DNA of 36,026 nt. It comes from Elusimicrobiota bacterium (GTDB lineage Bacteria; Elusimicrobiota; Elusimicrobia; 2-02-FULL-39-32). Below the pieces are notes generated by a model, which saw nothing but the letters and a program-made list of their open reading frames with translations, was not told the DNA's origin and did not search any database. The stretch covers positions 89,034 to 125,059 of the forward strand of contig JACPBF010000005.1 of assembly GCA_016180425.1 (NCBI GenBank), given 5' to 3'. The first letter of the stretch is position 1. Every line of letters starts with the position of its first letter. Made by a program: the position numbers and the translations under genes. Positions 1-36,026 of the stretch are shown one piece after another.

Positions 1-2
1 TA

Positions 3-1346
3 TTCTCCGGCGCTCAAGGTTTGGTAGAAGATTGTCTTCATCGAAGGACTTTCTTATCTTCACTTCCATTTGGAGGACATCTTTCGCCTAGACGGAATCT
101 CATGTTGGGCAGTACCGCCGCAGCGCTTGCGCCAATTTCCCGTCCATGGCAAGGGACAAAGAGAGCAAGCATCTCATTAGTAAGCCAATCCAAAGAGCCT
201 GCTCACATAGATATTTTCGACAAAGATACTCCTCGCCATGGAATTGTGATTGGAACAACAGGCTCCGGAAAATCCTTCTTGGCAAATATGCTTCTTATCT
301 CGCTACTTTCTGATCCAAAAATCCGCGCTCTTGTGATAGATATCGGCGGAAGTTTTAAAAGAATTACTAATGTATTAGAAGGAGCTTACTTTGACGTTAA
401 ACTGGATGAAAAATACGCTATGAACCCTATATTGCCTAGATCATCCATGATGAAATCAGATGGAACGCTTGACCCAGAAATGTTGGGAGCGCAAACAAGC
501 CTGCTTGCAAAAATTACGCAATGCTCTTCCGGCCCGGCCAGACTTGTGCTAGAGAAAGCTATTGAGGCAGCATTTCTTTCTAAAGATGAGCCCTTGTTAT
601 CGGATATTCTATACTCTTTAAGAAATAACGCTTGGCAGGAAAATCTTAAAGAGCAGGCGCAATTGATTATCAGCCAGCTCCTCCCCTACTGCGAAGGAGT
701 GTATTCTCTTCTGCTCTCCCATCCATCCCGTATCCGTCCGTTTGAAAAGCAAATTACCACTTTTGATTTGGCAGGTTTGAAAGAACACAGAGATTTACAG
801 AATATCGTAGTGAACGTAATTGCCTTTACGATGAGCCGGCAACTGGAAGATAAATCTATCAAGAAAGTTGTAATTATAGATGAAGCGTGGGAATTCTTTA
901 ACGACCCGCAATCTGCAGATTTAATCGCAAGGCTTTACCGTCAAGCTAGAAAACAAAACGCAAGCATTATTACTCTTTCCCAATCTCCTATAGAATTTTT
1001 GAACTCTGCTTGCGCGTCTGCAATTCTTTCCAATAAACATTGGTGTCTTGCTCTTAAGATGACCAGCGGACATGATATGCTGGAAAAGTTTGGGTTTTCT
1101 GACCAAGCAATCCAAAAATCTAAGAGCATGCAGATGAGTCCAAAATCTTTTTCCGAAGTCATGGTTAAGTTTGGCGAGAATGCGCCCCGTATTTTACGAG
1201 TCTCCCCTATCTCTGAGGAATACTGGATCGCCACAACCAATGCTGAAGAGTGCACCCGGGAAGAAAAATTTAGAAAAGAACAAAATTTAAACCAGTTGGA
1301 ATCAATTCTAGAAATGGCAAAAGCTGAGCCAGTAGTTGAATGGTGA
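3..1346 (+). CDS. VirB4/TraC-family conjugation ATPase (C-terminal part, 5' end beyond window)
   Basis: The reading frame is open from the first complete codon at 3, so the gene starts upstream; a TTG at 21 is only an internal codon. About 447 residues are visible, out of roughly 800 in the family. Numbering from that TTG codon, a Walker A motif GTTGSGKS lies near residues 78-85 and a Walker B stretch VVIIDEAWEFF near 285-295, followed by the RQARK helix and a TraC-like tail. VirB4/TraC ATPases sit on the cytoplasmic face of the inner membrane and power pilus assembly and substrate transfer in type IV secretion. It is followed after 3 bases by the VirB6-like gene, consistent with one tra operon. 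Confidence in the family is high; the F-type (TraC) assignment is an inference from the tail. Confidence 0.9.
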   Translation, partial: FSGAQGLVEDCLHRRTFLSSLPFGGHLSPRRNLMLGSTAAALAPISRPWQGTKRASISLVSQSKEPAHIDIFDKDTPRHGIVIGTTGSGKSFLANMLLISLLSDPKIRALVIDIGGSFKRITNVLEGAYFDVKLDEKYAMNPILPRSSMMKSDGTLDPEMLGAQTSLLAKITQCSSGPARLVLEKAIEAAFLSKDEPLLSDILYSLRNNAWQENLKEQAQLIISQLLPYCEGVYSLLLSHPSRIRPFEKQITTFDLAGLKEHRDLQNIVVNVIAFTMSRQLEDKSIKKVVIIDEAWEFFNDPQSADLIARLYRQARKQNASIITLSQSPIEFLNSACASAILSNKHWCLALKMTSGHDMLEKFGFSDQAIQKSKSMQMSPKSFSEVMVKFGENAPRILRVSPISEEYWIATTNAEECTREEKFRKEQNLNQLESILEMAKAEPVVEW

Positions 1347-1349
1347 TAT

Positions 1350-3482
1350 ATGAAAGCTAAGTTACTCATGGCCGTCTTATTCAGTTTATTGACCGTCACC
1401 AACAGTTATGCGCTTTTTGGGAGCGGAGTTACATTCGACCCAATCGCAAAAATACAACGATTGATTATTATCGCTGAGCAAAAACTCCAAACATTGAAAA
1501 CATTCCAGCTGGTTAGGGAGACCATCAATAATGTAAGAACCGCAGAAAGAATGTACGAGATGGGAAAACGAGGATATGAAAGATTAAAAGACCCTGATGA
1601 GTGGAGAGACCTCAAACGTTTTGCAATGAGAAGAATGGAGATGCTTCTTGATCCCGATACAGACCCCTACAATTCCTCTCTCGCAAGAATCATCGGCTCT
1701 CTGGACAGCGCGTTGGATAACTACCTTATGGCTACTAACACATTAGAAATTATTTCTACAAAGATCGACAGCATAGATTCTCGAACAGCAAGTGCTCTGG
1801 ACTCTGTTCCCTTTGTCGGTAGATGGGATAGAGGAGAAAAATGGGCAAAGAATTTTGAGGGGCGCGCTTATGCGAAAAGATACGGCACTCCGCAGGATGT
1901 GGTCAAAAATGCCGAATCAAAATACAAAGATTTTGAGAAGGAAGCGGAGAATATAAAGGCAGAAAAGAAAACTTTGGATGACGACTCCAAAAAACTAAAC
2001 GCGGCATTATTAAAATCCCAAGACTCTTTTGCACAATTGCGTTTTGAGATGGAAAACAGAAGCGGCAAGGACGGCGCTGAAGCTGGAAAATTAAATGCTT
2101 TGCAGGTTAGAAAGGCAAGCCTCGAACAACTAGAACGGGCAAAGGACGATTTAGATAAGAGGAAAATCGATCTAACAAATCGTGCGGGATTTTTGGCAAG
2201 CAATATTCTTGAACAAAAAGACCAGATAGATAGAGTTACTGGAATTTTAGGATTTGAAGGCACGTTAAGAGAGTCTTGGGTTAAAGTTTCTCTATCTTCT
2301 ATGGCAGAGTTGTCCAATCACCTTGAAGTCATTGAGAATATTTTCTTTCAACTGTTAGTAGTGACATTAGCCCTTGGGCTTCTATGGCACGGTATCTGCG
2401 TCTATCAGGGAAGGGAAGTGGGAATCCCTCACGATATAATCGTAGGTGTCATCGGCGCATTTCTATTCCTTTTTCCGGCAAGTCCCATTGCGATACATAA
2501 GATTACCCGTATGTTAGCCATTTGGATTGACGGATTGACTGCCCTATTTGCTAAGGAGGCTGGGAATCCCGTTAATTCACTCAGCTGGATGCTTCACAAC
2601 ACGATGGGAGCCTTAAACCAAATCGAGGGAGACAAATCTTCCATGCTTGGGAAGGTGGTTGGGAGCATTGTAAAAGGAACCGGGCCATTGGCTTTAATTC
2701 ATACCGCCTTTTTTGGAGCTGTTGGTTTTTTAGTTTCTCTCGCTGGCACTATATCTGTCTTTGGCAGCCTGCTATTGAGAAACCTGTTATTCTGGGTGCT
2801 CATGATTCTCTCGCCGGCATTTATTTTTCTAGCGCCTCTGCCTTACGCAAGAAAAAAACTTCTTCCGGCATGGGGAGGGATGGTGTACAGCACGGTTCTC
2901 TGGGGGCCGGTGATCTACATACTCCTAATGGCAGCGAATCTTATGATTCAAAAGATGACAGATATTGCGGTTGGCACTTATTCTTCTAACCCTCTAATGG
3001 ATGTGTTTGTAAATGCTTTTTCGGGATCGTTGCTAGTCTTTGCAATGGTGCTTGCTCCTTTAATGGCTATTGGAATCACTATGGGAAGCTTTGGCGCAGC
3101 ATCATCCGTTATGGGATCCGTATCGGGCTCGATGGTTGCGGCAGGAAGCTCATTTGCGGTGCTGGGAAGCGGCCTCGGAATGAGAACTGCAGGCGGCGCC
3201 CTATGTAAAAGCGCTGGGACTTTAAACAGAAGCGGCAATTTCTTGACTAATCATGGATTTAAACGGTCAGGAAAGAACATAAAGAATATCGGCGCAAAAG
3301 TTATGAATGCTGGTTTTAAAGTAGGCGAAGCGGGCAAATTTGTTTCTTCTCTGGGAGCAAACATAGCCAAAAGAAATACGGGACTAGAAAAAGTTATTCC
3401 AAAGAAATCTACCGCGGTAAACGGTTTCAACAACAGCAAAGATAACAATCAAAACAAACATCAAAACAATGGAAACAACTAA
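1350..3482 (+). CDS. Probable VirB5/TrbJ-VirB6/TrbL fusion, type IV secretion channel protein
   Basis: This 710-residue protein has three parts. Residues 1-21 are a signal peptide ending near NSYA, followed by LFGSGVTFDP, a start reminiscent of TrbJ/VirB5 minor pilus proteins. Residues about 190-320 are highly charged and should form long coiled coils. Residues about 325-590 contain six or so hydrophobic segments and resemble the polytopic VirB6/TrbL inner-membrane channel component. A Gly/Ser-rich and basic, Asn-rich tail (590-710) follows. VirB5 and VirB6 homologues are often neighbouring separate genes, so a fusion is the simplest reading. The start is ATG, 3 bases after the VirB4 stop. 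The 3' end overlaps the next gene by 14 bases. The VirB6-like part is more secure than the VirB5-like part; this is a judgement from motif and topology. Confidence 0.65.
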   Translation: MKAKLLMAVLFSLLTVTNSYALFGSGVTFDPIAKIQRLIIIAEQKLQTLKTFQLVRETINNVRTAERMYEMGKRGYERLKDPDEWRDLKRFAMRRMEMLLDPDTDPYNSSLARIIGSLDSALDNYLMATNTLEIISTKIDSIDSRTASALDSVPFVGRWDRGEKWAKNFEGRAYAKRYGTPQDVVKNAESKYKDFEKEAENIKAEKKTLDDDSKKLNAALLKSQDSFAQLRFEMENRSGKDGAEAGKLNALQVRKASLEQLERAKDDLDKRKIDLTNRAGFLASNILEQKDQIDRVTGILGFEGTLRESWVKVSLSSMAELSNHLEVIENIFFQLLVVTLALGLLWHGICVYQGREVGIPHDIIVGVIGAFLFLFPASPIAIHKITRMLAIWIDGLTALFAKEAGNPVNSLSWMLHNTMGALNQIEGDKSSMLGKVVGSIVKGTGPLALIHTAFFGAVGFLVSLAGTISVFGSLLLRNLLFWVLMILSPAFIFLAPLPYARKKLLPAWGGMVYSTVLWGPVIYILLMAANLMIQKMTDIAVGTYSSNPLMDVFVNAFSGSLLVFAMVLAPLMAIGITMGSFGAASSVMGSVSGSMVAAGSSFAVLGSGLGMRTAGGALCKSAGTLNRSGNFLTNHGFKRSGKNIKNIGAKVMNAGFKVGEAGKFVSSLGANIAKRNTGLEKVIPKKSTAVNGFNNSKDNNQNKHQNNGNN

Positions 3483-3978
3483 AGAAACGATTATTTCAGT
3501 CGCAAGAGAAAATAGAATCTGGAAGTGGGTCACTATTATTTTGAGCATTGGAACTGCTTGTTCTGCATTGACCTCCTATTACCTTCTTCATAAACCGCAG
3601 CAGGCTTGGGTGGTGACTGAGGACGGAAAAATATCAAACAACAATGGAAAATATTTTAGCTTCGAAATTGAAAAAGCCGTACAGAAAGCCGTAGACACCT
3701 ACTATATATCTTCGCCTGATAGAGAAAATCTTCTGGAACATTATTTTGAAAAAACGCTGTCGGAATCAGCAAAGAATTTCAAGACAAAAGACCGGTTCAT
3801 TTCATTCAAAATAAATAAGATTGCGGAAAGCGGTACAAAAATTCTAGCGCAAGGAACACTTTATAGAGAGAATGAAACGGATGAACGCTTAGACCTAATC
3901 CTTGATCGAATAGAGCGGTCTGATATCAATCCCTTCGGTCTGGTTGTAAGTTCGGCAACATCTCAGAAAACGAATTAG
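3469..3978 (+). CDS. VirB8/TraE-like type IV secretion protein
   Basis: The 169-residue product has a short cytoplasmic N-terminus, one transmembrane helix at about residues 20-42 and a periplasmic domain of about 125 residues. This is the topology of VirB8 and of F-type TraE, which form the inner-membrane arches of the secretion machine. Sequence similarity is not strong enough by eye to choose between them. It is somewhat shorter than typical VirB8 proteins (about 220-240) and closer to TraE (about 190). The gene overlaps the VirB6-like gene by 14 bases and ends in TAG, 22 bases before the ORF6N gene. Topology and position support the call. Confidence 0.5.
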   Translation: METTKETIISVARENRIWKWVTIILSIGTACSALTSYYLLHKPQQAWVVTEDGKISNNNGKYFSFEIEKAVQKAVDTYYISSPDRENLLEHYFEKTLSESAKNFKTKDRFISFKINKIAESGTKILAQGTLYRENETDERLDLILDRIERSDINPFGLVVSSATSQKTN

Positions 3979-4000
3979 AAAGGGTAACAAGAAAAGTATC

Positions 4001-4519
4001 ATGACCAAACATTTAGTGCCGCAAGAAACTATAGAAAGAAAAATACATTCCTTCCGAGGCAAGAAAGTAATGCTGGATCGTGATTTAGCAGAACTCTATG
4101 GGGTAACCACAGGTAACCTTAATCTTGCCGTAAGAAGAAATATAAATAGGTTTCCGAAAGATTTTATGTTCCAGCTAACTATAAGAGAAATCAAGAACTT
4201 GATATTGCAATCTGCAAGATCAAGATGGGGAGGGGTTCGAAAATTCCCCTATGCGTTCACTGAGCAAGGAGTAGCAATGCTTTCTAGCGTATTGAATAGC
4301 GGGCGCGCAATAGAAATCAATATATTGATTATGCGTACCTTCATTAAATTGAAAGAGGTCTCTTATATCCATCGTAATGTTTTGCTGAAATTGAACGCTC
4401 TAGAAAAAAAGATCGAAGACCATGATGAAAATATTGAATCTCTATTCGAAGCTATTCGACAGCTCATTGACGCTCCCAAACCAAGCAAGCACAAAATCGG
4501 ATTTGTGCAGAATAACTAG
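4001..4519 (+). CDS. ORF6N-domain DNA-binding protein inserted in the tra operon
   Basis: The 172-residue protein begins with an ORF6N domain (about residues 8-95). The visible signature is FRGKKVMLDRDLAELYGV followed by NLAVRRNINRFPKDFMFQLT and later YAFTEQGVAMLSSVL. Residues 125-155 form a helical, coiled-coil-like region. ORF6N proteins occur in phages, plasmids and bacterial genomes and are regarded as DNA-binding antirepressor-like or regulatory proteins. It is not a secretion component, so its place between the VirB8-like gene and the next tra gene marks it as a passenger or a regulator of the operon. Gaps are short on both sides (22 and 11 bases). The domain call is confident; the biological role is unknown. 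Confidence 0.88.
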   Translation: MTKHLVPQETIERKIHSFRGKKVMLDRDLAELYGVTTGNLNLAVRRNINRFPKDFMFQLTIREIKNLILQSARSRWGGVRKFPYAFTEQGVAMLSSVLNSGRAIEINILIMRTFIKLKEVSYIHRNVLLKLNALEKKIEDHDENIESLFEAIRQLIDAPKPSKHKIGFVQNN

Positions 4520-4530
4520 GAATAACTCCA

Positions 4531-5286
4531 ATGGATCAATTGGCAACTGTTACGAACACAAAAACATCACGCTCCTGGGTTCCTCTGGAAATCTATAAGG
4601 AAAAGAGTTTGATAACGCCGGCTTGGACATGGCATGCCTTGGTTTTGATAAGTATTTTGGCTTTTTTCTCAGTTGTATTTATTTGTGAACGATATCAGAA
4701 AGGCGGAATTAAGATGACTTTTATTAAGAGTTTATCATTCAAAAATAATATTAAAAGTAAGAGGTATCAATCCTTAAAATTAAAATTTCCCAAACTCTCA
4801 AAATCAAAGATACCGGTGGTTGGTGAAACTAAAACTGGAACAGAGGGCACAGGCCGAAGCCGAACAATGATTAATCCAATCTCAATTAAACAACAAACCG
4901 CAGTGTCTAATGACAGTACAGAAAAACAAAATTTTATTCCTGTTGAAGTCCAAAATCGATTAGAAATAATTAGGAATGACCCTAAAAGAATTTACCTCGA
5001 TAAAAAAATAATAGCCGGCGAATTAACTTTCTTCATAAGAAATGTTTCTGAATTTGGCATCGAACTTTATGTCTCCAATGGAGAAAACTCAAGCAAAACA
5101 TACTACTTCCCAAAGGTGGAAGTGGGGGGGAGCGTTTCTAAATTCTATGGCACTGTTCTTCCCCCTTCCGGCAGCTCTTTCGGATGGGTTATTGTTCCAA
5201 ACGTAAGAACGAAAAACAGATTGAGTTTTCAATTTTCTTCAGTTGGCGGCGAAACAAGAACTGAGAGCATAAAATTAGAATGGTAA
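4531..5286 (+). CDS. Unrecognised single-pass membrane protein of the transfer region
   Basis: I do not recognise the family. The 251-residue product has about 32 N-terminal residues in the cytoplasm, one hydrophobic helix at about residues 34-53, a basic and then Ser/Thr-rich linker (about 60-145) and a C-terminal segment (about 150-251) that alternates hydrophobic and polar residues as beta-sandwich domains do. It lies between the VirB8-like and VirB10-like genes, the slot often held by VirB9/TraK, and overlaps the VirB10-like gene by 7 bases. A role in the secretion core is therefore likely by position. Because the following VirB10-like protein lacks its own membrane anchor, this protein could supply the inner-membrane connection; that is speculation. 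Confidence 0.6.
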   Translation: MDQLATVTNTKTSRSWVPLEIYKEKSLITPAWTWHALVLISILAFFSVVFICERYQKGGIKMTFIKSLSFKNNIKSKRYQSLKLKFPKLSKSKIPVVGETKTGTEGTGRSRTMINPISIKQQTAVSNDSTEKQNFIPVEVQNRLEIIRNDPKRIYLDKKIIAGELTFFIRNVSEFGIELYVSNGENSSKTYYFPKVEVGGSVSKFYGTVLPPSGSSFGWVIVPNVRTKNRLSFQFSSVGGETRTESIKLEW

Positions 5287-6041
5287 AAAACTTAATAAAA
5301 GCTTTTATAATTCTTGCGGCATTAACTTCAACTTGTTTTGCCAATAAAAATTCACCCTATAGTTATGCGCAAGAAATAACCACTGATTCCTCTAAAAACG
5401 TTATTAATATTTTTATGCCCGAAGATAATTGGTTTCTTTCCGCCGGCCAAGAAATTAAGGCAACGATTCAAAACGCCATATTTTCTTTTAACCTTCAAAC
5501 GCCCATTATAGCGATTGTAGATGAACCTGCCGTCTGCTTAAAAAATGGTTTGATAATACTGCCAAAAAAGACACGCCTGCTTGGGACAGCAGAGGTATTA
5601 AAGTCTGACGATAGGGTCAACATCCGATTCAATATCGCCGTCCTCCCGAACGGACGTGAATTCGAAATTAATGGAATAGCTCTCTCACCAGATGGATCAG
5701 CAGGAATCAAAGGAGAAGTTAAAGAGTATAAGGATATCCGATTGATGTCCTCCGCTTTGGGAGGCGCCATGAGCGGGATTGGGCAGGCAATGGTGGCCAC
5801 TCTTCCCGGACAACCGATTGTATCGGGCGCAATCGGAGGAGCGTTAACTCAAGGAGCGCAGGAAGCGCAGACAATTTCTAACCAAAAAGCAGATGTTTCT
5901 ATATCAGTTCCGCCGTTTCAAAAGACTTTGGTATTTTTATCTCAAAGGTTATCTTTAGATAAACACTTAACGAACAAACAGCCAGTAAATAAAGAAAAAG
6001 ATCAAGATGAAGAAAAACCAAAGGACTGGAAGAAAGAATAA
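5280..6041 (+). CDS. Short, secreted VirB10/TrbI-like protein
   Basis: The 253-residue product has a cleavable-looking signal peptide (residues 1-21, ending TCFA). It then shows the VirB10/TrbI C-terminal pattern: FLSAGQEIKATIQNAI, later LIILPKKTRLLGTAEV, then AVLPNGREFEINGIAL with SPDGSAGIKGEV. The Gly/Ala-rich stretch at about 158-195 corresponds to the antenna region that crosses the outer membrane in VirB10. Family members usually carry a cytoplasmic N-terminus, a transmembrane helix and a Pro-rich linker before this domain; all three are missing here. The charged Lys/Glu tail (about 235-253) is unusual. It would form the outer part of the secretion core complex. Family membership is fairly clear; how it connects to the inner membrane is not. 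Confidence 0.75.
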   Translation: MVKNLIKAFIILAALTSTCFANKNSPYSYAQEITTDSSKNVINIFMPEDNWFLSAGQEIKATIQNAIFSFNLQTPIIAIVDEPAVCLKNGLIILPKKTRLLGTAEVLKSDDRVNIRFNIAVLPNGREFEINGIALSPDGSAGIKGEVKEYKDIRLMSSALGGAMSGIGQAMVATLPGQPIVSGAIGGALTQGAQEAQTISNQKADVSISVPPFQKTLVFLSQRLSLDKHLTNKQPVNKEKDQDEEKPKDWKKE

Positions 6042-6043
6042 AA

Positions 6044-6607
6044 ATGGACAAAGAAACAATAAAATCAATCGAGAAAAAAATAATCTCTAGAATCAGTCTC
6101 TATCTCGTAGGAGTTTTGGTAAGTTTCTATGTTGAATCCTTGACTATAAAATATCATCTCCCTCCAAGAACTGGATTTATAGCCTTGATCTTATTTTCCA
6201 TTTACCTTTTTACCTACTCAAAGATGAGCGGTCTTTTAGCTTCTCTTTCATTGTCCTGGGCAATGACATGTCTGCTTACACTTTCTTCAACCCCAGTATG
6301 GATAACATTTGCCGCAGGAATCTCTGTTCTATTTATAGTGGAGCCATTATTCAAAAAACCAGATATCTCAACGCGAAATCTTCCCAAAATTGCCGCGCCT
6401 CCTGTGTCGGAAGATGAATATTACAAATACTCAAAGCAGGGAGTTAAAGATGGCAAAATATTTCTAGGAATCGATCTGGAAAAAAATAAGCCGGTCTGGA
6501 TGGATCAAAAATGGCTTACAGAACATATCCAAGTGGTGGGAATTACTGGCTGCGGAAAAACGCAATTCCTCTTAAGCCTTGCATACCAATCGATGATAAG
6601 AAAGTAG
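6044..6607 (+). CDS. Type IV coupling protein (VirD4/TraD-like), N-terminal part up to an in-frame TAG
   Basis: The 187-residue product carries several hydrophobic segments between about residues 15 and 105 and a Walker A motif GITGCGKT near 165-172, then ends at TAG (6605-6607). Coupling proteins are inner-membrane hexameric ATPases that pass the relaxase-DNA complex to the secretion channel. The expected continuation after Walker A lies in the same frame directly after the stop and begins GVMYVSGKP, the usual beta-strand after the P-loop helix. The two pieces therefore make one ordinary coupling protein with a single stop codon inside. Alone this piece has no Walker B motif. It is either a nonsense-mutated gene, a gene needing readthrough, a real split protein, or a sequence error. 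Confidence 0.8.
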   Translation: MDKETIKSIEKKIISRISLYLVGVLVSFYVESLTIKYHLPPRTGFIALILFSIYLFTYSKMSGLLASLSLSWAMTCLLTLSSTPVWITFAAGISVLFIVEPLFKKPDISTRNLPKIAAPPVSEDEYYKYSKQGVKDGKIFLGIDLEKNKPVWMDQKWLTEHIQVVGITGCGKTQFLLSLAYQSMIRK

Positions 6608-6613
6608 GGCGTT

Positions 6614-7912
6614 ATGTATGTAAGCGGGAAACCGTCTTTTTCGGACTGGAAAACTTTTTCTTATCTTGCGAATAATTCTGGAAGAGGAAAAGAACTATAT
6701 TACTTCAATCCATTGGATCCAAATTCTGACAGCTTCAATCCAATCGCCCCTGTAAGTGGTAAAACCACAGAAATTGAGGTAGCCCACCAGATTATGCGCG
6801 CTATTGGGAGAGAGTCGCCATCCTCTCAAGAACGGCTGGATGCGTTTCACAGAGTCGTAGACTTTGAACGCATTCTGCACCTGTCTTCCATACTGGTTGA
6901 ACTCAAAAGGCCTTTTACTCTTGAAGACTGCTACTATTTTTACGCAGATAATGCCGCGCGTGAACATGTCCTAACCGAAGCTGATAAAACTGGGTTGTCA
7001 AAAATGACTGGACTATTGCGAAATCAACTGAAAGGAGAAATTCTAAAAGTTTCTAATCCTGCGGGACTTACCTCGTCTCTACGTCCATGGCTCGCGCACC
7101 CTCTAAGCAAGCAGGTGAACACCTACCAACCGGATATTAGAATACCAGATTTGTTTCTAAACGGCGGACTAGCTTACTTTTCCCTATCACCGGGAAGAAT
7201 CCATCAGCAGGCGAATGCTCTTGGCAGGCAAATCATCGCTCAAGTTCTCGCCTGCTCTGAAACCCTTAGAGAAAAAATCACCCCCAGACCTCCCATGCTT
7301 TTAATTTTGGATGAGTTCTCTGAATATCTTACCCCTGCCTTTTCAACATTGATCTCACAAGCGCGGTCGGGAAGACTCTGTTTAATACTCGCCCTGCAAG
7401 ATTTTGGACAGCTTCTTAGAATTGAAGGAATTGATAAGAGAGCGTTCAGCGAAAATGTCACCAACAATGCTGCAACTAAGATTTTTTTCTCTACCCTCTC
7501 GTCTGAAAGCGCCGAGAGAATGAGTGATATTCTAGGCACTAAAAGTGTCTATAAAAAATCTCAAAGCTATTCATTTGAATGGCAGGGAGATATTGCCTAT
7601 ACAGGGCTCTCCCGAAGGGAAGGCGAAGAATTCATAATCCACCCCAACTGGTTTAAAACAAACAAATCTTTTCTGGCAGCGGTGAAATCTCGCAATGGAT
7701 GTTCTGTAATTCGAACTGTTCTCTTCAAAACAAAAGGAAAAATGGGCGCGAGAGCGAGGTATTACAAGAAAAACGTAGAAACTACTGAGAAACCTTTAAA
7801 TCTTGCAGAAATATCTAACACTGATGCTTCAAAGAAATATTTAAACAAGGGAAAAGAAAAGTGGGACAGCCACTGGTTAAAAAATAAGGCGGATGTAAGC
7901 CAAACTAGCTGA
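6614..7912 (+). CDS. Type IV coupling protein (VirD4/TraD-like), C-terminal part after the in-frame TAG
   Basis: This 432-residue frame starts at an ATG two codons after the TAG that closes the preceding ORF and is in the same frame. It contains the all-alpha insert (about residues 45-145), a Walker B motif MLLILDEFSEY near 228-238, the following SQARSGRLCLILALQDFGQL segment typical of TraD/VirD4/TraG proteins, and a basic C-terminal tail. Without the upstream half it lacks both the membrane anchor and Walker A, so it cannot work alone as a coupling ATPase. No clear Shine-Dalgarno sequence precedes the ATG. That argues against an evolved independent start and for a recent nonsense change or readthrough. 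Two bases separate it from the next gene. Confidence 0.82.
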   Translation: MYVSGKPSFSDWKTFSYLANNSGRGKELYYFNPLDPNSDSFNPIAPVSGKTTEIEVAHQIMRAIGRESPSSQERLDAFHRVVDFERILHLSSILVELKRPFTLEDCYYFYADNAAREHVLTEADKTGLSKMTGLLRNQLKGEILKVSNPAGLTSSLRPWLAHPLSKQVNTYQPDIRIPDLFLNGGLAYFSLSPGRIHQQANALGRQIIAQVLACSETLREKITPRPPMLLILDEFSEYLTPAFSTLISQARSGRLCLILALQDFGQLLRIEGIDKRAFSENVTNNAATKIFFSTLSSESAERMSDILGTKSVYKKSQSYSFEWQGDIAYTGLSRREGEEFIIHPNWFKTNKSFLAAVKSRNGCSVIRTVLFKTKGKMGARARYYKKNVETTEKPLNLAEISNTDASKKYLNKGKEKWDSHWLKNKADVSQTS

Positions 7913-7914
7913 TT

Positions 7915-8820
7915 ATGAACACAAAATTATATAGCGAAAACATAATTGATACCGTGACTCTCCTCAAACTTGAAGATACTGTTTTAGATAAGCAATTCAC
8001 TATTACAAATCCTTTACAGTATGAAAAGTTCAATCATAAATTGATATATACGCTTGGGTGTTTAAAAGCCCTAAATTTTAATCATATTTCATTTATAGGA
8101 AGAGACCTCGACAGTATTTCTGAAGAGGAAGCTTACAATCTACTCTGGCACGAATCAATACCCGATTCTGATCTAACGTTCCAGCGATTGAGAAAACTCT
8201 GTAACAAAGGAGTGATAGTTCCTTGGCGGTCTTGGGATACAAATTGGATTTTAACAAGACACACTTGCAAGACACCTGTAAAGAAAAAAGGGGCATTCTA
8301 TTTTCTTGGACGTCAAGGAAGGAAATGGCTAAAAAGAAGATATGCTTTTTCAGTTCCGCCCGCGCCTGTAGAAGAACTTTATTTAACTGGATTCCCTCTT
8401 TCTAGATGGTTATCCGCATCTTCCTGCGCTCTCACTCTTGAACAAGAAGGATGGAAACTTGTGCCAATAAGCCAAGCATGGCAAAAAAGAACCGATACCC
8501 CCTCACCCCTATTTCGTCCAGACTTCATTGTTGTAAAGGAAAAAATAGCCGCGTTTTATTTATTTGATTCTCCATTTGGGTTGCGTTCCGAATTTTTAGC
8601 AGCGCACGTCAGCAGAGGACTTAACTTTTTAAGTTCAGATAGTATTGCTGTCATTCTAACCCATACAAAAGAAGCTTTTACTAAGTTAATGAATAAACTG
8701 GAAAATGGGTCTATCAATGAAAATAAGAACAGGATATTTGTGGGCGGCCTTGAATTCTTCCAGAAAAGCCGCGGTCACTGCAAATTGACTAATTCAGATG
8801 GAGAAACAATTGTTTTATGA
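7915..8820 (+). CDS. Winged-helix protein resembling the replication-relaxation family
   Basis: The 301-residue product has a probable winged-helix domain (about residues 40-150): the pattern TFQRLRKLCNKGVIVPW followed by YFLGRQGRKWLKR matches the recognition helix and wing of the plasmid replication-relaxation family. The second half (about 170-290) contains FRPDFIVVKEKIAAFYLF, which looks like the core strands of a restriction-endonuclease-like fold, although a complete set of catalytic acidic and lysine residues is not obvious. Members of that family are found beside conjugation and plasmid-replication genes and are thought to act at the origin of transfer. It follows the coupling-protein gene by 2 bases and overlaps the next small ORF through ATGA. 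The assignment is from pattern only. Confidence 0.5.
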   Translation: MNTKLYSENIIDTVTLLKLEDTVLDKQFTITNPLQYEKFNHKLIYTLGCLKALNFNHISFIGRDLDSISEEEAYNLLWHESIPDSDLTFQRLRKLCNKGVIVPWRSWDTNWILTRHTCKTPVKKKGAFYFLGRQGRKWLKRRYAFSVPPAPVEELYLTGFPLSRWLSASSCALTLEQEGWKLVPISQAWQKRTDTPSPLFRPDFIVVKEKIAAFYLFDSPFGLRSEFLAAHVSRGLNFLSSDSIAVILTHTKEAFTKLMNKLENGSINENKNRIFVGGLEFFQKSRGHCKLTNSDGETIVL

Positions 8821-9068
8821 TAAATAACTGGTTTTTTAAAAGTTCTAATGCCGGTTCCAATTCAGGAGCCCGAGGATCTATTTTTTCGGGCGGCGAGAGT
8901 TACTATTCCACAGTGCTTAACTCGTTGCCGGCATGGCTATCAAATGGAACAAAATATCCATCGGGATTCCCGGTGGAGAAAAAGCACGTGGAACCTATAC
9001 TGTTCTCTGATTCTGCTTATAGCAGACAAAGAACTATAGGTAATGAAGTTTACCCGAAACTTAGGTAA
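8817..9068 (+). CDS. Small unknown protein, translationally coupled to the preceding gene
   Basis: I do not recognise this 83-residue protein. It is rich in Ser, Gly and Asn, has no signal peptide or membrane helix and no known motif. Its ATG overlaps the TGA of the upstream gene (ATGA at 8817-8820), the arrangement expected for translational coupling, which is the main reason to regard it as real. It ends 9 bases before a strong hairpin that may terminate the transfer operon. A second frame from 8848 to 9039 is shorter and lacks such coupling. Confidence 0.45.
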   Translation: MINNWFFKSSNAGSNSGARGSIFSGGESYYSTVLNSLPAWLSNGTKYPSGFPVEKKHVEPILFSDSAYSRQRTIGNEVYPKLR

Positions 9069-9076
9069 ACTGATAA

Positions 9077-9106
9077 GGGAGGGGATAGATTATTCTTTCC
9101 CCTCCC
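9077..9106 (+). terminator. Hairpin after the transfer operon, probable transcription stop or mRNA end
   Basis: A perfect 9-bp stem (GGGAGGGGA at 9077-9085 with TCCCCTCCC at 9098-9106) closes a 12-base loop and begins 9 bases after the stop of the last tra-region ORF. It is followed by C-rich sequence and AATTTCT, not a long T run, so it is a weak match for an intrinsic terminator but may still mark the 3' end of the operon mRNA. Confidence 0.5.
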
Positions 9107-9168
9107 CCAATTTCTCGTCGGAATAAAATTCTTGATTTCGTCGTCAATACGTCGAGGGATAATTTTCC

Positions 9169-9197
9169 TTGACTAATATTTTAAAATTTAGTACATT
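9169..9197 (+). promoter_or_regulatory. Sigma70-type promoter in the noncoding region
   Basis: TTGACT at 9169-9174 and TACATT at 9192-9197 are separated by exactly 17 AT-rich bases. The -35 matches consensus at five of six positions and the -10 at four of six. A start near 9204 would give a transcript reaching the terminator at 9310. Confidence 0.55.
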
Positions 9198-9203
9198 TAA
9201 AAA

Positions 9204-9310
9204 CAATGGCGGCCGATTCTTCGGCTGTTGGTTGCACAAGAAGAAGTTAATAGAAGTTTTATAAAGCACTGTGGAAGATTGGCGCATCTAATGCGTTGTC
9301 TTCCTTTTTT
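9204..9310 (+). ncRNA. Candidate small RNA or attenuated leader of about 105 nt
   Basis: The interval is bounded by a good promoter (9169-9197) and a strong intrinsic terminator (9273-9310), contains no ORF with a ribosome site, and has a small 5' hairpin (GCCGA/TCGGC near 9211-9226). It could be an independent small RNA of the element or the regulated leader of the 9397 operon. I do not recognise a known RNA family. Both ends are predicted only from sequence patterns. Confidence 0.35.
9273..9310 (+). terminator. Intrinsic terminator or attenuator upstream of the 9397 gene
   Basis: Outer stem GGAAGA/TCTTCC (9273-9278 with 9299-9304) and inner stem CGCAT/ATGCG around a three-base loop are followed directly by six T residues, the classic Rho-independent form. 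The 5' arm also overlaps AGATTGGC (9276-9283), which can instead pair perfectly with GCCAATCT (9314-9321) downstream. The two folds exclude each other, as in attenuators. Confidence 0.7.
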
Positions 9311-9396
9311 ATTGCCAATCTGAAGTAATACCTACCCTATAGGTCTCGCCCGCGCTTCTTGCGCTTGGCACAAAATCCAAGTACAGGAGGCGGACT

Positions 9397-9627
9397 ATGC
9401 ATATCTCAGAATCAATCCATTGGGAGTTAATTCTTGATCCGATTTTTGCTCAAGAACTAATCCTTGTTGAATCACTCTTACAATCCAGCAGTCGTATCAT
9501 GATCGTCTGCGGCCGCACTGATATTACTGAAGAAGAATACGATGGGGTTAACACCCTCTATTACCCTTCTACAGTTCCTTTCATAGCTAGAAAAACAAAT
9601 TCAGGAATAATTGTTGATTATGAATGA
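9397..9627 (+). CDS. Small unknown protein with a strong ribosome site
   Basis: I do not recognise this 76-residue acidic protein. It has no signal peptide or membrane segment. The reason to accept it is an excellent Shine-Dalgarno sequence, AGGAGG at 9385-9390, six bases before the ATG. It follows the terminator/attenuator at 9273-9310. Its stop overlaps a frame that leads into the next gene (ATG at 9620 before the TGA at 9625-9627), which may help pass ribosomes downstream. As a small gene between transfer and replication modules it could be a regulator or antirestriction-like accessory, but nothing in the sequence shows that. Confidence 0.55.
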   Translation: MHISESIHWELILDPIFAQELILVESLLQSSSRIMIVCGRTDITEEEYDGVNTLYYPSTVPFIARKTNSGIIVDYE

Positions 9628-9657
9628 ATTTTTAAATTCTTTAGCCGCCATCAATTT

Positions 9658-9688
9658 CTTTTTCTCTCGGAAAGAGAGGAAAAAGGAG
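9658..9688 (+). promoter_or_regulatory. Hairpin that partly covers the ribosome site of the 9698 gene
   Basis: CTTTTTCTCTC (9658-9668) can pair, with one bulge, with GAGAGGAAAAAG (9674-9685) around a GGAAA loop. The right arm runs into the AAGGAG ribosome site (9683-9688) of the gene starting at 9698, so folding could reduce its translation. This is a prediction from complementarity only. Confidence 0.35.
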
Positions 9689-9697
9689 TGTGGAAAG

Positions 9698-10012
9698 ATG
9701 ATTGAACTGACCATGACTGGAAACAAGAATCGGAAGTTTAACATGGGTGACATCTACCTGACAAAAGGAGTGTATGAAGAGTGCAACGATAAAGCAGGCT
9801 TTTACGACTTCGTAACGGCCTCCGTTGAAAAACATTCAAAAGGCGATTGGGGTGATTTAAGTGACGACGATAAGAGGGAAAATGAATTTTCCCTTGAAAA
9901 ATACTTAAGAATCCTATCCGCTTATTATTATCCAATGTCAGGCAAGAAAATCTGGGTGCTTACGGAAGCAGATAGATCCATTACAACTGTCTTGTTTCCA
10001 GAAGAATACTAG
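9698..10012 (+). CDS. Conserved plasmid-related protein of unknown function
   Basis: The chosen start gives 104 residues. The C-terminal half has a pattern I recognise from a small conserved family common on plasmids and integrated elements: HSKGDWGDLSDDDKRENEF, then RILSAYYYP, then KIWVLTEADRSITTVLFPEEY (residue stretch ending the protein). Database names for this family vary and none describes a proven activity. The frame is open further upstream to a TTG at 9611, but ATG 9698 has AAGGAG (9683-9688) nine bases before it, and the conserved region begins after it. The gene precedes the replication-type ATPase by about 75 bases. Membership in the family is fairly certain; function is unknown. 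Confidence 0.72.
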   Translation: MIELTMTGNKNRKFNMGDIYLTKGVYEECNDKAGFYDFVTASVEKHSKGDWGDLSDDDKRENEFSLEKYLRILSAYYYPMSGKKIWVLTEADRSITTVLFPEEY

Positions 10013-10025
10013 AGTCAGTAATAAT

Positions 10026-10047
10026 AGTGCCCCCTCCGGGGGGCGCT
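10026..10047 (+). terminator. GC-rich hairpin between two element genes
   Basis: AGTGCCCCC (10026-10034) pairs with GGGGGCGCT (10039-10047), with one G-T pair, around a short CCG-containing loop. The stem is very stable and sits 13 bases after a stop codon, but the following bases are ACCTTTG and not a T run. It may be an inefficient terminator or an mRNA processing/stability hairpin. Confidence 0.45.
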
Positions 10048-10087
10048 ACCTTTGTACATAAAAATAATAAAGGAGGAAATAAATAAA

Positions 10088-11581
10088 ATGAACTCAATTA
10101 AATCTTCAATAGGATCGCTTGCTACAAGGATTCTAAAGAAAAATGAAGAAAATGAATCAGGCAAAAGTAGTTTTAAGGATTCCAAAGACAAACCTATTCT
10201 TACTGCTCATTTTAAGAATTTGGTTGACTTGGTAGAGTCTGAAGGGAAACCCGCATTTCTTATTAAAGAAGATGGTGTTCCTAGGGTTTTATTCAAAATA
10301 GAACTAGATGGTAAACCCTGTTTTCCACCGCCTAAAGATCAAATTCCATGGCTTCTGCCTAGAGCAGATAATGTGATCGAATATTTCAATATTTCAAAAG
10401 CGCAGGAACCAGCAATTGTAGATCACAATCTCTTTGAAGACCTTGTCACATACCATAAAGGAATCTCAGAGCTTCCGAGTGAATCTTATTACGTTCTCCT
10501 TTCAGCATGGGTTATGCACACATACCTCATGGAATCATTTCACTACTCCCCGATACTCTTATTCTTTGCTGTTCCAGAAAGAGGTAAGTCTAGAACCGGT
10601 AAAGGGTTAATCTATGTCGCGTATAGAGGAGTTCATACAGAAACTCTCAACGAAGCGAATCTGTTCCGCTGGTCAGAAAACCATAAGGCTAGCCTCTTTT
10701 TAGATGTAAGGAATTTATGGCAAAAAGCGGAGCGGCGCGGATCTGACGACATATTATTATCACGGATTGAAAGAGGGTGTAAAGTAAGCAGAGTTTTATG
10801 GCCAGAGAGGGGAGCATTTAGAGATTCAAAGCATTATGATGTGTTTGGCCCCACCGTCATTGCAACAAATGAGGCGGTTCATCCTATTCTGGATACGCGG
10901 TGCATCTCTATTACCATGTCCGATAGTGTCAAAAACTTTGAAAAGAGCGTGAAACCGGAAGTAGCCCTCCCATTAAAAGAACGGCTTGTAGAATTTAGGC
11001 TGAGACATTTAGGAGAACTCCAACCCAAAGTGCCTAAACCTGCAAGAGGACGATTAGGAGACATTCTTAAACCCATCTATCAAACAATTCAAATGGTTTG
11101 CCCTAGTAGAAAAGATGAATTTATAAATCTAGTTGAACAAATTGAAGAAGGGAAAAAATTAGAAAAATCTCTGAGTTTAGAAGCTCGGTTGATTCAAGTT
11201 ATAGAGGAATTACAGTATAGGGTTACCAATGGGTTTGTATCGGTTACGGAGATCACAGAAAAATTGAATTTGGGAAAGCCAGAAATGGAGTGGTTAACTC
11301 CCCATAGAATAAGCAGAAAATTAAAAGCAATTGGATTTGATTGGGGATTGAACGCAAATGGAACTGCTGCCATTGCTTATAACCAAATAAAACTAGACAG
11401 ATTAAAAGAACACTATGGGTTGAATCAAACGCCAGTAAAGCCAGTAACGCCAGTAATCCGCGAGATTAAGCCCGAGCCAATGAACGACCATGCTGGCTTT
11501 ACTGGCGATACTGGCTTTTCATCTAATGAAGGGAAGGAACTCGAAGACCAAGAGGAAATAGAAGATAGCGTGGATTTATAA
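10088..11581 (+). CDS. P-loop ATPase/helicase-like protein, probably for element replication
   Basis: The product is 497 residues from ATG 10088, which has AAGGAGG at 10070-10076; an upstream TTG at 10052 in the same frame lacks such a site. A P-loop-like segment AVPERGKSRTGKG (about residues 160-172), an acidic Walker-B-like SLFLDVRN, and PTVIATNEAVHP resembling an AAA+ sensor-1 strand indicate a nucleotide-binding core. The region about 365-450 looks like a winged helix, with VTEITEKLNL and HRISRKLKAIGFDW. This resembles helicase/primase-associated proteins of plasmids and phages, but I cannot name a family. The C-terminus encodes TPV/KPV and TGD/TGF repeats that arise from iteron-like DNA (11431-11515). 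A replication role is inferred from this and from position. Confidence 0.6.
   Translation: MNSIKSSIGSLATRILKKNEENESGKSSFKDSKDKPILTAHFKNLVDLVESEGKPAFLIKEDGVPRVLFKIELDGKPCFPPPKDQIPWLLPRADNVIEYFNISKAQEPAIVDHNLFEDLVTYHKGISELPSESYYVLLSAWVMHTYLMESFHYSPILLFFAVPERGKSRTGKGLIYVAYRGVHTETLNEANLFRWSENHKASLFLDVRNLWQKAERRGSDDILLSRIERGCKVSRVLWPERGAFRDSKHYDVFGPTVIATNEAVHPILDTRCISITMSDSVKNFEKSVKPEVALPLKERLVEFRLRHLGELQPKVPKPARGRLGDILKPIYQTIQMVCPSRKDEFINLVEQIEEGKKLEKSLSLEARLIQVIEELQYRVTNGFVSVTEITEKLNLGKPEMEWLTPHRISRKLKAIGFDWGLNANGTAAIAYNQIKLDRLKEHYGLNQTPVKPVTPVIREIKPEPMNDHAGFTGDTGFSSNEGKELEDQEEIEDSVDL
11431..11515. repeat. Three direct and three inverted GCCAGTA motifs at 9-bp spacing
   Basis: GCCAGTA occurs at 11431, 11440 and 11449, each 9 bp apart. 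The reverse complement follows at 11491-11497 (TGCTGGC, one mismatch), 11500-11506 and 11509-11515 (TACTGGC), also 9 bp apart. The two arms are about 33 bp apart and can pair at roughly 21 of 25 positions. The block lies inside the 3' end of the replication-type gene. It resembles iterons of a replication origin, or a long hairpin in the mRNA. Confidence 0.8.
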
Positions 11582-11614
11582 AGCTAGTCTCATTGGAGCT
11601 GATTAAAAGATTAT

Positions 11615-11836
11615 ATGAATGATGTAATCGAAAAGCGCTTTTTAACAATGGACGAACTAGTGGAATACCTATCCATTAGCAAACGTTCCATTTATCATTT
11701 AATTAGCGAGAGGGAACTTCCCTTTATTCCCTTATCAAAACGCTTATATAGATTTGATCGTACCGCGATAGATAAATGGATGGTAAAGCGACAAATTCAA
11801 GCTTTGGACAACCATTTAGAAACTATAGAAATCTAG
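11615..11836 (+). CDS. Excisionase-like helix-turn-helix protein
   Basis: The 73-residue product is almost entirely one MerR/excisionase-type winged-helix domain (HTH_17): FLTMDELVEYLSISKRSIYHLI is the helix-turn-helix, followed by ELPFIPLSKRLYRFDRTAIDKWM, the wing and the last helix. Proteins of this size and pattern beside integrases act as recombination directionality factors (excisionases) or as regulators of transfer genes. Here it lies 235 bases upstream of the integrase with a small HTH gene between them. The domain call is secure. The excisionase role is inferred from position. Confidence 0.8.
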   Translation: MNDVIEKRFLTMDELVEYLSISKRSIYHLISERELPFIPLSKRLYRFDRTAIDKWMVKRQIQALDNHLETIEI

Positions 11837-11841
11837 TTGCC

Positions 11842-11870
11842 TTGATCGGTGTACGCCGTTTTGCTATAGT
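11842..11870 (+). promoter_or_regulatory. Strong promoter of the regulator-integrase pair
   Basis: TTGATC (11842-11847) and TATAGT (11865-11870) are separated by 17 bases, and TG precedes the -10 by one base (extended -10). The expected start falls at 11877-11880, on or just before the ATG of the HTH gene at 11880. Confidence 0.7.
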
Positions 11871-11887
11871 TTGTTCATAATGAACAA
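11871..11887. promoter_or_regulatory. Perfect palindrome over the start site, probable operator
   Basis: TTGTTCAT (11871-11878), one base, then ATGAACAA (11880-11887) form a perfect 8+8 inverted repeat directly after the -10 box. It covers the predicted transcription start and the ATG of the HTH gene. A dimeric repressor bound here would block the promoter, so autorepression by the 11880 protein is the natural reading. Confidence 0.65.
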
Positions 11888-12068
11888 TTCCAAACGGCTA
11901 AAGGACTTTCTAAAGAAGAAAAAAATTAGTTTGAACCAAGGCAGCCGCCTTTTAAATATAGATAAATACAGCTTATGGAGATATACTTCTGGCAAAAGAG
12001 AACCTTCGAAAGAGATTCGAATATTAATGAAGAAAAAACTAGAATTTGAATGGCTGGAGGTGAAATAA
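11880..12068 (+). CDS. Small Xre-like helix-turn-helix regulator
   Basis: From ATG 11880 the product has 62 residues, mostly a helix-turn-helix of the Xre/Cro type: LKDFLKKKKISLNQGSRLL, then NIDKYSLWRYTSGKREPSKEI. It is strongly basic. An upstream TTG at 11871 would add three residues but lies inside the promoter palindrome. No Shine-Dalgarno site precedes the ATG, and the predicted transcript starts at or up to three bases before it, so the mRNA is probably leaderless. The integrase gene starts 4 bases after the stop, so the two are probably co-transcribed. It is a good candidate for the repressor that controls integrase expression; that role is inferred. Confidence 0.7.
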   Translation: MNNSKRLKDFLKKKKISLNQGSRLLNIDKYSLWRYTSGKREPSKEIRILMKKKLEFEWLEVK

Positions 12069-12071
12069 CTT

Positions 12072-13130
12072 ATGGGTATATTTCTGCGTTCTGATTCTCA
12101 GTATTATTGGATGGATTTTAAACTCGATAGTAAGAAACAAATCAGATGTTCTACTCGGACAAAAGACAGAAAATTGGCGCTGCAGATTTACCACACTAAA
12201 AGAAGTGAGTATCAAAAGATAGAACATGGATTTGATCGCAAGAAAATAAAACTCAGTGAATTAATGAATGACTATTTAGGCCTTTATTCAAAGCATAATA
12301 AGTTAAGTTACAGCAACGATGTTTTGGCAGTTAATAGAATGTGTAAATTTTTTTCCACAATTATGGCTCATGAATTAACTACTGAACAAATAGAACAATA
12401 CAGAATTAAACGCTTGTCCACAGTTTCAAAATCTACTGTTAATAGGGACATGTCTCTTTTAAAACATATATTTAATAAGGGGATTGAATGGGGTAAGATC
12501 ACCAGTAATCCTGTTGAAAAGATAAAATTTTATTCGGAAAAAGAAAACAAAAGAATCCGTTACTTAGAAAAAAATGAAAAAATAAAATTGCTTGGCGCTT
12601 GCGCATTACCAACTAAAAGACTTGTATTTTTTGCTCTCTCAACAGGGATGAGACAAGGAGAGATTTTAAATTTAAAATGGTCGGACATTGATTTTAACAC
12701 CAGACTAATTAAAATAAGTCACTCTAAAGCTGGAAAGATTCGATACGTTAATATACCCTCCGATCTGGAAAATATGCTAAAATCTACACCTACAATTTCA
12801 GAATATGTTTTTGGCACACCGAAAGGAAAGGCAAAATTCAGTTTATATCGAAAACCCTTTATAAAAGCCATAAAGAATTGCGGCCTCTCAGGTTTACATT
12901 TCCATGATTTACGGCATGACTATGCATCCACGTTGGTTATGAAGGGTGTAGATATAAAGACAGTTTCAGAATTATTAGGACATAGCACTTTAGTTATGAC
13001 AGAACGGTACTCTCATTTATCAAAGGAACACAAACAAGCAGCGGTAGAGTTGCTTCCGAAGGGCTTATTTTATCACGCTGGTATCACGTTGGATAAAAAT
13101 GAGAATTTGATTTTAGCAGAAACAAGCTGA
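12072..13130 (+). CDS. int: Tyrosine recombinase (integrase) of the element
   Basis: The 352-residue product has an N-terminal arm-binding region (about 1-55), a SAM-like core-binding domain (about 58-150) and a catalytic domain (about 165-325). All catalytic positions are visible: R194 in STGMRQGEIL, a lysine at 219 or 222 in HSKAGKIRYV, H278 and R281 in FHDLRHDYAS, H304 in LLGHSTLVMTERYSH and the nucleophile Y313. It should integrate and excise the element at the neighbouring tRNA-Lys gene. GGAGGTG at 12055-12061, inside the preceding gene, is its ribosome site. The stop lies 14 bases before the tRNA. Transcription probably comes from the 11842 promoter and would run into the tRNA. It appears intact. 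Confidence 0.96.
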   Translation: MGIFLRSDSQYYWMDFKLDSKKQIRCSTRTKDRKLALQIYHTKRSEYQKIEHGFDRKKIKLSELMNDYLGLYSKHNKLSYSNDVLAVNRMCKFFSTIMAHELTTEQIEQYRIKRLSTVSKSTVNRDMSLLKHIFNKGIEWGKITSNPVEKIKFYSEKENKRIRYLEKNEKIKLLGACALPTKRLVFFALSTGMRQGEILNLKWSDIDFNTRLIKISHSKAGKIRYVNIPSDLENMLKSTPTISEYVFGTPKGKAKFSLYRKPFIKAIKNCGLSGLHFHDLRHDYASTLVMKGVDIKTVSELLGHSTLVMTERYSHLSKEHKQAAVELLPKGLFYHAGITLDKNENLILAETS

Positions 13131-13144
13131 TTTTCCAGTACAAA

Positions 13145-13217
13145 GAGCCCGTAGCTCAGTTGGTAGAGCACTCGACTTTTAATCGAGTTGTCGAGGGTTC
13201 GAATCCCTCCGGGCTCA
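13145..13217 (+). tRNA. tRNA-Lys (anticodon TTT), integration site of the element
   Basis: The 73-base sequence folds as a full cloverleaf: acceptor GAGCCCG/CGGGCTC with discriminator A, D arm with AGTTGGTA, anticodon stem CTCGA/TCGAG with loop containing TTT, and T arm GAGGGTTCGAATCCCTC. The 3' CCA is not encoded. The element lies on its 5' side, so its natural promoter has probably been replaced by element sequence. Its U34 is a classical substrate of the MnmA enzyme encoded at 31584. Confidence 0.98.
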
Positions 13218-13247
13218 TAATTATTGTCTTCTATTTTGGTTAGTTCC

Positions 13248-13880
13248 ATGGCCCCATCTAAAAAAATAAAAGAAATCTTAAAGATTTTAAAAAGCAACTA
13301 TCCTGAAGCAGATTGCGCTCTCATCCATTCCAATCCTTTACAACTCCTAATTTCTACCATTCTTTCAGCCCAATGCACAGACAAGAGAGTCAATCAAGTC
13401 ACCAAAACACTTTTTAAAAAATATAAATCCATTAAAGATTTTTCTAATTTAGATAGGACAATTTTGGAAAAAGAGATTAGATCAACAGGATTTTTCAGGC
13501 AAAAAGCAAAATGGATACAGGAGAGTTGTAAAAAAATCGAGCAGGATTTTCATGGACAGGTTCCTAAAACCATGGAGCTATTGACCAGCCTTCCGGGTGT
13601 GGCTAGAAAAACCGCAAATGTGGTGATGGGAACAGCTTTTAAAATTGCTTCTGGGATTGTGGTGGACACGCATGTAAAAAGAATTTCAAAAAGGTTTGGC
13701 TTTACTAAAAAGGAGGATCCTGTAAAGATAGAAGAAGACTTAATGAAAATAATTCCTCAAGAAAATTGGATTTGGTTTTCCCATGCCTTAATTAGTCATG
13801 GAAGGGCTTTATGTAAAGCGATCCACCCTCTTTGCGGCCAATGCCCTCTTAACAATATTTGTCCATCTTCTTTAGTTTAA
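13248..13880 (+). CDS. nth: Endonuclease III
   Basis: From ATG 13248 the product is 210 residues, the normal length. It is a DNA glycosylase/AP lyase of base excision repair, removing oxidised pyrimidines. The helix-hairpin-helix LPGVARKTANVV holds the catalytic lysine (K121), the essential aspartate is in VVDTHVKR (D140), and the four iron-sulfur cysteines appear as C-x6-C-x2-C-x5-C (C189, C196, C199, C205). The frame is open up to a TTG at 13224, but that lies close to the tRNA end and adds residues not found in the family. It starts 30 bases after tRNA-Lys and may share its transcript. It is the first clearly chromosomal protein gene to the right of the element. Confidence 0.96.
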   Translation: MAPSKKIKEILKILKSNYPEADCALIHSNPLQLLISTILSAQCTDKRVNQVTKTLFKKYKSIKDFSNLDRTILEKEIRSTGFFRQKAKWIQESCKKIEQDFHGQVPKTMELLTSLPGVARKTANVVMGTAFKIASGIVVDTHVKRISKRFGFTKKEDPVKIEEDLMKIIPQENWIWFSHALISHGRALCKAIHPLCGQCPLNNICPSSLV

Positions 13881-14018
13881 AAAAGAGTCTTGTTTGAAAA
13901 AAATTGTTTTAGTCAGACTGTAAAATGGCTTTTAAAGAGTAAAATGAAATTTTGCACCCTTGAGGTTTCAGTATCCAACAAAGGAAAATAGTAATGAAAT
14001 TTGTAATGAGATCATCAT

Positions 14019-14819
14019 ATGAGTAATTTTTTTAAGAATAAAGTTGTAATCATAACAGGCGCTTCTAGCGGCATAGGGCTTGCCACAGCCAGACTCCTTT
14101 ATCAAAATGGAGCTAAATGCGTTTTAGCTGCGCGCAGAAAAGGGTTGTTGGATTCTATAGCTAAAGAATTAGAGGGTTCCCTTCCTATAGAAACAGATGT
14201 CACTAAAAAAGATTCTTTGGAAAATTTGGTAAAAGAGACTTTAAAAGTTTTTGGCAGGATTGATATTCTTATCAACAATGCAGGCATCCTGGTTTATAAA
14301 CCAATTGAGCAATGTTCAGAAGAAGAATTAAGAGAGCTAATGGAAGTTAACTATTTTGGGGCTGTTGGTTGCGTGAATGCTGTTTTACCCATCATGAAAC
14401 AACAGGGGAGCGGACATATAGTGAATGTAGCTTCTATTGCCGGGAAATTAGGGTTCCCTAGTCTAGGATATTACGCGGCCAGTAAATTCGCGTTGGTTGG
14501 TTATTCCCAAGCTTTAAGGCAAGAGATAAAACAGGTTGGGATTTTTGTTTCCACCATTTGTCCGGGAACTGTCAATACCCCAATGACAGAAGAGATTATT
14601 GAAGGGGCAAAGAAAAAAGGTAAAAACGTTCTTCCTATCTCAGCTGAAAAGGTAGCGGAAAAAATTCTTTATGGGATTGAGAAAAAAAAGAGTGAAGTTT
14701 TTGTTCCAAGAGCAACCCATTCTCTTTATTTCCTCCATTTCTTTTTTCCAAAATTTACAGAATGGCTTGCTTGGAAATTTAGAGCCAGCGATCCAAATGA
14801 TTTTAAGGCAGAGGAATAA
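14019..14819 (+). CDS. Short-chain dehydrogenase/reductase (SDR family)
   Basis: The 266-residue protein is a classical SDR. The nucleotide-binding TGASSGIG lies at residues 13-20, NNAG at 86-89, the catalytic tetrad as N110, S139, Y152 and K156 (YAASK), and the PG motif in CPGTVNTPM. It will use NAD(H) or NADP(H) to oxidise or reduce an alcohol/ketone. The C-terminal 30 residues are hydrophobic (LYFLHFFFP), suggesting membrane association or a lipid-like substrate. The substrate cannot be read from sequence. It stands alone in a convergent pair with the tol operon, 138 bases after nth, with no obvious promoter. Confidence 0.93.
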   Translation: MSNFFKNKVVIITGASSGIGLATARLLYQNGAKCVLAARRKGLLDSIAKELEGSLPIETDVTKKDSLENLVKETLKVFGRIDILINNAGILVYKPIEQCSEEELRELMEVNYFGAVGCVNAVLPIMKQQGSGHIVNVASIAGKLGFPSLGYYAASKFALVGYSQALRQEIKQVGIFVSTICPGTVNTPMTEEIIEGAKKKGKNVLPISAEKVAEKILYGIEKKKSEVFVPRATHSLYFLHFFFPKFTEWLAWKFRASDPNDFKAEE

Positions 14820-14913
14820 CTCTAAGCTTTTTTAGCTTGTCTGTTTTCCTGCCTGCACCAATAGAGTGACTCACTACACTAGGGATTCTCATATTCAATC
14901 TCAAGTTTTGGAT

Positions 14914-15651
14914 TTATCTTTTAACTGCAAAACGAACGTGAACTCTTAAATTTGGTTCTTGAAAGTCCTCAGGCAGGGGAGGGAATGGATCGCTTTCTCT
15001 TACTGCTCTCACAGCAGCTTGATCAAAAATTGAATTCTTGGAACTTTCTTCTAATTCAATCTCAGCCAAAGTTCCATCTCGCTTAATGGTAAAAACAACT
15101 TGGCTATAAATCCTTCGGTTAAAGCCGCTGGTAATATTCCAATGAATGTCCAGACTTTTTTTAATTGCAAACACATACCAGCTGTAGGGAAAATTTCCTC
15201 CTTCACCGCTTCCTAAAGCGCTATTGTCTGGGCCAAAACCAATGCCCACTCCTGAACCAGAAGGAGCTGTGGGTATGATCGCCGCATCACTTATTTTTTC
15301 CTGTTTAAGAGATTTTGCTTGCGGACTGGGGGGTGGAGGAAGGGATGGGGTTTCAGTCACGAGCTCTTTTTCTTTTTTTTCTTCTTTTGGCTTAATCAGC
15401 AGATCTTCTTTAGGGTCAATGCGTTTAGAGAGATCAGCTTGGATTTTAGCTTCTTCTTTTTTAATTGGAGCCTGTGTTTTTAAAGAGGAGCTTCCGCTGC
15501 CAATAAAATCCACGCTAAAATAATTTTTTTCAGCTTGTTTAGAAAAGTTTACAAGCAAGATCCAGCCTACAACAAAAAAGTGCAAAGCTGAAGAATAAGT
15601 TAAATAAGGTTTGAGAGGGTTTTTTTGAGAGGTTTCTAAAGGTTCAAGCAC
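14914..15651 (-). CDS. tolA: TolA/TonB-like energy-transducing protein
   Basis: The 245-residue product has a single transmembrane helix near residues 20-36, a charged Lys/Glu- and Pro-rich periplasmic spacer (about 60-125), a Gly-rich segment and a C-terminal TonB/TolA-type domain (about 150-245) with VVFTIKRDGTLAEIELEESS and AAVRAVRESDPFPPLPEDF. It couples the TolQ-TolR motor to Pal and TolB to hold the outer membrane during division. It is the last gene of the operon, 5 bases after tolR. By sequence alone TonB and TolA cannot be cleanly separated; the tolQ-tolR-tolB-pal context decides for TolA. The spacer is shorter than in E. coli TolA (421 residues). Confidence 0.88.
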   Translation of the reverse strand: MLEPLETSQKNPLKPYLTYSSALHFFVVGWILLVNFSKQAEKNYFSVDFIGSGSSSLKTQAPIKKEEAKIQADLSKRIDPKEDLLIKPKEEKKEKELVTETPSLPPPPSPQAKSLKQEKISDAAIIPTAPSGSGVGIGFGPDNSALGSGEGGNFPYSWYVFAIKKSLDIHWNITSGFNRRIYSQVVFTIKRDGTLAEIELEESSKNSIFDQAAVRAVRESDPFPPLPEDFQEPNLRVHVRFAVKR

Positions 15652-15656
15652 TCTAG

Positions 15657-16085
15657 TTATTTTTGGTTTTTTTCTTCCTTATTAACAGCTACGCCTAATT
15701 TATTAGCTCCAGCCAGTTTTGCTTGATCCATGGCAAGAATAATGGTTTCAAAGGGAACTGAAGCATCCGCTTCAATCAAAACTGAAGGATTAGTTTCTTT
15801 AGAGAGTTTTACCCGCAGGAGTTTGCCTAAATCTTCTTTATGCGCAATCTCACCGTCAATATAGAAATTTTTTCTAGCGCTTATTTGAATTTTAGTGGGT
15901 TCACTCTCCGGAGCAATTCCTGTAACGGTTTTTGGCAAATTAATTTTAATTTGAGAATTCACTAAAAAAGGAGTTACTACCATAAAGATAATAAGCAAGA
16001 CTAAAGAAATATCAATCAATGGGATCATATTGATCTCTGCCATCAGGGGAAATTTTTCTCTGCTTATTCCAAGTTTTGTTTGCAT
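15657..16085 (-). CDS. tolR: TolR/ExbD-family motor protein
   Basis: The 142-residue product has one transmembrane helix (about 20-42, IDISLVLLIIFMVVTPF) that contains the conserved aspartate (D26 in MIPLIDISLV) through which protons pass in this family. The periplasmic domain reads INLPKTV, then VLIEADASVPFETIILAMDQAK, the usual ExbD/TolR pattern. It forms the proton-driven motor with TolQ. The upstream tolQ gene ends 60 bases before it, with no terminator seen between them. Length and motifs are normal. Confidence 0.94.
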   Translation of the reverse strand: MQTKLGISREKFPLMAEINMIPLIDISLVLLIIFMVVTPFLVNSQIKINLPKTVTGIAPESEPTKIQISARKNFYIDGEIAHKEDLGKLLRVKLSKETNPSVLIEADASVPFETIILAMDQAKLAGANKLGVAVNKEEKNQK

Positions 16086-16145
16086 GAATTTTTTTTAAGG
16101 ATTTTTTTAAGAAGTAAAAAACACCCTATTTATCACATCTATTTT

Positions 16146-16847
16146 TTATCTTCTTCCGTTTTCCAATAGAATGTTTTTGTCTAAAGGCAACTCTTTTTCT
16201 TTTGAACGAGTGGGCGTCTTATTATTTAGAGTCGCATGGCTTAAAAGTTGTATTAAGCCATCCACACAAATTTCCATGTTTTCAGTGGTTCTGCGGATTT
16301 TTGTGGAGAAAAAGTTATAAGCCACAAGAGAAGGGATCGCTACCATAAGACCTAAAGCAGTGGCGATAAGAGCTTCTGAGATTCCGCCTGCAACTACTTG
16401 CGGTCCTGCTCCACCGCTCATGGCCAGGGAACGAAAGGCTCTTATGATTCCAATCACAGTGCCTAGAAGACCAATAAAGGGGGAAGCTGCTGCAATGGTT
16501 CCTAAAAAAGGAACAAAACGCTCTAGTTCGCCAACTTCTACTCTGACTGAGCGGTCCGCAACCAAAGCTATATTTGTTTTTCTGTTTCCGGCAACCATTA
16601 AGGCGGAACGGGTAATGGTTGCCATGGGCTCGCCTAAAACAGAGGTTCTTTCCCGTAGCTCTTTGCTGCTTGCAAGGACTGATTCAATTTTAGAGAAAAA
16701 ATCTTTTACGTGTACTTTTCTTTTTCTAAAATGAATCCATCGTTCTAAGATAATAGCCAAAGAAATAATGGAGCAGCCTAGGAGAACGCTTAAAATCGGC
16801 CAGCCAAGAAGGAACATTTCTTTAAAAGAAAAAGTTTGGGTTATCAT
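16146..16847 (-). CDS. tolQ: TolQ/ExbB-family motor protein
   Basis: The 233-residue product has three transmembrane segments: one near residues 12-32 and two in the MotA/TolQ/ExbB domain (about 130-195), with FLGTIAAASPFIGLLGTVIG and the ISEALIATALGLMVAIPSLV helix typical of the family. It assembles as a pentamer around TolR and uses the proton gradient to energise TolA. Its ATG follows directly on the tolB stop codon (TAAATG), so the two are translationally linked. The C-terminal tail is short and basic. Nothing unusual is seen. Confidence 0.95.
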   Translation of the reverse strand: MITQTFSFKEMFLLGWPILSVLLGCSIISLAIILERWIHFRKRKVHVKDFFSKIESVLASSKELRERTSVLGEPMATITRSALMVAGNRKTNIALVADRSVRVEVGELERFVPFLGTIAAASPFIGLLGTVIGIIRAFRSLAMSGGAGPQVVAGGISEALIATALGLMVAIPSLVAYNFFSTKIRRTTENMEICVDGLIQLLSHATLNNKTPTRSKEKELPLDKNILLENGRR

Positions 16848-18116
16848 TTATGGGCCCCAGGAGGGAGTAAAAGAATCTCCTGCCATCTCCATTAATTTTT
16901 TTTGCGCGGAACCGTCTAAACTAGAAATATAGATTTCTCGTTTTTGATTTCTGTTTGAAGAGAAAGCCAGGTACTGCCCATCCGGAGAAAAAGTTGGGTT
17001 TTCATTGCTGCCTTGATTGTTTGTGATCTGTACAATTTCTCCGGAGATAAGGTCGTGAATAACAATCTCATGGATTCCTTTATTGGTTCCACGAGAATAA
17101 GCGATTTTATCCCCTTGCGGAGACCAGATGGGGGAATCACAATATCCTGAATCCGACAATCGTTTTAGGTTGGAACCATCTGTATCTATCACATAAATTT
17201 GAGGCCAACCAGGACGGTCAGAAACAAAAATAATTCTTTTACCGTCTGGAGAAAAAGATGCGGAGGTGTCTGCAAATTTTCCATGAGTGAGCCTCTGCAG
17301 AATTTCTCCTTTACGGTTTAAGAGATAAAGATTAGGATACCCTTCATGAGAAAGAGTTGCGACTAAAACTTTTCCGTCCGGAGAAAAAGATGCGGAACTA
17401 TTCAAACCCTTGCGTGAAGAAAAAACTTGGTTTGTGCCATTTTCTAAAGAATAGATATAAAGATCCGGATTATTCCTTTTGTAACTGGTATAAATAATTT
17501 CTTTTCCTTCCGGGGACCAGCGCGGAAGTATGGCAAGGCTGTTGTCTGTGGTGATGCGTTTTAAATTGGTTCCATCAAAATCTACAAGATAAACCTCTTT
17601 GACGCCGGTGCTATTATTAGAAAAGGATAATTTGGTGGTGGAGAGTCCTTTTTGGCCGGTAAAGCGGTAAAGTAAATCCGCTACAAATTCATGCGCAATG
17701 CGGCTAGAATTTTCCGCATTGGAACTGTACATTTTTTGAAAAATAGGTTTCTGGGTCTCAACTTCATAGACCGAAGCGATCATTTGAAGCTTGTCAGGTT
17801 CTTTATTTAGAACATTCGCTGTAATCAGAATATCAGCGCCATTTTTCTTCCAAGATTCAAAATCTATTTTTCCTTCAGCAGGCATGGGTCCTTCTTCAAT
17901 TAAATTAAAGACCCGGCTGAATAAGAGATCTGAGCGGGTAACATTTTTAAGCTCTTCCGCAGCTTCCATATCTCTTTCAGAATTGTTTTTTGCGCGGAAA
18001 TCCGGAAGCGCTATCATTAATTTTTCGCCCCGTTGGATTTGCAGATAGATATCCGTTCCAAATAGACCGCTAGACTGACAGGCAAGAAGAAAAAACGCTA
18101 AGTACCCAGCCTTCAT
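16848..18116 (-). CDS. tolB: TolB periplasmic beta-propeller protein
   Basis: The 422-residue product begins with a signal peptide (about 1-20), followed by the TolB N-terminal domain (about 25-160) and a six-bladed propeller made of repeats of the FSPDGKxIxFxSxRxGxxxIY type (about 185-420). TolB binds Pal and outer-membrane proteins in the periplasm and is an obligatory part of the Tol-Pal complex. The start overlaps the cpoB stop by ATGA (18113-18116). The cysteine near the end of the signal sequence (ACQSSG) could suggest a lipoprotein, but the preceding residues are a weak lipobox. Length and repeat number are as expected. Confidence 0.95.
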   Translation of the reverse strand: MKAGYLAFFLLACQSSGLFGTDIYLQIQRGEKLMIALPDFRAKNNSERDMEAAEELKNVTRSDLLFSRVFNLIEEGPMPAEGKIDFESWKKNGADILITANVLNKEPDKLQMIASVYEVETQKPIFQKMYSSNAENSSRIAHEFVADLLYRFTGQKGLSTTKLSFSNNSTGVKEVYLVDFDGTNLKRITTDNSLAILPRWSPEGKEIIYTSYKRNNPDLYIYSLENGTNQVFSSRKGLNSSASFSPDGKVLVATLSHEGYPNLYLLNRKGEILQRLTHGKFADTSASFSPDGKRIIFVSDRPGWPQIYVIDTDGSNLKRLSDSGYCDSPIWSPQGDKIAYSRGTNKGIHEIVIHDLISGEIVQITNNQGSNENPTFSPDGQYLAFSSNRNQKREIYISSLDGSAQKKLMEMAGDSFTPSWGP

Positions 18117-18862
18117 TCTCTTGTTTTCTTTTTAGAAAGGTTTGATTTTCGTTTAGGTTGAGCAGTGATAGATTCTTGAGAGGAAAGTTTTGTTAGAATC
18201 TGTTGAGCGGTTTTAGCCTCTTCTGATTTAGGAAATTCTTTAATTAGGGCTTGCAGTGTGGCTTTCTGGTTGATTAGATCAGCTGACCCAGCTAAAGCAT
18301 AAGACCTTTTTAGCAAGGCTTGGGCGCGCAATTCCAAAGAGGTGGAAAGGACTTTGTCAAACTCAACCCGAGCTTCCTTAAATTTCTTTTTAGTTAAGTA
18401 ACAGTCCGCAAGAAAAAACTGAGCTTGATCGCTTAGGTCATGATCTGGATAGCGCTCCAAAAAATTTTTAAATCCTTCCAAACTTAAATCTATTTTTCCC
18501 GCAAGGTAATCTCGGTAAGCGATTTTATATTCATCGCTGGGCAAAGGAAGCGAAGTTTGGCTGGTTGAAGCGGAAAGCAGCTGGCCGATTCCTTCCATTT
18601 TATTTCTTAAACCTATTTGGGTGTCATCCAGTTTTTGAGAAACTACCAACATTTTCCTTTGGTTAGAGGAAAGTTCTTCCCTGAGGGCAGTGATTGACTG
18701 ATCAAATTCTTCTATTTTTACAAGCAGATCCGCTTGCCCTTTTTGCATGGAGTTTAAGGTCTCCTGCAAGCGGTCAATGTCCATGGTAGTGGCTACACAT
18801 CCTGTTAAGGCAAAGGCTTGCAGCAGGATTAGATAAAATAAAAAACTAGATTTTAGACGAAT
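18113..18862 (-). CDS. cpoB: CpoB/YbgF-like TPR lipoprotein, probably starting at ATT
   Basis: The body has an N-terminal coiled coil and about three tetratricopeptide repeats (YRDYLAGKIDLSLEGFKNFL, QAQFFLADCYLTKKKFKEA). CpoB links the Tol system with peptidoglycan synthesis. The first ATG (18784) yields a protein with no export signal. The frame, however, stays open upstream to the pal stop, and codons 18862-18785 encode a textbook lipoprotein signal: a start, RLKSS, a hydrophobic core and the lipobox ALTGC. No ATG, GTG or TTG exists there; the best placed start is ATT at 18862-18860, a rare but known initiation codon. With it the product is 249 residues with a lipidated cysteine at 22. The gene begins 12 bases after the pal stop and overlaps tolB by 4. 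Confidence 0.85.
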   Translation of the reverse strand: MRLKSSFLFYLILLQAFALTGCVATTMDIDRLQETLNSMQKGQADLLVKIEEFDQSITALREELSSNQRKMLVVSQKLDDTQIGLRNKMEGIGQLLSASTSQTSLPLPSDEYKIAYRDYLAGKIDLSLEGFKNFLERYPDHDLSDQAQFFLADCYLTKKKFKEARVEFDKVLSTSLELRAQALLKRSYALAGSADLINQKATLQALIKEFPKSEEAKTAQQILTKLSSQESITAQPKRKSNLSKKKTRE

Positions 18863-18874
18863 TAGTTTAAGGAC

Positions 18875-19438
18875 CTATCTTTCAGTTTGATTTTTTTCTG
18901 GAGTATGAGAACCATTCGCTACTTTCGGAGCAAGGAGTTTGCTTTCTGCTCTGCGATTTTTTAGCCAACACTCCTCAGATGATTCCAGACAAATGGGTTT
19001 TTCTTTTCCATAGGAGAGTGTTCCAACCTTTTTAGGGTCCAGGCCTAAAGAAAGGTAATATTTTCTTACAGATTGCGCTCTCTTCTGGGCTAAAGCTAAA
19101 TTATATGAAATGGTTCCTCGTTCATCACAATGACCCTCAATCAGGATCTCTGTATTTTTAAGTTTCTTTATATATTCCGCGTTAGAAGAAAGGCTTTGAC
19201 GCGCTTGTTCTGAAAGGTCGGAAGAGTCGTAATCAAAATAAATCGCATCTAAATTTTTTGAAGTTTCAAAATCTTTGCCATGCACGTCCAGTTCCTCTGT
19301 TTCTACAATTTCCTGGATTTTTTGTGTTGGTTCTGGAATTTTTTTAACTGTTTGTTTTTTAGGACAGGCTGTAAGGGATAAAGATAAGAGAGAAATAAAG
19401 AGCGCTGAAATCCACTTTGACTGTAAAAATTTTTCCAT
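18875..19438 (-). CDS. pal: Pal, peptidoglycan-associated lipoprotein
   Basis: The 187-residue product has a lipoprotein signal with lipobox LTAC (lipidated C25) and an OmpA-type peptidoglycan-binding domain (about 65-165): IYFDYDSSDLSEQARQSL, then LIEGHCDERGTISYNLALAQ, then KRAQSVRKYYLSLG. The aspartate and arginine that bind diaminopimelate in this family are present. A Lys/Glu-rich tail of about 20 residues follows. It anchors the outer membrane to the cell wall. The ribosome site AGGAGGT before its ATG is strong, and the promoter at 19469-19497 makes it the first gene of the tol operon. Confidence 0.96.
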   Translation of the reverse strand: MEKFLQSKWISALFISLLSLSLTACPKKQTVKKIPEPTQKIQEIVETEELDVHGKDFETSKNLDAIYFDYDSSDLSEQARQSLSSNAEYIKKLKNTEILIEGHCDERGTISYNLALAQKRAQSVRKYYLSLGLDPKKVGTLSYGKEKPICLESSEECWLKNRRAESKLLAPKVANGSHTPEKNQTER

Positions 19439-19468
19439 CAGTTTACCTCCTACAAAAATGTTTTTTCT

Positions 19469-19497
19469 ATCATACTACAATCTTTATTTCATTTCAA
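19469..19497 (-). promoter_or_regulatory. Promoter of the pal-cpoB-tolBQRA operon
   Basis: On the minus strand TTGAAA (19497-19492) and TATGAT (19474-19469) are 17 bases apart. The expected start lies about 25 bases before the pal ATG, with the strong ribosome site between. It overlaps the last codons of uvrA, so the tol operon can be expressed independently of uvrA. Confidence 0.65.
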
Positions 19498-22324
19498 CTA
19501 ATTTTTTTAAGAACTGGCCGGTATAAGAAAGAGGGTTTTCACAGATGCTTTTTGGAGCCCCTTCTGCCACCACACTGCCGCCTAAGTCCCCGCCTTCAGG
19601 ACCCATGTCCACAATCCAATCAGCGGTTTTAATCACCTCTAAATTATGTTCTATCACTAACACGCTATTTCCCATCCCCACTAACTTGTGCAGCACACTC
19701 AATAGTTTTTCCACGTCTGCAAAGTGAAGACCTGTGGTGGGTTCATCTAAGAGATACAAGGTTTTCCCTGTGGCTCGTTTAGAAAGTTCTGTGGCTAACT
19801 TCACTCGTTGCGCTTCTCCTCCGGAAAGAGTGGTGGCGCTTTGGCCTAGTTTAATATAACCCAAACCCACCTCTTGTAAAGTTTGCAAGGTGCGGGCTAT
19901 TTGGGGAATGGCTTGAAAGAAAGTTAAAGCTTCTATTACAGGCAAATTTAGAACTTCCGCAATATTTTTTCCTTTAAATTTAATCTGCAAGGTTTCCTGA
20001 TTAAATCTTTTGCCTTCACAGACCTCGCATTTTACATAGATATCCGGCAGAAATTGCATGGATATTTTAAGAGTGCCGTCCCCTTGACAGTTTTCGCAGC
20101 GTCCTCCTTTTACATTAAAGGAGAAACGTCCTGGTTTATACCCTTTCCTGCGCGATTCTTGCAGTTGCGCAAAAACTTCTCGGATTGGGGCCCAAGCTCC
20201 AGTATAGGTTGCAGGGTTTGAACGGGGCGTTCTTCCAATTGGGGATTGGTCAACCACAATCACTTTATCTAAATGTTCAAAACCTTCAATCTTGCGCACT
20301 TTTCCCGGAATATCTTTTGAGTGATGTAGTTTTTGCGCAAGAGATTTATAGATAATTTCATGCACTAATGTGGATTTACCTGAACCGGAAACTCCTGTAA
20401 CGCAGACAAAAATTCCCAAAGGGATTTTTAAATCAATGTTTTTTAGATTAAATTGAGAGGCTCCAGAGATTTTTATCGCGTTTTTGTTTTGCTCACGAGC
20501 TTTTCTTAAAGGTATTTTTAGATTCCCATTTAAATACCTGGCTGTTAAAGATTTTTTTTCTTTTAGAATTTCAGGCAATGTTCCTTGAGCAATCACCTCT
20601 CCTCCAAACTCCCCGGCTCCTGGTCCAAGATCTACAATCCAATCAGCGGATCTAATAGTCTCTTCATCATGTTCCACAACCACTAAGGTATTTCCTAAAT
20701 TTTTTAAGCGGATTAGAGTATCCAATAAGCGTTTATTGTCCCGTTGGTGGAGCCCAATAGAGGGCTCGTCTAAAACATAGAGCACCCCCATAAGCCCGGA
20801 GCCAATTTGAGTGGCTAAATGGATCCTTTGCGCTTCCCCTCCCGCAAGGGTTTGGCTTTCTCTGCTTAAGGTTAGATAATCAAGCCCTACATTTTCTAAA
20901 AATTCGAGTCTAGCTAAAATTTCTTTTAAAATCGTTTTAGCGATTTTTTCTTGAATGTTCCCAAGTTTTAAGGAATCAAAAAAAATTTTTGCTTTTTTTA
21001 CAGAAAGCTGGCTAATCTCTTGAATATTTTTCTGACCGATTTTGACAGAAAGAGACTCATTTTTTAGTCTCGCGCCTTTGCATTTTGGGCAAGTGCGCTT
21101 GCGCATGTAAAGGTTCATGATTTCTTCTTTTACAAATTCAGATTCAGATTCCTTATACCGGCGTTCCAAATTGCCAATCACGCCTTCAAATTCTTTTTCT
21201 TGGGAACCCCACAGGGATTTTATCTGGGCATTAGCCCCTCCATAAAGCAATATTTTTTTATGGTTTTCTGAAAGGTTTTTCCAAGGGATCTCCATGCTGA
21301 TTCTATATTGGTCGCATACTTGTTTTAAAATGTCATCGTAATATTCTCTCCATCCTTGCTTCCAGCGATGGGTTCTGGTAGTGACTGGGCTATTCCAAGC
21401 AACGATTGCTCCTTCCAGAATGCTTTTATCTTTTTCCTGCACAACTAAATCAGGATCTACTTCCACTTTTGATCCAATGCCGTCGCATTCAGGGCAGGCG
21501 CCATAGGGAGAATTAAAAGAAAACATTCTTGGTTCAATTTCAGGCAAGGAAATCCCGCATTCCGTGCAAGCATAGTGTTCGCTAAAAAGCAGCGGTTCTT
21601 TTTTCCCTTGTTCTATTATTTCCACCACTCCATTTCCTTCTTTTAGCGCGGTTTCAATAGAGTCAGCTATCCGTTCTCTGATTTCAGGCTGAATCTCAAC
21701 CCGATCCACCACTAACTCAATGGTATGCTTTTTATAACGATCTAAAGGGATTTTTTCTTCCAATAGAACATTTTTACCGTCCACACGCGCTCGAGAATAG
21801 CCGGATCTCTTTAATTTTTGGAAAAGTTCTTCATAGGTGCCGATCCTGCCTCGGATCAATGGACTTAAAATCTCGATTTTAGTTCCAGCTTTAAATTCCA
21901 TGATAAGAGAGATGATTTGGCTTGCAGATTGGGGTTGGATAAGTTTTTTGCATTGAGGACAATAAGGGGTGCCAACCCTTGCGAATAAGAGTCTTAAGTA
22001 ATCATAAATTTCTGTTACCGTTCCTACCGTAGATCGAGGATTGTGGGATGGATTTCTCTGTTCAATCGCAATGGCTGGAGAAAGCCCTTCAATTAGATCC
22101 ACGTCCGGTTTATCCATCATCTCCAGGAATTGTCTGGCATAAGCAGACAGAGATTCCACATAACGCCTTTGACCTTCTGCGTAAAGCGTATCAAAAGCAA
22201 GGGAAGATTTTCCTGAACCTGAAAGACCTGTGATCACCACTAGTTGGTTGCGAGGTATTTTTAAGGAAATGTTTTTAAGGTTATGTTCTCTGGCCCCTTT
22301 AATCAAGATAAAATCTTGCGGCAT
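19484..22324 (-). CDS. uvrA: UvrA, excinuclease ABC subunit A
   Basis: The 946-residue product has the normal length and all main parts: a first ABC half with Walker [21 protein letters not shown] (about 32-51), a zinc module with paired CxxC (CTECG, CPECD), the signature [16 protein letters not shown], then a second half with [14 protein letters not shown], the second zinc module ([14 protein letters not shown]) and [17 protein letters not shown]. UvrA dimers find bulky DNA lesions and load UvrB in nucleotide excision repair. It lies 15 bases downstream of the patatin gene and 45 bases upstream of pal on the same strand. No terminator is evident between uvrA and pal. Confidence 0.98.
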
Positions 22325-22339
22325 GGTTTTTTTAGAAAG

Positions 22340-24364
22340 TTAGTGGGGAATTTTTAAGTTGACCCTGCAGGTGTCAGAAAAAAATGGCAGACGAGACTTG
22401 ATTTTTGTTAGAGCTTCTTCAGCGGCTTCTTCGCCCAAAGGGATGATCTGTTTGGCTTTGTGAAAGTCAATCCAGGAAAAATTTTTTAAATTCGGATGGA
22501 TTACAATATGAGATAGGTCTGGCTTGCCTGAAGCAATTTGATATTCCATGGTATAAAGCATTTTAGAAAAAATATTAAATATTCCCGGGGTGGTAGAAGG
22601 GAACATGCCTAACCTGCGTAAAGAAACTTTTTTTTCTGAAGCTTTTCCTGTTAAATTAACAGAAATAAGAATGTCCGCGCCCATAGAGGCAACCGTAGAG
22701 CTGGGAACAGGGTTGACTAACCCGCCGTCCACATAAAAGTGATCTCCTATTTTATAGGGACAAAAAATGAGAGGCAGGGAAAGACTAGCCCGAACCGCTT
22801 GCCAAACCTTGCCCTCTCTAAAGACTGCTCCATCTCCAGTCATGATATTGGTGGCGGTGCAGCTAAATGGAATTTTTAAATCTTTAAACTCTTTTTGTCC
22901 AAGCACGCTTTTTAAAAATTTAGATATGGTTTGTCCCACCATCATGCCTCCATGGAAACCAGGGAGATTGAGATCGCTTAATACGTTTCTTCTAATCCAT
23001 ATTTTTGTAATGGTATGGGCGATTTGTTCAATTTCTTCCGGGCTTTTTCCAGACGCGAAAAAAGAGCCAAGCAAAGCTCCCATGGATGTGCCGGAGACAA
23101 AATCAATCGGGATATTTTCTTTTTCAAATACTTTTAAGATGCCTATAAGAGAGTATCCATAGGCAGCCCCAGAACCCATGGCAAATCCAACCTGAATTTT
23201 TCCAATGGATCTGGCGATTCGGTTTAAAACTTTCTGGGTTTCATCGAATTCCGGGTCGTCTAAATAGGGGCGGTTGCCTTTTTTAAAATTTAAGGTTGTG
23301 TTTTCTTCCCAAGGAACAACAAAATGGACCGGGAAAAACAAGGAAGAATATTTTTCTCCCAACACAATCTTTTTAAAGGTTTGTTGTTTTTCATCGCTCA
23401 AGGAGTAGAGCAATTTAATATTTGTGGGTTCACCGCCTGAGACATAATAGACGGAATCGCTTTCTTCCAAAAACGCCCGGGCAAGTTCAGTTTTAAGTTC
23501 AGGCACTAAACTCAATTTTGTAGCTTTGCCATGAATATTCACAATCACGTAGTTATACATTTGCCGCAGGGCTTCTAAAAATTCCGGAACAAAATGAAAA
23601 AAAGATTCTGTAAGAAAAGTTTCGTTTAATCGCAAAATCTCTAAGCCAGAAGGATGAACTAAAATCATTTTTTCTAAATTTTTAGGCTCTTGCAATTTTT
23701 CTAAAGTTTTGGGAAGAGCCAGATCTTGAGGATTTAAGCCTAAAGATCGGATCAGTTCTTCCGCCAGAGGGCTGATCTCAACCAATAGAATTTTTCTTTT
23801 GGTTTGTTCAGTCAAGGCTAGGCATAGGTTCACGATAAAGACAATCTCATCCTCTTTGTTTAAGTCTGAAAAAAAACCCAGAACTTCCGGCGCGTGAGAT
23901 GGCCGAATAAAAGGATGGGAAACAGCTAAGAGCCTGCGGCTTAAAAGTTGGGAAAGATAAAACGAGGCAGTGGGATTATTTTTTAAAAAGGTTTCAAAAT
24001 CTTTTTTGTAAAGGACTAGGAAATGCGCGTTGGAATCTAGTTTTACAGTTACTGAACGAGAGGCTCCGGTTAAAAGAGCGGTTTCGCCAAAGGTGTCTCC
24101 TCGCCCAAGAAAGTTCAGGATTTTTTCTTTTCCACTCTCTTCCTGGCCAAGGATCCTGACCCTGCCGGATTGAATGATGTAGAGGGCGTCTCCCGGGTCC
24201 CCTTCTCTATAGAGGACGGTTCCTTTAGGCAGAGTAACCTGTTTTAATTTGGCAGCTACTTTTTTTAAGGAGTCCCCTTCCAAATCGGAAAAAATAGAGA
24301 CTTGCCTTAAAAAACTGCACCAATCCTCAAGAAATTCCAGGGATTTTTCCATCCGAAATTTCAA
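22340..24364 (-). CDS. Patatin-like phospholipase with cNMP-binding and degenerate MinD-like domains
   Basis: The 674-residue product has three domains. Residues about 20-140 are a cyclic-nucleotide-binding domain ([27 protein letters not shown]). Residues about 155-385 follow the pattern of MinD/CpaE-type proteins ([24 protein letters not shown]), but the P-loop is absent. Residues about 395-600 are a patatin domain with oxyanion motif GSGAAYG, nucleophile in GTSMG (about S427) and DGG (about 546), the Ser-Asp dyad of lipid acyl hydrolases. This order resembles neuropathy target esterase proteins. Expected role: lysophospholipase whose activity responds to a ligand or to membrane state. Start: TTG 24364 has GAGGT a few bases upstream; ATG 24352 is the alternative. 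It is the first gene before uvrA. Confidence 0.9.
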
Positions 24365-24385
24365 AAATACCTCTTTTCCTTAAGT

Positions 24386-24415
24386 TTGTCAAACAGAGCT
24401 TTAAACTTGTATAAT
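24386..24415 (+). promoter_or_regulatory. Promoter of the crp-hisS-iscS-...-amidase operon
   Basis: TTGTCA (24386-24391) and TATAAT (24410-24415) are separated by 18 bases; the -10 is perfect. The start near 24422 gives a leader of about 50 bases. GTTTG-T-CAAAC (24385-24395 region) overlaps the -35, and AAAGCGCTTT (24448-24457) lies in the leader; either could be an operator, possibly for the Crp/Fnr protein itself. Confidence 0.7.
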
Positions 24416-24474
24416 GACAACAGCTTTTTAGGAAAGTTTAGGATGATAAAGCGCTTTCGTAACCCGCAGCAGAA

Positions 24475-25203
24475 ATGACTTTATCAATAGAATTAGAGTA
24501 TCAAATGAATCTCCAAAAAAATAAATATGCTCTTTTAAGAAAAGTATCCCTGCTCAAAGGAATTTCCTCTAAAACTTTAAATAAAATTGCGCAGTTCGCG
24601 CAGTTCAATAGTTTTAAAAAAGGAGAGGAAATTTTTTCTAAGGATTCTTCCGGCGAGTGCCTGTATGTGTTGGTGAATGGCAGGGTGAAAATTTATACCT
24701 CTATTGGCGCTCATTCTAAAACGTTTGCGCTTCTAGACCCGGGAGACTTTTTTGGAGAGATGGCGCTTTTGGGAGAGCCCATCCGCTCCGCCAGCGCAAA
24801 GGCTATTTTAAGCTCTGAACTTTTGATTTTGGATAGAAAAGATTTTCAGAAGTTTTTACAAGAAGATAATTTTTTAAGTTTAAAAGTTTTACGAACTCTT
24901 TGCAGCCGTTTAAGACAAGCGGACCGGGAAATAGAAAAACTCTCTTTTCAAAATGTTGTGGGACGAACCATCCTGACCCTTTTTGATCTGGAAGCGCGCT
25001 ATGGAAAACCCTGTTCCAATGGGATTTTAATTAATGCGCAAATCAGCCAAACAGAGTTAGCGGATTTAATTGGGACCGCGCGTGAAATGGTCAGCAGGGT
25101 TTTATCCGGTTTTAAGAGAATGAATTGGATTAGCATGGAGGCTGCTTCAGGAAAAATTATGATTTTAAACAAGGACAAATTAAAAAGCTGCATTTATGAA
25201 TGA
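24475..25203 (+). CDS. Crp/Fnr-family transcription regulator
   Basis: The 242-residue product has an N-terminal cyclic-nucleotide-binding-type beta-barrel (about 30-140; GECLYVLVNGRVKIY, GDFFGEMALLGEPIRSASA) and a C-terminal winged helix (about 160-235; ISQTELADLIGTAREMVSRVL, recognition helix). It lacks the N-terminal cysteine cluster of true Fnr proteins. The ligand is unknown: the barrel keeps GEMALL and R-S-A, similar to cAMP-binding proteins. It leads an operon of translation and tRNA-modification genes and overlaps hisS by 8 bases, and it faces a divergent gene with a related cNMP domain. ATG 24475 is used; ATG 24505 is possible since neither has a clear ribosome site. Confidence 0.92.
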   Translation: MTLSIELEYQMNLQKNKYALLRKVSLLKGISSKTLNKIAQFAQFNSFKKGEEIFSKDSSGECLYVLVNGRVKIYTSIGAHSKTFALLDPGDFFGEMALLGEPIRSASAKAILSSELLILDRKDFQKFLQEDNFLSLKVLRTLCSRLRQADREIEKLSFQNVVGRTILTLFDLEARYGKPCSNGILINAQISQTELADLIGTAREMVSRVLSGFKRMNWISMEAASGKIMILNKDKLKSCIYE

Positions 25204-26467
25204 TTTAAGCTCAAACCAATCAGTGCGGGGCATGCATGATATTGCCGGAGGGCGCATGGAACAGCTGGTGCGCATGGAATCTTTTGCCAGAGATATTTTT
25301 TCTCTTTATGCGTATCAAGAAATTCGGACCCCTCACTTAGAATCTTTGGCTCTATTTGAACGCGCTTTGGGACAGACCACAGACATTGTGGAAAAGGAGA
25401 TGTTTGTTCTTAAAGACAGGGGAGAGCGTTTATTGGTTTTAAGGCCGGAAGGGACTGCTGGAATTGTGCGTTCTTATATAGAGAATGATTTGGACAAAAA
25501 ATCTGTTATTGCAAAATTTTTTTATATGGGATCCATGTACCGGGCAGAAAGACCTCAAGCTGGCAGACTAAGAGAATTTAACCAGATCGGCTCAGAATAT
25601 TTTGGCAATAGCGCTCCTTCAGCGGATGCGGAAACCATAGAACTTGCTTGTAAATTATTGGAAACCATTGGAGTTCAAAATGTTCAAGTACAATTAAATA
25701 GCATCGGCTGCGTTGAGTGCCGTCCTAATTACCACAAAGCTCTTTTAGATTTTTTAATGAAATTTAAAGATCAGCTTTGTTCCGACTGCGTTAAACGAAT
25801 GAACAGAAACCCTTTAAGAGCTTTGGATTGCAAAATAGACAAAGACAAACTAGAAGCTGCTCCTAACTCCTTAGACTATCTTTGTTTTGCCTGTAAGGAC
25901 CACCATTTGCAGCTTGAAGGTTTTTTAAAAGTGATTAGGTTAGAATATAGAAGTGTTCCCCATTTGGTTCGTGGATTGGATTATTATAATCGCACTGTAT
26001 TTGAGATTTATAGTCCAGGAAAAGATGGCTCTCAAGACGCTTTAGCTGCTGGCGGCAGGTATGATACTCTTACCCAGCAGCTGGGCGGAGCTTTAGTGCC
26101 AGCAGTTGGTTTTGCCATGGGAGTGGAAAGGGTTTTAAATTTGTTGGAACAAACAAAAGCTAGTCAATCTGAAACTAAAAAAAGAGAGGGACTTTTTTTG
26201 ATCGCTTTAGGAAAAGAGGCTTTTGCAAAATCTTTTCAGACTTTAAATTTTTTAAGATCCAAAGGTTTTAAAACAAATTCTCTTTTGAACCTGCAAAGTT
26301 TAAAATCACAGATGCGCCTTGCAGATGGACTAGGGGCAAGATTTTGTTTAATCATTGGAGAAGATGAAATAAAAAATGATCAAGTCACTTTAAAAGATTT
26401 AGAGCAAAAATCTCAAACCTCTATCCCGAGTTCAATGCTTTTACAAGAGCTAGCTAAAATTCAATAA
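25196..26467 (+). CDS. hisS: Histidyl-tRNA synthetase
   Basis: The 423-residue product is a class II synthetase of normal length. Motif 1 (EIRTPHLESLALFERALG), motif 2 (YRAERPQAGRLREFNQIGSE), the histidine-binding LVRGLDYYNRTVFE and motif 3 (GFAMGVERVLNLL) are all present, followed by an anticodon-binding domain (about 330-420). It charges tRNA-His. The ATG lies within the last codons of the Crp/Fnr gene, an 8-base overlap that indicates translational coupling. Its stop TAA shares its last base with the ATG of the desulfurase gene. Confidence 0.97.
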   Translation: MNDLSSNQSVRGMHDIAGGRMEQLVRMESFARDIFSLYAYQEIRTPHLESLALFERALGQTTDIVEKEMFVLKDRGERLLVLRPEGTAGIVRSYIENDLDKKSVIAKFFYMGSMYRAERPQAGRLREFNQIGSEYFGNSAPSADAETIELACKLLETIGVQNVQVQLNSIGCVECRPNYHKALLDFLMKFKDQLCSDCVKRMNRNPLRALDCKIDKDKLEAAPNSLDYLCFACKDHHLQLEGFLKVIRLEYRSVPHLVRGLDYYNRTVFEIYSPGKDGSQDALAAGGRYDTLTQQLGGALVPAVGFAMGVERVLNLLEQTKASQSETKKREGLFLIALGKEAFAKSFQTLNFLRSKGFKTNSLLNLQSLKSQMRLADGLGARFCLIIGEDEIKNDQVTLKDLEQKSQTSIPSSMLLQELAKIQ

Positions 26468-27693
26468 TGAAAAAGAAAATTTATTTTGACAACAATGCCA
26501 CAACTCCTTTGGATCCAAAGGTGGCAGAGGCCATGCTTCCCTACTTAAGCGCAGGCACGGAATTTTATGGAAATCCTTCCAGTGTCCACACTTTAGGACA
26601 AGCCGCCCGCAAAGCAGTGGAAGAAGCAAGAGCGCAAGTGGCGCAACTGGTAGGATCGAGCTTGGAAGAAATTATTTTTACTTCCTGCGGCTCTGAGTCC
26701 GACACAACCGCAATTAAAGGAATCGCTTTTTCCGCTAAAGAACGTAAAAAAGGAAATCATATTATCACGACCGCGCTGGAACATGATACCGTGCTTTTTT
26801 GTTGTGAATATTTACAAAAGCAAGGATGGGACGTAACCTTTTTGCCTGTAAGCCCTAGCGGAATCTTAGATCCGGACTCTGTCAAAAAAGCGATCCGTCC
26901 TGAAACTATTTTAGTGAGCGTAATGCATGCGAATAATGAAATAGGAACGATCCAGCCCATTGCTGAAATAGGTAAAATTTGCAAAGAAAGGGAAATTCCT
27001 TTTCATACAGATGCGATTCAAACTGTGGGGAAACTTCCAATTAAAGTGAATGAGTTGAACGTGGATTTACTTTCTTTATCCGCGCATAAACTTTATGGGC
27101 CTAAAGGCGTGGGAGCGCTTTTTATTCGGCGAGGGACCAGGTTTCATCCTCTTTTTCATGGGCATCATGAAAGAAACCGCAGGGCAGGCACAGAAAATGT
27201 TCCAGCCATTGTGGGATTGGGAGTCGCAGCCGAGCTAGCTCAAAAAAATTTAGGGCAAGAGGCTAAAAAAGTAGCCACTTTAAGAGATCGTTTAGAAAAA
27301 GGGATTTTAGAAAAAATACCCTATATTCGGCTCAATGGAGATCCTAAACATAGAATTCCAGGCACCTCTAATTTTAGTTTTGAATTCGTGGAAGGAGAGG
27401 GGTGTGTGGTGATGTTAGATATTGAGGGGATTGCGGTTTCCACAGGCTCTGCCTGCGCTTCTGGCTCTACCAAAGCCTCGCATGTCTTAAGAGCCATTGG
27501 GCTTCCTGCGAATGTGGCTCAAGGCACAGTTAGATTTTCTTTAGGCCAATTTAACACTATGGATGAAGTGGATAAAGCATTAGAAATAATTCCAAGAGTC
27601 ATATCTAAGCTGCGTTCCCTTTCTCCTCTCTGGTCAGATAAAATGGCTGGATTGCCCACAGCAGTGACCCCTCCTCTTTCTCATAAAAAATAA
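26467..27693 (+). CDS. iscS: Cysteine desulfurase (NifS/IscS family)
   Basis: The 408-residue PLP enzyme releases sulfur from cysteine for iron-sulfur clusters and thiolated tRNA. Visible key residues are H106 (ALEHDTV), D182 (FHTDAIQTVGK), the PLP lysine K208 (SLSAHKLYGPKG) and the catalytic C330 in STGSACASGS. The active-site loop length is that of group I enzymes (NifS/IscS). No iscU, iscR or ferredoxin gene is beside it. Instead mnmA lies downstream in the same operon, so supplying sulfur for s2U34 is a likely job. NifS versus IscS cannot be separated by sequence alone. It overlaps hisS by one base. Confidence 0.95.
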   Translation: MKKKIYFDNNATTPLDPKVAEAMLPYLSAGTEFYGNPSSVHTLGQAARKAVEEARAQVAQLVGSSLEEIIFTSCGSESDTTAIKGIAFSAKERKKGNHIITTALEHDTVLFCCEYLQKQGWDVTFLPVSPSGILDPDSVKKAIRPETILVSVMHANNEIGTIQPIAEIGKICKEREIPFHTDAIQTVGKLPIKVNELNVDLLSLSAHKLYGPKGVGALFIRRGTRFHPLFHGHHERNRRAGTENVPAIVGLGVAAELAQKNLGQEAKKVATLRDRLEKGILEKIPYIRLNGDPKHRIPGTSNFSFEFVEGEGCVVMLDIEGIAVSTGSACASGSTKASHVLRAIGLPANVAQGTVRFSLGQFNTMDEVDKALEIIPRVISKLRSLSPLWSDKMAGLPTAVTPPLSHKK

Positions 27694-27713
27694 TTTTTTA
27701 AAAGGACAATAAA

Positions 27714-30446
27714 ATGGCTTATGATTTTAATCCAAACGTTTCACGCATAAAAAAATGGAATATCTTTTTTTATATTTTAATTTTCCTTTTGGTCAGTTTT
27801 GGCGGAAAAATTTTGCACTTAGTCACGGACTATTATTGGTTTATGGAGATTGGTTTTAGCTCAATTTTTAAGAAAACTTTGATCGCCCAGGTTAGCTTAT
27901 GGATTCTTGGATTTTTCATTTCCGCAAGCGTGATTTATTTTAATCTCTCTTTAGCCAGGAGAATTTGCCGCAAACCCTTTGTGATTATTGGGCCGGATGC
28001 ATCAGTGATTTCTCCTTTTCCATTGCCACTTCTTTCAGAAATAAAGCAGGTTTTAGTCCCATTCCTCTTGCTCCTCACTTTGCTCATCTCATTTTTTCTA
28101 GGGAATTGGGCATCCAATTCCTGGGAAGAGGTTTTAAAGTTTTTCAATGGAGTTCCTTTTTTTCAAAAAGATCCTCTTTTTAAAGAGGATATTGGATTTT
28201 ATATATTTAACTTGCCTTTTTATAAATTTCTCTATCACTTTTTCTTTGTCATTATTCTCTCCTCTCTTTTAATTAGCGTGGGAATATATTTTTTAAGCAG
28301 CAGAATTTATATGTCTGGAAGCAGAATGCAAGTTGCGGAAGATTCAAAAACCCATTGCGCGATTTTGGCTGGGTTCCTTGCGCTTCTTTTCGCTTTTAGT
28401 TTTCAACTAAAGATTTATGATCTTCTTTTATTGCAGCGCGGCCTTGCACCGGGAGCTGGATATGCTGACCTTAACGCTTATTTGCCTGGATTAAAACTTT
28501 TAAGAATTGTGGCTTTTCTCTCAGCGCTGCTTTTATGGATTTCCCCTTGGTTTCATAAAAATAGGATGATTCTCTCATCCCTTATTTTTTTAGTGGGAGG
28601 AACATTTTTGGTTAAAATCTACGCAAGCACCATACAAAAGTTTGAAGTTTCTCCCAATGAAATTGTAAAGGAAACTCCCTTTATCCAGTTGGCCATTGAA
28701 AATACTAGAAATGCCTATGGTTTAAATCAGATTCAGGAATTGGAATTTGATCCTGAAGCGAATTTGACCCTTGAAATTTTAAAAAAGAATGATTTAACCA
28801 TTAATAATATCCGTCTTTGGGATCATCGGCCTTTGCTTACTTCTTATGGCCAGCTTCAGGAAATTCGCACCTATTATGATTTTTTAGACGCGGATAATGA
28901 CCGTTACCATATTGACGGTAAATATCGGCAAGTGATGCTTTCTGTGCGGGAGCTTGTGCCTGAGAGCTTGCCTTCCAGAATCTGGATTAATGAGCATTTA
29001 ACTTACACTCATGGTTATGGGGTTTGCATGGGGCCGGTGAACCGCATTTCTCCGGAAGGGCTGCCTGAATTTTTTATTAAAGATATTCCTCCCAGCTCTA
29101 CCATCGCCTTAAAAGTCACCCGCCCAGAAATCTATTTTGGGGAATCTCGGGCCAATTATGCCATTGTGAAAACGAACGCAAAAGAATTCGATTATCCTGC
29201 CGGGGATCAAAATGTCTATACCACTTATGCCGGCACAGGAGGAGTGCCTGTAAAAAGTTTTTGGAGAAGGCTTCTTTTTGCAGCTAGATTTGGAGAACTT
29301 AAAATTTTATTTTCCGGCGATATTACCAAAGAGAGCAGGTTTGTTTATTATCGTTCCATTAGAGAAAGGCTGAATAAAGCTCTTCCTTTTTTGCGTTTTG
29401 ATCAGGATCCTTATATTGTGGTGAATGAAGAAGGCAGACTTTTTTGGATCATGGATGGTTATACAGTGACAGACCATTATCCTTATTCAGAAAAAGTGGG
29501 AGGCATTAACTACATTAGGAATTCTCTTAAAGTTACCATAGACGCGTATAACGGCGCCATTGCCGCTTATATCGCGGATGCAAAAGAGCCTTTGATTCAA
29601 ACTTACGCGAAAATTTTTCCAGATGTTTTTAAATCCATGGAAAGCATGCCTAAAGATTTAAGGAGCCATATTAGGTATCCTCAAACTTTAATGAATATTC
29701 AAGCAAAAATGTACGCCACCTATCACATGACAGACCCGCAGGTTTTTTACAATAAAGAAGATCTTTGGAAAATTCCTGTGCGCACTCAAGGGGGACGTTC
29801 CGAAGCTATGGAACCTTACTACACGATTATGAAACTTGCTGGGATTGGCGAAAAAGAAGAATTTATTCTGATGGTTCCATTTACCCCGTCTAAAAAAGAG
29901 AATATGATCGCATGGATGGCTGCGCGCTGCGATGAGCCTAATTATGGAAAACTTTTTGTTTATAATTTTCCCAAACAAAAATTGGTTTATGGTCCGCAGC
30001 AGATTGAATCTAGGATAGATCAGGATGTGGAAATCTCAAAACAACTCACCCTCTGGGATCAAGGGGGAAGCCGGGTATTGCGCGGGAGTCTCTTGGTGAT
30101 TCCTGTAGAAAAATCTCTTTTTTATGTGCAGCCGCTTTATTTGGAAGCGAGCGGAGGCGGCTTGCCAGAACTAAAAAGAGTGATTGTGGCTTATGAAAAC
30201 TCTATTGCCATGGAGGAGAATTTTGAACTAGCCTTGATGAAAATTTTTGGAGACAGGGTGAGCGCGGTTGCCAAAGAGGAACAAATGCTTTTTCCTATAA
30301 AAGAAAAATTGGAAGATAAAGCCCTGATTAGAAAGACAAGAGAAAATTTTGAGTTAGCCCAAGAAGCGCTAAAAAGAGGAGATTGGGCAGGATACGGGGA
30401 AAAAATAAAAATTGTTCAGCAACTTTTAAAAGAACTTTCTAAATAA
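27714..30446 (+). CDS. UPF0182-family membrane protein
   Basis: The 910-residue product has about seven transmembrane helices in its first 310 residues and a large C-terminal domain outside the membrane. Typical UPF0182 stretches are visible: DYYWFMEIGF, ERGLAPGAGYADLN-like (QRGLAPGAGYADLN), NIRLWDHRPLL, IWINEHLTYTHGYGVCMGPV and YFGESRANYAIVKT. The family is widespread in bacteria and its function is not established. It starts 20 bases after the desulfurase with AAAGGA as ribosome site. The size is normal and no damage is seen. Confidence 0.93.
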   Translation: MAYDFNPNVSRIKKWNIFFYILIFLLVSFGGKILHLVTDYYWFMEIGFSSIFKKTLIAQVSLWILGFFISASVIYFNLSLARRICRKPFVIIGPDASVISPFPLPLLSEIKQVLVPFLLLLTLLISFFLGNWASNSWEEVLKFFNGVPFFQKDPLFKEDIGFYIFNLPFYKFLYHFFFVIILSSLLISVGIYFLSSRIYMSGSRMQVAEDSKTHCAILAGFLALLFAFSFQLKIYDLLLLQRGLAPGAGYADLNAYLPGLKLLRIVAFLSALLLWISPWFHKNRMILSSLIFLVGGTFLVKIYASTIQKFEVSPNEIVKETPFIQLAIENTRNAYGLNQIQELEFDPEANLTLEILKKNDLTINNIRLWDHRPLLTSYGQLQEIRTYYDFLDADNDRYHIDGKYRQVMLSVRELVPESLPSRIWINEHLTYTHGYGVCMGPVNRISPEGLPEFFIKDIPPSSTIALKVTRPEIYFGESRANYAIVKTNAKEFDYPAGDQNVYTTYAGTGGVPVKSFWRRLLFAARFGELKILFSGDITKESRFVYYRSIRERLNKALPFLRFDQDPYIVVNEEGRLFWIMDGYTVTDHYPYSEKVGGINYIRNSLKVTIDAYNGAIAAYIADAKEPLIQTYAKIFPDVFKSMESMPKDLRSHIRYPQTLMNIQAKMYATYHMTDPQVFYNKEDLWKIPVRTQGGRSEAMEPYYTIMKLAGIGEKEEFILMVPFTPSKKENMIAWMAARCDEPNYGKLFVYNFPKQKLVYGPQQIESRIDQDVEISKQLTLWDQGGSRVLRGSLLVIPVEKSLFYVQPLYLEASGGGLPELKRVIVAYENSIAMEENFELALMKIFGDRVSAVAKEEQMLFPIKEKLEDKALIRKTRENFELAQEALKRGDWAGYGEKIKIVQQLLKELSK

Positions 30447-30463
30447 AATATTAAAATAAACTT

Positions 30464-31594
30464 ATGAAAAAAATTGGCTTTGTATTTTTAATGTTATTTT
30501 TTAGCTCTGCTTTTTTACTCTATGTTTCAAAGAGCAGTCAAGCAACTAAACAGGCGGCGCTTGAAAAAGAAGTCCTTGAAGCTCCGGAAGCTGCAGAACC
30601 AGTTCAAAAGATAAAAAATGTGAAAGGCATCCATCTCACTTCTTGGGTGGCTGGCTCAAAAAAAGCTAGAAAGCGAATTGGAGCTTTATTAAATGAGACT
30701 GAATTGAACTCCATTGTGATCGCCATTAAAGAGTTTCAGGGAGAAGTTTATATCCCCGGTGTTTATTTGGCAGAGAAAAATAAATTGTTTGTGAATGCGA
30801 TCCCAGACATTAAGGAATATTTAGAGCAATTGAAAAAAGATGGGGTTTATACGATCGCTCGGATTGTGGTATTTAAGGATAATGGAATGGCAAGAAAAAT
30901 GCCTGAGCTAGCTGTAAAAAAATCAGATGGTTCCCTTTGGACTGACCGGCAAAATAGAGCTTGGCTGGATCCTTATAACAAGCAGGTTTGGGATTATAAT
31001 TTAACGATCGCCAGCCGGGCAGTAGAGTTAGGTTTTGAGGAGATACAATTTGATTATATTCGCTATCCTTCAGATGGGAATATCCGTCTTTGCCGTTACT
31101 CTTATGCCAAGCACGACTCCACCTCTGCTGCCCAAAATTTAAATGCTTTTTTGCAGGAAGCATCTAGACGTTTAAAGCCAATGGGTGCGGAACTTTCCAT
31201 TGATATTTTTGGTTTAACACCTTCGGTAGAGCATGATATGGGAATAGGACAAAAAATATTGCAGATGTCCGAATGGGTGGATGTGATCTCACCCATGATT
31301 TATCCTTCTCATTACGCAAAAGGTGAATATGGCATTGCGAATCCTAATACTCAGCCTTATAGAGTGGTGCATAGAACCATAAGTGATGCAAAAAAACGTT
31401 TAGAAAAAAGCAGGGTGCGGCTACGCCCCTATTTGCAGGATTTTTCTTTAGGAGTTCGTTATGGACAGGAAGAGGTTAAAGCTCAAATTAAAGCTTGTGA
31501 AGATCTAGGCATCCATGAGTGGCTGCTTTGGAGCCCAAATTGCAGATATACAAAAGCAGCTTTAAGGTCTAAATCTAGTACAAATGGAGACTGA
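30464..31594 (+). CDS. DUF4015 putative glycoside hydrolase, exported or anchored
   Basis: The 376-residue protein has an N-terminal hydrophobic segment (about 4-24), which may be a signal or an anchor, and a DUF4015-type TIM-barrel domain (about 55-365): VKGIHLTSWVAGS, YTIARIVVFKDNG, the segment EEIQFDYIRYPSDG and DVISPMIYPSHY. The family is related to glycoside hydrolases; the acidic residues in FDYIRYPSDG are the likely active-site candidates, but no substrate has been shown to my knowledge. Together with the amidase at the end of the operon, a role in the cell envelope is plausible. It follows the UPF0182 gene by 17 bases and overlaps mnmA by 11. Confidence 0.9.
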   Translation: MKKIGFVFLMLFFSSAFLLYVSKSSQATKQAALEKEVLEAPEAAEPVQKIKNVKGIHLTSWVAGSKKARKRIGALLNETELNSIVIAIKEFQGEVYIPGVYLAEKNKLFVNAIPDIKEYLEQLKKDGVYTIARIVVFKDNGMARKMPELAVKKSDGSLWTDRQNRAWLDPYNKQVWDYNLTIASRAVELGFEEIQFDYIRYPSDGNIRLCRYSYAKHDSTSAAQNLNAFLQEASRRLKPMGAELSIDIFGLTPSVEHDMGIGQKILQMSEWVDVISPMIYPSHYAKGEYGIANPNTQPYRVVHRTISDAKKRLEKSRVRLRPYLQDFSLGVRYGQEEVKAQIKACEDLGIHEWLLWSPNCRYTKAALRSKSSTNGD

Positions 31595-32666
31595 GACAAA
31601 AAAAATTAGAGTGGTTGTGGCCATGTCTGGAGGGGTGGATTCTTCCACAGCTTGCGCGCTTCTACATTCTCAAGGCTATGAAGTGATAGGGATCACTTTA
31701 AAACTTTGGACGCCTAAGCATTGGGTGGAAGGGGAAAAAGTTGGGAGCTGCTGTTCCCCTCAGGATATTGGAGAAGCAAAAATCGTGTGCCGTCAATTAG
31801 GGGTGCCGCATTATACTTATAACATGGAAGAGCGTTTTAAAGAAAAAGTTGTGGATCAGTTTGTGGACTCCTATTTAAATGGAAGAACTCCAAATCCCTG
31901 CGTAAGCTGCAACAGTTTTATTAAGTTTGACCCGCTTTTAAAGTATGCGGAAGCTTTAGGAGCGGAATATTTAGCTACCGGCCATTATGCGCGGATTATA
32001 AGAGAAAATCATTTTTATTTAACTAAAGCAAAAGATCAGTTTAAAGACCAATCCTACTTTCTTTATATGTTGAATCAAGCTCAGTTATCTCAGGTGCTTT
32101 TTCCTTTAGGGGATTATCAAAAAGAAGAGGTTAGAGAGATTGCGCGGAAATTTAATTTAGTGAATGCGGAAAAAAAAGAAAGCCAAGACATCTGTTTTTT
32201 AGAAGGCAGAGATTATAGGGAATTTATTAAAGAGCAAACCAGCCAGCCCCTTAAAAAAGGCGCGATCCAAACCCAAGATGGAAAAATCTTAGGAGAGCAT
32301 CTTGGTCTTCCTTTTTATACCATTGGACAAAGAGAAAAATTAGGAGTGGCCACTGGGGAGAGGCTCTATGTGATTGGCAAAGACTCTAAAACTAATACTT
32401 TGATTGTAGGCAAAGAATCTGAAAATCTTCAAAATTGTTGTTTGGTTCATTCAGTGAACTGGTGTTCGGATCAAATTCCAAATGAATCCGTGCGCGCTCT
32501 TGTTAAGGTGAGGTACCGTCATAAGGGAGCTTTAGCCGCAATTAATCTTCTTTCCGCTCAGGAAGCAAAAATTGTTTTTGATCAGGATGTGAGCTCCATA
32601 ACCCCAGGTCAATCCGCTGTTTTTTATGATGGAGAGACTGTGCTTGGCGGAGGGATTATAGCTTGA
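31584..32666 (+). CDS. mnmA: tRNA 2-thiouridylase MnmA
   Basis: The 360-residue enzyme adds sulfur to C2 of U34 in tRNA-Lys, tRNA-Glu and tRNA-Gln. It has the PP-loop SGGVDSS (15-21), the catalytic cysteine C106 in RTPNPCVSCN and the second cysteine C204 in SQDICFL, followed by the central and C-terminal barrel domains (GQREKLGVATGERLYV; DVSSITPGQSAVFYDG). Sulfur comes from a cysteine desulfurase, which is encoded two genes upstream. The ATG overlaps the preceding gene by 11 bases and the stop overlaps the TTG start of tyrS. All features are normal. Confidence 0.97.
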   Translation: METETKKIRVVVAMSGGVDSSTACALLHSQGYEVIGITLKLWTPKHWVEGEKVGSCCSPQDIGEAKIVCRQLGVPHYTYNMEERFKEKVVDQFVDSYLNGRTPNPCVSCNSFIKFDPLLKYAEALGAEYLATGHYARIIRENHFYLTKAKDQFKDQSYFLYMLNQAQLSQVLFPLGDYQKEEVREIARKFNLVNAEKKESQDICFLEGRDYREFIKEQTSQPLKKGAIQTQDGKILGEHLGLPFYTIGQREKLGVATGERLYVIGKDSKTNTLIVGKESENLQNCCLVHSVNWCSDQIPNESVRALVKVRYRHKGALAAINLLSAQEAKIVFDQDVSSITPGQSAVFYDGETVLGGGIIA

Positions 32667-33847
32667 GTTTACAAGAAGAGATTCAGCTTTTTTTAAGAGG
32701 GGTGAAAGAGGTTAAAACAGAAAAAGAGTTAGTTCAAAAACTTTCCTCTGAAAAAAAATTGAGGATTAAGCTGGGAGTAGATCCCACCTCTCCAGATTTG
32801 CATTTAGGTCATACTGTGGTTCTGAATAAATTAAGAATTTTTCAGGAATTTGGACATAAGGTACTATTTATTATTGGAGATTTTACCGCTTTGATTGGAG
32901 ACCCTTCTGGCAGAAATGAGACCCGTCCTAAAATTTCTAGGGAACAGGTTGAGATTAACACCCAAACCTATTTGGATCAAGTCTTCAAGATTCTTGATCC
33001 AAACTTGACCGAGGTTCATAAAAATTCCACATGGCTTGCTCCTATTTTTGACATGAGCAAACTTTTGGAAGAAGGTTCTCCATTTTCAATTTTATTTCAA
33101 GGCTATACTGTGCAGCAGCTTTTGCAGCGCGAGGATTTTAATCAAAGGTTAAAAACAGGCAGCCCCATTACTTTTCTAGAAATGATGTATCCCTTATTTC
33201 AGGGGTATGATTCTGTTGCGGTTCGCGCGGATGTGGAACTTGGCGGCACGGACCAGCTTTTTAATCTTTTAATGGGCAGGGAACTGCAAAGAAATTTTAA
33301 TCAGGAGCCGCAAATTGTAATGACCCTTCCTTTGCTGATTGGCACGGACGGCGTAAAAAAAATGTCTAAGTCTTACGGGAATGCGATTGCATTGAATGAT
33401 CCGGCACAGGAGATGTTTGGAAAAATCATGTCCATATCAGATGAGCTGATGTGGCAGTATTATGAACTTTTAACCGCGAAAGATTTGGCAGAAGTAAAAA
33501 AACTGCATCCTAAAGAAGCGAAATTAAATTTAAGCGTTGAAATTACTAATCTTTATCATCCGGGCAAAGCAGATGCAGTAAAGGAAGAGTTTGAAAAAAT
33601 ATTTTCTAATCGAACTCTGCCAGAAAGTTTTGAGGAATTTGGAGTCGCAAAATCTAAAATATCGATTTCCCATCTTCTTTTTGAGTCCGGGCTTTCTCCC
33701 TCTAAAAAAGAATCTAAAAGATTAATTGAAAACGGAGGGGTTCGGATAGATAATGCCCAAGTTTTAGAGGATAAAGAGATAGAAATCGCAAAGCCGTTTA
33801 TATTACAAGTAGGCAAAAGAAAATTTAAAAAAATTGTTCGTGTTTAG
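32663..33847 (+). CDS. tyrS: Tyrosyl-tRNA synthetase
   Basis: The 394-residue class I synthetase has the HIGH-type motif HLGH (47-50), the segment IGDFTALIGDPSGRNETRP that marks the TyrS type with HLGH, VELGGTDQLFNLLMGREL, KMSKS (233-237) and a C-terminal S4 RNA-binding domain (about 325-390; SKKESKRLIENGGVRIDN). The start is TTG, placed in the mnmA stop (TTGA at 32663-32666); no in-frame ATG is near, and the family's N-terminal helix begins here. It overlaps the amidase gene at its 3' end. Confidence 0.96.
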   Translation: MSLQEEIQLFLRGVKEVKTEKELVQKLSSEKKLRIKLGVDPTSPDLHLGHTVVLNKLRIFQEFGHKVLFIIGDFTALIGDPSGRNETRPKISREQVEINTQTYLDQVFKILDPNLTEVHKNSTWLAPIFDMSKLLEEGSPFSILFQGYTVQQLLQREDFNQRLKTGSPITFLEMMYPLFQGYDSVAVRADVELGGTDQLFNLLMGRELQRNFNQEPQIVMTLPLLIGTDGVKKMSKSYGNAIALNDPAQEMFGKIMSISDELMWQYYELLTAKDLAEVKKLHPKEAKLNLSVEITNLYHPGKADAVKEEFEKIFSNRTLPESFEEFGVAKSKISISHLLFESGLSPSKKESKRLIENGGVRIDNAQVLEDKEIEIAKPFILQVGKRKFKKIVRV

Positions 33848-35678
33848 AAAATTAATTTTTCCTATTTTTTTCTTTTTTTCTTCCTTTGTTTTTGCCACGC
33901 CTTTATTCGTTTCTGAAAAAAATTCCATTGAAACGCTTTCTTCTACTTCTTCTGCCAGCGCTAACTCCGCCTTGCAATTTACCATTGTCTATCCGCGCGA
34001 AGGCGCGAAAATAGCGAATGTAAAAAAATCTTTTGTTTTTGGCTCTGTCAAACCTGAAACTAGCGCAGTTTTAATTAATGGCGCGCCTGTGAATGTTTAT
34101 GCCACAGGCTCTTATTGCGCGGTGATTCCTTTTTTTTCTGGAGAATTTAAAATTAAAGGAGTTGCAAAAAATGGAGGTTATGAAAGAGCTGTAGAGCGCA
34201 CTGTTTTTGTTTCTTCTCCAATCATGGCTTTACCCGCCTCTCCTCTAATGGTTGTTACAGAATCCATTGAACCGCAAGTGAATTTAAAACTTTATAGAGA
34301 TGAGCCTTTACGCTTGCGGCTGCAAGCCTCTCCCGGAGCTAAAGTGGAAGTTCGTTTAAAGCCTACGGCTAAGAAAAAAAATAAAGATGATTCTTGGAAA
34401 AAAATGGAGGAAACAGCTTTGCCGGTTCCTGGATTTTATGAAGCGCAACTCTCTTTACCCCAAGATTCAAAACAAGATGAATTTAAAGTTGAAGTTCGTT
34501 TAGAAGATAAGAAAGGAAAAATAAAAAAAGTAGAAGCTCCGGGGAAAGTTGCTGTTTTAGAAAAAGGAACTTTTAGCTGGATGGAGGTGAATAGTGAGGA
34601 AGCGATCTTACGCACAGGGGCTAGCCGAAACGGGGACTTAATGGGGTATGAACTTTTTTTGCCAAAAGGGGTGAAATTAAAAACTACAAAAGCGATTGGC
34701 AAGGAAATCAAAGTGCAATTAAGCCCAAACAGCGCTTATTGGACCCATGAGGATTTGCTTAAAAACACGGTTCCAGCTAATTCTCCCTTTGTATTAGATT
34801 CTGTGAAGGTAAAAGATGGAGAGGGATTTGTCTCTTTGGAATTTTTTCTAAATGAAAAAGTTCCATATAAGGTGAATCTTTCCAGAGACTTAAAAAATTT
34901 CTCTTTAGAATTTTTTTACACCATTTCCAATTTAGACCGCATCAGATATGAAGCAAAAGCTTTTTTGAAATTAGAACAGGTAAGCTGGAGCCAAACCCAA
35001 GAGGAAACTTTAAAAATCGAATGTCCGCTTAAAGAAAAAGTTTGGGGTTATGATCTAGCTTATGAAGGCAATAAACTGATCTTAAAGATTTTCTTTGCTC
35101 CGCCTATTAATAAAAAATTTCCTTTAAAAGAGATGAATATTACTTTAGATCCAGGCCATTCTTTAAAAGTTGCGGATGGAGCGATTGGACCTCAAGGCAT
35201 TGTTGAAGGAGAGCTCACTATTAAAATGGCTCAGGTTCTAAAGCAAATTTTAGAAAAAGAAGGAGCTAATGTTTTTTTAACCAGGGGGTTAGAAGAATCT
35301 CCCTCGCTTACAGAACGCATTACCAGAGCTTATCGCAAAGATGCGGATTTATTGATCTCTTTGCATGCCAATGCTTTAGCGGATGGCTCAAACCCCTTTG
35401 AGCGCCGGGGTTTTAGCCTATTTTATTTTCAGCCTCAGAGTTTTGAGTTTGCAAAGTCAGTTCACGCCGCTTTTCAAAAAATGGTTCCCTTGCCGGACGA
35501 TGGTTTTTATTATGGAAACCTTGCTGTTTTAAGGGCAACCCGCCTGCCCGCGATTCTGGTAGAATCTGGCTACCTTATTTTGCCGGAAGAAGAAGCCTTG
35601 CTATTAGATGTTAGATTCCAAACCTTGTTAGCTGAAGCGATTAAGACCGGCATTTTGCAATTCCTTAAAACCTGGTAA
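33834..35678 (+). CDS. N-acetylmuramoyl-L-alanine amidase, exported (AmiC-like)
   Basis: The protein has a signal peptide (ending VFATP), a long beta-rich N-terminal region of about 400 residues that contains no domain I can name with confidence (parts resemble SH3/AMIN-type wall-binding modules), and a C-terminal Amidase_3 domain (about 434-612). Zinc ligands H442 (LDPGH), E458 (VEGEL) and H511 (SLHAN) and the catalytic E577 (LVESGYL) are present, so it should cleave the amide between muramic acid and the stem peptide. Two starts are possible: TTG 33834 or GTG 33840, both inside the end of tyrS; neither has a clear ribosome site. It is the last gene of the long operon. The N-terminal part is longer than usual. 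Confidence 0.92.
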   Translation: MFVFRKLIFPIFFFFSSFVFATPLFVSEKNSIETLSSTSSASANSALQFTIVYPREGAKIANVKKSFVFGSVKPETSAVLINGAPVNVYATGSYCAVIPFFSGEFKIKGVAKNGGYERAVERTVFVSSPIMALPASPLMVVTESIEPQVNLKLYRDEPLRLRLQASPGAKVEVRLKPTAKKKNKDDSWKKMEETALPVPGFYEAQLSLPQDSKQDEFKVEVRLEDKKGKIKKVEAPGKVAVLEKGTFSWMEVNSEEAILRTGASRNGDLMGYELFLPKGVKLKTTKAIGKEIKVQLSPNSAYWTHEDLLKNTVPANSPFVLDSVKVKDGEGFVSLEFFLNEKVPYKVNLSRDLKNFSLEFFYTISNLDRIRYEAKAFLKLEQVSWSQTQEETLKIECPLKEKVWGYDLAYEGNKLILKIFFAPPINKKFPLKEMNITLDPGHSLKVADGAIGPQGIVEGELTIKMAQVLKQILEKEGANVFLTRGLEESPSLTERITRAYRKDADLLISLHANALADGSNPFERRGFSLFYFQPQSFEFAKSVHAAFQKMVPLPDDGFYYGNLAVLRATRLPAILVESGYLILPEEEALLLDVRFQTLLAEAIKTGILQFLKTW

Positions 35679-35785
35679 TGTTTGCATTTAACCTGACTTT
35701 TGCATTAGAAAATGTATAAGTGAAATCGGATGAATTTTTTTGCCCATTCAGAAAACAAGATGGATAAAAAACACCTTATTTAACT

Positions 35786-35965
35786 GTGAATAAAAAAGAG
35801 CAGAACAATTCTGAGCTTATTTTGTATCAAACAGAGGATGGCACGACTCGCGTTGAAGCGCGTTTGCAAGATGAAACGGTATGGTTGACCCAATCTGCTA
35901 TGGCAGAACTATACCAGACAACTGCTCAAAATGATGATATGAAAGCGTTGCGCCCCCTTACTTGA
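35786..35965 (+). pseudogene. RhuM-like protein, truncated after the N-terminal domain
   Basis: From GTG 35786 a 59-codon frame encodes ILYQTEDGTTRVEARLQDET-like sequence followed by VWLTQSAMAELYQTTAQN, the unmistakable start of RhuM-family proteins (about 330 residues). After AQN the match breaks and the frame ends at TGA 35963-35965 after ten unrelated residues. The remainder of the family is not found in the next 60 bases. It is a remnant cut by a rearrangement or by a junction. It lies 107 bases after the amidase gene, with no terminator seen between them. Confidence 0.75.
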
Positions 35966-35968
35966 ACT

Positions 35969-35983
35969 TGGTACGCTGTACCA
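35969..35983. repeat. Small palindrome TGGTAC-GCT-GTACCA
   Basis: A perfect 6+6 inverted repeat with a 3-base centre follows four bases after the stop of the RhuM remnant. It could be an operator for the gene that seems to start at 36015, or chance. Confidence 0.4.
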
Positions 35984-36014
35984 GGGACAAAATCAGTTAA
36001 GAAGGAGGCGCGGA

Positions 36015-36026
36015 ATGTATTATATA
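36015..36026 (+). CDS. Possible start of a gene cut by the window end
   Basis: ATG at 36015 is preceded by AAGGAGG (36002-36008) at ideal spacing and opens a frame MYYI that runs off the window. Only four codons are visible, so nothing can be said about the product. Confidence 0.35.

What the first reader, a model, noticed from the sequence alone, without database searches (positions are those of the whole stretch)
6599..6622. Single in-frame TAG right after the P-loop helix of the coupling protein
The two ORFs 6044-6607 and 6614-7912 are in the same frame, and together make a full VirD4/TraD-like protein. The TAG takes the place of exactly one residue (IRK-stop-GVMYV), with no insertion or deletion. 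TAG ends other genes of this element (3976-3978, 4517-4519), so the codon is not globally reassigned. Possible explanations are a nonsense mutation that has disabled transfer, suppressor-dependent readthrough that keeps transfer low, a truly split T4CP, or a base-call error.
Basis: partly seen in the sequence, partly recalled or inferred. Interest (0 to 1): 0.6.

Follow-up and report, generated by a model that had tools for sequence, protein, structure and literature searches.

The report
Stop-interrupted conjugation coupling-protein gene
A gene for the DNA-transfer motor of an integrated mobile element in an uncultured Elusimicrobiota bacterium is cut in two by one ordinary stop codon; all relatives are intact and the genome shows no way of reading the stop, so this is most likely an ordinary recent loss-of-function mutation or, less likely, an assembly error.

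Summary
In detail: 6044-7912 is one reading frame of a VirD4/TraD-type coupling protein (T4CP), broken only by TAG at 6605-6607. The genome is an Elusimicrobiota MAG; the T4CP sits in a T4SS element with a tyrosine integrase. Being in frame is by itself weak evidence: 34 of 306 sampled genes have a long in-frame continuation, and the five other TAG pairs tested are different complete genes. Homology is decisive. Every relative whose sequence covers the junction, including a congener at 55% identity, runs through it as one ORF. The stop falls in a variable turn between the P-loop helix and the next strand. Readthrough is not supported: TAG ends 15% of sampled genes, RF1 is present, PylS is absent, and no CTA-anticodon tRNA was found by a pattern that recovers 41 of 41 known tRNAs. 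The one CTA-bearing candidate is a tRNA-Glu-like RNA with an expanded anticodon loop whose relatives lack CTA. No relative is split. Best reading: a recent nonsense mutation in the only T4CP of the genome, splitting Walker A from Walker B and disabling transfer; a consensus error cannot be excluded without reads. Ordinary. The side find, the tRNA-Glu-like RNA beside cytochrome c genes, deserves its own look.

The parts
6044..6607 (+). 5' part of the T4CP gene: predicted N-terminal membrane helices plus Walker A/P-loop (GITGCGKT), ends at TAG
   Evidence: model of the fragment alone is low confidence, pLDDT 55
6605..6607 (+). in-frame TAG at codon 188, in the turn between the P-loop helix (172-185) and the next strand (190-194)
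   Evidence: alignments to DotL 6sz9 and TrwB 1gl6
6614..7912 (+). 3' part of the T4CP gene: Walker B region (LLILDEFSEY), TraG-D_C/TrwB domains; possible restart ATG at 6614
3..1346 (+). 3' part of a VirB4/TraC-type T4SS ATPase that begins before the window; open throughout (794 aa in the genome)
5280..6041 (+). VirB10/TrbI-like T4SS protein, just upstream of the T4CP
7915..8820 (+). unknown 301-aa protein downstream of the T4CP; a 43% identical homologue lies downstream of the intact T4CP of congener G001
11615..11836 (+). AlpA/HTH_17 helix-turn-helix (excisionase-type) gene
12072..13130 (+). tyrosine recombinase (integrase), open frame
13145..13217 (+). complete tRNA-Lys(TTT) next to the integrase; no att-like exact repeat of 13 nt or more of it found within C2:70034-125059

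Best explanation
The gene is a single T4CP gene of an integrated T4SS-bearing element that has been interrupted by one nonsense codon. Translation should yield a 187-aa fragment with the membrane helices and Walker A. At best, a weak restart at ATG 6614 adds a 432-aa fragment with Walker B but no Walker A. Neither should be able to form the working hexameric ATPase, so the element should be unable to export DNA. It is the only lesion seen in the element genes that I could assign, which suggests that it is recent or still polymorphic. Shown: one frame, one stop, intact relatives, no second TraG-D_C protein in the genome. Inferred: loss of transfer, recency, and that the stop is real rather than a consensus error.
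For: One stop and no indel. Every relative that covers the junction reads through it as one ORF: G001/MGUU01000013.1 at 55%, Elusimicrobia relatives at 33-37%, Bdellovibrionales and others at about 25%. The aligned column is variable in relatives, so it is not a conserved special codon. TAG is an ordinary stop: 47 of 306 sampled genes, with in-frame extensions no longer than after TAA, and the other five in-frame TAG pairs are separate gene families. RF1 is present at 441 bits; PylS is not above cut-off; no CTA tRNA. It is the only TraG-D_C protein in the genome. The stop separates Walker A from Walker B.
Against: No reads, so a consensus error cannot be excluded. The downstream 432 codons are fully intact and the neighbouring element genes are open, which also fits an error or a within-population polymorphism. 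The closest relative is only 55% identical, so the age of the stop cannot be measured.
Confidence: 0.68

Rival explanations
1. The TAG is a consensus or assembly error, or a minority allele, in a draft metagenome-assembled genome; the real gene is intact.
For: Draft genome in 43 contigs, whose nearest relatives are MAGs; a single-base change with everything else open would look the same; no independent copy of the element was found in the viral collection to check against.
Against: No positive sign of error: no long homopolymer at the site, no frameshift, neighbouring genes open. Substitution errors in short-read consensus are usually rare (general knowledge).
Confidence: 0.22
2. Regulated or leaky readthrough of TAG makes a small amount of full-length T4CP and keeps transfer low.
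For: The codon falls in a turn whose residue varies among relatives, so any inserted amino acid might be tolerated; no frame loss downstream.
Against: No CTA-anticodon tRNA by a pattern with 41/41 sensitivity; RF1 present; PylS absent; TAG terminates 15% of sampled genes and no other gene with an internal TAG was found; no relative carries the stop. Background readthrough without a suppressor remains possible, but nothing shows selection for it.
Confidence: 0.05
3. A genuinely split T4CP: two proteins, the second starting at ATG 6614 by termination-reinitiation, that assemble into one ATPase.
For: ATG 6614 lies 6 bases after the stop, in frame, with a modest SD-like match of -5.5 kcal/mol.
Against: Six of 44 internal ATGs score at least as well. 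The methionine is not conserved in relatives. No relative is split. The break is inside the nucleotide-binding domain, between Walker A and Walker B.
Confidence: 0.03

Closest known systems
VirD4/TraD/TraG-type type IV coupling proteins (TrwB 1e9r/1gl6, Cag-beta 8dol, DotL/IcmO 6sz9)
   Same: Pfam TraG-D_C/TrwB domains, Walker A and B, N-terminal membrane helices; Foldseek top hits are Cag-beta, TrwB and DotL
   Different: The gene is interrupted by a stop; sequence identity to these solved T4CPs is only about 12-19%
T4CPs of other Elusimicrobiota MAGs (MGUU01000013.1 at 55%, JACPOW010000011.1 at 35%)
   Same: Same family; a homologue of the 7915 gene also lies downstream in G001
   Different: Intact single ORFs
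Nonsense-mutated transfer genes in decaying integrative elements (general knowledge, not tested against named cases)
   Same: A single lesion in a transfer gene of an integrated element
   Different: No further decay seen in the element genes that could be assigned; no PF03432 relaxase found in the genome

Membership tests
Type IV coupling protein (VirD4/TraD) | TraG-D_C / TrwB_AAD_bind domain | tested here: met
   9.6e-15 and 2.1e-10, above curated cut-offs, on the 3' part
Type IV coupling protein (VirD4/TraD) | Walker A and Walker B of one NTPase domain in a single chain | tested here: not met
   Both motifs are present in the frame but separated by TAG; met only if the stop is read through or an error
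Type IV coupling protein (VirD4/TraD) | T4CP fold | tested here: met
   Read-through model (pLDDT 71, pTM 0.69) matches Cag-beta and TrwB, E 3e-15 and 7e-14; a property of the reading frame, not proof of a product
Type IV coupling protein (VirD4/TraD) | Lies within a T4SS locus | tested here: met
   VirB2-like pilin, VirB4/TraC ATPase and VirB10/TrbI upstream
Integrative and conjugative element | Integrase plus T4SS plus relaxase plus att repeats | tested here: inconclusive
   Integrase and T4SS present; no relaxase recognised (only PF03432 searched genome-wide); no att repeat of 13 nt or more around tRNA-Lys
Suppressed or recoded TAG gene | CTA-anticodon tRNA or pyrrolysine system | tested here: not met
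Suppressed or recoded TAG gene | TAG at the same place conserved in relatives | tested here: not met
Pseudogene by nonsense mutation | Intact homologues, single lesion, no conserved replacement start | tested here: met
Pseudogene by nonsense mutation | Lesion supported by reads | not testable with these tools
   no reads held

The most novel reading that the evidence does not exclude
The TAG is a deliberate low-level readthrough site that throttles the only coupling protein of the element, so that conjugation becomes dependent on rare suppression.
Probability: 0.03. Interest if true: 0.6.

Novelty: already known. Interest (0 to 1): 0.14.

Why it matters
It matters little by itself: single nonsense codons in transfer genes of integrated elements are a usual form of decay or polymorphism, or of draft-genome error. 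It does give a clear worked case that in-frame neighbours separated by one stop are common by chance, and that homology, not frame, decides. If the rare readthrough reading were true, it would be a new way of controlling conjugation.

Tried and rejected
Close-relative scan of genome contigs with the single protein found nothing; the alignment query worked. No copy of the element in viral contigs; listed plasmid hits are only about 23-27% identical. Suppressor tRNA: the Rfam tRNA search scored 150 of 228 candidates, so a CTA pattern search was added. Its 42 hits compare with 38 in the control and hold no CTA tRNA. The one tRNA-like hit, C5:104912-105033, was followed and rejected as a suppressor: its stem register, which covaries across relatives, puts CTA outside the anticodon position, and the loops of relatives G004 and G006 lack CTA. 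att search around tRNA-Lys found nothing. PHROGs, NCBIfam and Pfam gave no identity for the 710-, 301- and 509-aa element proteins, nor did the PDB for the 509-aa one. Model of the first fragment alone is poor. Literature searches gave no direct precedent.

Full report
What is there. The frame 6044-7912 is open except for TAG at 6605-6607. Its first part carries predicted membrane helices and Walker A, its second the Walker B region and the TraG-D_C/TrwB domains of type IV coupling proteins. A model of the frame read through at the stop has the T4CP fold, with Cag-beta, TrwB and DotL among the nearest solved structures. The stop is codon 188, between the P-loop helix 172-185 and strand 190-194. 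The sequence alignment to DotL and TrwB shows the same turn.

Setting. The window is C2:89034-125059 of a 2.6-Mb draft genome. Around the T4CP lie a VirB2-like pilin and a 794-aa VirB4/TraC ATPase, VirB10/TrbI, an AlpA-like regulator, a tyrosine integrase and a complete tRNA-Lys. G+C is 40% against 31% in a chromosomal sample, which fits a horizontally acquired element. No relaxase was recognised and no att repeat was found, so calling it an ICE is not proven.

Is the in-frame pair more than chance? By frame alone, no. In a 475-kb sample 34 of 306 genes have an uncovered in-frame continuation of at least 60 codons. Five other TAG-separated pairs were tested, and each is two different genes of different families: GT1/GT9 glycosyltransferases, RapZ/EIIA, HrcA/GrpE, sugar transferase/O-antigen ligase, OmpA/TPR. 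Homology, however, is decisive. All relatives that cover the junction, from the same genus to Bdellovibrionales, run through it as one ORF. Two fragments cut by contig ends (L146, L149) do not cover it.

Readthrough tests. TAG ends 47 of 306 sampled genes, and the in-frame extension after TAG is no longer than after TAA. RF1 is present above its cut-off; PylS is far below its own. The 41 tRNAs confirmed by ARAGORN include no CTA anticodon. None of these is a tRNA with a CTA anticodon by ARAGORN.

The one candidate that had to be excluded. C5:104912-105033 is a tRNA-like gene with T-CTA-AA at normal spacing from the T loop. Relatives in the same family have the same acceptor stem and T arm but quite different loops without CTA. 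The anticodon stem covaries (CTGTT/AACGG, CCGCA/TGCGG, CTGCA/TGCAG), which favours a register in which the loop is 23 to 58 nt long and CTA is not the anticodon. It is found in 4 of 341 genomes of the phylum by an exact pattern, all in one family. It lies beside c-type cytochrome or cytochrome-maturation genes in the three genera examined. It looks like a tRNA-Glu-derived RNA that no longer decodes: a separate find, not a suppressor.

Split-gene test. ATG 6614 has a modest ribosome-site score that six of 44 internal ATGs match or exceed; the methionine is not conserved. The split would separate Walker A from Walker B. No relative is split.

Conclusion. Most likely a recent nonsense allele of the only TraG-D_C coupling protein in the genome; second, a consensus error in a draft genome. 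Only reads decide between these. Readthrough control and a true split are unlikely. The loss of transfer is inferred, not shown.

Noticed in passing
G000:C5:104912-105033 (-), loci L054/L101; relatives L102 (G001), L109 (G004), L110 (G006): tRNA-Glu-like RNA gene (Rfam tRNA 39.5 bits, CCA encoded in three of the four) with a 23-58 nt, mostly hairpin-forming loop in place of the anticodon loop and, in G004, also a D-loop hairpin. Acceptor and T arms nearly identical across genera, anticodon stem covaries. 4 of 341 phylum genomes, one family. Possibly a non-decoding tRNA, e.g. a Glu donor for haem synthesis or a regulatory RNA (guess).
   Followed up: partly
L100:8008-10629 and L110:856-1419: The tRNA-like gene follows a conserved monohaem cytochrome c-like gene ending LPKKETPYVGVK (52% identical between G000 and G006), with ResB/CcsA genes downstream in G000; in G004 it lies beside Rieske-, cytochrome b-, cytochrome c- and ResB-like genes.
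   Followed up: partly
window 10052-11581: 509-aa element protein with no match in Pfam, NCBIfam, PHROGs or PDB; could be a replication or transfer protein.
   Followed up: partly
window 1350-3482: 710-aa unassigned protein between VirB4 and VirB10, in the place where a VirB6-like protein might be expected.
   Followed up: no
window 4001-4519: ORF6N-domain (phage/element regulatory) gene inside the T4SS operon.
   Followed up: no
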